A stretch of DNA of 46,871 bases from Chitinophagales bacterium. GTDB lineage: Bacteria; Bacteroidota; Bacteroidia; Chitinophagales; UBA2359. Of the stretch, positions 1 through 46,871 are shown one piece after another. The notes under the pieces are model-generated. The model saw only the letters and a program-made list of their open reading frames with translations. It was not told the DNA's origin and did not search any database. How positions within the stretch are numbered: the first letter of the stretch is position 1; each line of letters starts with the position of its first letter. The stretch is taken from the NCBI GenBank assembly GCA_020629005.1, contig JAHDEE010000020.1, positions 1 through 46,871 on the forward strand, given 5' to 3'. Made by a program: the position numbers and the translations under genes.

Positions 1-12
1 CGGCGGACTGTG

Positions 13-193
13 GGTGCAAAATAGCCCGGATGGAAGAGGAAATGGCGGTGCTGAGGGCCGTGGCGACTGCTGGCTGCTGGTAGCTCGGAGCTTGCCGGAG
101 AGATGCCAGCAGCCTTGCAGGAGCAGGCCCGCAGTGCCGCCATTGGAACGGACAGCCGGAAGACCCTTAACGCGATGGTATAGGCATCGCTCC
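13..193 (+). repeat. Structured intergenic repeat, copy A
   Basis: Non-coding, GC-rich element of about 180 bp. It opens with GGTGCAAAATAGCCC (13-27) and closes with TCGCTCC (187-193), marks shared with the copies near 11.4, 24.9 and 46.5 kb. It can fold into a long outer stem, 41-59 with 126-144 (18 of 19 positions paired, including a tandem T-G/G-T wobble), an inner stem 72-80 with 106-114 plus CTGC/GCAG (67-70 with 117-120), and an apical segment 81-105 holding AGCTCGGAGCTTGC. The core 41-144 matches copy C at 97 of 104 positions, and two pairs of the outer stem change on both sides. Function is unknown: a structured RNA or a non-autonomous mobile repeat would both fit. Confidence 0.75.
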
Positions 194-223
194 TAATGAT
201 CTTCTAATTCAGATTAGAGGCAT

Positions 224-258
224 CTAAAAAATCGGACTCCACAAGGGGAGCCCGATTC
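224..258 (-). terminator. Terminator of the EF-G paralog gene
   Basis: Read leftward, AATCGG-type arms (230-235 with 252-257) extended by CTCC/GGGG form a hairpin followed by a run of six T. It lies about 40 bp past the stop of the EF-G paralog and separates it from repeat copy A. Confidence 0.75.
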
Positions 259-294
259 TATTGGTGCAGATATCATACGGTATGATGGAAGATT

Positions 295-2424
295 TTATGT
301 GGCTTCCATCGCTGTTTGGTGCTGCTTGATAATGCTTTGTTGCAACTCATGCGGCACCGGTGCGAAATCGGCAAAGGATTGGCTGTGTTTGGCGCGTCCT
401 TGCGAAATCGACCGCAAGGTAGAGGCATATTTGTATAGCTCCGCCAATGGAACTTTAGCTTTCAGCCTCTGATATACTCCAGCAGATTCCATTCCTTCGA
501 TGATGGCACGCTTGGTTTGCAAGTCGCCCATTACATCTCCCATGATGTCGTCGGGAACGAGGATTTCTACATTGTAGATGGGTTCTAGCAATTGGGGATT
601 GGCATCCAGAAAAGCCTGCTTGAAGGCCATTGCGCCTGCGATCTGGAAGGCCATATCATTGGAATCTACGGCGTGCATTTTGCCATCGTAAACGCTGATG
701 CGGATGTCGCGACAATAGGAACCGGTGAGGGGCCCATCTTCCATTCTTTGCTTGATGCCTTTGAGGATTGAAGGTAGAAATTTGGTGTCGATCGCTCCAC
801 CGACAATGCTGTTGTTGAATACGATTTTCCCTCCCCAGGGCAGATCGACTTCTTCTGTCTTTCTTACCGGGATATCGGCGGGTGGTGGCATGCCATCATA
901 GTAGGGCTCGACCAATAGGTATACCTCGCCAAACTGGCCGGAACCTCCGGACTGCTTCTTGTGTCGATAATTGGATTTGACCGTTTTGCGAATTGTTTCG
1001 CGGTAGGGAATTTTTGGTGCTTCAAATTCGATAGAGAGTTTGCTGCTGTGATCCAGCTTCCATTTGGCTACGGCCAGGTGCATTTCTCCTTGTCCATGCA
1101 GGATAAGCTGCTTCAATTCTACAGAATGTTCGGCAATCAAAGATGGATCTTCTTCTTGCAGCTGATGAAGACCGGCGGAGAGTTTCTCCATATCTCCCTT
1201 GGAGGCCGTCTTTACGGCCATGCTAATGCGCGGTGCAGGGAATTCGATGTTGGCAATATTGTAGGGCTTGCCTTTTTCGTGCAGGGTATTGTTGGTATGC
1301 GTTTTCTTGAGCTTCACGGTGGCTCCAATATCTCCTGCTTTTAGGCTGTCTACTGCTTCCCGCTTTTTGCCGTTGACGACATAGAGCTGTGTGAGTCTTT
1401 CGCTGGCCGCGGTGACTGCGTTTTGCAGATCATCGCCAGAATTGACTGTTCCTGAGTAGACTTTGAAGAAGCTCATGTCACCCAGATGTGGCTCAGAGAT
1501 GGTTTTGAATACGAATAATGCTGTGTCTCCGTTTGGATCACAGTTGAGCGTCTTTCCACTAACGCGCTCTGCTGGTGGCATATCTACCGCCGCAGGTGCC
1601 ACATCGTTCAGGAAGCCCATGATTCGGCCACTGCCCATGTTTCGTTCTGCAGAGCAGATAAAGAGAGGGAAAATGTCGTGGTTGATCATCGAGAGTTTAA
1701 GGCCCTTGGTCATTTCTTCCTCGGTGAGGGTGCCTTTCTCAAAAAAGAGCTCCATGAGGCCTTCGTCGTTTTCGGCTATTGCTTCTACCAGCTCATTGTG
1801 CAGCCTCTTTGCTTCTTCTAGTTCTTCTGCTGGTATTTCTAGTTTTTCTGGTTTACCGCCGTCATCCGTGAATTTGTACATCACCATTTTGAGTACGTCG
1901 ATGATGCTGTCGAATCCGATACCCTGTTTGTAGGGATATTGGACGACTGTTACTTTGTTGCTAAAGCGCTGTTTGGCCATGCTTACCGTGTTGTCGAAAT
2001 CAGATTTTTCGCTGTCGACCTGATTTACGGCAAAGATCATTGGTGTTTGGAATTGTTCCGTGTATTCCCAGATCAATTCCGTTCCTACTTCTACTCCATA
2101 TTGTGCGTTGAGCACCATGACTCCTGTATCAGTAACACTGAGTGAGCCAATCACTTCCCCAACAAAATCGTCATATCCGGGAGTGTCCAGAATGTTGATT
2201 TTGCTATCCTTCCAAGAAACATGCATTAGCGAGGTAAAAATGGTGTTTCCTCTTTCATGCTCCAATTCGTGGTAGTCTGATATGGTATTGTTGTCATTAA
2301 CTGAGCCACGACGGGTAATCAGACCACCTTCAAAAAGCATGCACTCAGCGAGTGTTGTCTTTCCCGAACCCGCATGGCCCAATAAGGCGATGTTGCGGAT
2401 ATTATGAGAATCGTAAACTTTCAT
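295..2424 (-). CDS. EF-G2-like translation factor (EF-G paralog)
   Basis: A 709-residue, full-length EF-G-family protein. It has the G1 loop GHAGSGKT (16-23), RGNTI in the switch I region (59-63), DTPGY (80-84) and NQVD as G4, followed by domains II-V. Canonical EF-G reads DTPGH; the histidine that promotes GTP hydrolysis is tyrosine here. Together with a start resembling the Bacteroides paralog (MKVY... and an xGSGKT loop), this places it with the EF-G2-type paralogs, one of which in Bacteroides is reported to support translocation without GTP hydrolysis during starvation. It acts on the ribosome in the cytosol. It is probably monocistronic, with its own terminator at 224-258. The family is certain; loss of GTPase activity is inferred from one residue. 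Confidence 0.9.
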   Translation of the reverse strand: MKVYDSHNIRNIALLGHAGSGKTTLAECMLFEGGLITRRGSVNDNNTISDYHELEHERGNTIFTSLMHVSWKDSKINILDTPGYDDFVGEVIGSLSVTDTGVMVLNAQYGVEVGTELIWEYTEQFQTPMIFAVNQVDSEKSDFDNTVSMAKQRFSNKVTVVQYPYKQGIGFDSIIDVLKMVMYKFTDDGGKPEKLEIPAEELEEAKRLHNELVEAIAENDEGLMELFFEKGTLTEEEMTKGLKLSMINHDIFPLFICSAERNMGSGRIMGFLNDVAPAAVDMPPAERVSGKTLNCDPNGDTALFVFKTISEPHLGDMSFFKVYSGTVNSGDDLQNAVTAASERLTQLYVVNGKKREAVDSLKAGDIGATVKLKKTHTNNTLHEKGKPYNIANIEFPAPRISMAVKTASKGDMEKLSAGLHQLQEEDPSLIAEHSVELKQLILHGQGEMHLAVAKWKLDHSSKLSIEFEAPKIPYRETIRKTVKSNYRHKKQSGGSGQFGEVYLLVEPYYDGMPPPADIPVRKTEEVDLPWGGKIVFNNSIVGGAIDTKFLPSILKGIKQRMEDGPLTGSYCRDIRISVYDGKMHAVDSNDMAFQIAGAMAFKQAFLDANPQLLEPIYNVEILVPDDIMGDVMGDLQTKRAIIEGMESAGVYQRLKAKVPLAELYKYASTLRSISQGRAKHSQSFADFAPVPHELQQSIIKQHQTAMEAT

Positions 2425-2678
2425 ACTTGGAAATTTAATGGGTTGGAAAATATCTCTACATAAAACTGTCTAATTTCGCTTTAGAACGTTGCTCTCTTTT
2501 GTCTACAGACTTGTGCATAGAGGTTCGCCACTACGCACACAGCAATGGCAGCACAAACTGGAAGAAGCATGTTTAAAAAGTTCCTGGTGTGGAAGGACAC
2601 CAAAGCAATACGGATCAGGCAAGGGCTTTTGCCTTTAGTGACATTAATATACTAAATTTCCTTGAAAACTGTTATGAC

Positions 2679-2686
2679 TATATTTG
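2679..2686 (+). promoter_or_regulatory. Putative -7 element TATATTTG
   Basis: A perfect TAnnTTTG Bacteroidota -7 box 44 bp before the ATG at 2731, with a TTG at 2662-2664 (spacing of 14, shorter than usual). It lies in the 306-bp gap 2425-2730. The rest of that gap shows only two small hairpin-like inverted repeats near 2590 and 2625 and a 36-codon open frame (2545-2655) with no recognisable features. Confidence 0.45.
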
Positions 2687-2730
2687 TGTTTTCGAATTAG
2701 AGGACCTATAACAATCAATTAAGCTTCGAG

Positions 2731-3234
2731 ATGTTAAAAATCACCGATCAGTCTCTTATAAGTTTCTGTGCCTTAGCGTTTGCCGCCGCTTTTCTCCTAG
2801 TAAACACCCAGTGCAAAAAGGATCCCCTGGACGATCTGGACTGCGGAGTAGACATCTTCTCCTTCACCTCTGAGATCACTAGTATGTACCCAGGTACGGA
2901 GCTTACAGGTCCGATTGTACTTCGGGAGAATCTAGAGGATATTGGTGAGGCCGAGATTCGTCAAATGATTGGCATTTATCTCTCTACCGATGCCCTTTAT
3001 ACGGACAGTGATCGGGAGATTGTCTATACCAGAGGACCATTGACGGTAAGCGAGGAGAATGCAGATGAATCGACATTAGAGTGGAATTTGGTTATGCCAT
3101 TCGACATCGAGCCTGGCAATTATTACCTTTTGGCGCGGATTCAAAATCAAACCTGGGTCTGTGGTACGAATGGAGATGACTCCGTATGGGTACTGCCAGA
3201 AACCGCTAGTTTGCCGATTACAATTTTGGAATGA
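2731..3234 (+). CDS. Exported protein with CARDB/Ig-like fold
   Basis: A 167-residue protein. The first 25 or so residues are a hydrophobic export signal ending near NTQC (Cys28), which could be an atypical lipobox, so a lipoprotein is possible but not certain. The middle carries GIYLSTDALYTDSD, the pattern of CARDB-type extracellular adhesion or Ig-like domains, and the C-terminus is strand-rich. No catalytic motif is seen. It has its own -7 box at 2679, and the next gene starts 44 bp downstream on the same strand. Role unknown; a surface or periplasmic binding module is the best guess. Confidence 0.7.
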   Translation: MLKITDQSLISFCALAFAAAFLLVNTQCKKDPLDDLDCGVDIFSFTSEITSMYPGTELTGPIVLRENLEDIGEAEIRQMIGIYLSTDALYTDSDREIVYTRGPLTVSEENADESTLEWNLVMPFDIEPGNYYLLARIQNQTWVCGTNGDDSVWVLPETASLPITILE

Positions 3235-3278
3235 TTTTTCCGCATTTGACGCATTAAACTGAAACAAAGTATCCCCTT

Positions 3279-3818
3279 ATGGCAGAACAACTATATGGAG
3301 TGGGTACTCGTGTAGAGCACCCCCAATTTGGACTAGGCGTAATTACAAAAATTCTATTCGGCTCTTACGAGATCACTTTTGTAAAGAGAGGACAGATAGA
3401 GATTGCACATCATTTCCAGGACATGGAAATAATCGAGCCTGTATGGCCGGACAAGAACACTGTTGACATGGCGATGGTGACCAAGAGCCTGGAAGGCATC
3501 CTTCGGAAATGGAGTGATTTCTTGCCTGTTATACAGATGGGCGATCGCTGGGTAGGCGGTACGATGATCTTAAAGCCGGGACGACCAGATCAGAAGGCTA
3601 AGGAGATTCCGATAGAGACCTTTTTCCACAAGATTGTGATGGTTCGCGATCGCTTGCGTGTGATGGAGCAACGGATCAACAGCAGCAAGCTGAGTGATGA
3701 AGAGAAGGTGAATCTGCAGCAATATATTTCTCGTATCTACGGTTCACTTACCACCTTCAATATATTGTTTGAAGATAAGGAGCACCACTTTAAGTCTAAG
3801 ATTGAAAACCCTGCCTAA
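3279..3818 (+). CDS. Conserved protein with UvrD-like Tudor N-terminus
   Basis: A 179-residue, soluble protein without a signal peptide. Residues 8-50 (GTRVEHPQFGLGVI and onward) match the small SH3/Tudor-like barrel at the C-terminus of UvrD/PcrA helicases, here detached from any helicase. The remaining 120 residues are charged and mostly helical and were not recognised. Ten bases after its stop comes the cytochrome-b5-like gene, so the two are probably co-transcribed. A nucleic-acid or RNA-polymerase contact is conceivable from the Tudor fold but is inference only. Confidence 0.7.
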   Translation: MAEQLYGVGTRVEHPQFGLGVITKILFGSYEITFVKRGQIEIAHHFQDMEIIEPVWPDKNTVDMAMVTKSLEGILRKWSDFLPVIQMGDRWVGGTMILKPGRPDQKAKEIPIETFFHKIVMVRDRLRVMEQRINSSKLSDEEKVNLQQYISRIYGSLTTFNILFEDKEHHFKSKIENPA

Positions 3819-3828
3819 ATATACTCGT

Positions 3829-4041
3829 ATGCAGCTTGCTCTGCGAAATGGGCAAGAGAGGGAGGAAATCTGGGTGGCCTATCAAGGCATTATCTATGAG
3901 GTGACCGATAGTCGCCTGTGGCGCGATGGCAAACACTACCAGCACTGGGCCGGGCAAGATTTGACTGAAGAGCTGGATGAAGATGCTCCTCATACCGAAA
4001 AGGTGTTTCAGCGCTTCAAGGCCGTCGGGCAATTAGGTTAA
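3829..4041 (+). CDS. Small cytochrome b5-like heme/steroid-binding protein
   Basis: A 70-residue protein: YQGIIYEVTDSRLW, then HYQHWAGQDLTEEL and a terminal segment KVFQRFKAVGQL. This is the layout of the prokaryotic predicted heme/steroid-binding cytochrome b5 domain (YVAYKGxVYDVT...W..G.H..HxAGxDLTxxL). Two histidines in the HYQH segment are candidate heme ligands. An earlier in-frame ATG at 3769 lies inside the preceding gene; the ATG at 3829, ten bases after that gene's stop, gives the normal domain start and is preferred. Cytosolic; electron-transfer or ligand-binding role inferred. Confidence 0.75.
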   Translation: MQLALRNGQEREEIWVAYQGIIYEVTDSRLWRDGKHYQHWAGQDLTEELDEDAPHTEKVFQRFKAVGQLG

Positions 4042-4086
4042 ATAGCCTTGTCAATTCCCCTGAGTAGGCTGGGTAGCCACAATCCA

Positions 4087-4128
4087 CAAAAAAGTATACC
4101 TCGCATCGGCTGAGCCGAGCGAGGTATC
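4087..4128 (-). terminator. Terminator of the outer-membrane barrel gene
   Basis: Arms ATACCTCG (4096-4103) and CGAGGTAT (4120-4127) enclose a second small stem (CGGCT/AGCCG). Read leftward, the hairpin is followed by a run of six T (A run 4088-4093). It sits about 50 bp past the stop at 4175. Confidence 0.75.
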
Positions 4129-4174
4129 TTTGACCAAACATCTAACTGAAAATTTTTCTTTCGCTTGGTACTTT

Positions 4175-4900
4175 CTAGAAGAAGTACCCAATCTGCACTC
4201 CGTAACTGTTGGATTGGTAGAGCTGAGCGCTTTTTACTGCTTTCAATCCTCTCTTCGCCTGCACACCGGCTGTGAAAGTTCTGCAACCTAGTGAAAACTC
4301 GAGGCCTGCGCCTATAGTCAATCCCAGGTTATATTTATTCAGGTCTGAAGCAAACTGTTCTTGTGTGCCTGTTGCTTCCAGCTTGTGAACGGTACTTCCT
4401 TTGACCAGTATCTGGTTGGTTACTCCAGCAGTTGCATAAGGCTTAATTCCGTTTCCAATTAAGGGTGCTCTGTACTTAATGCCCACTGGCACCTCCACAA
4501 AACTACCTTGGTTTGTTACTTCAAGACTTCTAGTGTCTCCTGTTTCCGCATTCTTGGATTCATCAGCGATTTCGGTTGTATAGCTCATTTTTCGATTCGC
4601 CCAGTTTACACCGCTTGTGATCGTCAAAGACTTTCCGATTACGAACTTCTCAAAGCTTACTCCTGCTGCAAAGCCCGAACCAGAGTTCTGTACATCCAGA
4701 TCCTGCAAGTTTGTCAAACGGCTCAGGCCACTTTCCAGGTTTAGTCCGATTCTGTAAGAACTGTTTCCGTGATTGTGATTACAAACCTTACTTGCCTCTT
4801 CTATTTGAGGAATCACCTGTACTGCCTCCTGCGCGCTCAAGTGATTGGAAAACATACCTATTCCAAACAGGCATAGCGCCGTCATTAAAATGCTTCTCAT
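4175..4900 (-). CDS. PorT-like outer-membrane beta-barrel protein
   Basis: A 241-residue protein with a Sec signal peptide (MRSILMTALCLFGIGMFSNH, cleavage probably after LSA) followed by alternating hydrophobic and polar strands: YRIGLNLESGLSRL, LTITSGVNWANRKMSY, GSFVEVPVGIKYRAPL, GIKPYATAGVT, GAGLEFSLG. It ends in aromatic YGVQIGYFF, as barrels recognised by BAM do. The pattern is that of the outer-membrane beta-barrel (PorT-like) families common in Bacteroidota. It is monocistronic with a strong terminator. Substrate or partner unknown. Confidence 0.75.
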   Translation of the reverse strand: MRSILMTALCLFGIGMFSNHLSAQEAVQVIPQIEEASKVCNHNHGNSSYRIGLNLESGLSRLTNLQDLDVQNSGSGFAAGVSFEKFVIGKSLTITSGVNWANRKMSYTTEIADESKNAETGDTRSLEVTNQGSFVEVPVGIKYRAPLIGNGIKPYATAGVTNQILVKGSTVHKLEATGTQEQFASDLNKYNLGLTIGAGLEFSLGCRTFTAGVQAKRGLKAVKSAQLYQSNSYGVQIGYFF

Positions 4901-5438
4901 AATCCGATTTTTATATTACACTGATATTAAAATAAATTCTCTACTGGAATTCTGACTGAACTGGTCAGCTTGAATATGTTCTAAATTGATTGTAAAAAAT
5001 TATTCTATAAGCGTAAATTATGGGTTTACCGACTAGGGCAAAATTAAATCAATCATCAAGTAGAAAATCGAATCACTAAGCCCGGAAACATTTCTTTGAT
5101 AGGTGCAAGATAAAAGCAATCTGCACCGTAAAAAAGTTCATTAAATAGGTAATTCCGGAACAAAAGCAAGACAGTTTCTGCTGTTTCTTGCTCGAATAAA
5201 ACCTTCTAAAGAATTGATTTTCAACAACTTGACTCTTCACTAAAACTGTACACGATATCATCAGTTTGGGAAAGGTTGCTTTGGCCTCTCCTAGCTCGAC
5301 TATATCTTGTGCAATGATTGTCCAGAAAGAGGAGTCAAATGGCAGCTTTTTGTAACGCTAATTTCAAAAGATATATTCTGCCCTTTGACACCAATTTCCG
5401 CACACGGGTCTTATAACGATTAGCAATCCCGGAAGTCA
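4901..5438. other. Non-coding interval, no clear gene
   Basis: About 540 bp of AT-rich DNA between the start of the barrel gene and the terminator of the thiolase operon. Both flanking genes are on the minus strand, so this holds the barrel gene promoter, though no TAnnTTTG box is obvious. The only structure noted is an inverted repeat GCAAGA...TCTTGC around 5166-5194. Short open frames here look like chance. Confidence 0.5.
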
Positions 5439-5474
5439 CAAAAAAAAAGAGCAGCTGAATCAATCAGCTGCTCC
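5439..5474 (-). terminator. Terminator of the fadN-fadA operon
   Basis: Perfect 9-bp arms GAGCAGCTG (5449-5457) and CAGCTGCTC (5465-5473) with a 7-base loop, followed on the minus strand by a run of nine T. Confidence 0.85.
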
Positions 5475-5542
5475 TTGTTGTTTTATTCTCCGAACCTTAA
5501 TTCGGACTTAGGGATAGAGAATCAATAACCTTAAGGACCGAA

Positions 5543-6718
5543 TCAGAAACGCTCAACAATTCCCGCTATGCCCTGACCGCCGCCTACGCAAGCAGTAACC
5601 ATACCATACTTTCCACCAGTGCGTTTTAGATCATTCAAAATTTGAACAATCAGTTTGGTACCTGTACAGCCTAGCGGATGCCCCAGTGCAATGGCACCTC
5701 CATTGATGTTGGTCTTTTCCGGATCAAGGCCTGCTTCACGAACGACCGCAACTGTTTGTGAAGCAAAAGCCTCGTTCAGCTCAATCAAATCAATGTCGCT
5801 CAACTTCATGCCTGCCTGTCCAAGCGCCTTTGGGATGGCGGCAACCGGACCTATGCCCATGATTCGTGGCTCCACTCCTACTGAGGCCGCTGTAACGATA
5901 CGTCCGATTGGTTCCACGCCAAGTGCAAGTACCATCTCTTCCGACATTAGTAGGCAGAAAGCTGCTCCGTCTGATGTCTGGCTGCTATTACCAGCCGTAA
6001 CTGATCCTCCCTGAGCGAATACCGGTCGGAGCTTTGCAAGCGCTTCCAGGCTTGTGCCTCTTCGTGGACCTTCATCAGTATCGACTACAAATTCTCGCTC
6101 TGCTCTTTTGCCTTTTTCATCAATGTAGACCTCGTTTACTGTGATCGGGCAAATGCCATCTTTGAAGTAGCCTTTGTCCAGTGCGTTAAGTGCTCGCTGG
6201 TGCGATTGGAAAGACCAGGCATCCTGATCTTCACGGCTTACTTTGTATTCGTTTGCCACTGCCTCAGCAGTCAATCCCATGCCCAGGTAATATTCGGGGT
6301 TGTTCTTGGCCACTTCGTAGTTGAGCACTGTTTTCCATCCGACTGTTGGTACCAATGACATTGACTCTGTACCACCTGCTACTATACACTGTGCCATGCC
6401 TGAACGAATCTTAGCCGTAGCCACAGCTACTGTTTCTACTCCTGAGGCACAGTATCGGTTGATGGTCATACCGGCAGTCTCTTTTGCCAATGCACGAACG
6501 GAGATCATTCTTCCGATCTGCATGCCTTGTTCGGCTTCAGGGACAGCGTTACCAACAATGAGGTCGTCTACCATCTCCGCCTTGACTTGAGGCACTGATT
6601 TTAGCAAATGATCGATTACATCTACCGCCAGATCATCTGGTCTGGTAAATCGGAATCCGCCTCTTTTGGCTTTTCCTACGGCCGTTCTGTATCCGGCCAC
6701 TATATATGCTTCTTGCAT
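5543..6718 (-). CDS. fadA: Acetyl-CoA C-acyltransferase (3-ketoacyl-CoA thiolase)
   Basis: 391 residues, the normal length for a degradative thiolase. The acyl-carrying cysteine is Cys90 in NRYCASG, His347 lies in GHPLGCTG and Cys377 in ACVGGGQG, so the catalytic set is complete. It performs the last step of beta-oxidation, cleaving 3-ketoacyl-CoA with CoA to acetyl-CoA and a shortened acyl-CoA. It follows the fadN-like gene by 36 bp on the same strand and ends at a strong terminator, so the pair forms one operon, presumably controlled by the TetR regulator upstream. Confidence 0.93.
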   Translation of the reverse strand: MQEAYIVAGYRTAVGKAKRGGFRFTRPDDLAVDVIDHLLKSVPQVKAEMVDDLIVGNAVPEAEQGMQIGRMISVRALAKETAGMTINRYCASGVETVAVATAKIRSGMAQCIVAGGTESMSLVPTVGWKTVLNYEVAKNNPEYYLGMGLTAEAVANEYKVSREDQDAWSFQSHQRALNALDKGYFKDGICPITVNEVYIDEKGKRAEREFVVDTDEGPRRGTSLEALAKLRPVFAQGGSVTAGNSSQTSDGAAFCLLMSEEMVLALGVEPIGRIVTAASVGVEPRIMGIGPVAAIPKALGQAGMKLSDIDLIELNEAFASQTVAVVREAGLDPEKTNINGGAIALGHPLGCTGTKLIVQILNDLKRTGGKYGMVTACVGGGQGIAGIVERF

Positions 6719-6754
6719 TTCTGCTTAGTTTTAAATTGATTTAATAGGACCTGC

Positions 6755-9187
6755 TTAGTTTCGTACAGGCTTCCCAGTCTGCAACAATCCTTGAATTCTT
6801 TCCAAAGTCTTAGGCTCTGTCAGCAAGCTCAAGAACGCTTCGCGCTCCAGGTCAAGTAGGTAGCTTTCGGAAACCTTGGTAGGGCTGCTTAGATCGCCCC
6901 CACAGAACACATGTGCAATCTTGCCTGCAATTTTGGCATCGTGATCGCTGATGTAGCCTCCAAACTTCATTGCGTAAACCGCAGCTTCGATAGACCCCAG
7001 TGCTGTTCTTCCTTGCACTTTGATATCTGTTCGCTCCGCTGGCGGAGTGTAGCCTGCATTGTACAGGTCCAGCACTTCCTGCTTGGCAGCCTGGATTACC
7101 CGATTGCCATTTACGATCACTCGGTCTAGGTTTTTTCGAAGGTAGCCGTAGTCCATAGCCTCATGTGCTGATGTTCCAACTTTGGCCATCGCTATGTTGA
7201 CGATGGTGTCAGAAACTGTGTTTAGCTCCACATCTCCTTTGCGGAATCCATCTGAAGTACGGAGCGCCATTTCCTTTGTTCCTCCACCGGCAGGTATAAG
7301 TCCAACACCGCTTTCGACAAGACCCATATAGGTTTCAGCCGCTGCTACGACCTTGTCTGAGTGCAGGCAGGTTTCGCAACCACCACCAAGTGCCAGGCCG
7401 TGAGGGGCTGATACTACCGGAATGCCTGAGAATCGAAGACGTGAGGTAGACTGCTGGAACATGCGCACGGCCATATCCAATTCGTCAAACTCTTGCTCTA
7501 CTGCAAGCATGAAGATCATCATCAGATTTGCTCCAGCGGAGAAGTTTGGGGCATCGTTACCTATGACTAGTCCTTTCCATCCCTGCGACTCTGCGATTTC
7601 GCAGCTCTTGTTCATTCCTTCCAATACCTCACTACCGATGGCATTCATTTTGGTTTGGAATTCTAGACACAATACGCCATCTCCAATGTCATGCAGCGTA
7701 GATCCTGAGTTAGACCATACTGGCTTATTTGCTCTGAAATTGTCGAGAATGATCATACCTTCTGTACCTGGAATTGATACGTACTTCTTTGTTTGCGGAT
7801 CGTAAACCTTTCGTACTCCATTCTCTACTTTGTAGAATGTCTCGAATCCTGCTTTCAACATATCTTCCACCCAGGAAGCCGGCTCGAGTCCAGAGGCCTT
7901 CATGGCTTCAAGCGACTTTGCGACACCCAGAATATCCCAGGTTTCGAATGGTCCAAGCTCCCAACCGAAGCCAGCTTTCAAAGCATCATCGATTTTGTAT
8001 ACTTCATCCGATACCTCTGGTAGTCTGTTGCTGCTGTAGCTGAATACACTGTACATGAGGCGGTTTAGGAACTCTGCTCCCTTGTCGTTACCTGAATGCA
8101 GCACTTTCAGGCGCTTTTTCAAATCGTCGATCGGCTTAGCTGCACCTATTGAAGCAAAACGTGCTTTTTCCGGCAGCTCATACTCCATCGTCTTGAGGTT
8201 CAAAGCAAGAATCTGCTTCTTGCCCTTGGCATCTTTGCTTTTCTTGTAGAAGCCTTGACCTGATTTGGTACCCAGCCAACCATTTTCGATCAACTTATTG
8301 ACGAACTCAGGTAGCTTGAATAATCCGCGAGCTTCATCGTCCGGGCAATTGTCAAATACTCCATTGGCTACTTTTGCCAGGGTGTCAATACCTACCACAT
8401 CAGCAGTACGGAAGGTGGCTGATTTTGGACGACCGGAAATTGGACCAGTGAGGGCGTCGACTTCTTTTACACTTAGTCCCATGTCTTCCATTAAGTGGAA
8501 GATGGCCATGATGGAGAAGACACCAATTCTGTTTGCTATGAAGGCTGGCGTATCCTTGCACAAAACCATCGTCTTGCCAAGGAAGGTATCTCCATAGCCC
8601 ATCAAGAAGTCGATGACGTCTTGGTTTGTTTTTGGACCAGGAATGATCTCCAGCAACTTCAAATAACGTGGTGGATTAAAGAAATGCGTACCGGCAAAAT
8701 GTGCTACAAAATCGTCGCTACGGCCTTCGGTCAACTGATGTATTGGAATACCTGATGTATTGGAGGTGATCAGTGTACCGGCCTTACGATACTTTTCTAC
8801 CTTTTCGAACACCTGCTTCTTGATATCCAAGCGCTCGATCACTACTTCAATGATCCAGTCGCAGTCCGCGATACCAGCTAGATCATCATCAAAGTTACCG
8901 GTCTTGATGCGACTGACCGTTGCCTTGTCGTACAAGGGAGCTGGGTTAGTCTTCAATGCATGCTTCAGGGAGTCGTTGACAATTCTGTCTCGCTTCTTTT
9001 TGTCTTTCTTGTCTTCATCCGAAAGATCGAACGGGACGATATCTAGAAGAAGGACCTGTACGCCGATATTGGCAAAGTGGCAGGCTATTCTGGAGCCCAT
9101 CACGCCCGAGCCCAGAACGGCTACCTTCTTGATGACTCTTGAAGGAGATTTGCCGACTGATTTCGGTTCTTGCATTACTGCTTCCAT
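6755..9187 (-). CDS. fadN: 3-hydroxyacyl-CoA dehydrogenase / enoyl-CoA hydratase fusion
   Basis: 810 residues, with the dehydrogenase first and the hydratase last, as in Bacillus FadN and opposite to E. coli FadB. The NAD-binding loop is GSGVMG (26-31); the dehydrogenase signature HFFNPP is at 168-173. The C-terminal crotonase part shows SAPHGLALGGGCE and GLVESGVGLIPAGGG, oxyanion-hole and active-site loops of the enoyl-CoA hydratase fold. It catalyses hydration of enoyl-CoA and oxidation of 3-hydroxyacyl-CoA. A second Met (9175, MQEP) could also be the start; nothing in the sequence decides. First gene of the operon with the thiolase; a TetR-type operator (9241-9258) lies 54 bp upstream. Confidence 0.92.
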   Translation of the reverse strand: MEAVMQEPKSVGKSPSRVIKKVAVLGSGVMGSRIACHFANIGVQVLLLDIVPFDLSDEDKKDKKKRDRIVNDSLKHALKTNPAPLYDKATVSRIKTGNFDDDLAGIADCDWIIEVVIERLDIKKQVFEKVEKYRKAGTLITSNTSGIPIHQLTEGRSDDFVAHFAGTHFFNPPRYLKLLEIIPGPKTNQDVIDFLMGYGDTFLGKTMVLCKDTPAFIANRIGVFSIMAIFHLMEDMGLSVKEVDALTGPISGRPKSATFRTADVVGIDTLAKVANGVFDNCPDDEARGLFKLPEFVNKLIENGWLGTKSGQGFYKKSKDAKGKKQILALNLKTMEYELPEKARFASIGAAKPIDDLKKRLKVLHSGNDKGAEFLNRLMYSVFSYSSNRLPEVSDEVYKIDDALKAGFGWELGPFETWDILGVAKSLEAMKASGLEPASWVEDMLKAGFETFYKVENGVRKVYDPQTKKYVSIPGTEGMIILDNFRANKPVWSNSGSTLHDIGDGVLCLEFQTKMNAIGSEVLEGMNKSCEIAESQGWKGLVIGNDAPNFSAGANLMMIFMLAVEQEFDELDMAVRMFQQSTSRLRFSGIPVVSAPHGLALGGGCETCLHSDKVVAAAETYMGLVESGVGLIPAGGGTKEMALRTSDGFRKGDVELNTVSDTIVNIAMAKVGTSAHEAMDYGYLRKNLDRVIVNGNRVIQAAKQEVLDLYNAGYTPPAERTDIKVQGRTALGSIEAAVYAMKFGGYISDHDAKIAGKIAHVFCGGDLSSPTKVSESYLLDLEREAFLSLLTEPKTLERIQGLLQTGKPVRN

Positions 9188-9240
9188 GGTTTTAGGAAAT
9201 TTATGTTGAATAATAATTTTGAAATTTACGCCATTTAGTA

Positions 9241-9258
9241 ACCAAACGTTCGTTTGAT
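9241..9258. promoter_or_regulatory. TetR-type operator upstream of fadN
   Basis: ACCAAACGTTCGTTTGAT is an imperfect 18-bp palindrome with core CAAAC-N4-GTTTG. It lies in the 87-bp gap between the TetR gene and fadN and is nearly identical to the palindrome before the TetR gene itself (9887-9904). The half-site spacing resembles that of the PsrA-type fatty-acid regulator motif. A weak -7-like TAAATTTC sits just downstream at 9221-9228 on the minus strand. Confidence 0.75.
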
Positions 9259-9274
9259 AATTGCTCTTAAGTTG

Positions 9275-9859
9275 CTAGCTCTTGTGAATTTCCGGGATTC
9301 CTTGTTCGTACTTTTCGAATATGCGTTGATGTGCTCGTTTTAGGTAATCCTGTTCCCTGTAGATACGCATCATCATTACTGCTCCCTCAATCTCGGCTAC
9401 TGATTCTTTGCCCAAGGCCAAGGCAGTTTCCTCGTCGTATTTCTTGCTGAATACATGCGCCATGGCTTGAATCCAGTCGTTAAAGAAAGCTTTGATTAAC
9501 AAACTGACTTCTGGTAGCACACTGTTCGTTTCCAGTGCGATATTGCCCATTAGGCAGCCATTTTTGGTGCTTGTATAGATCTTTTCTGAAAACTCGCTAA
9601 GCTTCTTTAGGCGCTCCAAAGGCGGTAGACGCTCATCAAATGCATAGACAAACACCTTTTGCTTGTAGTGCTCGTGCATTTCGGTGATCACCGCCTTCAT
9701 CAATTCTTCCTTGCTCTGGAAATGATGGTAGATGCTGCCTTTGTTGAGTCCGCATGCAGCCCCAATGTCAGCCATTGAGGTATTGTGATAACCTTGTTCT
9801 CTGAACACCTTTAACGATGCCCATATCAAATCCTTCTCACTTATCTTCTGTTTCGGCAT
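9275..9859 (-). CDS. TetR-family regulator, likely of beta-oxidation
   Basis: 194 residues from the ATG at 9859 (MPKQKISEKDL). The frame is open upstream to 9976, but that stretch contains the promoter and operator, so the internal start is preferred; it also has GGAGGGG just before it. The N-terminal helix-turn-helix reads SMADIGAACGLNKGSIYHHF, the standard TetR pattern, followed by an all-helical ligand domain resembling the AcrR/QacR group. The same 18-bp palindrome occurs before this gene and before fadN, so autoregulation and control of the fad operon are likely. An acyl-CoA effector is inferred from context. Confidence 0.9.
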   Translation of the reverse strand: MPKQKISEKDLIWASLKVFREQGYHNTSMADIGAACGLNKGSIYHHFQSKEELMKAVITEMHEHYKQKVFVYAFDERLPPLERLKKLSEFSEKIYTSTKNGCLMGNIALETNSVLPEVSLLIKAFFNDWIQAMAHVFSKKYDEETALALGKESVAEIEGAVMMMRIYREQDYLKRAHQRIFEKYEQGIPEIHKS

Positions 9860-9879
9860 TCTCCCCTCCAATTTTGCTG

Positions 9880-9904
9880 CAAAAATACCAAACGTTTGTT
9901 TGGT
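9880..9904 (-). promoter_or_regulatory. Promoter -7 box and overlapping operator of the TetR gene
   Basis: The minus strand has TATTTTTG (9880-9887), a perfect TAnnTTTG -7 element, 20 bp before the chosen ATG. The palindrome ACCAAACGTTTGTTTGGT (9887-9904) abuts it on the upstream side, so a bound repressor would cover the promoter. This supports both negative autoregulation and the start at 9859. Confidence 0.8.
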
Positions 9905-10029
9905 AAAAAAGAAAATGCTGAATTGTGTCAGATAGTTCACTGGAAATGGGGCAAGAGCCTGCCGTGAAGGCGCCATAACCTAAAAGGTTTTTGATTTGCA
10001 GCGTAAATTACGAGCCGTTATCTCTAAAA

Positions 10030-10272
10030 ATGCTTACAGTGACAAACGATGAAGGCTATAGATTGTTCTTTTTATAGCAACGAAGGTGCAGAACCGCAGC
10101 ATATTCATATCGAAAAGGTGAGTGCTCCATTAAGATTGGGATGGCCGATTTTAGCCTTGCGGACGAGTATGACTGCAAAGCCAAGCAAGTAAAAAAGGCA
10201 TTAGCACTGGCAGAAAAGCATAAGGAATTGATAAAGCCAAAATGGGATGAGCACTTTTCAGGAGATTTTTGA
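10030..10272 (+). pseudogene. DUF4160 gene with two frameshifts
   Basis: Three frame segments together give a DUF4160-like protein: MLTVTNDEGYRLFF in the frame of ATG 10030, then YSNEGAEPQHIHIEK shifted by one base at the T5 run 10069-10073, then GECSIKIGMADFSLADEY and WDEHFSGDF back in the first frame after the A4 run 10113-10116. No single frame covers the family's normal 80 or so residues. It overlaps the start of the DUF2442 gene, the usual partner of DUF4160 in a putative toxin-antitoxin-like pair. Either a decayed gene or two homopolymer sequencing errors; the shifts cancel, so only the middle would be scrambled. Confidence 0.65.
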
Positions 10273-10573
10273 CCAAGGCTTCAATATCACGGACGTGACC
10301 ATACTGAAGGAGACTTATTTTGCTTTGAAATTGCGAAATGGTCTTACTATCCTGGTTCCATTGCACAAGTTTAAGCGGTTGCGGGATGCGGAGAATGAGG
10401 AATTGCAAAATTGGAAACTGGTTTCCGTCGGACTGGGTGTTAGTTGGGCAAGTCTTGACGAAGATATTTCGATCAAGGGAATTCTAAGCGAACTCCAGGA
10501 TCAATTGGAGGATTTGCATCCAGCAGAATGTGGTGAGTGTAACATGCATTCGCAGGTTCTGGAATGTGTCTGA
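10247..10573 (+). CDS. DUF2442 domain protein (partner of DUF4160)
   Basis: 108 residues. Residues 8-80 (NITDVTILKETYFALKLRNG, then PLHKFKRLRDA and SVGLGVSWASLDEDISIKGI) fit DUF2442, the NE0471 N-terminal-like fold that normally ends in the WP.LDEDISV-type motif. The last 25 residues (ECGECNMHSQVLECV) are not typical and may be a read-through tail. It overlaps the DUF4160 remnant by 26 bp, as this pair does elsewhere. Often annotated as a putative antitoxin-like component, but no biochemical role is established. Confidence 0.75.
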   Translation: MSTFQEIFDQGFNITDVTILKETYFALKLRNGLTILVPLHKFKRLRDAENEELQNWKLVSVGLGVSWASLDEDISIKGILSELQDQLEDLHPAECGECNMHSQVLECV

Positions 10574-10644
10574 AAATTTCGCTTTTAGTTTCGGCAGTCG
10601 ATATAATAAAGCCAATAGGAAAATTTGCTTGCAAGTTTTGTTTA

Positions 10645-10661
10645 GACAATGTATAATTGTC
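10645..10661. promoter_or_regulatory. Candidate mazEF operator/promoter
   Basis: GACAAT-N5-ATTGTC is a perfect inverted repeat 20 bp before mazE, overlapping TATAATTG, which resembles a -7/-10 element. MazE antitoxins usually autoregulate by binding such palindromes. Confidence 0.5.
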
Positions 10662-10680
10662 ATGAACTAAGAATGATCCT

Positions 10681-10923
10681 ATGGTTTCTACGATACGAAA
10701 ATGGGGCAATAGCCTCGGCTTGCTTGTTCCAAAACAGTTGGCAGATGCAATGAAAATGACCGATGGGACTGAGGTGGAGTTGTTGCAGACCGAGGACGGC
10801 ATACTGATAAGGCCAAAAGACAACGCCTCAACTTTACTTGCTTCGATCATCGAAGGAGTTCCCGAGGATTATGAACCGGAGGAAAACAGTTTTGACTCTC
10901 TTTATCCATCCGAGGAATGGTAG
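10681..10923 (+). CDS. mazE: MazE-type antitoxin (AbrB/SpoVT fold)
   Basis: 80 residues. MVSTIRKWGNSLGLLVPKQL is the swapped-hairpin AbrB/MazE DNA-binding fold; the acidic C-terminal tail (PEDYEPEENSFDSLYPSEEW) is the part that usually threads into the toxin and neutralises it. The stop overlaps the next gene's start by 7 bp (10917-10923), which translationally couples antitoxin and toxin. Autoregulation through the palindrome at 10645-10661 is likely. Confidence 0.9.
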   Translation: MVSTIRKWGNSLGLLVPKQLADAMKMTDGTEVELLQTEDGILIRPKDNASTLLASIIEGVPEDYEPEENSFDSLYPSEEW

Positions 10924-11267
10924 CGTCCTCTTACGTTCCTGACAGGGGAGACATCATTTGGCTGGATTTGGTACCACAAGCAGGAACGGAAATAAACAAT
11001 TACCGGCCTTGTCTCGTGCTTACACCAAAGGCGCTGAACCAGCGAACCAAGAAGTGCTTTATCATTCCTATTACTCGAAGTGCAGCGAAGATACCGACGC
11101 AGCTTCCATTGCCGTCTTCTGTAGATGGGGTCGAAGGCACTCTTCTGGTGGAACAGTTGAAATCTCTAGATTATCGGGCCAGGAATGCCCGTAAGATTAC
11201 AACTTTGGGAGACAAAGAGTTGTATCAACAAATTGTGAGCATTGTGAATGCGCTGATTATTGGCTAA
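10917..11267 (+). CDS. mazF: MazF/PemK-type mRNA interferase toxin
   Basis: 116 residues, normal for MazF. PDRGDIIWLDLVPQAGTEIN followed by YRPCLVLTP is the family's opening motif, with the arginine in YRPxLVL; then CFIIPITRSA and GTLLVEQLKSLDYRARNARK carry the second conserved block. It cleaves single-stranded mRNA at short sequence motifs; the target here cannot be predicted. It starts within the last codons of mazE. The pair plus the DUF4160/DUF2442 remnant forms a toxin-antitoxin island next to tRNA-Asn and repeat copy B. Confidence 0.92.
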   Translation: MVASSYVPDRGDIIWLDLVPQAGTEINNYRPCLVLTPKALNQRTKKCFIIPITRSAAKIPTQLPLPSSVDGVEGTLLVEQLKSLDYRARNARKITTLGDKELYQQIVSIVNALIIG

Positions 11268-11372
11268 GCAGCAAGTACGCAATATGGGCTACAAGTGATG
11301 CTTACGACTTCTGTGCCTTAGTCGGACTTATGTTTCAGTCAGCAAGAGCTAAAGTATAAGCGACCGGGAGAC

Positions 11373-11551
11373 GGTGCAAAATAGCCCCGGGCGAAACGGT
11401 ACGCAGTACCTGGATGCGCGGTGAGCGCCAGCCAGTGGTGGCTCGGAGCTTGCGGAGAGACGCCAGTGGCTGTGCAGCGAACCAGCAGGCAGGTGCTGTG
11501 TAATAGTGGAGCACGGGCAATCCGCCTCCACGTGCCAGCTTGCTTCGCTCC
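11373..11551 (+). repeat. Structured intergenic repeat, copy B
   Basis: Starts with GGTGCAAAATAGCCC (11373-11387) and ends with TTCGCTCC (11544-11551). Outer stem: TACGCAGTACCTG (11400-11412) with CAGGTGCTGTGTA (11490-11502), all 13 pairs formed including two wobbles. Inner stem: CAGCCAGTGG (11429-11438) with CCAGTGGCTG (11463-11472), one G-G mismatch. The apical segment contains GGCTCGGAGCTTGCGGAGAG, shared with copy D and nearly with A and C. Stem sequences differ from copies A and C while pairing is kept. Short open frames over it on both strands are not credible genes. Confidence 0.7.
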
Positions 11552-11575
11552 AAATCAAAAAACTATTGTAAAAAC

Positions 11576-11608
11576 AAAAAGGGCTAACATAGCTGTTAGC
11601 CCTTTTTT
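11576..11608 (-). terminator. Terminator downstream of tRNA-Asn
   Basis: Perfect 9-bp arms GGGCTAACA (11581-11589) and TGTTAGCCC (11594-11602) with a four-base loop; A5 and T6 runs flank it, so it could work in both directions. It lies 5 bp beyond the 3' end of the leftward tRNA. Confidence 0.85.
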
Positions 11609-11612
11609 GGAG

Positions 11613-11686
11613 CTCCCCAGGTAGGACTTGAACCTACGACCTACGGATTAACAGTCCGCCGCTCTAACCAGCTGAGCTACTGAGGA
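11613..11686 (-). tRNA. tRNA-Asn (anticodon GTT)
   Basis: The reverse strand reads TCCTCAG...CTGGGGA as a 7-bp acceptor stem (one T-G pair), a D arm AGCTCAGCTGGTTAGAGC, the anticodon arm CGGACTGTTAATCCG with loop CTGTTAA giving anticodon GTT, and a T arm GTAGGTTCAAGTCCTAC. The discriminator base is G and CCA is not encoded. A Rho-independent terminator follows directly. Confidence 0.97.
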
Positions 11687-11798
11687 ATATATTGTTGGGA
11701 ATCAAAGTCTCGAGGCCCTCCAAATAATGAGTCGCAAAATTAGCGTATAAACGATTTATGTGCAATCTTTGCGCAAAGTTTTTTCAAAAAAAAGCAAA

Positions 11799-12725
11799 AT
11801 GAGTTTACTAGTCGTAGGTACAGTGGCGTTTGATGCGATAGAGACGCCGTTTGGTAAGGTGGACAAGATTATTGGTGGATCTGCTACCTATGTGGGGCTT
11901 TCAGCTAGCTATTATGACGGGGATGTTCGTCTGGTTTCTGTGGTTGGTGATGATTTTCCTTCTGAAGATATTGCGGATTTTAATGCCAGAGGCATTGATA
12001 CAAGCGGCATACAGGTAAAGAAGGGTGAGAAGTCTTTTTTCTGGAGTGGGAAGTATCATCACGATATGAACTCGCGGGATACGCTGGTAACTGATCTCAA
12101 TGTGCTTGCGGATTTTGATCCGAAGGTGCCGGAGGAATATCGCAATAGCGATTTTTTGATGCTTGGTAATATCGATCCGGACTTGCAAATCAAAGTGATT
12201 GATCAGATGGAGCGTCGACCGCATTTGATAGCGATGGATACAATGAATTTTTGGATGGATATCAACCTGCCTAGCCTGCATAAGGTGATGACGATGGTGG
12301 ATATTCTGATTGTGAATGATGAGGAAGCGCGACAACTGACGGAAGAATATAGTTTGGTCAAAGCTGCCAATAGAATTCTCGATATGGGGCCACGTTTTTT
12401 GATTATCAAGAAGGGCGAGCATGGTGCGCTCTTGTTTGATCGTGATCATGTGTTTTTTGCTCCTGCTTTACCGCTTGAGGAGGTATTTGATCCGACTGGT
12501 GCGGGTGATACTTTTGCTGGTGGGTTTATGGGTTACATTGCTAAGTCGCGCAATCTGAGCTTCGATAATATGAAGCGTGGGGTAATACACGGATCGGCTA
12601 TGGCTTCGTTTTGTGTAAGTAAGTTTGGTCCGGAAAAACTGAAGGACCTGAAGGCGATGGAAATTGAAGACCGGATTCAGGACTTTGTGGAGTTGGTTCA
12701 TTTTGATTTGAATCTGGCGGAGTAG
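11799..12725 (+). CDS. PfkB-family sugar/nucleoside kinase
   Basis: 308 residues from ATG 11799 (MSLLVVGTVAFDAIETPFGK). An in-frame ATG at 11760 exists, but a -7-like AATCTTTG lies just after it, and family members start with the SLLVVG strand. The PfkB signature is complete: GGSATYVGLSAS near the N-terminus and DPTGAGDTFAGGFMGY near residue 246, whose GAGD aspartate is the catalytic base. It phosphorylates a sugar or nucleoside with ATP; the substrate cannot be told from sequence. Likely monocistronic. Confidence 0.9.
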   Translation: MSLLVVGTVAFDAIETPFGKVDKIIGGSATYVGLSASYYDGDVRLVSVVGDDFPSEDIADFNARGIDTSGIQVKKGEKSFFWSGKYHHDMNSRDTLVTDLNVLADFDPKVPEEYRNSDFLMLGNIDPDLQIKVIDQMERRPHLIAMDTMNFWMDINLPSLHKVMTMVDILIVNDEEARQLTEEYSLVKAANRILDMGPRFLIIKKGEHGALLFDRDHVFFAPALPLEEVFDPTGAGDTFAGGFMGYIAKSRNLSFDNMKRGVIHGSAMASFCVSKFGPEKLKDLKAMEIEDRIQDFVELVHFDLNLAE

Positions 12726-12886
12726 GCCTTTGCTAATTTGGGTGGATCATTACCATAGCGGAAATGGTGGCAGGGGAAAATTTTCTATCTTCCCTCAGAT
12801 TGTCTCACCATAGCTACTGATCGTTTTGAAATCTCTTTGGGCTGCCTTATTGGAGAAGCTGGAGGGGGACTGTTTCTGTCCTTCCT

Positions 12887-14179
12887 TTGGCACTGTTCAG
12901 AATCTGTTTTGGGATTCTGGTGGCCATGGAGTTGTTTAATTATACCTTTCTGCGCTCGGATGTGGGTGATTTCTACATCAATGCCGTGTTTCATTTTAAG
13001 TATTTTGGATTTGGTTGGCTACCTTCTCTTACAGGAATTGGTATGCAGGTCTTTATTGTGGCGTTGATTTGCTGCTTTCTAATGCTTGCTGTGGGTTTGT
13101 TTTATCGCCTGTTCAGCTTACTGTGTTGTCTGGGTTTTAGTTACCTATTCTTGCTGGAGCGTTCCTTTTTTCTGAACCACTGGTATCTTATTGCTTTACT
13201 TAGTTTTTTGCTGGTTTTGATGCCGGCAAATACTGCTTTGAGTCTGGATTGTTGGCGAAAGCCAAGTCTGCGAAAAGACCGTGTATCGATCATTTACTTG
13301 TATATTTTACTAGCCCAAATTGCGTTGGTCTACTTCTACTCCGGCATTGCTAAGATCAATGGGGATTGGCTGGCTGGCGAACCTTTGAGATCTTTGCTGC
13401 AAGCCCAGGATTCTCCGCTAAGGGCATTGTTTTTAGGAGGTCCGCTGGAAGGCTGGATCAATTTGCTTTCTCTGTTTGTGATTTTGCTGGAATTGGCTTT
13501 GGCCTTTCTGCTGATGTGGAAGTCAAGTAGATTTGTGGCTATTGGATTGGCAGTAGCTTTCAATGCCCTTAATGCCTTGCTTTTCCCCGTCGGTGTTTTT
13601 CCCTACTTGATGATGGTATGTACTTGTCTGTTTTTGGCTTTGGATAAGCGATTACTGAGACGGTTTAGCCTCAATCATGAAAGTGGGCAGGTCATTTTTC
13701 CCGGCAGGGCTGTGAAAGCCATACTGCTGATTTATATGGTGATTCAAGTGCTACTTCCTTTGCGTGCACACTTTTTTGCGCTGGGAGCTGATCGACTTTG
13801 GGCAGAGAAGGGACTCTTATTTAGCTGGCATATGATGACCAAGAGTAAGGGTGGAGAGATACAGTATTGGATCGAAAGCGCTACTGAGAAAGAGATGCAA
13901 CGGCTGATGGCTGATGATTTTGACTTGACCTGGGGACAGTCTCGCAAATTGTTTAGACAGCCGGATTTAATCTGGCAGTACGGTCGGCATTTGGGTCGGA
14001 AGGCCGAAGCGCAAGGCAGGCAAGAAGTGGCAGTCTACGTTGATGCCTTCTTGCATTTGAATGGTCGGGAACAACAGCGTTTTGTTCATCCGCATGTTAA
14101 TTTAATGCAGTTGGAACCATCCCTTGCTAAGTCTTACTGGTGGGTGATCCCTTTGGAAGAGAATCTGGGCAATCGATGA
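12887..14179 (+). CDS. HTTM membrane protein, vitamin-K gamma-carboxylase-like
   Basis: 430 residues from a TTG, about eight membrane segments, then a soluble tail. FFLNHWYLIALLSFLLVLMP and VYFYSGIAKINGDW line up with NHSYLYGLLAFQLTFMDAN and VYFIAGVKKLDADW of vertebrate gamma-glutamyl carboxylase; Lys156 aligns with its catalytic-base Lys218. Bacterial homologues belong to the HTTM family, whose substrates are mostly unknown. The N-terminus is probably incomplete: frame +1 upstream encodes KSLWAALLEKLEG from a TTG at 12826, and dropping one G from the G5 run 12864-12868 joins it to TVSVLPLALFR, the usual HTTM start. So a frameshift, real or from sequencing, is likely. Its 3' end overlaps the convergent next gene by 46 bp. 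Confidence 0.8.
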   Translation: MALFRICFGILVAMELFNYTFLRSDVGDFYINAVFHFKYFGFGWLPSLTGIGMQVFIVALICCFLMLAVGLFYRLFSLLCCLGFSYLFLLERSFFLNHWYLIALLSFLLVLMPANTALSLDCWRKPSLRKDRVSIIYLYILLAQIALVYFYSGIAKINGDWLAGEPLRSLLQAQDSPLRALFLGGPLEGWINLLSLFVILLELALAFLLMWKSSRFVAIGLAVAFNALNALLFPVGVFPYLMMVCTCLFLALDKRLLRRFSLNHESGQVIFPGRAVKAILLIYMVIQVLLPLRAHFFALGADRLWAEKGLLFSWHMMTKSKGGEIQYWIESATEKEMQRLMADDFDLTWGQSRKLFRQPDLIWQYGRHLGRKAEAQGRQEVAVYVDAFLHLNGREQQRFVHPHVNLMQLEPSLAKSYWWVIPLEENLGNR

Positions 14180-14736
14180 CCGTGCTCGATTAAAAAACTA
14201 TCAATACGATTGCCTTTTTCGTCGAAGATTAGCCAGAGGCTATCGGGTATACCGTTTTTGTAAAAACCTTTTTCACGCAGTTGCAATTGATGGTGGTATA
14301 GATAAGGGCCATTGCCTTCTACGACCATCGGTTCTCCTTGTCTTGACCAGGAACTCAATAATTGATTCTGCCCATTTCGGTAGTCCCGGATTTCTTTGGC
14401 TTTACCGTCGAGGTACCAGAAATACCATTTACCAAAACGCAAGTCGTGCTGGTAATCTCCTGCGCTCATCTTTTGACCATTGCTGAACCAGTAAGTCCAG
14501 GTGCCGCTCTTTTTGCCCAGGTGATAATTGCCTTTGCTAGAGAGTATTCGGTTCTGATCCCAAAAACTCCAGGTGCCCTTCTTCTGACCTGCAAGCATTT
14601 CGCCTTCTCCTTTACTACCGTCAAAGTAATACAGCACACCGTTTTCATAATGACCTTCAGCGCTTTCACTGGAATCGCAGGACAGCATACCTAGGTAAGC
14701 GACGATTGCTATTAGTACTAACTGAGGCGTCTTCAT
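14134..14736 (-). CDS. YwqK/MORN-like repeat lipoprotein
   Basis: 200 residues with a lipoprotein signal (LGMLSC, Cys20). It carries successive repeats of about 22 residues of the type G.W..WDQN..L.SKGNY..GKKSGTWTYWFSNGQ, the MORN-variant repeats found in YwqK-type proteins. YwqK is sometimes named an antitoxin, but these repeats are mostly structural and no toxin gene is nearby. It is convergent with, and overlaps, the end of the HTTM gene. Probably anchored in the periplasmic or outer face; function unknown. Confidence 0.8.
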   Translation of the reverse strand: MKTPQLVLIAIVAYLGMLSCDSSESAEGHYENGVLYYFDGSKGEGEMLAGQKKGTWSFWDQNRILSSKGNYHLGKKSGTWTYWFSNGQKMSAGDYQHDLRFGKWYFWYLDGKAKEIRDYRNGQNQLLSSWSRQGEPMVVEGNGPYLYHHQLQLREKGFYKNGIPDSLWLIFDEKGNRIDSFLIEHGHRLPRFSSKGITHQ

Positions 14737-14813
14737 GGATTAAGATGTCTAATATCGACTATGAGAGATCTTGCTTGCGGCCATTCTAACTGATTGGAAT
14801 TAGTGGAACCAGG

Positions 14814-15815
14814 CTAATAGCCCGTTTCCAAATTTACCACATTGTAAACTGATTCGCCACTAGCGAATCGCTCAATATTTTCGAATACCTGTCGCCATCT
14901 GGGCGGATAGTTGATAGGGTGGCCTGCACGGTGTGGAGACAGAAGGATGTTGTCTAATTCATGAAAAGGTTGCGTGTACGGATGTTTTCGTCCCTGCTCA
15001 CCTTCTTTGGGCGAGTAATCATACCAGACATCAATTCCGGCTGAGCTAATCCACCGGTTTTGGAGTGCCGCGTACAGAGCAGATTCGTTCACTACTGGTC
15101 CCCTTGCGATATTGATTAGTATGCCGTTCGCACCTAGAGATTTTAACTGAGGTTCTTTGATAAGGTCAATGGTTTCAGGAGTTTGCGGGACAGCGATGAT
15201 CAGAATACGTACCTGCTCAATAAAGAGGTCGAGATCCCGTACTGCATACTTTTTGGTGTGCCGATCTGTTACAGCGCTACGGTGACAATAGTGAAAGACG
15301 GGTTTGAAGGGCGCTAGCAGTTGTTCTACTCTTCTGTTAATGGCCCCATAACCTAACAAGCCTATGTGTATGTCTTCGAGCGGAAGGCTGCAGGCATCTT
15401 TATCGCCGGTGCGCCATCGTCCCTGCTTCATCCATTGATGATGTGGGAGCAATTGGGCTGTGAGGGCAAGTAACATAGAAACAGCATGCTGTGCGCTTAG
15501 TGAATCATTGCCATGATTATTGATTAGCTGGAAGTGCTGGTTCTTTTGAGCGTAGGGACGGAGGAGATCCATCAGATGTTGCACGCCTGCACCTGGGTTA
15601 ATAATCAGCCGCAGATTAAGCGCTTGCTGAAGTAGCTCTGCATTTGGTCGCCAACCTATCAAAATTTCAGCCTTTTCAGCTCCTGAATAATCCTTTGCTT
15701 CGAGTGCTTGTTTATCAGGGAAGATAAGTTTGACCCCTAGGTGATCCAGTCGCTCGTGGAAGAAGTTTTGCAGGTTTTGCTCAACTGCCCAGAAGAAGTA
15801 GATATGTGAAAGCAT
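14814..15815 (-). CDS. D-2-hydroxyacid dehydrogenase (NAD-dependent)
   Basis: 333 residues with the two-domain layout of this family. The NAD loop is GLLGYGAINRRVEQLL (around 152-167), the substrate arginine lies in INIARGPVVNESAL, AGIDVWY follows, and the catalytic histidine is in SPHRAGHP. It reduces 2-keto acids or oxidises D-2-hydroxy acids in the cytosol. The Rossmann loop ends in N-R rather than the usual G-hydrophobic-R, and the protein resembles the glyoxylate/hydroxypyruvate-reductase-like branch with the ...SPHRAGHPxN ending. Substrate unassigned. Confidence 0.88.
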   Translation of the reverse strand: MLSHIYFFWAVEQNLQNFFHERLDHLGVKLIFPDKQALEAKDYSGAEKAEILIGWRPNAELLQQALNLRLIINPGAGVQHLMDLLRPYAQKNQHFQLINNHGNDSLSAQHAVSMLLALTAQLLPHHQWMKQGRWRTGDKDACSLPLEDIHIGLLGYGAINRRVEQLLAPFKPVFHYCHRSAVTDRHTKKYAVRDLDLFIEQVRILIIAVPQTPETIDLIKEPQLKSLGANGILINIARGPVVNESALYAALQNRWISSAGIDVWYDYSPKEGEQGRKHPYTQPFHELDNILLSPHRAGHPINYPPRWRQVFENIERFASGESVYNVVNLETGY

Positions 15816-15888
15816 CGCAAAAGTTTCGGGATTTATGGGAAGGGGCGCTTCTACAATGATAGGAATAATATGGACAATTTAGAGGCCA

Positions 15889-15916
15889 TTGGAGTAAAGT
15901 TTAATGCCTATTTTTG
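15889..15916 (+). promoter_or_regulatory. Promoter: TTG -33 and TATTTTTG -7
   Basis: TTG (15889-15891), a 17-bp spacer and TATTTTTG (15909-15916) match the Bacteroidota vegetative promoter. Its position inside the longest open frame shows that the following gene starts at 15939 or later. Confidence 0.75.
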
Positions 15917-15938
15917 TGCGGTTTTAGGCCAGATTGAA

Positions 15939-16448
15939 ATGAAATTAAAAGCCAATCCTATGTTTGTGAATCTTAGATATGTCTTGTTTGCCTTGTTGTT
16001 GTTTGGTTTGACTTCCTGCGCTCAAAAGGAAGCTTCAAAACCAGCTGAGGCTATAAAGGTGGTGGAGTATGATTATCTGGCCAAAGAGTTTGCCAGCAAG
16101 GGAGTAAAAGAAGGTTATACTTCAAAGGAGGTGCTTTCTGACTCGAAGAAAGTCAGTTATATGCTTAAGGAAGCCGAATATGCTTTCAAGGCCTCTACAG
16201 TAACTAGAGACAATGAGGAGTTACCAATAGCGACTGTGATCGATTTCAGAGCAAAGCGAGATGCTACCTCTTTAACTGGCGGGGCTTCTAATAAGGAGCA
16301 GGTGTTTTCTCTTGTTTTGCCAAGCAGCTATGCACCGGCTGAGATTTGGAAGAAATATGCTGAGGAAATCAAAAAAATGGGGGTGAAGGATTACGAAGTC
16401 TACATAGAATACATCAGCAAGATGTATGCTGAGGCTAGGGATCGGTAA
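15939..16448 (+). CDS. Hypothetical lipoprotein
   Basis: 169 residues from ATG 15939. The frame is open from 15870, but a good promoter at 15889-15916 rules that start out; ATG 15960 (MFVNLRYVLF) is also possible. Hydrophobic signal VLFALLLFGLTSC with a clear lipobox, then a charged, helix-rich domain of about 130 residues with no motif recognised. Not part of an obvious operon: the upstream gene diverges and mscL downstream converges. Confidence 0.75.
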   Translation: MKLKANPMFVNLRYVLFALLLFGLTSCAQKEASKPAEAIKVVEYDYLAKEFASKGVKEGYTSKEVLSDSKKVSYMLKEAEYAFKASTVTRDNEELPIATVIDFRAKRDATSLTGGASNKEQVFSLVLPSSYAPAEIWKKYAEEIKKMGVKDYEVYIEYISKMYAEARDR

Positions 16449-16509
16449 TTTCCTGTTACACAAGCTTGCATTTCCACGCGAATCGGCAATGTCAAGCCTC
16501 CATTCAAAA

Positions 16510-16545
16510 CTAAAATGGCCCTGAAGACTACTCTACAGGGCCATT
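16510..16545 (-). terminator. Terminator of mscL
   Basis: Perfect 10-bp arms AATGGCCCTG (16514-16523) and CAGGGCCATT (16536-16545). Read leftward they are followed by a T-rich stretch. The location also allows it to serve the convergent lipoprotein gene. Confidence 0.75.
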
Positions 16546-16566
16546 ATTAGTATAATTCAATTCCAA

Positions 16567-16968
16567 TTATGTTCTTCTTAGCTCATCTCTGATTTCCGCT
16601 AGCAAGACTTCGGATGGAGTTGGTTCCGGATCAGCTTCTGGCTCTGGCGGATTCATATTTTGATACATTTTCACCGCGATAAAGACCGCAAAAGCAATGA
16701 TCAGGAAATCAATGATGGATTGGAAGAAGGCCCCATATCCAATGGCCACTTCTGCAACTTTGGTTGCTGCGTCAGGTGCGCTAGCCTCCTGCAATACGTA
16801 CTTCAGGTCATTGAAGTCAACTCCTCCCATGGCCAAACCAATCGGAGGCATCAACACCTTCTCCACAAAGGCTGAGACTATTTTGCCAAAAGCTGCTGCG
16901 ATGACGACTGCAACCGCCAGATCGACAACATTACCTTTGTTGATAAAGTCTTTAAAATCTTGTAACAT
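16567..16968 (-). CDS. mscL: Large-conductance mechanosensitive channel MscL
   Basis: 133 residues, normal length. MLQDFKDFINKGNVVDLAVAVVIAAAFGKIV is the family's amphipathic N-terminal helix and first pore helix, followed by GGVDFNDLKYVL in the periplasmic loop, a second membrane helix (FFQSIIDFLIIAFAVFIAVK) and an acidic, proline-rich C-terminal bundle. Inner-membrane homopentamer that opens as an emergency valve under hypo-osmotic shock. Monocistronic with its own terminator. Confidence 0.95.
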   Translation of the reverse strand: MLQDFKDFINKGNVVDLAVAVVIAAAFGKIVSAFVEKVLMPPIGLAMGGVDFNDLKYVLQEASAPDAATKVAEVAIGYGAFFQSIIDFLIIAFAVFIAVKMYQNMNPPEPEADPEPTPSEVLLAEIRDELRRT

Positions 16969-17170
16969 CTTGTTTTAGTTTAATGTTAGACGAAAAAAGA
17001 TAAGCAGATCTGCTCAATCAAACTCTCTAAAAGTTTAGAAGTATTTATGCCACTTAGTCACTGAAGTTACGAAAACGGAGTGTGGTAGCAAAGGATCGTG
17101 CTTTGGGATTACCTGCTGATTCTTGCAAGACAAAGACCAAATAAGGTGCCGAAGTGAGGGCTTATCAAAC

Positions 17171-17206
17171 AAAAAAACCTCCAGCCGAAATATTTCGCCT
17201 GGAGGT
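17171..17206 (-). terminator. Terminator of the DUF1573 gene
   Basis: Arms ACCTCCAG (17177-17184) and CTGGAGGT (17199-17206) with an inner GAAATATTTC palindrome form a long hairpin, followed leftward by a T7 run. About 27 bp past the stop. Confidence 0.85.
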
Positions 17207-17232
17207 CTAGCTTTTCAATTTAGCGGAATAGC

Positions 17233-17757
17233 TTATTCTGCCGTCTTCTGGAGTTTGATTTCTTTTGCTCCTTCTACAGGCTCGGTTTTATCTGCAACAA
17301 CGTTGATTTGCGCTTTAACCAAAAGGCGAACGGGGTTAGGGTCTGTATTACCAGTCAATGTTACTGACTTCGTTTGCTTACCTTTCTTGCCTTTACTGTT
17401 GAAAGTTACCTTGATCTCTCCTTCTTCGCCTGGAAGAATTGGCTCACGTGGCCACTCTGGTACCGTGCAACCGCAGCTACCTTTGGCGCTGTTGAGGATC
17501 AATGGTTCGGAGCCAGTGTTGGTAAACTGGAAGACGTGGGTTACTTTATCGCCTTGCACAATTTCACCAAAGTCCCATTCCAATTCTTTGAATTCCACAG
17601 TTGTTGTTGGGGCTCCCGTGTTCTTTGCAGTTTCTTTAGCAGCAGGAACTGCTTTCTTGGCTGCAGGTGCTTCTTGCGCGCTAACAGTTAGTTGAAAGCT
17701 CAGAGATGCAATTAGCATCACTACCAAGCTTAACATTACCTTTCTCATTTTATACAA
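17233..17757 (-). CDS. DUF1573 exported protein
   Basis: 174 residues. Signal peptide (MRKVMLSLVVMLIASLSFQL, ending VSAQ), an alanine/lysine linker, then DUF1573: FKELEWDFGEIVQGDKVTHV, FTNTGSEPLILNSAKGSCGC and LTGNTDPNPVRLLVKAQI. This is the Ig-like/ASPM-SPD-2-Hydin-type fold abundant in Bacteroidota envelopes. The SCGC pair is typical of the family. Either Met1 or Met4 (17748) may be the true start. Function unknown; periplasmic or surface structural role inferred. Confidence 0.88.
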   Translation of the reverse strand: MYKMRKVMLSLVVMLIASLSFQLTVSAQEAPAAKKAVPAAKETAKNTGAPTTTVEFKELEWDFGEIVQGDKVTHVFQFTNTGSEPLILNSAKGSCGCTVPEWPREPILPGEEGEIKVTFNSKGKKGKQTKSVTLTGNTDPNPVRLLVKAQINVVADKTEPVEGAKEIKLQKTAE

Positions 17758-17927
17758 TTTTAGAATTATTATGATCTCTGGTTGCTAAGATAAACTAAAA
17801 ACTTAGTTAATCCCTTATTGTGCTGGCAAATTAACAATTATTCACCTGCGAAAGCTTAGACCTTGTCGCCTGTGAATGGTTTACCCCGGCATAGAAATAT
17901 TGCTAGCGCAGGCAAATTAGCTCAAAT

Positions 17928-19229
17928 TCAGCGTTTAACGACTTTGGTGGACTGAATTCCGTCGATCGTGCAAATAAGCAGACCCTTGGGTAAGGCAGAA
18001 ATGTCGACTGCTTCGTGCTTTGTCATTGCTTTGCTCAAGAGCAACTTGCCTTGCACATCCCGAATCTCCAGGTTTCCTGGAGTCTTCAGCTGTATCCAAA
18101 ATTGGTCCAATGCAGGATTTGGGTATATGCTTAAGTGAGTTTCTCTAATAGAACCGTTGTCAGCGGGAACAATATCCAGGTCTCTGAGCAGAAAAGTCTG
18201 GCCGGTAACTAACTGACCCTCTTCCATTCCGCCGGCAACGATATACTTGTTCTCCCCCACTTTTGCTATACCACGCAAATCCATGGTCGGGGGAATCGCC
18301 GCCTCAAATTCCGAAAACTGACCGGTTTCCGGATCATATTCGAGTATTCTATCGCTTGAAGATACTGGACCAGAACCATTGTATGCAATGCCATCGTAGT
18401 TATAGGACACTTGCGAACCTCCTAGCCAATATATTTTCCCATCATGCACAAAGCTTGCCATGCGATAACCAAGAGCCTCTGGAGCAACGACAATCTGCCA
18501 ATCAATCTGGGTGGGATTCTCAGGATTGATATATCCCTTTTTGAGTGTACCTGTAAGAGGAAAATTCACCCCATATCTGGCTCCACCTGCATAGTACAAA
18601 GTATCTCCCAGTATGTCCCCGGAAGCACCAAATACCTTGTATGCACTTTCATTCGGCACTGGAGTGCCTTCCAACCAGTTATCAGCGGATGGATCGTAAA
18701 TCTGTACATCCCGTACGTTTCCCGAATTGGACCAGCCTGTCACGATATAGATGAGACTGTCTCGATACACAGCCTGGACCTGATCATCAATAGGTACTGG
18801 TATATCCATTCCGGGACTGAGGTAACTATCTGTTGCCGGGTCCAGTATGTTCACTCTGGCCGAAGAGGTTTCTGATCCGTTTGCCGCAACATGGTAGCCA
18901 CCAATTATGTAGACTAAACCTTTGACCGTTGAGGCCCCGGCAGCAATAACACCGGGATCATCCGGAAGTGGGTCTAAAGCGGTCCACATATCCGTATCGG
19001 CTTCATATTTCCAGGTGTTTAGATGGATTCCTGCATAATTCTTGCTGGTATCGATGCCCGCAAAAGAGTAGACCTTATAGCTTCCCTCTACCATGGCTCC
19101 AGCCACAGCATTGTTGGCAACGGCCTCCGGGATTTGGCTAAGCTGCTCGGTTTGCCAGTTCTGTGCCAAGAGCGGGTTCAATGACAGTGCAATGAGGCAA
19201 GTCATCAGGAGATTTAGACATTTTATCAT
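17928..19229 (-). CDS. Kelch-repeat protein with T9SS sorting domain
   Basis: 433 residues from ATG 19229 (MIKCLNLLMTCLIALSLNPL, a clear signal peptide); the longer frame from 19316 adds an unlikely N-terminus. At least four kelch blades are visible (VYIIGGYHVA, YYAGGARYG, IYWLGGSQVS, YIVAGGMEEG), so a beta-propeller is expected. The last 70 residues (LSIYPNPALDQFWIQL, then VKR at the end) are a type A type-IX-secretion sorting domain, so the protein should be carried to the cell surface and anchored or released there. No catalytic residues recognised. Confidence 0.88.
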   Translation of the reverse strand: MIKCLNLLMTCLIALSLNPLLAQNWQTEQLSQIPEAVANNAVAGAMVEGSYKVYSFAGIDTSKNYAGIHLNTWKYEADTDMWTALDPLPDDPGVIAAGASTVKGLVYIIGGYHVAANGSETSSARVNILDPATDSYLSPGMDIPVPIDDQVQAVYRDSLIYIVTGWSNSGNVRDVQIYDPSADNWLEGTPVPNESAYKVFGASGDILGDTLYYAGGARYGVNFPLTGTLKKGYINPENPTQIDWQIVVAPEALGYRMASFVHDGKIYWLGGSQVSYNYDGIAYNGSGPVSSSDRILEYDPETGQFSEFEAAIPPTMDLRGIAKVGENKYIVAGGMEEGQLVTGQTFLLRDLDIVPADNGSIRETHLSIYPNPALDQFWIQLKTPGNLEIRDVQGKLLLSKAMTKHEAVDISALPKGLLICTIDGIQSTKVVKR

Positions 19230-19368
19230 AGCAAAACTTTCCGTTTCGGTAAATTGACTGTCTGACAAGATAGGAATAGCGCAAGAGAGAACACAAATAA
19301 TTCTGCGCTTGACCAAAAAGCGTTAATTTGATCCTCCGTTTCTCCTTCTCAAATAAGCGTTTTCGATA

Positions 19369-20601
19369 ATGGTTTACGGAATTCTTCTGATTACACTCAT
19401 TGCATCTGCCGTGTTTTCCGGTCTGGAAATCGCATTTGTGTCCCGCAACAAGCTAAGGGCAGAGCTAGAGAAGGATTTGGGTACCAGATCATCCAAACAT
19501 TTGGAACAGTTTTACGAGCAGCCATCACGGTTTATCTCCACTACCTTGATGGGTAATAATATCGCCCTGGTGATTTTTGGTATGTGCATGTCCGTCATAG
19601 TTGCTCCAGCATTGGCCAATCTATTGCCCGGAGCCTTGCAAAACCGGTTTGTGGTTTTGATGATCGAAACCTTGATAACCACTGCGGTAATATTGGTGTT
19701 TGGAGAATTTTTACCAAAAAACCTGTTTCGGCACTTTAGCAATGCGGCCCTCAATTTCTTCGCTTTGCCTTTTCGGGTGTTCTACTATCTGCTCAGACCC
19801 CTTACTTTTATCGCTACCACGATTTCCAATTTCATTTTGCAAACCTTTCTTGGTCTGCCTCAGGAAGAAGCCAAGACGGAGTTTACGGTGGTCGATATCG
19901 GGGAGTACATAAAATCTATGTACAAAACCAGCGACGACCAAATCGAGCAGATGGTGGAAAGAACCATTGAACTCGATGAAACCAGGGTACGCGAATGCCT
20001 GATTCCCAGGCGAGAAATTGACGCCATCGAAGCTGGTTCCGACTTCGAGCAGATTCGCCAGCGTTTCATTGAGACAAAGCATAGCCGACTACCTGTCTAT
20101 GAGGGTTCTGTCGATAAGATAATCGGGTACTACCATCATCACGACTTACTCAAGCATAGTCCAGTGATCTACGCAATGGAGAAAGTACCGGAAACGACAC
20201 CGGCTAATGATCTTCTGGATCGCTTTATCAAAGAAAAGCTCAATATGGTTTGGGTAGTTGACGAGTATGGTGGCACGGCTGGTATAGTCACTTTGGAAGA
20301 CCTGATCGAAGAAATCTTTGGTGAAATCCATGATGAACATGATGAACAACTGTTCACCGAAGAGCAAATTACCGACGATTCGTACCGCTTTTCCGCACGC
20401 CTGGAAATCGACTACTTAAACGAAAAGTACAAATTGAACATTCCGGATGATCTGGATTGCGAGACCCTGGCAGGCTATATCCAATTAGCCACAGGAAACA
20501 TTCCGCAGAGCGGCGACGTAGTTGAGGTAGATAACTTTGTCATCACTATATCCGAAGCTCAAGGGCCAACGATTAAAGAGGTGATTTTTAAGATCCTGTA
20601 G
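19369..20601 (+). CDS. CNNM/CorC-type transporter-associated protein (DUF21-CBS-CorC_HlyC)
   Basis: 410 residues. N-terminal DUF21/CNNM membrane region (three to four helices within 1-160, starting MVYGILLITLIASAVFSGLE), a CBS pair (RECLIPRREIDAIEAGSDFE, then VWVVDEYGGTAGIVTLEDL, a classical CorC motif) and a C-terminal CorC_HlyC domain (DSYRFSARLEIDYLNEKY). These proteins are linked to Mg2+/Co2+ transport; annotation as hemolysin is historical. In Bacteroidota the same architecture includes GldE of gliding motility, but no other gld genes are near, so no symbol is given. Confidence 0.88.
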   Translation: MVYGILLITLIASAVFSGLEIAFVSRNKLRAELEKDLGTRSSKHLEQFYEQPSRFISTTLMGNNIALVIFGMCMSVIVAPALANLLPGALQNRFVVLMIETLITTAVILVFGEFLPKNLFRHFSNAALNFFALPFRVFYYLLRPLTFIATTISNFILQTFLGLPQEEAKTEFTVVDIGEYIKSMYKTSDDQIEQMVERTIELDETRVRECLIPRREIDAIEAGSDFEQIRQRFIETKHSRLPVYEGSVDKIIGYYHHHDLLKHSPVIYAMEKVPETTPANDLLDRFIKEKLNMVWVVDEYGGTAGIVTLEDLIEEIFGEIHDEHDEQLFTEEQITDDSYRFSARLEIDYLNEKYKLNIPDDLDCETLAGYIQLATGNIPQSGDVVEVDNFVITISEAQGPTIKEVIFKIL

Positions 20602-20703
20602 TCAATACGTAGTTTTACCCTCGACACATTGTCAATTCTGTTTTCAAATGGCCAGAAATTAAGAATTTATGAGCCTCGCAGGCAGTTTTCTATGCCTTGT
20701 AGA

Positions 20704-20735
20704 TTTGAAAATGCTGTGTATTAAACCTATTTTTG
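20704..20735 (+). promoter_or_regulatory. Promoter of the PpiD-like gene
   Basis: TTTG (20704-20707), a 20-bp spacer and TATTTTTG (20728-20735) match the -33/-7 pattern of Bacteroidota; the ATG follows at 20763. Confidence 0.7.
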
Positions 20736-20762
20736 CACTTCGAAAATTAAAATGTATCAAGT

Positions 20763-22868
20763 ATGGCCCTAATAGGTAGTATAAGGGAGCGAGCAGTACT
20801 GATGGTAGTTGTCATCGCCCTGGCTTTGTTGGCCTTCTTGTTGATGGATGTATTGAATTCCAGTCAATCAGCTTTTGGAGGAGATCCGACTGCTATTGGC
20901 AGCATTGATGGTGAAACCATTAGTGCAATAGAATATGATCGACAAGTACGACAAGCCCTGGACAATGAACAACGAAATTCTCCAGGATCTCTAACAGACC
21001 GGAGAAGACTGCAGATACGGGAAAGCGTTTGGAATAACTATACTCAAGACCTTTTGGCAAAGAAAGAATACCGAAAGCTTGGTTTGGCAGTTACTCAAGA
21101 AGAAAGACTGGACTTGTTTACCAGTGAAAACGCACACCCATCTGTAAAAGGTGCTGCGGCTTTCAAAGATCCTGACACACAACAGTTCGATCCTGAACTA
21201 GTAGTGCAGTATATCAAATCGATGGATGATCCTCAGTTGGATCCGGCTCAGGCAGAAAACCTGCGCAACAACTGGAGAATCTACGAAGATTTCATCGTGA
21301 ATGATCAAATGAAAAAGAAATACTCCGGCTTGGTTAAGCAGGGTATTTATATGCCGTCCTGGTTTGTGTCTGAAGACCACAATAACAAGAACAAGCAGGC
21401 AAGCGTAGAATATGTAAACATTCCTTACACCAATGTAACGGATGATCAAGTAAGCTTTACCGATTCCGATCTGTCAGCTTATCTGAACGCAAATCGCACC
21501 AAGTTTACACGAGATGCAAACCGTTCAATGGACTACATCACTTTCCCTATCCAGGCCTCTGGACAAGACAGTACTGATGCGGAAGTGATGATGGCAAAAA
21601 AGAAGACCGAGTTCTCTACAACTAAGGATGATTCCTTGTTTGTAAAAATGAACTCAGATGGGCCTTACAATCCTACCTTCACAGCTACCAGTAAATTCAC
21701 CTCTAGTGCTAAGGGGCAAATTCTTGGACTGGCTCCAGGATCAGTGTATGGCCCCTATCTGGAAGGCAATTCTTACAAACTAGCCAAAATGGTCGAGAAG
21801 CGAATGGTCGCTGATTCCGTTCGTAGTAGCATCATCCTAAGAAAAATCAGCGCTACTCAGAATCCGCAACAGGCAAAGGCTACGATCGATAGTATCAAGA
21901 ATGTGCTAAATGCTGGCGGTGATTTTGAGGCGCTAGCTTCTAAGCACTCGGAAGATACCTCAAATGGCAGTGGCGGTGACAGAGGCTGGGCTACCAGCTC
22001 CACGTTCAGTCAACCTTACACCAATGCAATCTTCTATGAAGGGGTTCCTGGTGATGTCATGGTGCGTCGTGTCCCTCAAGGATGGGCGATCATTAGAATT
22101 GATGAGGCTACTGCAAACAATGAAGCGGTAAAAGTGATTTACGCTACCCGCAATATCGAAGCTAGTTCACGTACGCGAGATGACATTTTTGCTGCTGCAA
22201 ATCAGTTTGCAAGCATGAACAGAGATGGATCAAACTTCGCGGCGTCAGCTGAGCAACAAGGTTACACAGTGGCTTCTGCCAATAATGTAAAAAGTAGCCA
22301 ATTCGATTTGGCAGGCCTGGGCGTAGCTGAGCAATTGGTTACCTGGCTCAACAAGAGTTTCGTTGGCGATGTGTCACAGGCTTACGAACTAGACGACAAA
22401 TTTGTTGTAGCCACAAATACAGCCATCAACCCAGAAGGTCTGCAAAGTGTAGAAGCTGTAAGATCAGAATTGGAAACTGAAGTGCTCAAGCAGAAAAAGG
22501 CAGAATATCTGATCAGCCAGGTCAGCGGGTCAGATCTGTCGGAAATTGCTGCTGCCAACAACACTACGGTTAAGACTGCAGACAATGTAAACTTTGCGGC
22601 GGGTTCCATTTCCGGTTTGGGAAGCGAGCCTAAAGTAAATGCTGTGATCTTTGGCCTTGATCAAGGGCAGGTGTCCTCGCCTATCGTTGGCAATCGTGGA
22701 GTAATCCTGGTGAAACCTACTTCGTTCACAGATGCTTCTGAATTGACAGATATAGATGCACAGCGTACCACAGTGACAACTGCACTACGTGGCTCTGTAA
22801 ACACCAAGTTGCTTCCTGCATTGACTAAGTCAGTTGACTTTGTTGACAACAGATATGTAGGGCGATAA
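20763..22868 (+). CDS. PpiD-like periplasmic peptidyl-prolyl isomerase/chaperone
   Basis: 701 residues. One N-terminal membrane anchor (AVLMVVVIALALLAFLLMDV), then a SurA-N-like chaperone region with IDGETISAIEYDRQV, a parvulin (PpiC) domain around 345-455 (KHSEDTSNGSGGDRGW, then GDVMVRRVPQGWAIIRID) and a long C-terminal chaperone part with a second degenerate rotamase-like segment. It is tethered to the inner membrane and helps newly secreted outer-membrane and periplasmic proteins fold. Own promoter and terminator, so monocistronic. Confidence 0.9.
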   Translation: MALIGSIRERAVLMVVVIALALLAFLLMDVLNSSQSAFGGDPTAIGSIDGETISAIEYDRQVRQALDNEQRNSPGSLTDRRRLQIRESVWNNYTQDLLAKKEYRKLGLAVTQEERLDLFTSENAHPSVKGAAAFKDPDTQQFDPELVVQYIKSMDDPQLDPAQAENLRNNWRIYEDFIVNDQMKKKYSGLVKQGIYMPSWFVSEDHNNKNKQASVEYVNIPYTNVTDDQVSFTDSDLSAYLNANRTKFTRDANRSMDYITFPIQASGQDSTDAEVMMAKKKTEFSTTKDDSLFVKMNSDGPYNPTFTATSKFTSSAKGQILGLAPGSVYGPYLEGNSYKLAKMVEKRMVADSVRSSIILRKISATQNPQQAKATIDSIKNVLNAGGDFEALASKHSEDTSNGSGGDRGWATSSTFSQPYTNAIFYEGVPGDVMVRRVPQGWAIIRIDEATANNEAVKVIYATRNIEASSRTRDDIFAAANQFASMNRDGSNFAASAEQQGYTVASANNVKSSQFDLAGLGVAEQLVTWLNKSFVGDVSQAYELDDKFVVATNTAINPEGLQSVEAVRSELETEVLKQKKAEYLISQVSGSDLSEIAAANNTTVKTADNVNFAAGSISGLGSEPKVNAVIFGLDQGQVSSPIVGNRGVILVKPTSFTDASELTDIDAQRTTVTTALRGSVNTKLLPALTKSVDFVDNRYVGR

Positions 22869-22895
22869 TAATTGTAAAGATTAGAAACTGAAAGA

Positions 22896-22924
22896 GGGCT
22901 GCTCGTTTGAGACAGCCCTTTTTT
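22896..22924 (+). terminator. Terminator of the PpiD-like gene
   Basis: GGGCTG (22896-22901) pairs with CAGCCC (22913-22918), followed by a run of seven T. 27 bp past the stop. Confidence 0.85.
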
Positions 22925-23037
22925 ATTGGCCGGTAGCCATTCATTGGGGTACAAGTAATTTCGAAGGTCGGGCCTGGCTTGATCATACTACGAAACGATT
23001 TTGATTTCATCTTGTTATTTATTGAAAGTAAAATCTC

Positions 23038-23541
23038 ATGTCCGAAATCGTAAACAGAGTAGCCAAGAGTGGCATCGTTACCATAAACCTTGAAGCGTAT
23101 TTGCCAAAGGAGGAAATCCTGAGTTTCGATGTGAAAGCATACCTGTTCAAAGGCCTCCTGCTGAAAGAAAAAGATTATCGAGCTGCCTTGAAGGAAATTG
23201 ATTGGACCAGCTATGCAGGCAAGCATGTCGCGATTCACTGCAGCGCTGATGCCATTGTGCCGCTGTGGGCTTATATGCTCGCAGGTACATACCTTAGCGC
23301 ACATGCCCTCTCCTACTCATTCGCTACGGCTTACCAATTGGCCGATCAACTGATCAAACAAAACCTTTCCGAACTGGATACCGAAGCCCTGGCTGATAAA
23401 CGTGTCGTTATTAAAGGCTGTGGCTCTGTGCCGATACCAGCGAGTGCCTATGTCGAAATCACTCGGCTCCTTATGCCGCAAGTAAAGACCCTTATGTATG
23501 GTGAACCTTGCTCAATGGTCCCTCTTTATAAAAAGAGATAG
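23038..23541 (+). CDS. DUF2480 family protein
   Basis: 167 residues with no signal or membrane segment. MSEIVNRVAKSGIVTINLEA, the segment WTSYAGKHVAIHCSADAIVP and the C-terminal VVIKGCGSVPIPASAYVEIT are the hallmark blocks of DUF2480, a family found essentially in Bacteroidota. The conserved His and two Cys (IHCS, KGCG) may bind a metal, but this is inference. Function unknown. It lies alone between the PpiD-like gene and a transglycosylase gene on the same strand. Confidence 0.88.
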   Translation: MSEIVNRVAKSGIVTINLEAYLPKEEILSFDVKAYLFKGLLLKEKDYRAALKEIDWTSYAGKHVAIHCSADAIVPLWAYMLAGTYLSAHALSYSFATAYQLADQLIKQNLSELDTEALADKRVVIKGCGSVPIPASAYVEITRLLMPQVKTLMYGEPCSMVPLYKKR

Positions 23542-23696
23542 AGGGAAAGAATACCCATAAGCCGGAGCTTGATAAATAGACCATTTTGACGCATAAGGCG
23601 CTATCATTTGGTCCACTAGAGTCAAATAAAGTATCTTTAGTGCGGAAAATATTATGTGTCGGTATGCATCTATCAGCATTCAATAAGCAGTAAATT

Positions 23697-24653
23697 ATGG
23701 GCAAAGTATTGGCTTCAATCATCACTGCAATAGCAGTGTTTGGCTTCTTTTTTCTATTCAGCAGCAATGTGGGCAACAATGGAGCATCTGCTCCCCACAC
23801 GAAATCCAATACGGAATCGGGGCATACAACTTCTACAGGCAGTACAGCAGATGGCACTCATTGCCATCAGCATATCAATCAGCCTCCAATACCGGCGCAG
23901 GTCACTTTTGCCGGCGAGTCCGTGCCCCTGCATGTATTCGATGTGCGGGAACGTCTGGATCGCGAGCTATTGGTCAACACCTACTTTCACAGCAAGACCA
24001 TGCACACGCTGAAACTCGCCAACAGAATCTTCAAAGATATCGAACCGATTCTGGCGGAGATGGGTGTACCCGATGATCTCAAGTATGTAGCAATGGCAGA
24101 AAGTGGCTTGCTCAACGCAGTCAGCCCCGCCAATGCAAAGGGTATCTGGCAGTTCGTCAAATCATCCGCCCAAGAGTACGGACTGGAGGTTTCTTCTGAT
24201 GTGGATGAGCGCTATCACCTCAAAAAATCCACCAGAGCCGCTGCCAAGTACTTTCGCAAAGCCCACAACAAATTCGGTTCCTGGGCCATGGCCCTTGGCT
24301 CCTACAATATGGGCATGAGCGGCATCGGCAAGCAAGCCGCCAATCAAAAAGAAGATAACTACTACGACCTCTATCTGAATCACGAAACTTCTCGCTATGT
24401 GTTTCGAGTACTGGCTTTCAAGCTGATCACAGAAAATCCGGACAAATATGGCTTCTACCTCGACGACAGCGATCTCTATCCTCTTCTTCCCTCCTACAAA
24501 GTCGAAGTTGACCACATCGCCAATATCGCCGATTTCGCCAAGCAAAACGGCACCAACTACAAGACGCTGAAACTGTTCAACCCCTGGCTGCGTTCGACAG
24601 CTCTGGCAAAACGCAAGTCTGGTAAAGCCTACATTCTCGACATGCCGAGTTAG
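23697..24653 (+). CDS. Membrane-anchored lytic transglycosylase (MltD/Slt type)
   Basis: 318 residues. N-terminal anchor (VLASIITAIAVFGFFFLF), a polar linker, then an SLT domain: LKYVAMAESGLLNAVSPANA has the catalytic glutamate in the family's ES motif, with AKGIWQFVKSSAQEYGL and ALGSYNMGMSG following. It cleaves peptidoglycan glycan strands to 1,6-anhydro-muropeptides in the periplasm. It has no LysM domain, unlike the second transglycosylase at 37.5 kb. A near -7 element TATCTTTA lies about 60 bp upstream. Confidence 0.9.
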   Translation: MGKVLASIITAIAVFGFFFLFSSNVGNNGASAPHTKSNTESGHTTSTGSTADGTHCHQHINQPPIPAQVTFAGESVPLHVFDVRERLDRELLVNTYFHSKTMHTLKLANRIFKDIEPILAEMGVPDDLKYVAMAESGLLNAVSPANAKGIWQFVKSSAQEYGLEVSSDVDERYHLKKSTRAAAKYFRKAHNKFGSWAMALGSYNMGMSGIGKQAANQKEDNYYDLYLNHETSRYVFRVLAFKLITENPDKYGFYLDDSDLYPLLPSYKVEVDHIANIADFAKQNGTNYKTLKLFNPWLRSTALAKRKSGKAYILDMPS

Positions 24654-24845
24654 TCGGCAAATTGGGCAAAGGCTGAAGTTTCGAGAGCAAGGAGAAAAGA
24701 GAAAAGAGCAATTTTACTGCTGCAAACTTCTTACGATCATCTACTCGGGTTTTCTGACCAAACCTATGTGGCTGACATGCACTGAAGCGACTTACCAAAC
24801 AATCATGCTTTGCCTGGAAAGTGCTCCTTTTTCGTAGAATGTTTT

Positions 24846-25026
24846 GGAGCGAAACGTTGAAAGAACGGGGAAACTGCAGTCCCGTGCTCCGTTCCAATGC
24901 TGGCACTGCGGGCCTGCTCCTGCATGGCTGCTGGCATCTCTACGGCAAGCTCCGAGCTACCATCAGCCAGCAGTCGCCACGGCCCTCAGCACCAGCATTT
25001 CCTCTTCGCCCGGGGCTATTTGGCTA
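24846..25026 (-). repeat. Structured intergenic repeat, copy C
   Basis: On the minus strand it begins with GCCAAATAGCCCCGG and ends with TTCGCTCC (24846-24853 as GGAGCGAA). Outer stem: 24981-24999 with 24896-24914; inner stem 24960-24968 with 24926-24934 (one mismatch). Over the 104-bp core it differs from copy A at seven positions; four of these are two double substitutions that keep outer-stem pairing (G-C to C-G and C-G to T-A). The 5' flank (GCGTAGGAGAGAC) resembles that of copy B, so the element may extend to about 25042. It occupies the 547-bp gap 24654-25201; the remainder is AT-rich without visible genes. Confidence 0.75.
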
Positions 25027-25201
25027 GGTCTCTCCTACGCTTTGGACATCTGAAATTGTAGATGAATGCATTAGATTGAATTTTACTATTTTAGACACTA
25101 TCTAAACGATTCTTTCTGGGAGGTTGTTTCTGAGAGAAGTACGAGAATCTTTGCATACTTAGCCACTGGATTTTACCTTGTTGCACAATCTTAGATAAAT
25201 T

Positions 25202-26038
25202 ATGGAAATCGAAAATTGGAGTGATATTGCACCAGCTTTTGTCAAAGTACCGCTAAATGCATACAAGTACAGACATACTTTGCAAAAGTGGTGGAAGCAA
25301 CTGTTGGTATATTCAAGCACTGGAGCTACAAACATTGTGGTGACTGGTAGAGCAAGCGTCGGAAAATCTGTGATGGCCTCCTACTTGTATGGGGAAACAA
25401 ACAGCCTATCCTGGGAGCTTCCAGAAACATCGAAAGATGTGGAATCCAAAGCTTTGACTCTTGGTGATTGGACTAGCATTGTGCGGGTTATTCCTGGCCA
25501 AACGGGAAGAGAGAGATACAGAGGCTTGAACGAGGCCTTTAATTCAAGCAAGAAACTCGAAGGAATCATCTATGTTGTAGATTGGGGTTTTACCGATGTC
25601 CGTGACCATACTGTAAAGACTCAAATGATTGAAAGTGCTGGCATCTCAACTATACAAAACTTGAGAGCATTTAATCTTGAGGCAGAGCTTGAAGATTTTG
25701 CGCTGGTATGCGAAGAGGTAAAGCGAACTTTTGCTCTAGGAAGAGCACCAAGATGGCTCATGATTATTGCCAATAAGGCGGATTTATATTATGCTAAGGA
25801 AGAATTAGACCTTGCTCAGAGGTATTATCATCCTGAGGGAGATAGTAAATTCAGTAAACTGCTGCAAAGTGCAGTAAGTACTGTGGGAGCACAACGATTG
25901 AAATGTGTTTCTTTGCCTCTATGTTCCTTCGAGAGAAATTTAGAGTGGAATGGAAACTTTGTTGAGACGAGAATTGCAGGAGAAGAAAATAGGAAAGCAC
26001 TTAGGATGAATTTCTTCACCAAGATATCAAACCTGTAG
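25202..26038 (+). CDS. Arf/MglA-like small GTPase domain protein
   Basis: 278 residues, no signal. After an N-terminal extension of about 43 residues comes a Ras-like GTPase: G1 GRASVGKS (49-56), PGQTGRERYRG (98-108) as G3, in which PGQ replaces DxxG much as in MglA, and NKAD (191-194) as G4. The C-terminal 70 residues were not recognised. The next gene starts 4 bp after the stop and encodes a two-helix membrane protein, so they form a unit. Base composition is AT-richer than in the neighbours and structured repeats lie on both sides, suggesting transfer. Role unknown; a GTP-controlled membrane effector is a hypothesis. Confidence 0.8.
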   Translation: MEIENWSDIAPAFVKVPLNAYKYRHTLQKWWKQLLVYSSTGATNIVVTGRASVGKSVMASYLYGETNSLSWELPETSKDVESKALTLGDWTSIVRVIPGQTGRERYRGLNEAFNSSKKLEGIIYVVDWGFTDVRDHTVKTQMIESAGISTIQNLRAFNLEAELEDFALVCEEVKRTFALGRAPRWLMIIANKADLYYAKEELDLAQRYYHPEGDSKFSKLLQSAVSTVGAQRLKCVSLPLCSFERNLEWNGNFVETRIAGEENRKALRMNFFTKISNL

Positions 26039-26042
26039 ATGT

Positions 26043-26510
26043 ATGATTTCACGAAAAGAAGAAGCTTCTATACAAGAATTGGAGGGCTTAATTGATCTAG
26101 CGGAGAAGGTTTCTAGCAATATGAATGATATTGAAAGGCAAAATGTTTATGAAATGCCTTTCTTTACTCTTTTTATTGGAATTATTTTAGTTGGGGTAAT
26201 AATTTGCTATAATTTCATAGCGTTCAGGAGGGAGTATATAGATTTGGCTGCCCTTCTCCTTTCTGTAGGAATCCTATGCTTCGCTTTTGGTATTGCTGCA
26301 TTGCAGTACTTGAAGACTACATCTAGGAAAAACACACAGCTTCTGGAAGAAGGCTCTATTCTCGGAGACTTATTGGACAAGATACACCATTATAAAGAGT
26401 TAGTGTATACCACTACAGATGTAAGTACCTTAAAGAAAGCGACTGTTGAAATGCGCCTGAGAAGAATAGCCTTTCGAGTAGATCAACAAGGCGGATCGTA
26501 TAAAACATGA
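26043..26510 (+). CDS. Two-helix membrane protein partnered with the GTPase
   Basis: 155 residues: a charged N-terminal helix (1-38), two membrane helices (about 40-60, FFTLFIGIILVGVIICYNF, and 67-90, DLAALLLSVGILCFAFGI), then a long charged cytoplasmic helix region. Not recognised as a named family; the layout is similar to SLATT-type two-helix effectors of conflict systems, but no sequence motif confirms that. Its start is 4 bp after the GTPase stop, so it is co-transcribed and probably works with it at the membrane. Confidence 0.75.
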   Translation: MISRKEEASIQELEGLIDLAEKVSSNMNDIERQNVYEMPFFTLFIGIILVGVIICYNFIAFRREYIDLAALLLSVGILCFAFGIAALQYLKTTSRKNTQLLEEGSILGDLLDKIHHYKELVYTTTDVSTLKKATVEMRLRRIAFRVDQQGGSYKT

Positions 26511-26597
26511 CCCACTAACTCTAAAACACCTGTGTCACGCTAAAAGACAATTGTATTGTCCGTCCAACTAATACTTGGTGGAGAAATAGACAAGTTC

Positions 26598-26852
26598 TAT
26601 TATGGAGGTTTCGGTGCAAAGAATTAGCAGTCCAAAGACCCTTGCGTGAGGGATAGGAGCGGAACGAGCCGCCGGGGATAGCGTGTGAGGCATGGCTGAT
26701 GGGGGCTCGGAGCTTGCGGAGAGACCACAGCAGCCATAAGCCGAACCGCTAGCCACAAGGTGAGTATTAGCGGATAGCCCGACCCGGAGCGACCGAAACA
26801 GAAGCGCAGCGCCTGTGTAGGGAGCGAAGGGGCACGCCCACCAAAAAAAGTG
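26598..26852 (+). repeat. Divergent structured intergenic repeat, copy D
   Basis: GC-rich non-coding DNA in the 434-bp gap after the membrane-protein gene. It contains GGCTCGGAGCTTGCGGAGAG (26704-26723), the same apical segment as copy B, inside a stem ATGGCTG (26692-26698) with CAGCCAT (26731-26737), a further TAGCG/CGCTA closing pair, and a small CCCT/AGGG hairpin at 26639-26652. A possible 5' end is CGGTGCAAA (26612). The rest differs from copies A-C and E, and it is longer (about 240 bp), so it may be a different subclass. Boundaries are approximate. Confidence 0.55.
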
Positions 26853-26945
26853 CTGCCTGACTAACATGTTTGACATGCTTTGTGCCGGGAGCTGCCTAGA
26901 TTTTTCAATTTAACCGTATCTTCGCGCAAAATAAAATCTAATACG

Positions 26946-27599
26946 ATGAAGCAAATTGTAATACTTTTTCTTGCTTGCTTTCTGCTGGTAGCTTGTAAGG
27001 ATAGTGCTAAAACTGATAAAGCGGCCAAAAAAGAGGTAAAAACGGAGGTAAAGAAGGCTCCTGAGGCAAAAAAAGAGGCTCCGGCCGCAAAGAAGAATGA
27101 TCCAAGAAGCAAGATTGATGTGAATGTGATGAAAAGCAGCATCGCCAACAGCAAATATGTGAAGGATGTGACGGCTGTGATCAGTACCAATAAAGGGGAT
27201 ATCAATCTGGATCTTTATGCTACAAAGACTCCAAAGACGGTATCAAACTTCATACTGTTGGCGCGATCTGGCTATTATGATGGTCTTCTTTTCCACCGTG
27301 TGATTGACAATTTCATGATTCAGGGTGGTTGTCCTGATGGAAATGGCCGTGGAAATCCGGGATACTTTATTGATGATGAGTTTGATGCAAGCCTAAAGCA
27401 TTCTGATCCTGGAATTTTGTCTATGGCAAATGCGGGTCCTAATACCAATGGAAGTCAGTTCTTCATCACACATAAGGCCACGCCTTGGTTGGATGGCAAG
27501 CACAGTGTATTTGGCAAGGTGAAGTCTGATGCTGATATGGCTGTTGTGAACAAGATTAAAGGAAATGATGTGATTAAGGGCATCACGATTAAGGAGTAA
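26946..27599 (+). CDS. Cyclophilin-type peptidyl-prolyl isomerase lipoprotein
   Basis: 217 residues from ATG 26946; the open frame reaches back to 26880 but runs across a -7-like TATCTTCG (26917-26924). Lipoprotein signal [14 protein letters not shown], a lysine/alanine-rich linker, then a cyclophilin domain: [40 protein letters not shown] and [12 protein letters not shown]. Catalytic Arg (FHRVI), Phe and Gln (SQFFI) and Trp are present. Catalyses proline cis-trans isomerisation outside the cytoplasm. Confidence 0.93.
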
Positions 27600-27625
27600 T
27601 TCTTTAGAAAACGAAAAGCGAAGAA

Positions 27626-27652
27626 GGCAAACCTGATTGGTTTGCCTTTTTT
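27626..27652 (+). terminator. Terminator of the cyclophilin gene
   Basis: Arms GGCAAACC (27626-27633) and GGTTTGCC (27639-27646) with a 5-base loop, then T6. It ends 20 bp before the next gene's ATG. Confidence 0.85.
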
Positions 27653-27671
27653 GTTTGGTAGCGTAGCTGTT

Positions 27672-28046
27672 ATGAATTTTACGGAAGAGGAGAGTCATCA
27701 GATTGAGCGTGATTGGCAGCGGTTTTTGTATCGGGTCAAGCCCTTTTTCAAGCGTAAGCCGGACTTGCAGACCGTGCTATTTTTGATCGGTGTGCAGGAG
27801 GTGGGTGCTTTGCATCATGAGTTTAGCAAAGAGGAGAAGCAGGATTTGATGCATATAGGTCTGTGCAATCTGCTGATGCGGGAGAAGTACTATCGATTTG
27901 ACGGACGTGATGCCGATGGTTGGCCACACTATTCGAAGCTGAAGGAGGTACCAAATATGGATCTGGGAATTCGAGAAATATGGCTAAAAAGCCTTGCTTT
28001 GGACTATTTTGAGGATTTTGATCGGGGGAATTTTTCGCTTATGTGA
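27672..28046 (+). CDS. Conserved hypothetical protein
   Basis: 124 residues from ATG 27672 (MNFTEEESHQIERDWQRFLY); the frame extends upstream through a TTG, but that lies in the terminator of the preceding gene. Soluble, no signal. Contains FLIGVQEVGALHHEFSKEEK and, later, YYRFDGRDADGWPHYSKLKE. Not recognised beyond the impression of a conserved Bacteroidota protein. It converges with the GbsR gene, with 10 bp between the stops. Confidence 0.75.
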   Translation: MNFTEEESHQIERDWQRFLYRVKPFFKRKPDLQTVLFLIGVQEVGALHHEFSKEEKQDLMHIGLCNLLMREKYYRFDGRDADGWPHYSKLKEVPNMDLGIREIWLKSLALDYFEDFDRGNFSLM

Positions 28047-28056
28047 GCTTTGGTTG

Positions 28057-28560
28057 CTATTTCTTGATAAAGCTCATGAATTGATTGACCATCCAGTGCT
28101 CGTCAGCATCAATCATGGCTTCAAGTGATTTTTCGGCATATTGAGAGAAACGACTGATTTGGCCGACCATGTCCTTGAACGCTTCTGCTTCGGGGCTAAC
28201 CTCGTCCACATCTGATACTTTGTTGAGGACTTTTTCCAATGGCTCTAGCTCTCGTTTCTTGCGCTCCTTCATGATTTGTACGCAAGCCTTCCAGATGTCC
28301 TTTTCTGCGACGAAAAACTCTTTGCGTTCGCCTGGCTTGAGTTCTTTTTCAATCAGTCCCCAGTCAATCAGGCTTCTCAGGTTCATATTGGCATTGCCGC
28401 GGCTGATGTTGAGCTCGTTCATGATTTGTTCGGCAGAAAGGGATTCGGAGGAAATGAGCAGCAAAGCATGTACCTGTGCCATTGTTCGGTTGATTCCCCA
28501 CTTGGAACCCAGGGTTCCCCATGCTTGTATAAACTGTGCTTTTGCTTCTTCCAACTTCAT
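28057..28560 (-). CDS. GbsR/MarR-family transcriptional regulator
   Basis: 167 residues. Winged helix near the N-terminus: INRTMAQVHALLLISSESLS, then AEQIMNELNISRGNANMNLR and SLIDWGLIEKELKPGERKEF, the characteristic GbsR pattern, followed by helical dimerisation segments. It is divergent from the flippase gene, with 49 bp between starts, so that promoter region is a likely target. In Bacillus, GbsR senses choline; no choline genes are here, so the signal is unknown. Confidence 0.88.
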   Translation of the reverse strand: MKLEEAKAQFIQAWGTLGSKWGINRTMAQVHALLLISSESLSAEQIMNELNISRGNANMNLRSLIDWGLIEKELKPGERKEFFVAEKDIWKACVQIMKERKKRELEPLEKVLNKVSDVDEVSPEAEAFKDMVGQISRFSQYAEKSLEAMIDADEHWMVNQFMSFIKK

Positions 28561-28609
28561 TTCCCTAAATTTACCAACATTTCGCCATTAATATCGAAAC
28601 CTCCAGCAA

Positions 28610-30082
28610 TTGAGCCTACTTAAGAAACTCGCTGGCCAGACTGTTGTCTATGGACTCAGCAGTATTGTGGGTCGACTGCTTAACTATCTTTTAGTCCCAC
28701 TATATACCCGCATTTTCCTGACTTCCGAATACGGTGTGGTCACCGAATTATACGGATATGTGGGTTTTCTGATGGTGATTTTCACCTATGGAATGGAGAC
28801 TGCTTTTTTCCGTTATGTAAAAGACGAAGGTCTGTCAAAAGATGCTTCGAGCACAGCACTGAGCAGTTTGCTGCTAAGTACCATAATGCTCGTGTCTTGC
28901 ATGCTTTTATTCTCTGGTTCTATTTCTAACCTAATCAACTATAGTGCTCATCCTGAGTACATCATATGGTTTACACTGATTCTGGGCTTTGATGCACTCT
29001 CCGTCATTCCCTTCGCGCATATAAGATACAAAGAACGGGCTATAAAGTTTGCCCTAATCAAACTTAGCAACATAGGACTAAACATTGGCTTAAATATATT
29101 CTTCTTGATTTTGTGTCCAATGTGGGCTGAAGATTCAGCCTTTATACAGCGCATCTATGATCCCGATATGGGTGTTGGTTATATCTTTATCAGCAATCTG
29201 ATTGCTAGTGCAGCTACCTTATTGTTGCTTTTGCCTGAGATACTGGGCATCCGATTTGGTATTAACCGAGGTCTTCTGAAAAAGATGATCAAATACGCCA
29301 TGCCACTGACCATTGTAGGTTTTGCAGGTATTATCAATGAGATGCTGGATCGTGTCTTGCTCAAGTATTTGTTGCCCTATGATGAAACCACAAACATGTC
29401 GATGCTGGGCATCTACGGAGCCTGTTACAAGTTGTCGATTCTGATGACCTTGTTTATACAGGCATTTCGGTATGCTGCAGAGCCGTTTTTCTTCGCACAA
29501 TCAAATCGGCAAGATGCCAGAGAAATCTATGCGCAGGTGCTCAAGTATTTTGCAGTGATCGGTTTGGGGGTCTTTCTCTTGATCGCCTTATTCCTCGACT
29601 TCTTTAAACACTTTATCGGAGCATCCTACCATGAAGGTTTGGTTGTTGTGCCGATTTTGCTGCTAGCCAACCTTTGTTTGGGCATCTACTATAATCTATC
29701 CATATGGTACAAGCTTACCAACAATACGCTGAAAGGTGCTGCTATTGCTGTTGGTGGGGCAATACTTACGGTAGTGCTAAATCTACTGTTGATACCCAGT
29801 ATCGGATACCTTGGTTCCGCATGGGCTACATTAGCCTGCTACAGTTCGATGGTCTGCGTATCCTACCTGTGGGGAAAGAGACACTATCCAGTACCTTATG
29901 ATTTGGCGTATATAGGGAAGTTTGCGGTTTTGGCGCTGATCGTCTTTGCACTTGATGCTTATCTAAGTTCCCGGATTCATGGAAGCCACGAGATGATGAG
30001 CTATGGCATAAAAGGGGCACTTTTACTGGGTTTTGCTTGCTTTTTTCTGTACACAGAACGTAGTGCCTTTGGCCGCAATTGA
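28610..30082 (+). CDS. Wzx-like polysaccharide flippase (MVF/MATE fold)
   Basis: 490 residues with 12-14 membrane helices. It starts at a TTG: SLLKKLAGQTVVYGLSSIVG and the following GRLLNYLLVPLYTRIF are the usual first residues of Bacteroidota flippases, and no ATG precedes them. Expected to move lipid-linked glycans across the inner membrane for O-antigen, capsule or related polymers. No glycosyltransferase cluster is adjacent, but a sugar nucleotidyltransferase lies 0.7 kb downstream on the same strand. Confidence 0.88.
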   Translation: MSLLKKLAGQTVVYGLSSIVGRLLNYLLVPLYTRIFLTSEYGVVTELYGYVGFLMVIFTYGMETAFFRYVKDEGLSKDASSTALSSLLLSTIMLVSCMLLFSGSISNLINYSAHPEYIIWFTLILGFDALSVIPFAHIRYKERAIKFALIKLSNIGLNIGLNIFFLILCPMWAEDSAFIQRIYDPDMGVGYIFISNLIASAATLLLLLPEILGIRFGINRGLLKKMIKYAMPLTIVGFAGIINEMLDRVLLKYLLPYDETTNMSMLGIYGACYKLSILMTLFIQAFRYAAEPFFFAQSNRQDAREIYAQVLKYFAVIGLGVFLLIALFLDFFKHFIGASYHEGLVVVPILLLANLCLGIYYNLSIWYKLTNNTLKGAAIAVGGAILTVVLNLLLIPSIGYLGSAWATLACYSSMVCVSYLWGKRHYPVPYDLAYIGKFAVLALIVFALDAYLSSRIHGSHEMMSYGIKGALLLGFACFFLYTERSAFGRN

Positions 30083-30304
30083 TGGATAGTCTAAATGGCT
30101 TCGATTGCTGCCACCCTACGTTGCTCGGCGGTCATGTAGCTTTGGTTATACTCCCTACTCGCGCCTTGGCAAGCAAAAAGATAAGCTCACGTAGCCTGTC
30201 CATCAATAAAAGACCCAATGCAGTCGTCCTTGGCTAAAATCTTTCTAGCCTCAGTTGTCGTTTAGCAATAATCCTGTTAGGTCCGTTAAATGTAGATTTC
30301 TCTG

Positions 30305-30312
30305 TACTTTTG
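30305..30312 (+). promoter_or_regulatory. -7 element TACTTTTG directly before dut
   Basis: A perfect TAnnTTTG box ending only 4 bp before the dut ATG at 30317. If used, transcription would start at or within a base or two of the ATG, giving a leaderless mRNA. Confidence 0.55.
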
Positions 30313-30316
30313 CGGC

Positions 30317-30748
30317 ATGAATGTAAAGATCATCAACCATTCGAAAAATGACTTGCCTTCTTACGCCACAGAGGGTTCTGCTGGTATGGATTTGAGGGCT
30401 AATCTGGAACAAGATGTGACCTTGCAGCCGATGCAGCGGGCCATGATCCCAACAGGATTGATTTTGGAGTTACCACAGGGTGTTGAAGCTCAGGTTCGTC
30501 CTAGAAGTGGCTTATCGCTAAAACGCGGTCTTACAGTTGTTAATGCTCCTGGTACGATTGATTCTGACTATCGAGGCTACGTTGGCATACTATTGATCAA
30601 CTTATCGAAAGAACCGCAGATTATACGACATGGTGATCGTGTGGCGCAAATGGTTATTGCGCGTCATGAGAGAGTTGTCTGGGAAAGTGCTGAAGCCGTA
30701 TCAGAGACAGACCGGGGCGATGGAGGATTTGGCAGCACAGGTAACTAA
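30317..30748 (+). CDS. dut: Deoxyuridine 5'-triphosphate nucleotidohydrolase
   Basis: 143 residues, normal for trimeric dUTPase. The five motifs are present: [51 protein letters not shown] and the glycine-rich tail [12 protein letters not shown]. It hydrolyses dUTP to dUMP, keeping uracil out of DNA. First gene of a co-directional run; the nucleotidyltransferase follows 48 bp later. Confidence 0.96.
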
Positions 30749-30796
30749 TTCTGTCCGTTAAGAAGTCTTTACTATTACTCAAAATTACCCACCGAG

Positions 30797-31798
30797 ATGA
30801 ATTTAATTATCCCAATGGCAGGACGTGGAAGCAGACTGCGACCACATACCCTTACTATTCCCAAACCACTAATCCCAGTTGCGGGGAAACCGATTGTTCA
30901 GCGTCTTGTTGAAGATATTTCTGCAATTGTAGGCACTCCCTTTGAAAACATCGGTTTCATTATCGGAGACTTCGGCACAGAAGTTGAAGAAAATCTGCTT
31001 AAGATTGCCGAGGAGCTGGGCTCTAAAGGGCACATTTTCCATCAGGATAAGCCATTAGGAACGGCACATGCCGTTTTTTGTGCTGAATCAATTCTGGAAG
31101 GTAAGGTGATCGTCGCTTTTGCTGATACCTTGTTTAAGGCGGATTTCACCGTTGACGATTCTGCAGATGGCGTAATCTGGGTGCAGAAGGTTGAAGATCC
31201 ACGGGCTTTTGGCGTTGTTCAGATGGACGATGATGGCATTATCACGAACTTCGTGGAGAAGCCCCAGGAATTCGTTTCGGATCTTGCCATTATTGGTATT
31301 TACTATCTACACGATGGAAAACAGTTGAAGGAGGAAATTGCCTATTTGATTGACAATGACATTAAGGATAAAGGGGAGTACCAATTGACGAATGCCCTGG
31401 AGAACCTGAAACAGAAAGGCTGGAGGTTTAAGCCTGGGGCAGTAACAGAATGGCTTGATTGTGGCAACAAAGATGCCGTGGTATATACCAATCAGCGGAT
31501 TCTGGAGTTTAATAAAGACCAAAAAATGGTCTCTGAGACCGCAAATCTGGTGAATTCGGTCTTGATTCCACCTTGTTTTGTTGGCCAAAATGCTACTGTT
31601 GTTAATTCCGTAATTGGCCCACATGTGTCGATTGGAAAAGGCAGCACAGTGGAAAATAGTGTAATAAACAACACAGTGATCCAGGAAGATAGTCGGCTTG
31701 AAAACAAGGTCTTAACAAACTCAATGATTGGAAATACTGTTACTATTAATGGAGCTGGCGAATCGCTGAGTTTAGGAGACTTCACAACCATCGGATAA
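30797..31798 (+). CDS. Sugar-1-phosphate nucleotidyltransferase
   Basis: 333 residues. NLIIPMAGRGSRLRPHTLTI followed by PKPLIPVAGKP is the pyrophosphorylase signature with the catalytic Arg and Lys. The nucleotidyltransferase domain occupies about 1-240. The C-terminal 90 residues (VNSVLIPPCFVGQNATVVNS, IGPHVSIGKGSTVENSVINN) form a left-handed beta-helix of hexapeptide repeats, as in GlmU- and GlgC-like enzymes. It makes an NDP-sugar from NTP and sugar-1-phosphate; the exact sugar is not determined. Its stop overlaps the next start by one base. Confidence 0.9.
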   Translation: MNLIIPMAGRGSRLRPHTLTIPKPLIPVAGKPIVQRLVEDISAIVGTPFENIGFIIGDFGTEVEENLLKIAEELGSKGHIFHQDKPLGTAHAVFCAESILEGKVIVAFADTLFKADFTVDDSADGVIWVQKVEDPRAFGVVQMDDDGIITNFVEKPQEFVSDLAIIGIYYLHDGKQLKEEIAYLIDNDIKDKGEYQLTNALENLKQKGWRFKPGAVTEWLDCGNKDAVVYTNQRILEFNKDQKMVSETANLVNSVLIPPCFVGQNATVVNSVIGPHVSIGKGSTVENSVINNTVIQEDSRLENKVLTNSMIGNTVTINGAGESLSLGDFTTIG

Positions 31799-33558
31799 TG
31801 AGTAAGAAACTGGTCAGAATTAGTTTGTTAGTTGCCATGTGCAGCCTTTTGTGTTTTCAGGATTCTGTGGCTCAGAATGGCAAGAAGAAGAGGAAAAAGG
31901 GCAAAAATACTACTGCAGTTAACAAGGCCAAGCCATCAGATGATGCGCGGGTGATGAACTTGTTCATTGCCGCCAACAAGGATAAACTGTTGGGTGATAC
32001 TGAGGATGCTGTTGAAAAATTCAAAGACATTCTGACCCTCGATCCTAATAATGCTGCTTCTGCTTATGAACTGGCCAAGTTTTATTATGAGGAAGAGCAG
32101 CTGGAGGAATCCCTCCGTTATGCTGATCTTGCTACCAGTCTTGATGGTGAGAACAAGTGGTACCAATATCTTCACGCTGAGTTGCTGGCAATGAATCGCG
32201 ACTATGATGGAGCATCTCGTGTTTATGAGGCTTTGATCCAAAGCAATCCTGATAATGCGGAGTACTATTTTGACCTGGCATATATGCAAACAAGAGCTGG
32301 TGATCTAAAGCCCGCTATTGAGACCTACAATAAGCTTGAGGAAAAAATCGGTGTTAATGAGGACATCGTTCTTCAGAAACAAAGACTCTATGTTCAGCTA
32401 AATCAAGTAGATAATGCGGCGGGAGAAATCAAGAAATTGATTGCTGAATCACCTGGAGAGGCCAGATACTACAGCTTGCTTGCCGAACTCTATGATGCGA
32501 ATGGTCGTTCGGATGAGGCTTTTGAGGTGTACCAGCAATTAAAAGAAATTGATCCTGACAATCCGATGGTGCAGCTGTCTATGGCGGAGGTTTATCGCAA
32601 GCAAGGAGATCAGGAGCGGTATTTCACCGAGATCAGCAAGATCTTTGAGAACAGCTCTGTACCGATCGATGCAAAGGTGCAAATCCTATTTCCCTATTTG
32701 GACCTGGTACAACAGAAGTCCGAAAGAAAAGAAGAGGCCTTTGTATTGGGTCAGAAACTGGTAGATGCACATCCGAAAGAAGCTAAGGCCCGTGCAATGT
32801 ATGGCGATCTGTTGTACACCGATGGTCAAACGAAAGCGGCCCTGGAACAGTATAAAGCAGGTCTGGAACTTGATGGCAGTGTCTATACGGTCTGGCAACA
32901 GGTGATGTTTATTCATTCGGAGATGTCTAATCATGAGGGTCTGGCAAAAGATAGCAAGGAAATGATCGAGTTGTTTCCGAATCAGCCGATGCCCTATTAT
33001 TTCAACGGCATTGCCAATAATGCGCTGGAGAACTACGAGCAGGCGAAGAAGTCTCTGAAGCGGGCCATCCTCATGGGTTCTGAAAATAAGGCACTACTTG
33101 CTGACTTGCATTCTCAATTGGGCGACGTTCATTACAGTCTGAAAGAGTACGAGAAAAGCGATTCAAATTTCGACAAGGCACTTAGTTACGATCCGCAAAA
33201 TGCATACACGCTAAACAACTTCAGCTACTATCTTTCTGTTCGAGGGGAAGATTTGGAGAAAGCAGCGGAGATGTCACTGCTTTCCAACAAGATCGAGCCG
33301 GAGAATCCTTCTTTTCAGGATACTTATGGCTGGGTGTTGTACAAGCAGGGTAAATATGATGATGCTAAGCAATGGCTCATGAAGGCTCATGACAATGGGG
33401 GTAGCGGGAGTTATGTCATACTGGAGCATTTGGGAGATGTGTATTTCAAACTTGGTCAGCAAGACAAAGCAATGGAGCATTGGCAAAAGGCAAAGGAGCT
33501 GGGTGGTGATTCCGACGAGCTGATGGAGAAGATCAGTTCTAAGTCGCTTCCGGAGTAG
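31798..33558 (+). CDS. Exported TPR-repeat protein
   Basis: 586 residues. Signal peptide (ISLLVAMCSLLCFQDSVAQ), a basic linker (GKKKRKKGKN), then tetratricopeptide repeats over almost the whole length, for instance DNAEYYFDLAYMQTRAGDLK and LADLHSQLGDVHYSLKEYEK. A protein-protein scaffold in the periplasm or outer membrane. It overlaps the nucleotidyltransferase by one base and lies upstream of the DUF4292 and EnvC-like genes, an arrangement frequent in Bacteroidota, suggesting a shared envelope-assembly role. Confidence 0.9.
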   Translation: MSKKLVRISLLVAMCSLLCFQDSVAQNGKKKRKKGKNTTAVNKAKPSDDARVMNLFIAANKDKLLGDTEDAVEKFKDILTLDPNNAASAYELAKFYYEEEQLEESLRYADLATSLDGENKWYQYLHAELLAMNRDYDGASRVYEALIQSNPDNAEYYFDLAYMQTRAGDLKPAIETYNKLEEKIGVNEDIVLQKQRLYVQLNQVDNAAGEIKKLIAESPGEARYYSLLAELYDANGRSDEAFEVYQQLKEIDPDNPMVQLSMAEVYRKQGDQERYFTEISKIFENSSVPIDAKVQILFPYLDLVQQKSERKEEAFVLGQKLVDAHPKEAKARAMYGDLLYTDGQTKAALEQYKAGLELDGSVYTVWQQVMFIHSEMSNHEGLAKDSKEMIELFPNQPMPYYFNGIANNALENYEQAKKSLKRAILMGSENKALLADLHSQLGDVHYSLKEYEKSDSNFDKALSYDPQNAYTLNNFSYYLSVRGEDLEKAAEMSLLSNKIEPENPSFQDTYGWVLYKQGKYDDAKQWLMKAHDNGGSGSYVILEHLGDVYFKLGQQDKAMEHWQKAKELGGDSDELMEKISSKSLPE

Positions 33559-33633
33559 CTGCCTAATAGTCAATGAGGACTTGTAACCCTGAAGGTGTTT
33601 GACAGTCTTTCTATCATGACAAATATTGTGGAA

Positions 33634-34422
33634 ATGCGTACCAAAGTCCTTCAATTACTCCTCACGCTCTTGCTAGTCTCTTTCTTAAGCGCTTGCTCCT
33701 GGACCAAAAAGGCAGCGAAGAAAAATCCGGTTCCAGTGCCCGAAGTACCAGTCGAACATGTTGCTGTTCCTCTGGAGGAGATCAAGCAACTCAATTTTGA
33801 GCCGGAATGGTTTTCGGCCTCGACCAGAATTGATTTCAAGGATCAAGGTAGCAGTACACAATTCAAAGCAAATATTCGAATGCGCAGAGACAGCGCCATT
33901 TGGGTATCTGTGAGTCCAACTTTTCTAAAGGTCGAAGTGGGCAGGGCATTAATCACCCGCGACTCTGTAAAAGTACTCGATCGTATGAACAAGCAGGTTT
34001 ATCTTGCAGGCATTGATTATATTCAGGAGTTCACCAAATATCCCTTCAGTTTCGATGATCTACAGAATCTCCTATTGGGCAATGCGAACCTAAATCCTTC
34101 CACTGCAGCTGTTGAGCAAAATCGCGACGGATACCTTCTTACCGAACAAGACGGCAACCTACTTGAGACTGCAGTGTACCAGCCGGATCCGTTACAGCTC
34201 AACAGCCTGGCCATGGAAGACAGCGTAGCAGGACGTAAGGCGAACTGCAGTTTCGCGAACTATCAATCTGCGCCAGGAGGTAAATTTTCTACCAAGCGTA
34301 ACATATTCTTGGATGCTGGCTATCTTTACGAAGTGAATCTGGCTTTTGAAAAGCTGGAATTTAATGAGGCACTTAACCTGCCCTTTAGCCACAGTAGCAA
34401 ATATGAAATCATCCGTCCTTAG
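33634..34422 (+). CDS. DUF4292 lipoprotein
   Basis: 262 residues from ATG 33634 (MRTKVLQLLLTLLLVSFLSA, lipobox Cys21). Earlier in-frame ATGs at 33595 and 33616 would give an abnormal signal. The domain (FSASTRIDFKDQGSSTQFKA, RMRRDSAIWVSVSPTFLKVE, then KYPFSFDDLQNLLLGN) is DUF4292, a Bacteroidota family resembling LolA/LolB-like lipoprotein carriers. A role in lipoprotein or lipid traffic is inference from that fold. Its last 20 bp overlap the start of the EnvC-like gene. Confidence 0.85.
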   Translation: MRTKVLQLLLTLLLVSFLSACSWTKKAAKKNPVPVPEVPVEHVAVPLEEIKQLNFEPEWFSASTRIDFKDQGSSTQFKANIRMRRDSAIWVSVSPTFLKVEVGRALITRDSVKVLDRMNKQVYLAGIDYIQEFTKYPFSFDDLQNLLLGNANLNPSTAAVEQNRDGYLLTEQDGNLLETAVYQPDPLQLNSLAMEDSVAGRKANCSFANYQSAPGGKFSTKRNIFLDAGYLYEVNLAFEKLEFNEALNLPFSHSSKYEIIRP

Positions 34423-35629
34423 TTTTTTCCTTTTTCTTTCCTTTTTCTTCTTGCTTAACCTATCCGGAGTGTCTGCTCAGGATCGAGCAACTTTAGAGGC
34501 GGAGAAGGTGCAATTGGACAAGGAGCTTAAAGAGGCTGAGGTAATGCTTGCAGAAAACCAAAAGAGTAAAAAGGCATCTATGGCTGATTTGACTCTTCTG
34601 CAAAGCAAGATTGACAATCGCACGAAGGTCATCGATAATATCAAGAGTCAGTTAGCACTCGCGCAGCAAAAGCTTGATGCATTACAGGCACAAATCGATC
34701 AGCTGGAGAAGGATCTCGAAAAGCTGAAGGAGGACTACGCCAAGATGGTTCGCAATACTTACAAACTACAAAGCAATTACAATCGCCTTTTGTTCTTGTT
34801 TTCCGCTGAGAGTTTTAATGACGGATACAAGCGACTGAAGTACATCCAGTACTATAGCGATTATCGGGAAAATCAAGTTCGGTCAATTCGTATTAAGAAA
34901 GAGGAGATGCTGGACAAGGTAGACCAGATGATTGAGGAAAAGGAGATAAAACGAGAGCTGCTGGCGACACAAGAAGCTGAGCAAGGCAAACTGCTAAAGG
35001 AAAGAAAGAAGAAGGATCAAATTGTAAATACACTCAAGAAACAGGAGAAGGAGATTCGAGCGAAGATCGAGGCAAAGAAAAAAGCGCGAAGGAAGCTGGC
35101 TTCGGAGATCAAAGCTATCATTGCCCGGGAAGTCGCTGCTGCGGCCAAAGAGGCCAAGAAAGCAAAAGAAAACCCAAATATTAAAGCTGCTCCTGTAGCT
35201 AAGCTGGCAGCACTTTCAAAGGAATTTGCTGCGAATAAAGGAAAGTTGCCCTGGCCAGTGGATAATGGTGTAATCGTGAGCCGATTCGGCCAAAATCCTC
35301 ATCCCTTGCTGAAAAGCGTGACCATCAATAATAATGGGATTGACATTAGCACTAAGGAAAAGGCTACTATAAGGGCAATTTTTGATGGTGAGGTTCGGGA
35401 TATCTTTTTCAGTCCTACCATTCGGAATGCCATGATTGTAAAGCATGGTGAGTACTTCAGCGTTTATACGGGTCTTGAGGAAGTTTTTGTGGTGAAAGGG
35501 GATCAAATTGATACTGGTGAAGCATTGGGTATCGTACATACCAATAAGAGTGGAGAAACTGAGGTCCATATTGAAGTCTGGAAGGGAAATACCAAACTAA
35601 ACCCATCTAGCTGGATAAAGAAGCAGTAG
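34403..35629 (+). CDS. EnvC-like murein hydrolase activator (degenerate LytM)
   Basis: 408 residues from ATG 34403 (MKSSVLSFFLFLSFFFLLNL); the longer frame from 34346 lacks a signal at its start. After the signal peptide comes a coiled coil over about 20-260 (for instance QIDQLEKDLEKLKEDYAKMV), then a LytM/M23 domain (PWPVDNGVIVSRFGQNPHPL onward). Zinc ligands are altered: NNNGIDIS has Asn where active enzymes have His, and EVHIEVW has Glu for the first His of HxH. Such proteins activate amidases at the septum rather than cut peptidoglycan. Coupled to the DUF4292 gene by a 20-bp overlap. Confidence 0.9.
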   Translation: MKSSVLSFFLFLSFFFLLNLSGVSAQDRATLEAEKVQLDKELKEAEVMLAENQKSKKASMADLTLLQSKIDNRTKVIDNIKSQLALAQQKLDALQAQIDQLEKDLEKLKEDYAKMVRNTYKLQSNYNRLLFLFSAESFNDGYKRLKYIQYYSDYRENQVRSIRIKKEEMLDKVDQMIEEKEIKRELLATQEAEQGKLLKERKKKDQIVNTLKKQEKEIRAKIEAKKKARRKLASEIKAIIAREVAAAAKEAKKAKENPNIKAAPVAKLAALSKEFAANKGKLPWPVDNGVIVSRFGQNPHPLLKSVTINNNGIDISTKEKATIRAIFDGEVRDIFFSPTIRNAMIVKHGEYFSVYTGLEEVFVVKGDQIDTGEALGIVHTNKSGETEVHIEVWKGNTKLNPSSWIKKQ

Positions 35630-35735
35630 TTTTGGCTACTATCGGAAGACTTATTCGATCTTTTTGGCCCAGTTAGGGTCAAAAACTTTCAGATGGCAAG
35701 TAAGTCGATTACATTTGTAACAAACGATCGAGAAT

Positions 35736-35942
35736 ATGACAACGCTAGCATTATTGGGTACTCCAAGTGGATATGAGCTTCTTATTATTGTATTCGCTAT
35801 ACTATTGTTGTTTGGCGGCAAGAAAATCCCGGAATTGATGCGTGGCCTGGGTAAAGGCATCCGTGAATTCAATAGCGCGAAAGCGTCAATGCAAGAAGAA
35901 TTGCAGCAAGGGATGAGAGAAGAAGCCAAGACCAAAGAATAA
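35736..35942 (+). CDS. tatA: Twin-arginine translocase subunit TatA
   Basis: 68 residues: a single membrane helix ([20 protein letters not shown]), the hinge [20 protein letters not shown] typical of TatA/E, and a charged tail. TatA forms the pore for folded proteins exported with RR signals. No tatC is in the window. Confidence 0.93.
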
Positions 35943-35957
35943 TCCTAAGCCAGTTTT

Positions 35958-35965
35958 TATCTTTG
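35958..35965 (+). promoter_or_regulatory. -7 element TATCTTTG before gatA
   Basis: A perfect TAnnTTTG box 39 bp before the TTG start of gatA, supporting separate transcription of gatA and its chosen start. Confidence 0.6.
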
Positions 35966-36004
35966 CCTGATTTCTGAATTTTATTCACACCAACAGGCAA
36001 CACC

Positions 36005-37441
36005 TTGCAGAAGAAATACAGCAGCCTACAGCAAGTCCAGGAAGCACTGCGCTCAGGTCAGACTTCTTGTAGAGAACTTGTGTCCTATTATCTGGGACAA
36101 ATTCAAGAGAACAAGGCATTAAACGCATTTTTGGAAGTCTATTCTGCAGAAGCACTCTCCTATGCTGATGAGATCGATCGAAAGCTGTCCTCCAAGCAAG
36201 ATCCAGGTAAGCTGTTTGGTTTGACGGTGGGCATTAAAGATGTCATCTGTTACAAAGGCCATCGGGTAACAGCAGCTTCTAAAATCCTTGAAAACTTCGA
36301 ATCCACTTTTACAGCTACAGCGGTAGAACGTCTTGTTGCCGAAGGTGCTATTATCCTAGGTCGTCTCAATTGTGATGAATTTGCCATGGGATCATCTAGT
36401 GAGAATTCCGCTTTTGGCCCTGTCCGAAACGCTGCCGATCCAAGTAAGGTACCGGGAGGCTCTTCTGGCGGATCTGCTGTTGCCGTGCAAGCTGAAATGT
36501 GCCTGGCGGCACTTGGCTCCGATACTGGTGGCAGCGTTAGACAACCAGCTTCCTTTTGCAATGTTGTTGGATTGAAACCGGCTTATGGCCGAATTTCCCG
36601 TCATGGACTGATTGCCTATGCCAGCTCTTTTGACATTATAGGTACACTTACGAATTGCCTGGAAGATGCAAGTCGGATGCTAGAAGTGATGGCGGGCCCG
36701 GATGAATTTGACTCCACAGCTATACAGGAGTCATGGAAAGTAAATGAAGCAGCCTCGGAAAGAGCAAAGAAACTCGCCTACTTCCCTGCTGTAATGAACC
36801 ATAAGGGGCTCGATCCGGAAATCAAATCAGCCGTGCAAGACTTTCTTCAGCAACAGGAGGCGACAGGAATAGAGGTTCACCCTGTTGAATTTCCCTATTT
36901 GGAATACATGGTTCCAACCTACTATGTGCTGACGACAGCTGAAGCCAGCAGTAATTTAGCACGTTACGACGGCGTGCATTTCGGTTTCCGATCCGAAGAT
37001 TCCCGGGATATTGAAAGCATGTACAGAAAGAGCAGAACCGAGGCCATCGGTGAGGAAGTACGAAGACGTATCATGCTAGGGACTTTTGTGTTGAGTGCTG
37101 GGCACTATGATGCCTATTTCACGAAGGCTCAGAAAGTGAGGAGGCTGATCGCCGAAAAAACTGCCGACATTCTGTCTGAGTACGATTTTATAGTTACTCC
37201 TACTACCCCGACAACCGCATTTCCATTAGATGCAGGTGAGTACAGAGATCCAATCAGCATGTATTTGGCTGATATCTATACTGTCCAAGCTAACCTGGCC
37301 GGAGTACCTGCCATATCCCTTCCGCTCTTTCATCACTCTAATGGAATGCCGTTTGGAATTCAGCTGATGTCAAGCAAATTTGAAGAGCATCGACTTTTAG
37401 CTTACGGTCAGCAGATTATGAGTAACTTGCGGCCGGCTTAG
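36005..37441 (+). CDS. gatA: Asp-tRNA(Asn)/Glu-tRNA(Gln) amidotransferase subunit A
   Basis: 478 residues from a TTG; no ATG lies nearby and the N-terminus (KKYSSLQQVQEALRSGQTSC) is normal for GatA. The amidase triad is Lys78 (GIKD), Ser153 (GGSSGGS) and Ser177 (GSDTGGSVRQ), complete. It releases ammonia from glutamine for the GatB-catalysed conversion of misacylated Glu-tRNA(Gln) or Asp-tRNA(Asn). gatB and gatC are not in the window. A TATCTTTG box is just upstream. Confidence 0.95.
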   Translation: MQKKYSSLQQVQEALRSGQTSCRELVSYYLGQIQENKALNAFLEVYSAEALSYADEIDRKLSSKQDPGKLFGLTVGIKDVICYKGHRVTAASKILENFESTFTATAVERLVAEGAIILGRLNCDEFAMGSSSENSAFGPVRNAADPSKVPGGSSGGSAVAVQAEMCLAALGSDTGGSVRQPASFCNVVGLKPAYGRISRHGLIAYASSFDIIGTLTNCLEDASRMLEVMAGPDEFDSTAIQESWKVNEAASERAKKLAYFPAVMNHKGLDPEIKSAVQDFLQQQEATGIEVHPVEFPYLEYMVPTYYVLTTAEASSNLARYDGVHFGFRSEDSRDIESMYRKSRTEAIGEEVRRRIMLGTFVLSAGHYDAYFTKAQKVRRLIAEKTADILSEYDFIVTPTTPTTAFPLDAGEYRDPISMYLADIYTVQANLAGVPAISLPLFHHSNGMPFGIQLMSSKFEEHRLLAYGQQIMSNLRPA

Positions 37442-37496
37442 TCATTAAATGACTGGCATATTAGCATTAAGCGAAAATTACTTATCTTCAAGAGAT

Positions 37497-40010
37497 ATGA
37501 AAGGGATCAGTAGATTGGTGGTTGTACTTCTCGTTGTTGTCTTTGCTATGGCTGATACTTTTGGGCAAGTGGGTTATGATCCGGCATTCCCAACTGAGGA
37601 CCCTTCTGTGTTCTCGCGAAAGAAGAAGAAAAAGAAGCGAAGCCTGCTCAATTTAATTGACGGGTCTGCAGAATCCAGTGCGACTGAGAAGGAAGAGCCG
37701 CAGAATGATGATTCTGATCACATCCTGGAGTTCCAGGAATTGGAAGAGGATAAGGTTGCAGAAGAAAAAGCCATTGTTGCGCCAGTCGCTGAGCCGGCGG
37801 ACAAAGTCGCTGTACCAGATAGTTCAGAGGCGTCGTCTGTAAAGCCTAAAGGCGATGGAAAGCGTTACATAAAAACGACAAATGTCTTTGGATTCGAAAC
37901 CATTATCGTGGCCGATGATGAAAATCCGGCCCCTGAATTTCCGGATAAGCCGGTAACCAGCAAGGATATAGCCAAAGACACGTACGTAAATTTTCCGAAC
38001 AGCTCAGACATTGGCTCCCCTTCTGGCAGTCAAAGCAGTTCCACTCCGGCTATATCAGCTCCAGTAACCGATGAGAAAATCAAAAAGTTTCAGTACGATA
38101 CAGATGTTCTGATTCCTGACAATAAACCAGGTGGAGATGCTGTGCTTGGCACCTCATTATTGGCGCCGGGAGAAACGATTGAGGATTTACTCTCTACGCA
38201 AGAGCCGGATAACGATACCAAGAATGTTTCTTCTCTCTCTGTTCCTTCTTTAGAACCCTTCAAAACAGCAGAGAGCAGTCCTAAAGTCACTACAAGGGAG
38301 TTGATCCCTGCTGCTGAGTTGCAAAAGTCGATTGCTGTGCCGTCGGCCCTCGACGTAGAAGTAGTTCCGTCAATTGTATCAGTGATTCACGGTAATTTGC
38401 ATGAAATAGCGAAACAGATTCCAGCTACCAGCAATAATCATGAAGAGATGTGGCCAGTTGCTACTGTGAAAACTGCTACTGAGCAAGAAGAATTGCCTAT
38501 GCCCGTTAAGGATGAGGACACGAGTCTGAAAGAAGATAAAAATGGAAAATTCGATTTTGGTGAAAGTCAGATTCTTATCCCTGATCCTGTATTTGATCAG
38601 CAGCAAGAGCAAAAGATAAGTGAAGAAGTGATCTCCACTGAGGAGCTCAGGCCTGAGGAAGGGAAAAAGAGCAAATTTGATTTTGGTGAAACGGGTATTC
38701 TTATACCAGACAAGCATTTTGATGCTGAGAAGCCAACGGAGTTAGAAAAAGATGTCATCATTAGCGATCAGATGGACAATAAGCAACCTTCTGTTTCGAC
38801 TCCGATTGCAGTTGCTGAGTCGTCTGTAGAACAGCCAGAGGCTGGCATGATGAATCAGAACCTCTTTGAATCGAGTTTTCTCCTCGAATTCGAGGCTAAG
38901 AAGCTAATCAAATCGCCTACTACGGATCGACTATTCGCGCCGGATGAACGGCCGGTTTATGGCGCTGATGAATATGAACAGCGGTTAGAGATGATTCCTT
39001 GCCAGCTTAGTCTTAAGTATGATCACAATGTCAAGAAGTATATCAATCGATACTTCCACTCAAATCGACAGCAGCTGGAAAAGATTCTTGGTCGGAGAGA
39101 TGCCTACTTTCCGATTATTGAAAGCACTTTCATTAAATACGGCATTCCAACGGAGCTAAAATACCTGGCCGTGATTGAATCGGGATTGAACCCAAGACTG
39201 AATTCTCAGCAATTGGGAACAAGTGGTCTTTGGCAGTTGTCCGTTGAGAATGCTCGTCGCTTCGGCCTGGATTTGAATTCTTTTATCGATGAGCGAATGG
39301 ATCCGTATCTTTCCACAGATGCCATGGCCAGATACCTCAAATTCCTATATCAGAGCTTTAACGATTGGCAATTGGTCATACTTGCTTATGGTTCCGGTCA
39401 AGGCGAGCTGATTAAGGCCATGCAAAGAGTGGAAAGCACGCACGACATAGATAAGATTGCAGCTTCATTGCCTAATCGTGACTATCTGTCATTGTTTACT
39501 GCCTCGATGTATGCAATGCATTACTATCCTGAGCACAATGTTCAACCTGGCAATCCACCTTATGGCTATTATGGTACTGATACCATCGTGCTTCGTAAGG
39601 AAACAGATCTTCGCGAAATTTCCCGGTTTATAGGAATGCCACTCACGGAAGTCCAGTATCTCAACCCTGCAGTATTGAATGATGTTGTTCCCAAGTCTGT
39701 CTCGGGATATCCTATCAATCTGCCAGTGGACAAATTAAGGCTCTTCTTCCAGTCAAAAGATGCCATCCAGGGAACAGAGGAGAATAAGATCGCAAAACCG
39801 AAAAAAGATGATGGCCGAGTTACAGACCTAGCCTATACTGTGGGAGCCGGGGAAAAAATCGGCATGGTCGCATCAAAGTTTGACTGCTCAATCGCTGATC
39901 TCAAGCGATGGAATAAGCTTCAGTCAGATATGCTCATCGAAGGCGAAAAACTGAAAGTCTTTGTGCCACTGCAAAAGTTTGACTACTACTATCAGTTGAT
40001 TCGGCAGTGA
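37497..40010 (+). CDS. LysM-containing lytic transglycosylase (MltD-like), long N-terminus
   Basis: 837 residues from ATG 37497 (MKGISRLVVVLLVVVFAMAD, signal); the frame opens at 37449. An unusual low-complexity, acidic region of about 450 residues comes first, with three copies of a motif KFxFGExxILIPD (near 38085, 38547 and 38673). Then an SLT domain (KYLAVIESGLNPRLNSQQLG, catalytic Glu in IESG, and TSGLWQLS) and one C-terminal LysM (TVGAGEKIGMVASKFDCSIA). It cuts peptidoglycan in the periplasm. The repeats may be a partner-binding region; this is a guess. Confidence 0.88.
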   Translation: MKGISRLVVVLLVVVFAMADTFGQVGYDPAFPTEDPSVFSRKKKKKKRSLLNLIDGSAESSATEKEEPQNDDSDHILEFQELEEDKVAEEKAIVAPVAEPADKVAVPDSSEASSVKPKGDGKRYIKTTNVFGFETIIVADDENPAPEFPDKPVTSKDIAKDTYVNFPNSSDIGSPSGSQSSSTPAISAPVTDEKIKKFQYDTDVLIPDNKPGGDAVLGTSLLAPGETIEDLLSTQEPDNDTKNVSSLSVPSLEPFKTAESSPKVTTRELIPAAELQKSIAVPSALDVEVVPSIVSVIHGNLHEIAKQIPATSNNHEEMWPVATVKTATEQEELPMPVKDEDTSLKEDKNGKFDFGESQILIPDPVFDQQQEQKISEEVISTEELRPEEGKKSKFDFGETGILIPDKHFDAEKPTELEKDVIISDQMDNKQPSVSTPIAVAESSVEQPEAGMMNQNLFESSFLLEFEAKKLIKSPTTDRLFAPDERPVYGADEYEQRLEMIPCQLSLKYDHNVKKYINRYFHSNRQQLEKILGRRDAYFPIIESTFIKYGIPTELKYLAVIESGLNPRLNSQQLGTSGLWQLSVENARRFGLDLNSFIDERMDPYLSTDAMARYLKFLYQSFNDWQLVILAYGSGQGELIKAMQRVESTHDIDKIAASLPNRDYLSLFTASMYAMHYYPEHNVQPGNPPYGYYGTDTIVLRKETDLREISRFIGMPLTEVQYLNPAVLNDVVPKSVSGYPINLPVDKLRLFFQSKDAIQGTEENKIAKPKKDDGRVTDLAYTVGAGEKIGMVASKFDCSIADLKRWNKLQSDMLIEGEKLKVFVPLQKFDYYYQLIRQ

Positions 40011-40166
40011 TCTACTCCAGGCATTTAGTCTGCTCCGTGCTACTCGATAATTCACCTACTGACAGAATGGCTACACTTAATGCTTGCATTAGCTCAGTTA
40101 GTACTTTGTGTTTGATACTTGACTTTTGAACTACTAACTTGAGGGCATAATCAAAACAGATCCCAT

Positions 40167-41231
40167 ATGTCCATTCGTCCGATCGCAGTAGTCGTGCTTA
40201 TCGCATTTTCTCTCTGCTATAATGCTTGTAACCCCGTCCCGGTGAGTCAAGCGGAACTTCTACCCCAGTCAAGTAGCGATGTAGATGAGATCATGCTGGT
40301 CATGGATGATCGTGACTTCGAAGAGGGGATCATAAGAGACTTTATCAATACTAGCCTTCTTGAAGATTTTCCTATGTTGCCACAAGGTGAGCCTCGCTTT
40401 AATGTGCATCAGGTACCACCTGTCGATCTGATGCCATTGCTGCGTCAGGCATCTACTATAGTGTATTTTGCTGATCTTTCACGTAGTGAAGGGACTGCTG
40501 CTGTAGTGCAGAAGCAAATTGTAAAAGCAGGGGTTGATGGCCAGAATTTGCCATTCTTTGTTCGCAAGAATGTTTGGGCAAAGCCGCAAAATGTGATTTA
40601 TTTCTACGGTGACAATCAAGCTGACCTAAGGGCAAAGTTGGACAAAAACAGAGAAAAATTGCTTTCGGTGATCTACGATTTAGAAGATAAGAAAGCCTAC
40701 AATAATGCTTACGTTAGCGGCGTGAACGAGGGATACTCAGAAGAAATCAAGAGTAAGTTCGGAATCGATATGGACATTCCTCTCTCATTCCGAAAAGTAG
40801 GCCTTCCGGAGGATTCTCCCATCATGTGGTACCGGGAAGACCAAACCGAGAAGGTGTCCAACCTACTTGTCACTGCAGTTGATTACGATAAGCTTCCCAC
40901 CAGAAGCCTGGATAAACTATCAGACCAGCTGCATGAAAAATATGGAGCCATTGTGCAGTCCGAAACCGAGGGTTCTCGTATGAGTAGAGATACCGTTCAC
41001 TTCGAGACCCAACATCTCCCTTTGGACATTGACGGTCATAAGTCGAATCTCTCTCGTGGCATTTGGATCATGACCAAAGAATTTATGGGTGGACCCTATA
41101 TCAATTTAGTGATTGATCAACCGGAAAAGAATCGAGTGCTATTTCTCGAAGGATTCATCTATGCGCCAAGCGATAAAAAGAGGAAACTTATCAGACGTGT
41201 TGAACAAATGCTGTTGAATGTTGAAGTCTAA
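40167..41231 (+). CDS. DUF4837 lipoprotein
   Basis: 354 residues with a lipoprotein signal (VVLIAFSLCYNACNPV). The body (DEIMLVMDDRDFEEGIIRDF, ENQAD-like FYGDNQADLRAKLDKNREKL, GFIYAPSDKKRKLIRRVEQM) matches DUF4837, a Bacteroidota-specific family of unknown function. It follows the LysM transglycosylase by 156 bp and converges with dnaN (43 bp between stops). Confidence 0.85.
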   Translation: MSIRPIAVVVLIAFSLCYNACNPVPVSQAELLPQSSSDVDEIMLVMDDRDFEEGIIRDFINTSLLEDFPMLPQGEPRFNVHQVPPVDLMPLLRQASTIVYFADLSRSEGTAAVVQKQIVKAGVDGQNLPFFVRKNVWAKPQNVIYFYGDNQADLRAKLDKNREKLLSVIYDLEDKKAYNNAYVSGVNEGYSEEIKSKFGIDMDIPLSFRKVGLPEDSPIMWYREDQTEKVSNLLVTAVDYDKLPTRSLDKLSDQLHEKYGAIVQSETEGSRMSRDTVHFETQHLPLDIDGHKSNLSRGIWIMTKEFMGGPYINLVIDQPEKNRVLFLEGFIYAPSDKKRKLIRRVEQMLLNVEV

Positions 41232-41274
41232 GACTTCTCTGCTTCATTTTCTCTAGCCCGGGCCTTACCCTGTT

Positions 41275-42402
41275 CTAAGTATTGATCATGAGCGGCATAA
41301 CCAACATGACCAATTCCCCACTACTGTTGTCATTCGCTGGTACTACAAGACAAGCTCGGCTTGGATGAGAAAGCTTCAGATGTACTTGACTAGATCCCAC
41401 CGAATTCAAAAGCTCAAGAAGATAGCGAGCGTTGAAGGCTATCTGCATGTTTTCTCCTTCGTACTCGCAAGACATGGTTTCATGCGCCTCGTTAGAGAAG
41501 TCCAAATCTTGAGCAGACAGTCGAAGTACTTCTCCCTGAATGTCCAGAATCACCTGATAGGTGCTTCGGCTTGAGAATATCGAGATACGTTTTATCGCAC
41601 TCTGGAAATCCGCTTGATCTACAGTCAGCAGATGTGGATTATTTGAGGGAATTACGGTATTGTAATCCGGATAGGTACCCGCGATGAGTCTAGAATCCAG
41701 TTTGATGCCGTCGAAAGAGAAGAACACGTTCTTTTCCCCCCAACCGATGTTCACTTTGGCATTTTCTCCGCCCTCAGCATTTGCCAACGCGTTTTTCAAT
41801 AGGTTCATCGCTTTCTTAGGAACGATGAAGCTATTGCTTTTTCCATTTGTAATTTCGTGGCTAAACTTCACAAGTTTATGGGCATCTGTGGCTACGAATG
41901 TGATTTTACTTTCTTCCAGATCAAAATAGATCCCTGTCATTTGAGGGCGCAGTTCGTCATTGCTGGCTGCAAACAATGTCTTGTTGATAGCCAAAGTCAT
42001 GACATCCAGATCTAAGTCTATATTGTCATCTCCATCCATTTGTTGTCTAGGTGGAAATTCCTCAGCGCTCTCCGCTGCTAGTTTGTAAATTCCATTTTGA
42101 GTTTGAATTGTAACTGCTAGTGTCTGTTCCTCTACTTCAATCGTGATTGGTTGTTCCGCTAAAATCTTAATGATATCGTTGAAAATCTTAGATGGAATAG
42201 CGACTCTTCCTTCGCGTTCCATGTTGACTGTGATAGTAGAACTTATTGATGTCTCAAGGTCGGAAGCGGAAATTGTTAATCGATCTCCAGCAAGCTCAAA
42301 CAGAAAGTCCTGCAAGATTGGTATTACGGTGTTATTGCTAATGACACCACTTACAATTTGAACCTGTTTGATAAGTGCTGAGGTGGAAACGGTGAATTTC
42401 AT
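41275..42402 (-). CDS. dnaN: DNA polymerase III beta subunit (sliding clamp)
   Basis: 375 residues, three repeated clamp domains, starting MKFTVSTSALIKQVQIVSGV and ending in the family's VVPANDNSSGELVMLVMPLM pattern. Dimeric ring that holds polymerase III and other enzymes on DNA. It is last of three leftward genes (mnmG, Ig-like lipoprotein, dnaN) with a 75-bp gap before it. dnaA is not in the window. Confidence 0.96.
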   Translation of the reverse strand: MKFTVSTSALIKQVQIVSGVISNNTVIPILQDFLFELAGDRLTISASDLETSISSTITVNMEREGRVAIPSKIFNDIIKILAEQPITIEVEEQTLAVTIQTQNGIYKLAAESAEEFPPRQQMDGDDNIDLDLDVMTLAINKTLFAASNDELRPQMTGIYFDLEESKITFVATDAHKLVKFSHEITNGKSNSFIVPKKAMNLLKNALANAEGGENAKVNIGWGEKNVFFSFDGIKLDSRLIAGTYPDYNTVIPSNNPHLLTVDQADFQSAIKRISIFSSRSTYQVILDIQGEVLRLSAQDLDFSNEAHETMSCEYEGENMQIAFNARYLLELLNSVGSSQVHLKLSHPSRACLVVPANDNSSGELVMLVMPLMINT

Positions 42403-42477
42403 ATGTAGGTGTAATTTGACTGCAAGTTACGGATATAATCCTCTATGTGGTCAACCCATTTTTGTACCAATTTGCTG

Positions 42478-44103
42478 TCACTCCACTTTTATTTCGTACT
42501 CCGAATCCCAGTTTGGCTTGACCGAAATGCCCTTGAAGAATAGAATACCTTCAGGCTGACTTTTGAGAAGCAGGTCGCCGCTATCCCATTGCAGATTTTG
42601 GTTCTCATCCTTGCAGACACGCAATTCATAAGACCCCGGCTCTAAGTAATTGAATTGCAAGGTAGTATCTGTAATTGCAGCCTTTTCGATCATATGTCCT
42701 TTGCTATTGTGCAATTGATAAAACAGTGAGCTTGTATCTGGTCGTCCTGAAAGCAATAGTATCAGGTTGCCATATGATTCGAGAGATCGACTTTTCAAAG
42801 AAAATTTCAGCGTATCATTTTCCTTGCCAAAATAATCTGTAATACCGCCAGGATAGACTATAACATTGTACACGCTGTCTGCCTCCCATGGGTAGGACAC
42901 AGAACATGTTGAGGTATGCAATTCTTCCAATTCGACAGACGCATTCAGTTTGATACTGTCTTTATACAACTCGAACTTTTCGGGATTCACCGATTCAAGA
43001 GGATGATTAGCTGTGAGTATCAAAGGAGTCTTATAGGGCAAAGAGTGCACCGCCGCTCCCTTCTGAGAATTTTGAACTTTGAGCTTTAGGCCTTTTCCAA
43101 GTTCGGGTGAAATCGTCTTTTTGAACTTGACCGTATCCGCTTCCAGGTCCTGGGCCTTGACAACCAGTGTAATTTTCGGCGGATGTATCTCCTTGTACCA
43201 GAGGGAAATAGTGTCATTTTCTGTCGAGTATTTGAAGATATGGTTATCCGATTCAAATAAGCTATCAAGCACCAACACTTCAGGATCGATTAAGGGCTTA
43301 CTGTAAATTACCTCACAGCGACCATACTCTTCATGCTTTTTAGATAGCTGCTTCGGCTTCTCTTTTCCTTCATTGAATAGCCGAAGCTGTAAATTGTGAT
43401 TGGCAGTAGAATCATTAACTACCAGCAAGGAGTCCAAAAAAGCAATTGATTCCGCATTATCATCAAAGAGATAATTGTTGTTCAAATCTTCAAGGCCGTA
43501 CAGTAAATAATTCCCGGACTTGATGTGTTCGATTCTGAAGTTGCCAGCCTTATCTGTCCTCGCAAGGTAATCCGGCGTTCGTTTATAGAGTAGGGAATCA
43601 GCCTCAGAATCATGATGGTAAAGACTGACATAAACATCCTCCTTAGCTGCTCCTGTCGATGCCTCGATCAAATTCCCCATAACGAATAAGGAATCGATTT
43701 GATCGCCGGTCGAGAATACGAATTTCAAGCCCGTGGCAGGATTGCCTTCATTGTTGTCGACAATTGATCTGCCGAAATCAACAGTATAAGTTATGTTATC
43801 TTTCAAAGGTTCTTCAAAGGTGAGGACTACCGCTTTCCTCTTTAGAACGACCTTTGGTTTGTTAGCCATAAAGGGACTGATGAACAGTTCCTTTTCCACA
43901 TCCTTGAGTTGCACAAACTCATCAAACTCCAGGCGAATTTCGTTGCCTTCAAAGTTCAGGCTTTTGTCTTTAGGACTTGAGGCAAGGATTGATGGTGGCG
44001 TTGTGTCTTTTGGACCTCCTGTTGGGCGAACCTCCTTTGCACAGCCTGCAGCAATGCATAGTAGCAAGAGTACAAGCAGGTATTTGATGCCAAAGTTCTT
44101 CAC
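42478..44103 (-). CDS. Lipoprotein with N-terminal Ig-like (Big_5) domain
   Basis: 541 residues; lipoprotein signal LLVLLLLCIAAGCAKEVRP. The Ig-like domain follows directly (GGPKDTTPPSILASSPKDKS, then IRLEFDEFVQLKDV), the Big_5/SbsA type, and a carboxypeptidase-regulatory-like segment (IEASTGAAKEDVYVSLYHHD, DKAGNFRIEHIKSGNYLLYG) comes next. The C-terminus repeats the latter theme (LEPGSYELRVCKDENQNLQW). A common Bacteroidota surface or periplasmic lipoprotein without known activity. It starts 20 bp after mnmG and is probably co-transcribed with it. Confidence 0.88.
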   Translation of the reverse strand: MKNFGIKYLLVLLLLCIAAGCAKEVRPTGGPKDTTPPSILASSPKDKSLNFEGNEIRLEFDEFVQLKDVEKELFISPFMANKPKVVLKRKAVVLTFEEPLKDNITYTVDFGRSIVDNNEGNPATGLKFVFSTGDQIDSLFVMGNLIEASTGAAKEDVYVSLYHHDSEADSLLYKRTPDYLARTDKAGNFRIEHIKSGNYLLYGLEDLNNNYLFDDNAESIAFLDSLLVVNDSTANHNLQLRLFNEGKEKPKQLSKKHEEYGRCEVIYSKPLIDPEVLVLDSLFESDNHIFKYSTENDTISLWYKEIHPPKITLVVKAQDLEADTVKFKKTISPELGKGLKLKVQNSQKGAAVHSLPYKTPLILTANHPLESVNPEKFELYKDSIKLNASVELEELHTSTCSVSYPWEADSVYNVIVYPGGITDYFGKENDTLKFSLKSRSLESYGNLILLLSGRPDTSSLFYQLHNSKGHMIEKAAITDTTLQFNYLEPGSYELRVCKDENQNLQWDSGDLLLKSQPEGILFFKGISVKPNWDSEYEIKVE

Positions 44104-44123
44104 AGTCTCCCCTCCCCTCTCCT

Positions 44124-45983
44124 TTACCTTCCAAGATGAACCATCAGCACCGATACGTCTGCGGGAGAAACCCCACTGATTCGACTTGCTTGCCCGAGTG
44201 TTCTCGGTTTTACCTTTCGCAATTTCTCCCGAGCTTCTGCGGACAAAGAAGGCAGTCGTTCATAGTCAAAGTCGCCATTGAGCTTTATGTTTTCGAGGGT
44301 CTTCATTCGTTCGGCATTCTCTTTCTCTTTAGCGATATAGGAAGCATATTTTGCAGTAATCTCCGCCTGCTGGATCGCCTTATCCGAAAATTCATTGAAC
44401 ATTTCCTTGATTCTATCAACGCTCAACAAATCCTGCATATTGAGTTCTGGCCTAAGTAAAAGATTCAAGAGTTTGAATTTGTGAGGAATCTCCGGCGTGC
44501 CTTTCTCCGCGAGTGTTCCATTGATCTCCTCCGGCAGTATGCTCTCTTTGGCTAAAAGTCTGCGAATAGCTGCCAGATCCTCCTCCTGCTTTTCTACGCT
44601 TGATAGGCGGGCATCATCTGCCAGTCCGATACTAGCTCCTATCCTGGTAAGTCTCAAATCTGCATTATCCTGTCTCAACAACAACCTATATTCCGCTCGG
44701 GAAGTGAACATGCGATATGGCTCCTCAGTGCCCTTGTTGATTAGATCATCGATCAGAACGCCGATATAGGCTTCAGATCGCGACAAAATCAATGGCTCCT
44801 CTTCCTTGATGGCCCGATGAGCGTTGATGCCGGCGATCATGCCTTGACAAGCTGCCTCTTCATATCCAGTGGTACCGTTGATCTGTCCTGCAAAAAACAG
44901 ATTCTTAACCAACTTGGTCTCCAGACTTTGTCCCAACTGTGTCGGAGGAAAGTAATCATACTCGATCGCATAGCCAGGTCTAAACATGCGCACCTCCTTA
45001 AAACCTGGTATTAGCCTCATGGCTTCATACTGCACATCTTCCGGCAAAGAAGTCGAAAAGCCATTTACATAAATTTCCACGGTATCCCATCCCTCAGGCT
45101 CTACAAATATTTGATGGCGGTCTCTCTCAGCAAACCGATCAATCTTATCCTCGATCGATGGGCAATACCTTGGCCCCAGTCCTCTGATACGACCATTAAA
45201 CATCGGAGATCGATCAAAGCCCTGCTTCAACATATCGTGTACTGCAGGATTGGTATAGGTGATATGACAGGCTCTTTGTTCCTTAGGAATACTTGTGTCC
45301 TTAAAGGAGAATCTTCCTTTTGGCTCATCCCCCGGCTGTGCCTCCATCTCTGAGTAGTCTAATGATCGCCCATCCACTCTGGGTGGTGTCCCGGTTTTCA
45401 TTCGCCCGGACTCAAAGCCCAAATCCACCAATTGCTCTGTCAAGCCTGTTGATGCTTTCTCCCCTACTCTACCTCCTCCAAATTGCTTTTCGCCAATGTG
45501 AATAAGACCGTTTAGAAATGTACCGTTGGTTAGCACCACTGCCCGTGCCCTAATGGCTAAACCAAGGCTGGTCTTTACTCCGACAACCTGCCCCTTCTCA
45601 ACCAAAAGTTCTTTCACCATCTCCTGCCAGAAGTGTACATTTTCCGTTTCCTCCAACATTGCTCTCCACTTAGCCGCAAAGATCATTCGGTCGTTCTGTG
45701 TCCTTGGACTCCACATAGCAGGTCCTTTTGAGCGATTGAGCATTCTAAACTGTATCATGCTCTCATCGGAAACAATGCCGCTATAACCTCCTAAGGCATC
45801 TACCTCTCGTACTATTTGCCCCTTAGCAACCCCACCCATTGCAGGATTGCAAGACATCTGACCTATCGTTTGCAGATTCATGGTAACCAACAATACTTTG
45901 GACCCCATATTTGCGGCTGCGGCTGCGGCCTCACAACCTGCATGGCCCGCTCCTACCACTATTACATCATAATCTTGAAACAT
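44124..45983 (-). CDS. mnmG: tRNA uridine-5-carboxymethylaminomethyl modification enzyme MnmG
   Basis: 619 residues, normal length. FAD loop GAGHAGCEAA (11-20), the family signature GPRYCPSIEDKIDRF with the reactive cysteine, GQINGTTGYEEAACQG, and the C-terminal helical domain that binds MnmE and tRNA. With MnmE it installs the cmnm5 group on wobble uridine. In many bacteria mnmG (gidA) sits beside parAB and the replication origin; here parS-type sites lie just upstream. A -7 box TAGCTTTG is at 46007-46014. Confidence 0.97.
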   Translation of the reverse strand: MFQDYDVIVVGAGHAGCEAAAAAANMGSKVLLVTMNLQTIGQMSCNPAMGGVAKGQIVREVDALGGYSGIVSDESMIQFRMLNRSKGPAMWSPRTQNDRMIFAAKWRAMLEETENVHFWQEMVKELLVEKGQVVGVKTSLGLAIRARAVVLTNGTFLNGLIHIGEKQFGGGRVGEKASTGLTEQLVDLGFESGRMKTGTPPRVDGRSLDYSEMEAQPGDEPKGRFSFKDTSIPKEQRACHITYTNPAVHDMLKQGFDRSPMFNGRIRGLGPRYCPSIEDKIDRFAERDRHQIFVEPEGWDTVEIYVNGFSTSLPEDVQYEAMRLIPGFKEVRMFRPGYAIEYDYFPPTQLGQSLETKLVKNLFFAGQINGTTGYEEAACQGMIAGINAHRAIKEEEPLILSRSEAYIGVLIDDLINKGTEEPYRMFTSRAEYRLLLRQDNADLRLTRIGASIGLADDARLSSVEKQEEDLAAIRRLLAKESILPEEINGTLAEKGTPEIPHKFKLLNLLLRPELNMQDLLSVDRIKEMFNEFSDKAIQQAEITAKYASYIAKEKENAERMKTLENIKLNGDFDYERLPSLSAEAREKLRKVKPRTLGQASRISGVSPADVSVLMVHLGR

Positions 45984-46006
45984 GATTTTGCCTAATTAAA
46001 TGCCCA

Positions 46007-46014
46007 CAAAGCTA
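46007..46014 (-). promoter_or_regulatory. -7 element TAGCTTTG of mnmG
   Basis: A perfect TAnnTTTG box on the minus strand, 23 bp before the mnmG ATG. No clear -33 TTG at the usual distance. Confidence 0.6.
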
Positions 46015-46113
46015 CTCAAATTTGACCCGTTTGCAGCATTATTGCGCCAAGTCGCCTAATGGTATTCAGAAGTGGTATATGGGATATAGGATTTAATGAA
46101 GCTCAGTGTGACA

Positions 46114-46141
46114 GAGCAAAGAGCAAAGAGCAAAGAGCAAA
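46114..46141 (+). repeat. Tandem heptamer GAGCAAA x4
   Basis: Four perfect copies of GAGCAAA in a row, directly followed by GATAAAG. A microsatellite-like stretch upstream of mnmG; it lies in no credible gene, so phase variation of a protein is not suggested. Confidence 0.9.
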
Positions 46142-46167
46142 GATAAAGGTGCAAGGAAGTAAGTCCC

Positions 46168-46183
46168 AGTTCCACCCGGAACA
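46168..46183. other. Degenerate parS-like palindrome
   Basis: AGTTCCACCCGGAACA keeps both GTTCCAC/GGAAC arms of parS but has CC in place of the central GT. Probably a weak or decayed ParB site; listed because it belongs to a cluster. Confidence 0.35.
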
Positions 46184-46208
46184 AGGCAATGTTGTAGCAG
46201 AGCAACAG

Positions 46209-46224
46209 AGTTCCACGTGGAACG
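46209..46224. other. parS-like ParB binding site
   Basis: AGTTCCACGTGGAACG contains the perfect 14-bp palindrome GTTCCACGTGGAAC, matching 14 of the 16 bases of the symmetric parS form. It lies 226 bp upstream of the mnmG start codon. Confidence 0.65.
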
Positions 46225-46266
46225 TACAACAGTGATAATGTCCATGCCATCCTAGATGAAGAAACA

Positions 46267-46281
46267 TGTTCACGAGGAACA
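46267..46281. other. Degenerate parS-like site
   Basis: TGTTCACGAGGAACA resembles parS with one base missing and one changed. Low confidence by itself. Confidence 0.3.
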
Positions 46282-46395
46282 GCTGAAAAAAAGCATCAGA
46301 GGCCTACTGAGCAATAAACGGAAAACCTCAGCTAACCGATGCCCGCTAGCTTGGTTTGTCGTAAGTCTCTGTTTTGTAGACAAAGCATTCTATAA

Positions 46396-46572
46396 GGAGC
46401 GAAGCCATCACCATCGCGTCATCGGGCTCCCTGCTGTCCGCTATAATGCGGGCACTATGCAGGAGCTTCGCTGCTCCAGCGGGCGGGTCTTGCTAATGCA
46501 GCCCCGCCCGCTGGGCGCTCAGTCCCCTGCATAGCACCCGCATTCCGCTACCATCAGGGCTATTTTGCCAAT
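46396..46572 (-). repeat. Structured intergenic repeat, copy E
   Basis: On the minus strand it begins with GGCAAAATAGCCC and ends GCTTCGCTCC (46396 onward). Outer stem 46526-46544 with 46445-46463 pairs at all 19 positions, with the same tandem T-G/G-T wobble as copies A and C. The inner stem is a perfect 12-bp CCAGCGGGCGGG (46476-46487) with CCCGCCCGCTGG (46503-46514), with a 15-base loop unlike that of the other copies, and a small GGAGC/GCTCC hairpin follows on the minus strand. The 3' part shares CGGACAGC and ACGCGATGGT with copy A. Confidence 0.75.
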
Positions 46573-46617
46573 GAGCTCCTCCGCGCTACCATTACGCCTT
46601 GTAGGATTTGGGATCAC

Positions 46618-46774
46618 GGATTACAGCCTACAGATTCGAATCCCGACGCCCGGCGTGACGCCCCCAGTCGCGCCGTCAACTTGGCTAGCACCAGCTCAGT
46701 TGGTGAAAAATCGGCGTGGGGATTACAGGCTGCGGATTCGAACCCAATGCCCGGTGTGACGCACCGTCGCGCCG
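46618..46774 (+). repeat. Diverged direct repeat units in the non-coding tail
   Basis: Two units of 55-58 bp, 46618-46675 and 46720-46774, share GGATTACAG, GATTCGAA, GCCCGG, GTGACGC and TCGCGCCG. A linked piece, AGCTCAGTTGGTGAAAAATC (46693-46712), recurs near the window end as AGCTCGGTTGGCGATAAATC (46847-46866), giving a period of about 154 bp. The pieces resemble tRNA D- and T-arm sequence, but no acceptor, anticodon or T stem can be built. The array runs off the window. Confidence 0.6.
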
Positions 46775-46811
46775 ATCGCTTGCTTAATAATAAGTCTCTG
46801 TTTTGCACGAG

Positions 46812-46827
46812 TGTTTCACGTGGAACA
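46812..46827. other. parS site (ParB binding site)
   Basis: The minus strand reads TGTTCCACGTGAAACA, a full match to the widely conserved chromosomal parS consensus TGTTNCACGTGAAACA. ParB loads here to organise and segregate the origin region. parA and parB themselves are not in the window. Confidence 0.85.
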
Positions 46828-46871
46828 TCTGCCTTTTCGCGCTGACAGCTCGGTTGGCGATAAATCGGTGT

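Follow-up and report, generated by a model that had tools for sequence, protein, structure and literature searches.

A family of covarying intergenic hairpin elements related to the Flavo-1 motif in a Chitinophagales bacterium

Hairpin elements in the window and their architecture

The window, the whole stretch of DNA analysed here (46,871 nucleotides from a Chitinophagales bacterium, assembly GCA_020629005.1), holds five copies of a hairpin element of about 200 bases. They were located with R1, a covariance model trained on 40 copies (alignment A1), at 16-160 (+), 11376-11518 (+), 24880-25024 (-), 26650-26780 (+, of another class) and 46429-46568 (-). Part by part, the copies read as follows.

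1-15, plus strand: 5' box of copy A, shortened by the contig end, with GCGG and then GT ahead of GCAAAATAGCC; the box is a conserved block at -23 to -5 before ATAGCC in 42 copies
16-160, plus strand: covarying hairpin of copy A (R1 143.9 bits; Flavo-1 35.1 bits over 19-166; minimum free energy z of -6.4)
82-95, plus strand: invariant apical segment of copy A, AGCTCGGAGCTTGC
161-193, plus strand: 3' tail of copy A, ending in ATCGCTCC; TCGCTCC in nearly all of 42 copies
11356-11375, plus strand: 5' box of copy B
11376-11518, plus strand: hairpin of copy B (R1 126.4 bits)
11519-11551, plus strand: 3' tail of copy B, ending in TTCGCTCC
24846-24879, minus strand: 3' tail of copy C; the plus strand reads GGAGCGAA
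24880-25024, minus strand: hairpin of copy C (R1 146.1 bits; 91% identity to copy A over 137 nt)
25025-25043, minus strand: 5' box of copy C
26639-26840, plus strand: copy E, class II, GCGTGAGGGATAG...GGATAGCCCGACCC...GGGGCACGCC (R1 60.7 bits over 26650-26780, the inner domain being shared)
46396-46428, minus strand: 3' tail of copy D
46429-46568, minus strand: hairpin of copy D, within an unrelated repeat array (R1 91.4 bits; Flavo-1 31.7 bits)

Across 42 copies, GCAAAATAGCC follows a 5' box around CNGCGNNGG and leads into the hairpin; after this comes the tail, in which a similar CGCG..GG box appears again before the end TTCGCTCC, followed by A/T-A-A. The hairpin is multi-step, its purine-rich internal loops are conserved and its apex is invariant. 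Class II elements, copy E among them, combine the same inner domain with another outer end, closed by GCGTG...CACGC. Within each lineage, the 5' box and the one preceding the 3' TTCGCTCC are alike (CGCGNNGGG in the genome under study, ACGAAGCAC-like in MAG-100), in the manner of direct repeats that change together.

Several hundred copies are dispersed over the genome, their shape strictly kept while the sequence drifts. The apex GCTCGGAGCTTGC occurs four times in the window against 0.08 expected, and, with one mismatch at most, 229 times in the 6.9-Mb genome against none for a reversed control pattern, which sets a minimum for the copy count. With R1, 127 elements were detected over 1.36 Mb, a density near one per 11 kb; scaled to the genome this gives 640, an upper guide only, since the searched stretches were partly chosen for holding copies, while one subset of stretches (one per 15.6 kb) would give roughly 440. 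The E-values of R1 and of the model R2 are rough, and the genomes compared are draft assemblies with genes called by a simple ORF rule. Nearly all elements are intergenic, and most copies have their closest relatives on other contigs. The covariation and the intergenic placement argue against a coding origin, and the overlapping ORFs look spurious.

A covarying fold selected on one strand

A first-pass annotation had proposed that copies A (13-193, plus) and C (24846-25026, minus) share a stem with compensatory changes, and this observation is confirmed and proves much stronger than stated, far beyond chance. Both positions were borne out, as were the two double changes (pair 45-140, from G-C to C-G, and pair 46-139, from C-G to T-A), and the 104-nt core at 41-144 indeed shows seven differences, four of them within those two pairs. 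The count rises to 16 over all 145 nt of the hairpin, of which ten form five double changes that keep Watson-Crick pairing, two form a reciprocal swap of an A·G for a G·A mismatch and four are others; columns 30 and 129 pair in the folds of A and C but not in the alignment consensus. Both copies fold with unusually low energy (z of -6.4 for A and -5.3 for C).

The further copies, examined with a covariance model as the annotation had advised, keep the pairing. In A1, 97.0% of the pair cells pair, against 66.0% when shuffled and at most 43% with the arms slid, with double changes at 32 of the 39 pairs and as many as six pair types at a single position; the covariation score of the 40 copies is 0.805, against 0.204 shuffled and at most 0.134 with the arms slid. 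Among 27 copies from a sister species, which were left out of model building and aligned to R1, 94.0% of the cells are paired (64.1% shuffled), again with double changes at 32 of the 39 pairs. The model and the sister-species copies thus support the view that the structure of this dispersed intergenic element is conserved and covaries.

The covariation extends to a non-canonical purine mismatch, as columns 15 and 144 of A1 carry only two combinations, G·A (24 copies) and A·G (16). In addition, G·U cells outnumber A·C cells by 82 to 6 in the copies of the genome under study and by 72 to 7 in those of the sister species. Since a G·U on one strand is an A·C on the other, the selected fold is that of the element's plus strand, in the form of RNA or of single-stranded DNA; a symmetrical cruciform would not yield such a bias.

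Relation to Flavo-1, insertion sites and orientation

The annotation had also called the element undescribed and recognised no named family, which stands only in part: its outer frame is that of the Flavo-1 RNA motif (Rfam RF01705), a candidate structured RNA without assigned function since 2010 (Weinberg et al., 2010; PMC2864571), whereas the scores stay below the curated cut-off of that family. With cmscan, copies A and D reach 35.1 and 31.7 bits, and ten Flavo-1 matches in nine of twenty other loci reach 31.3-38.4 bits, all under the gathering score of 42 bits, because of the long inner domain. Model positions 1-76 are aligned in all listed matches, and the loop of the two window copies holds 80-82 residues; a profile search for Flavo-1 in the genome, at its filters, gave no match. 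The element shares with Flavo-1 the frame UAGCCcnGAUnGnAGnGG ... CGGAnAGCnGG over all 76 model positions, and the presence of many copies per genome in some species. Flavo-1 occurs in 95 of 247 genomes of the same class, and all 80 matches listed for the frame pattern are from Bacteroidota. Canonical copies carry a tail of the same kind after the hairpin (ending GCTCC or GCTTC in other lineages); the Rfam model covers the hairpin alone, with neither tail nor 5' box. The element differs from Flavo-1 in its inner helix domain, which is longer by about 80 nt and has an invariant apex, in its scores of 31-38 bits and in its second, class II end type. Intermediates are found as well: matched lengths in related genomes range from 77 to 146 nt, loci of Flavobacterium and of Chitinophagales MAG-100 reach the cut-off, and Chitinophagales MAG-166 (L282, L314, L259) shows a perfect outer frame around the long form. 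The window copies are therefore not members by Rfam score; their frame, their distribution and the intermediates nevertheless show a clear relationship, and we name them a long-insert variant of Flavo-1.

Comparison with the sister species (G001) revealed presence/absence differences in both directions. A copy lies between genes at L175:3600-3742 of G001 where the genome under study is empty (L080), and one at L076:1164-1307 of the latter, along with other inserted repeat DNA, faces an empty G001 site (L177). In G001 an element also occupies the sites of copies A and E, so many copies are old. At the site of copy B (11376-11551), beside a tRNA gene, the G001 element (L165:164-309) points in the opposite direction. 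The class II type of copy E (26639-26840) is found at more than 30 places of G001 with 76-90% identity, which suggests a more recent spread there. Copy D interrupts an unrelated repeat array, since its joined flanks match continuous repeat units elsewhere; that array family, GTCGCGCCGACNGCTTGGTTGGTCGTAAGTCTCTG (46343-46376 and 46772-46805 of the window, and L062), also surrounds a Y1 transposase gene in L062. In a paralogous region that lacks the element (C94 against C108), similarity continues to the GCTCC/TAA border, so that the 3' end probably lies there, with WAA as part of the target. No target-site duplication and no exact two-sided empty site was obtained between the compared species, which are about 65-80% identical, the filled and empty pairs being too diverged. 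A blastn search of plasmids and phages gave no match, and among 2.9 million viral contigs there was one (L351, IMGVR_UViG_3300009417_000013, with the Flavo-1 frame and the TTCGCTCC tail included). Hence there is no sign of horizontal carriage, and phage or plasmid cargo was discarded as an origin.

Towards the neighbouring genes the element keeps no fixed sense, with copies at gene starts and ends alike, and for lack of such a sense a 5' leader riboswitch or a fixed-sense 3' UTR element was rejected. Among 104 sites, read in the frame of the element, the gene strands are convergent in 37, tandem in 24 and 21 and divergent in 22, and convergent gaps are enriched (37/104 against 52 of 303 long intergenic gaps). 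At 66 of the 104 sites a gene lies closer to the 3' end than to the 5' end (p=0.008), most strongly where the 3' end faces a stop codon (median 66 against 132 bp). In the genome G004, elements bracket many gene groups. For Flavobacterium psychrophilum, it was reported that Flavo-1 matches lie seemingly without distinction sense or antisense to transcribed regions, and many outside them (PMC9723704).

Towards each other, the copies alternate. Neighbours are opposite in 68 of 85 cases (68:17, p = 2e-8; e.g., contigs C304, C341 and C7), and in 18 of 18 when less than 3 kb apart; the MAG-100 loci (L238-L315) give 66:8 (66/74, p = 2e-12). G004 contigs, most of them picked regardless of matches, give 35:4 (35/39; L387-L406), a count not taken as independent because G004 may be the same genome as MAG-100 or a very close one. 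Head-to-head is the usual arrangement of close pairs (28 of the 30 in MAG-100 that lie within 1.5 kb). A mere close-pair effect does not account for the pattern, given that single copies more than 3 kb apart are still opposite by 36:11, and local inverted duplication finds little backing as its cause (best partner on the same contig in 9 cases against 3.5 expected, p=0.02). Neither is alternation a general rule of Flavo-1, as G232, where copies are rare and about 100 kb apart, shows none (14 opposite against 15 same). Many contigs of the genome under study start or stop in or beside an element (e.g., window 1-193), usually with the 5' side outward, as if the assembly had broken between head-to-head pairs, and such breaks probably add to the alternation signal. 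Locus L393 of G004 (contig C100) holds a tandem duplication (about 5.5 kb), the unit of which contains a convergent element pair around one gene. The alternation could stem from insertion in pairs, from deletions that remove direct repeats or from a paired-border function.

What the element may be

We consider it somewhat probable, on balance, that this long-insert relative of Flavo-1 behaves like mobile DNA, as a non-autonomous element about 200 bp long. Several observations speak for this reading: the many dispersed and diverged copies, the strand-specific fold with conserved loops, the presence/absence differences, the insertion into another repeat, the lack of a gene relation and the reported absence of consistent transcription for Flavo-1 in F. 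psychrophilum. Under such a model, the folded plus strand, as single-stranded DNA or an RNA copy, would be recognised by a putative enzyme supplied in trans, which would join the element into intergenic sites adjoining a W-A-A trinucleotide; selection would then retain the shape and the proposed protein-contact loops, while the helices would drift freely. Against it, no mobilising enzyme was found, and several element-rich genomes lack Y1 transposases as far as their incomplete assemblies show. Like MITEs, the element is short, dispersed, non-coding, structured and intergenic; unlike them, it showed no terminal inverted repeats, as in the end profiles of 42 copies the 5' CNGCGNNGG box and the 3' TTCGCTCC end are not complementary and the end boxes look direct rather than inverted.

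A possible but rather less probable alternative is a cis-acting RNA element at the borders of transcription units, where the reversed stem with GGCTATTTT could stop outgoing transcripts and head-to-head pairs could insulate neighbouring units. The enrichment of convergent gene pairs, the nearness of the 3' end to facing stop codons, the gene groups bracketed in G004 and the CCCCGGGGCTATTTT-like reverse strand in the genome under study are in keeping with this. However, the intrinsic-terminator feature GGCTATTTT, present in that genome, is not conserved in G232, where the AAAA that would supply the U-tract is replaced (TTTTAGCC, ATTTAGCC); the G·U excess places the selected fold on the other strand; copies stand at gene starts as well as ends; and a simple terminator scan, of a kind not built for long interrupted stems, was negative at A and C. 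If termination did occur, transcript 3' ends would lie at GGCUAUUUU.

Two further proposals appear unlikely. The first holds that the covariation arises mainly from template switching in replication, by quasi-palindrome correction, and not from selection on structure. Such switching is a documented source of compensatory change in RNA hairpins (PMC8794818), and in the inner stem (columns 57-65) nearly all pairs are Watson-Crick (G·U in 3 of 320 cells) though each of the four pair types is frequent. Such correction would, however, remove the mismatched loops that are conserved, and the G·A/A·G exchange together with the outer stem, with 59 G·U against 3 A·C, requires pairing on one strand, which argues that template switching is not the whole story. 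The second, which we put forward as a speculation, is that Flavo-1-type elements could act as direction-sensitive genome punctuation, with alternating copies, head-to-head at borders and with tails to genes, bracketing each gene block as a convergent pair and serving as insulators or anchors through the single-strand fold. In the literature searched, no such orientation-coded system of intergenic hairpins was found.

A multicopy family of trans-acting small RNA genes is very improbable. Rfam types Flavo-1 as Gene; sRNA, and the strong, single-strand-specific fold would suit such a role, but the copies number several hundred and are diverged, with conservation limited to loops and ends, many Flavo-1 matches of F. 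psychrophilum lie outside transcribed regions, and no promoter-like site was seen at A or C with a sigma-70 scan that is unsuited to Bacteroidota.

We give least credence to the view that these are REP/BIME repeats and that a RAYT (Y1 transposase) moves them. In the genome under study each of the three Y1_Tnp genes has a copy within about 1 kb, and the element shares with REPs, BIMEs and REPINs its hundreds of intergenic hairpins, its inverted close copies and a likely non-autonomous state, but two of those three genes lie amid different repeats of their own, a 145-nt multi-loop hairpin is far longer than a REP (20-40 bp), and four genomes with dozens of elements (G001, G006, G017 and G041, 83-98% complete) have no Y1_Tnp match, on which ground the Y1 transposase was rejected as a general mover. 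No REP-type GTAG/CGTC tag stands out in the end profiles of the 42 copies. A Y1 transposase gene other than that of L062 (L063, on contig C17) lies among CCATTCTTCAATTTCATTGGAGAATTAACTATGATAAGTAAACGTGTGTCTAG-type repeats, likely a REP family of its own.

The Flavo-1 motif was known but unexplained; the element is a longer relative of it, and what is new here is the alternating orientation. This single genome offers a large and unusually complete natural experiment, in which nearly every helix, the covarying G·A mismatch included, is kept while the sequence changes. The 3' tail, the 5' box, the long inner domain, the strand-specific folding, the presence/absence differences and the alternating orientation go beyond the present record of the family, and they point to a mobile or genome-organising element, and less to an ordinary small RNA.
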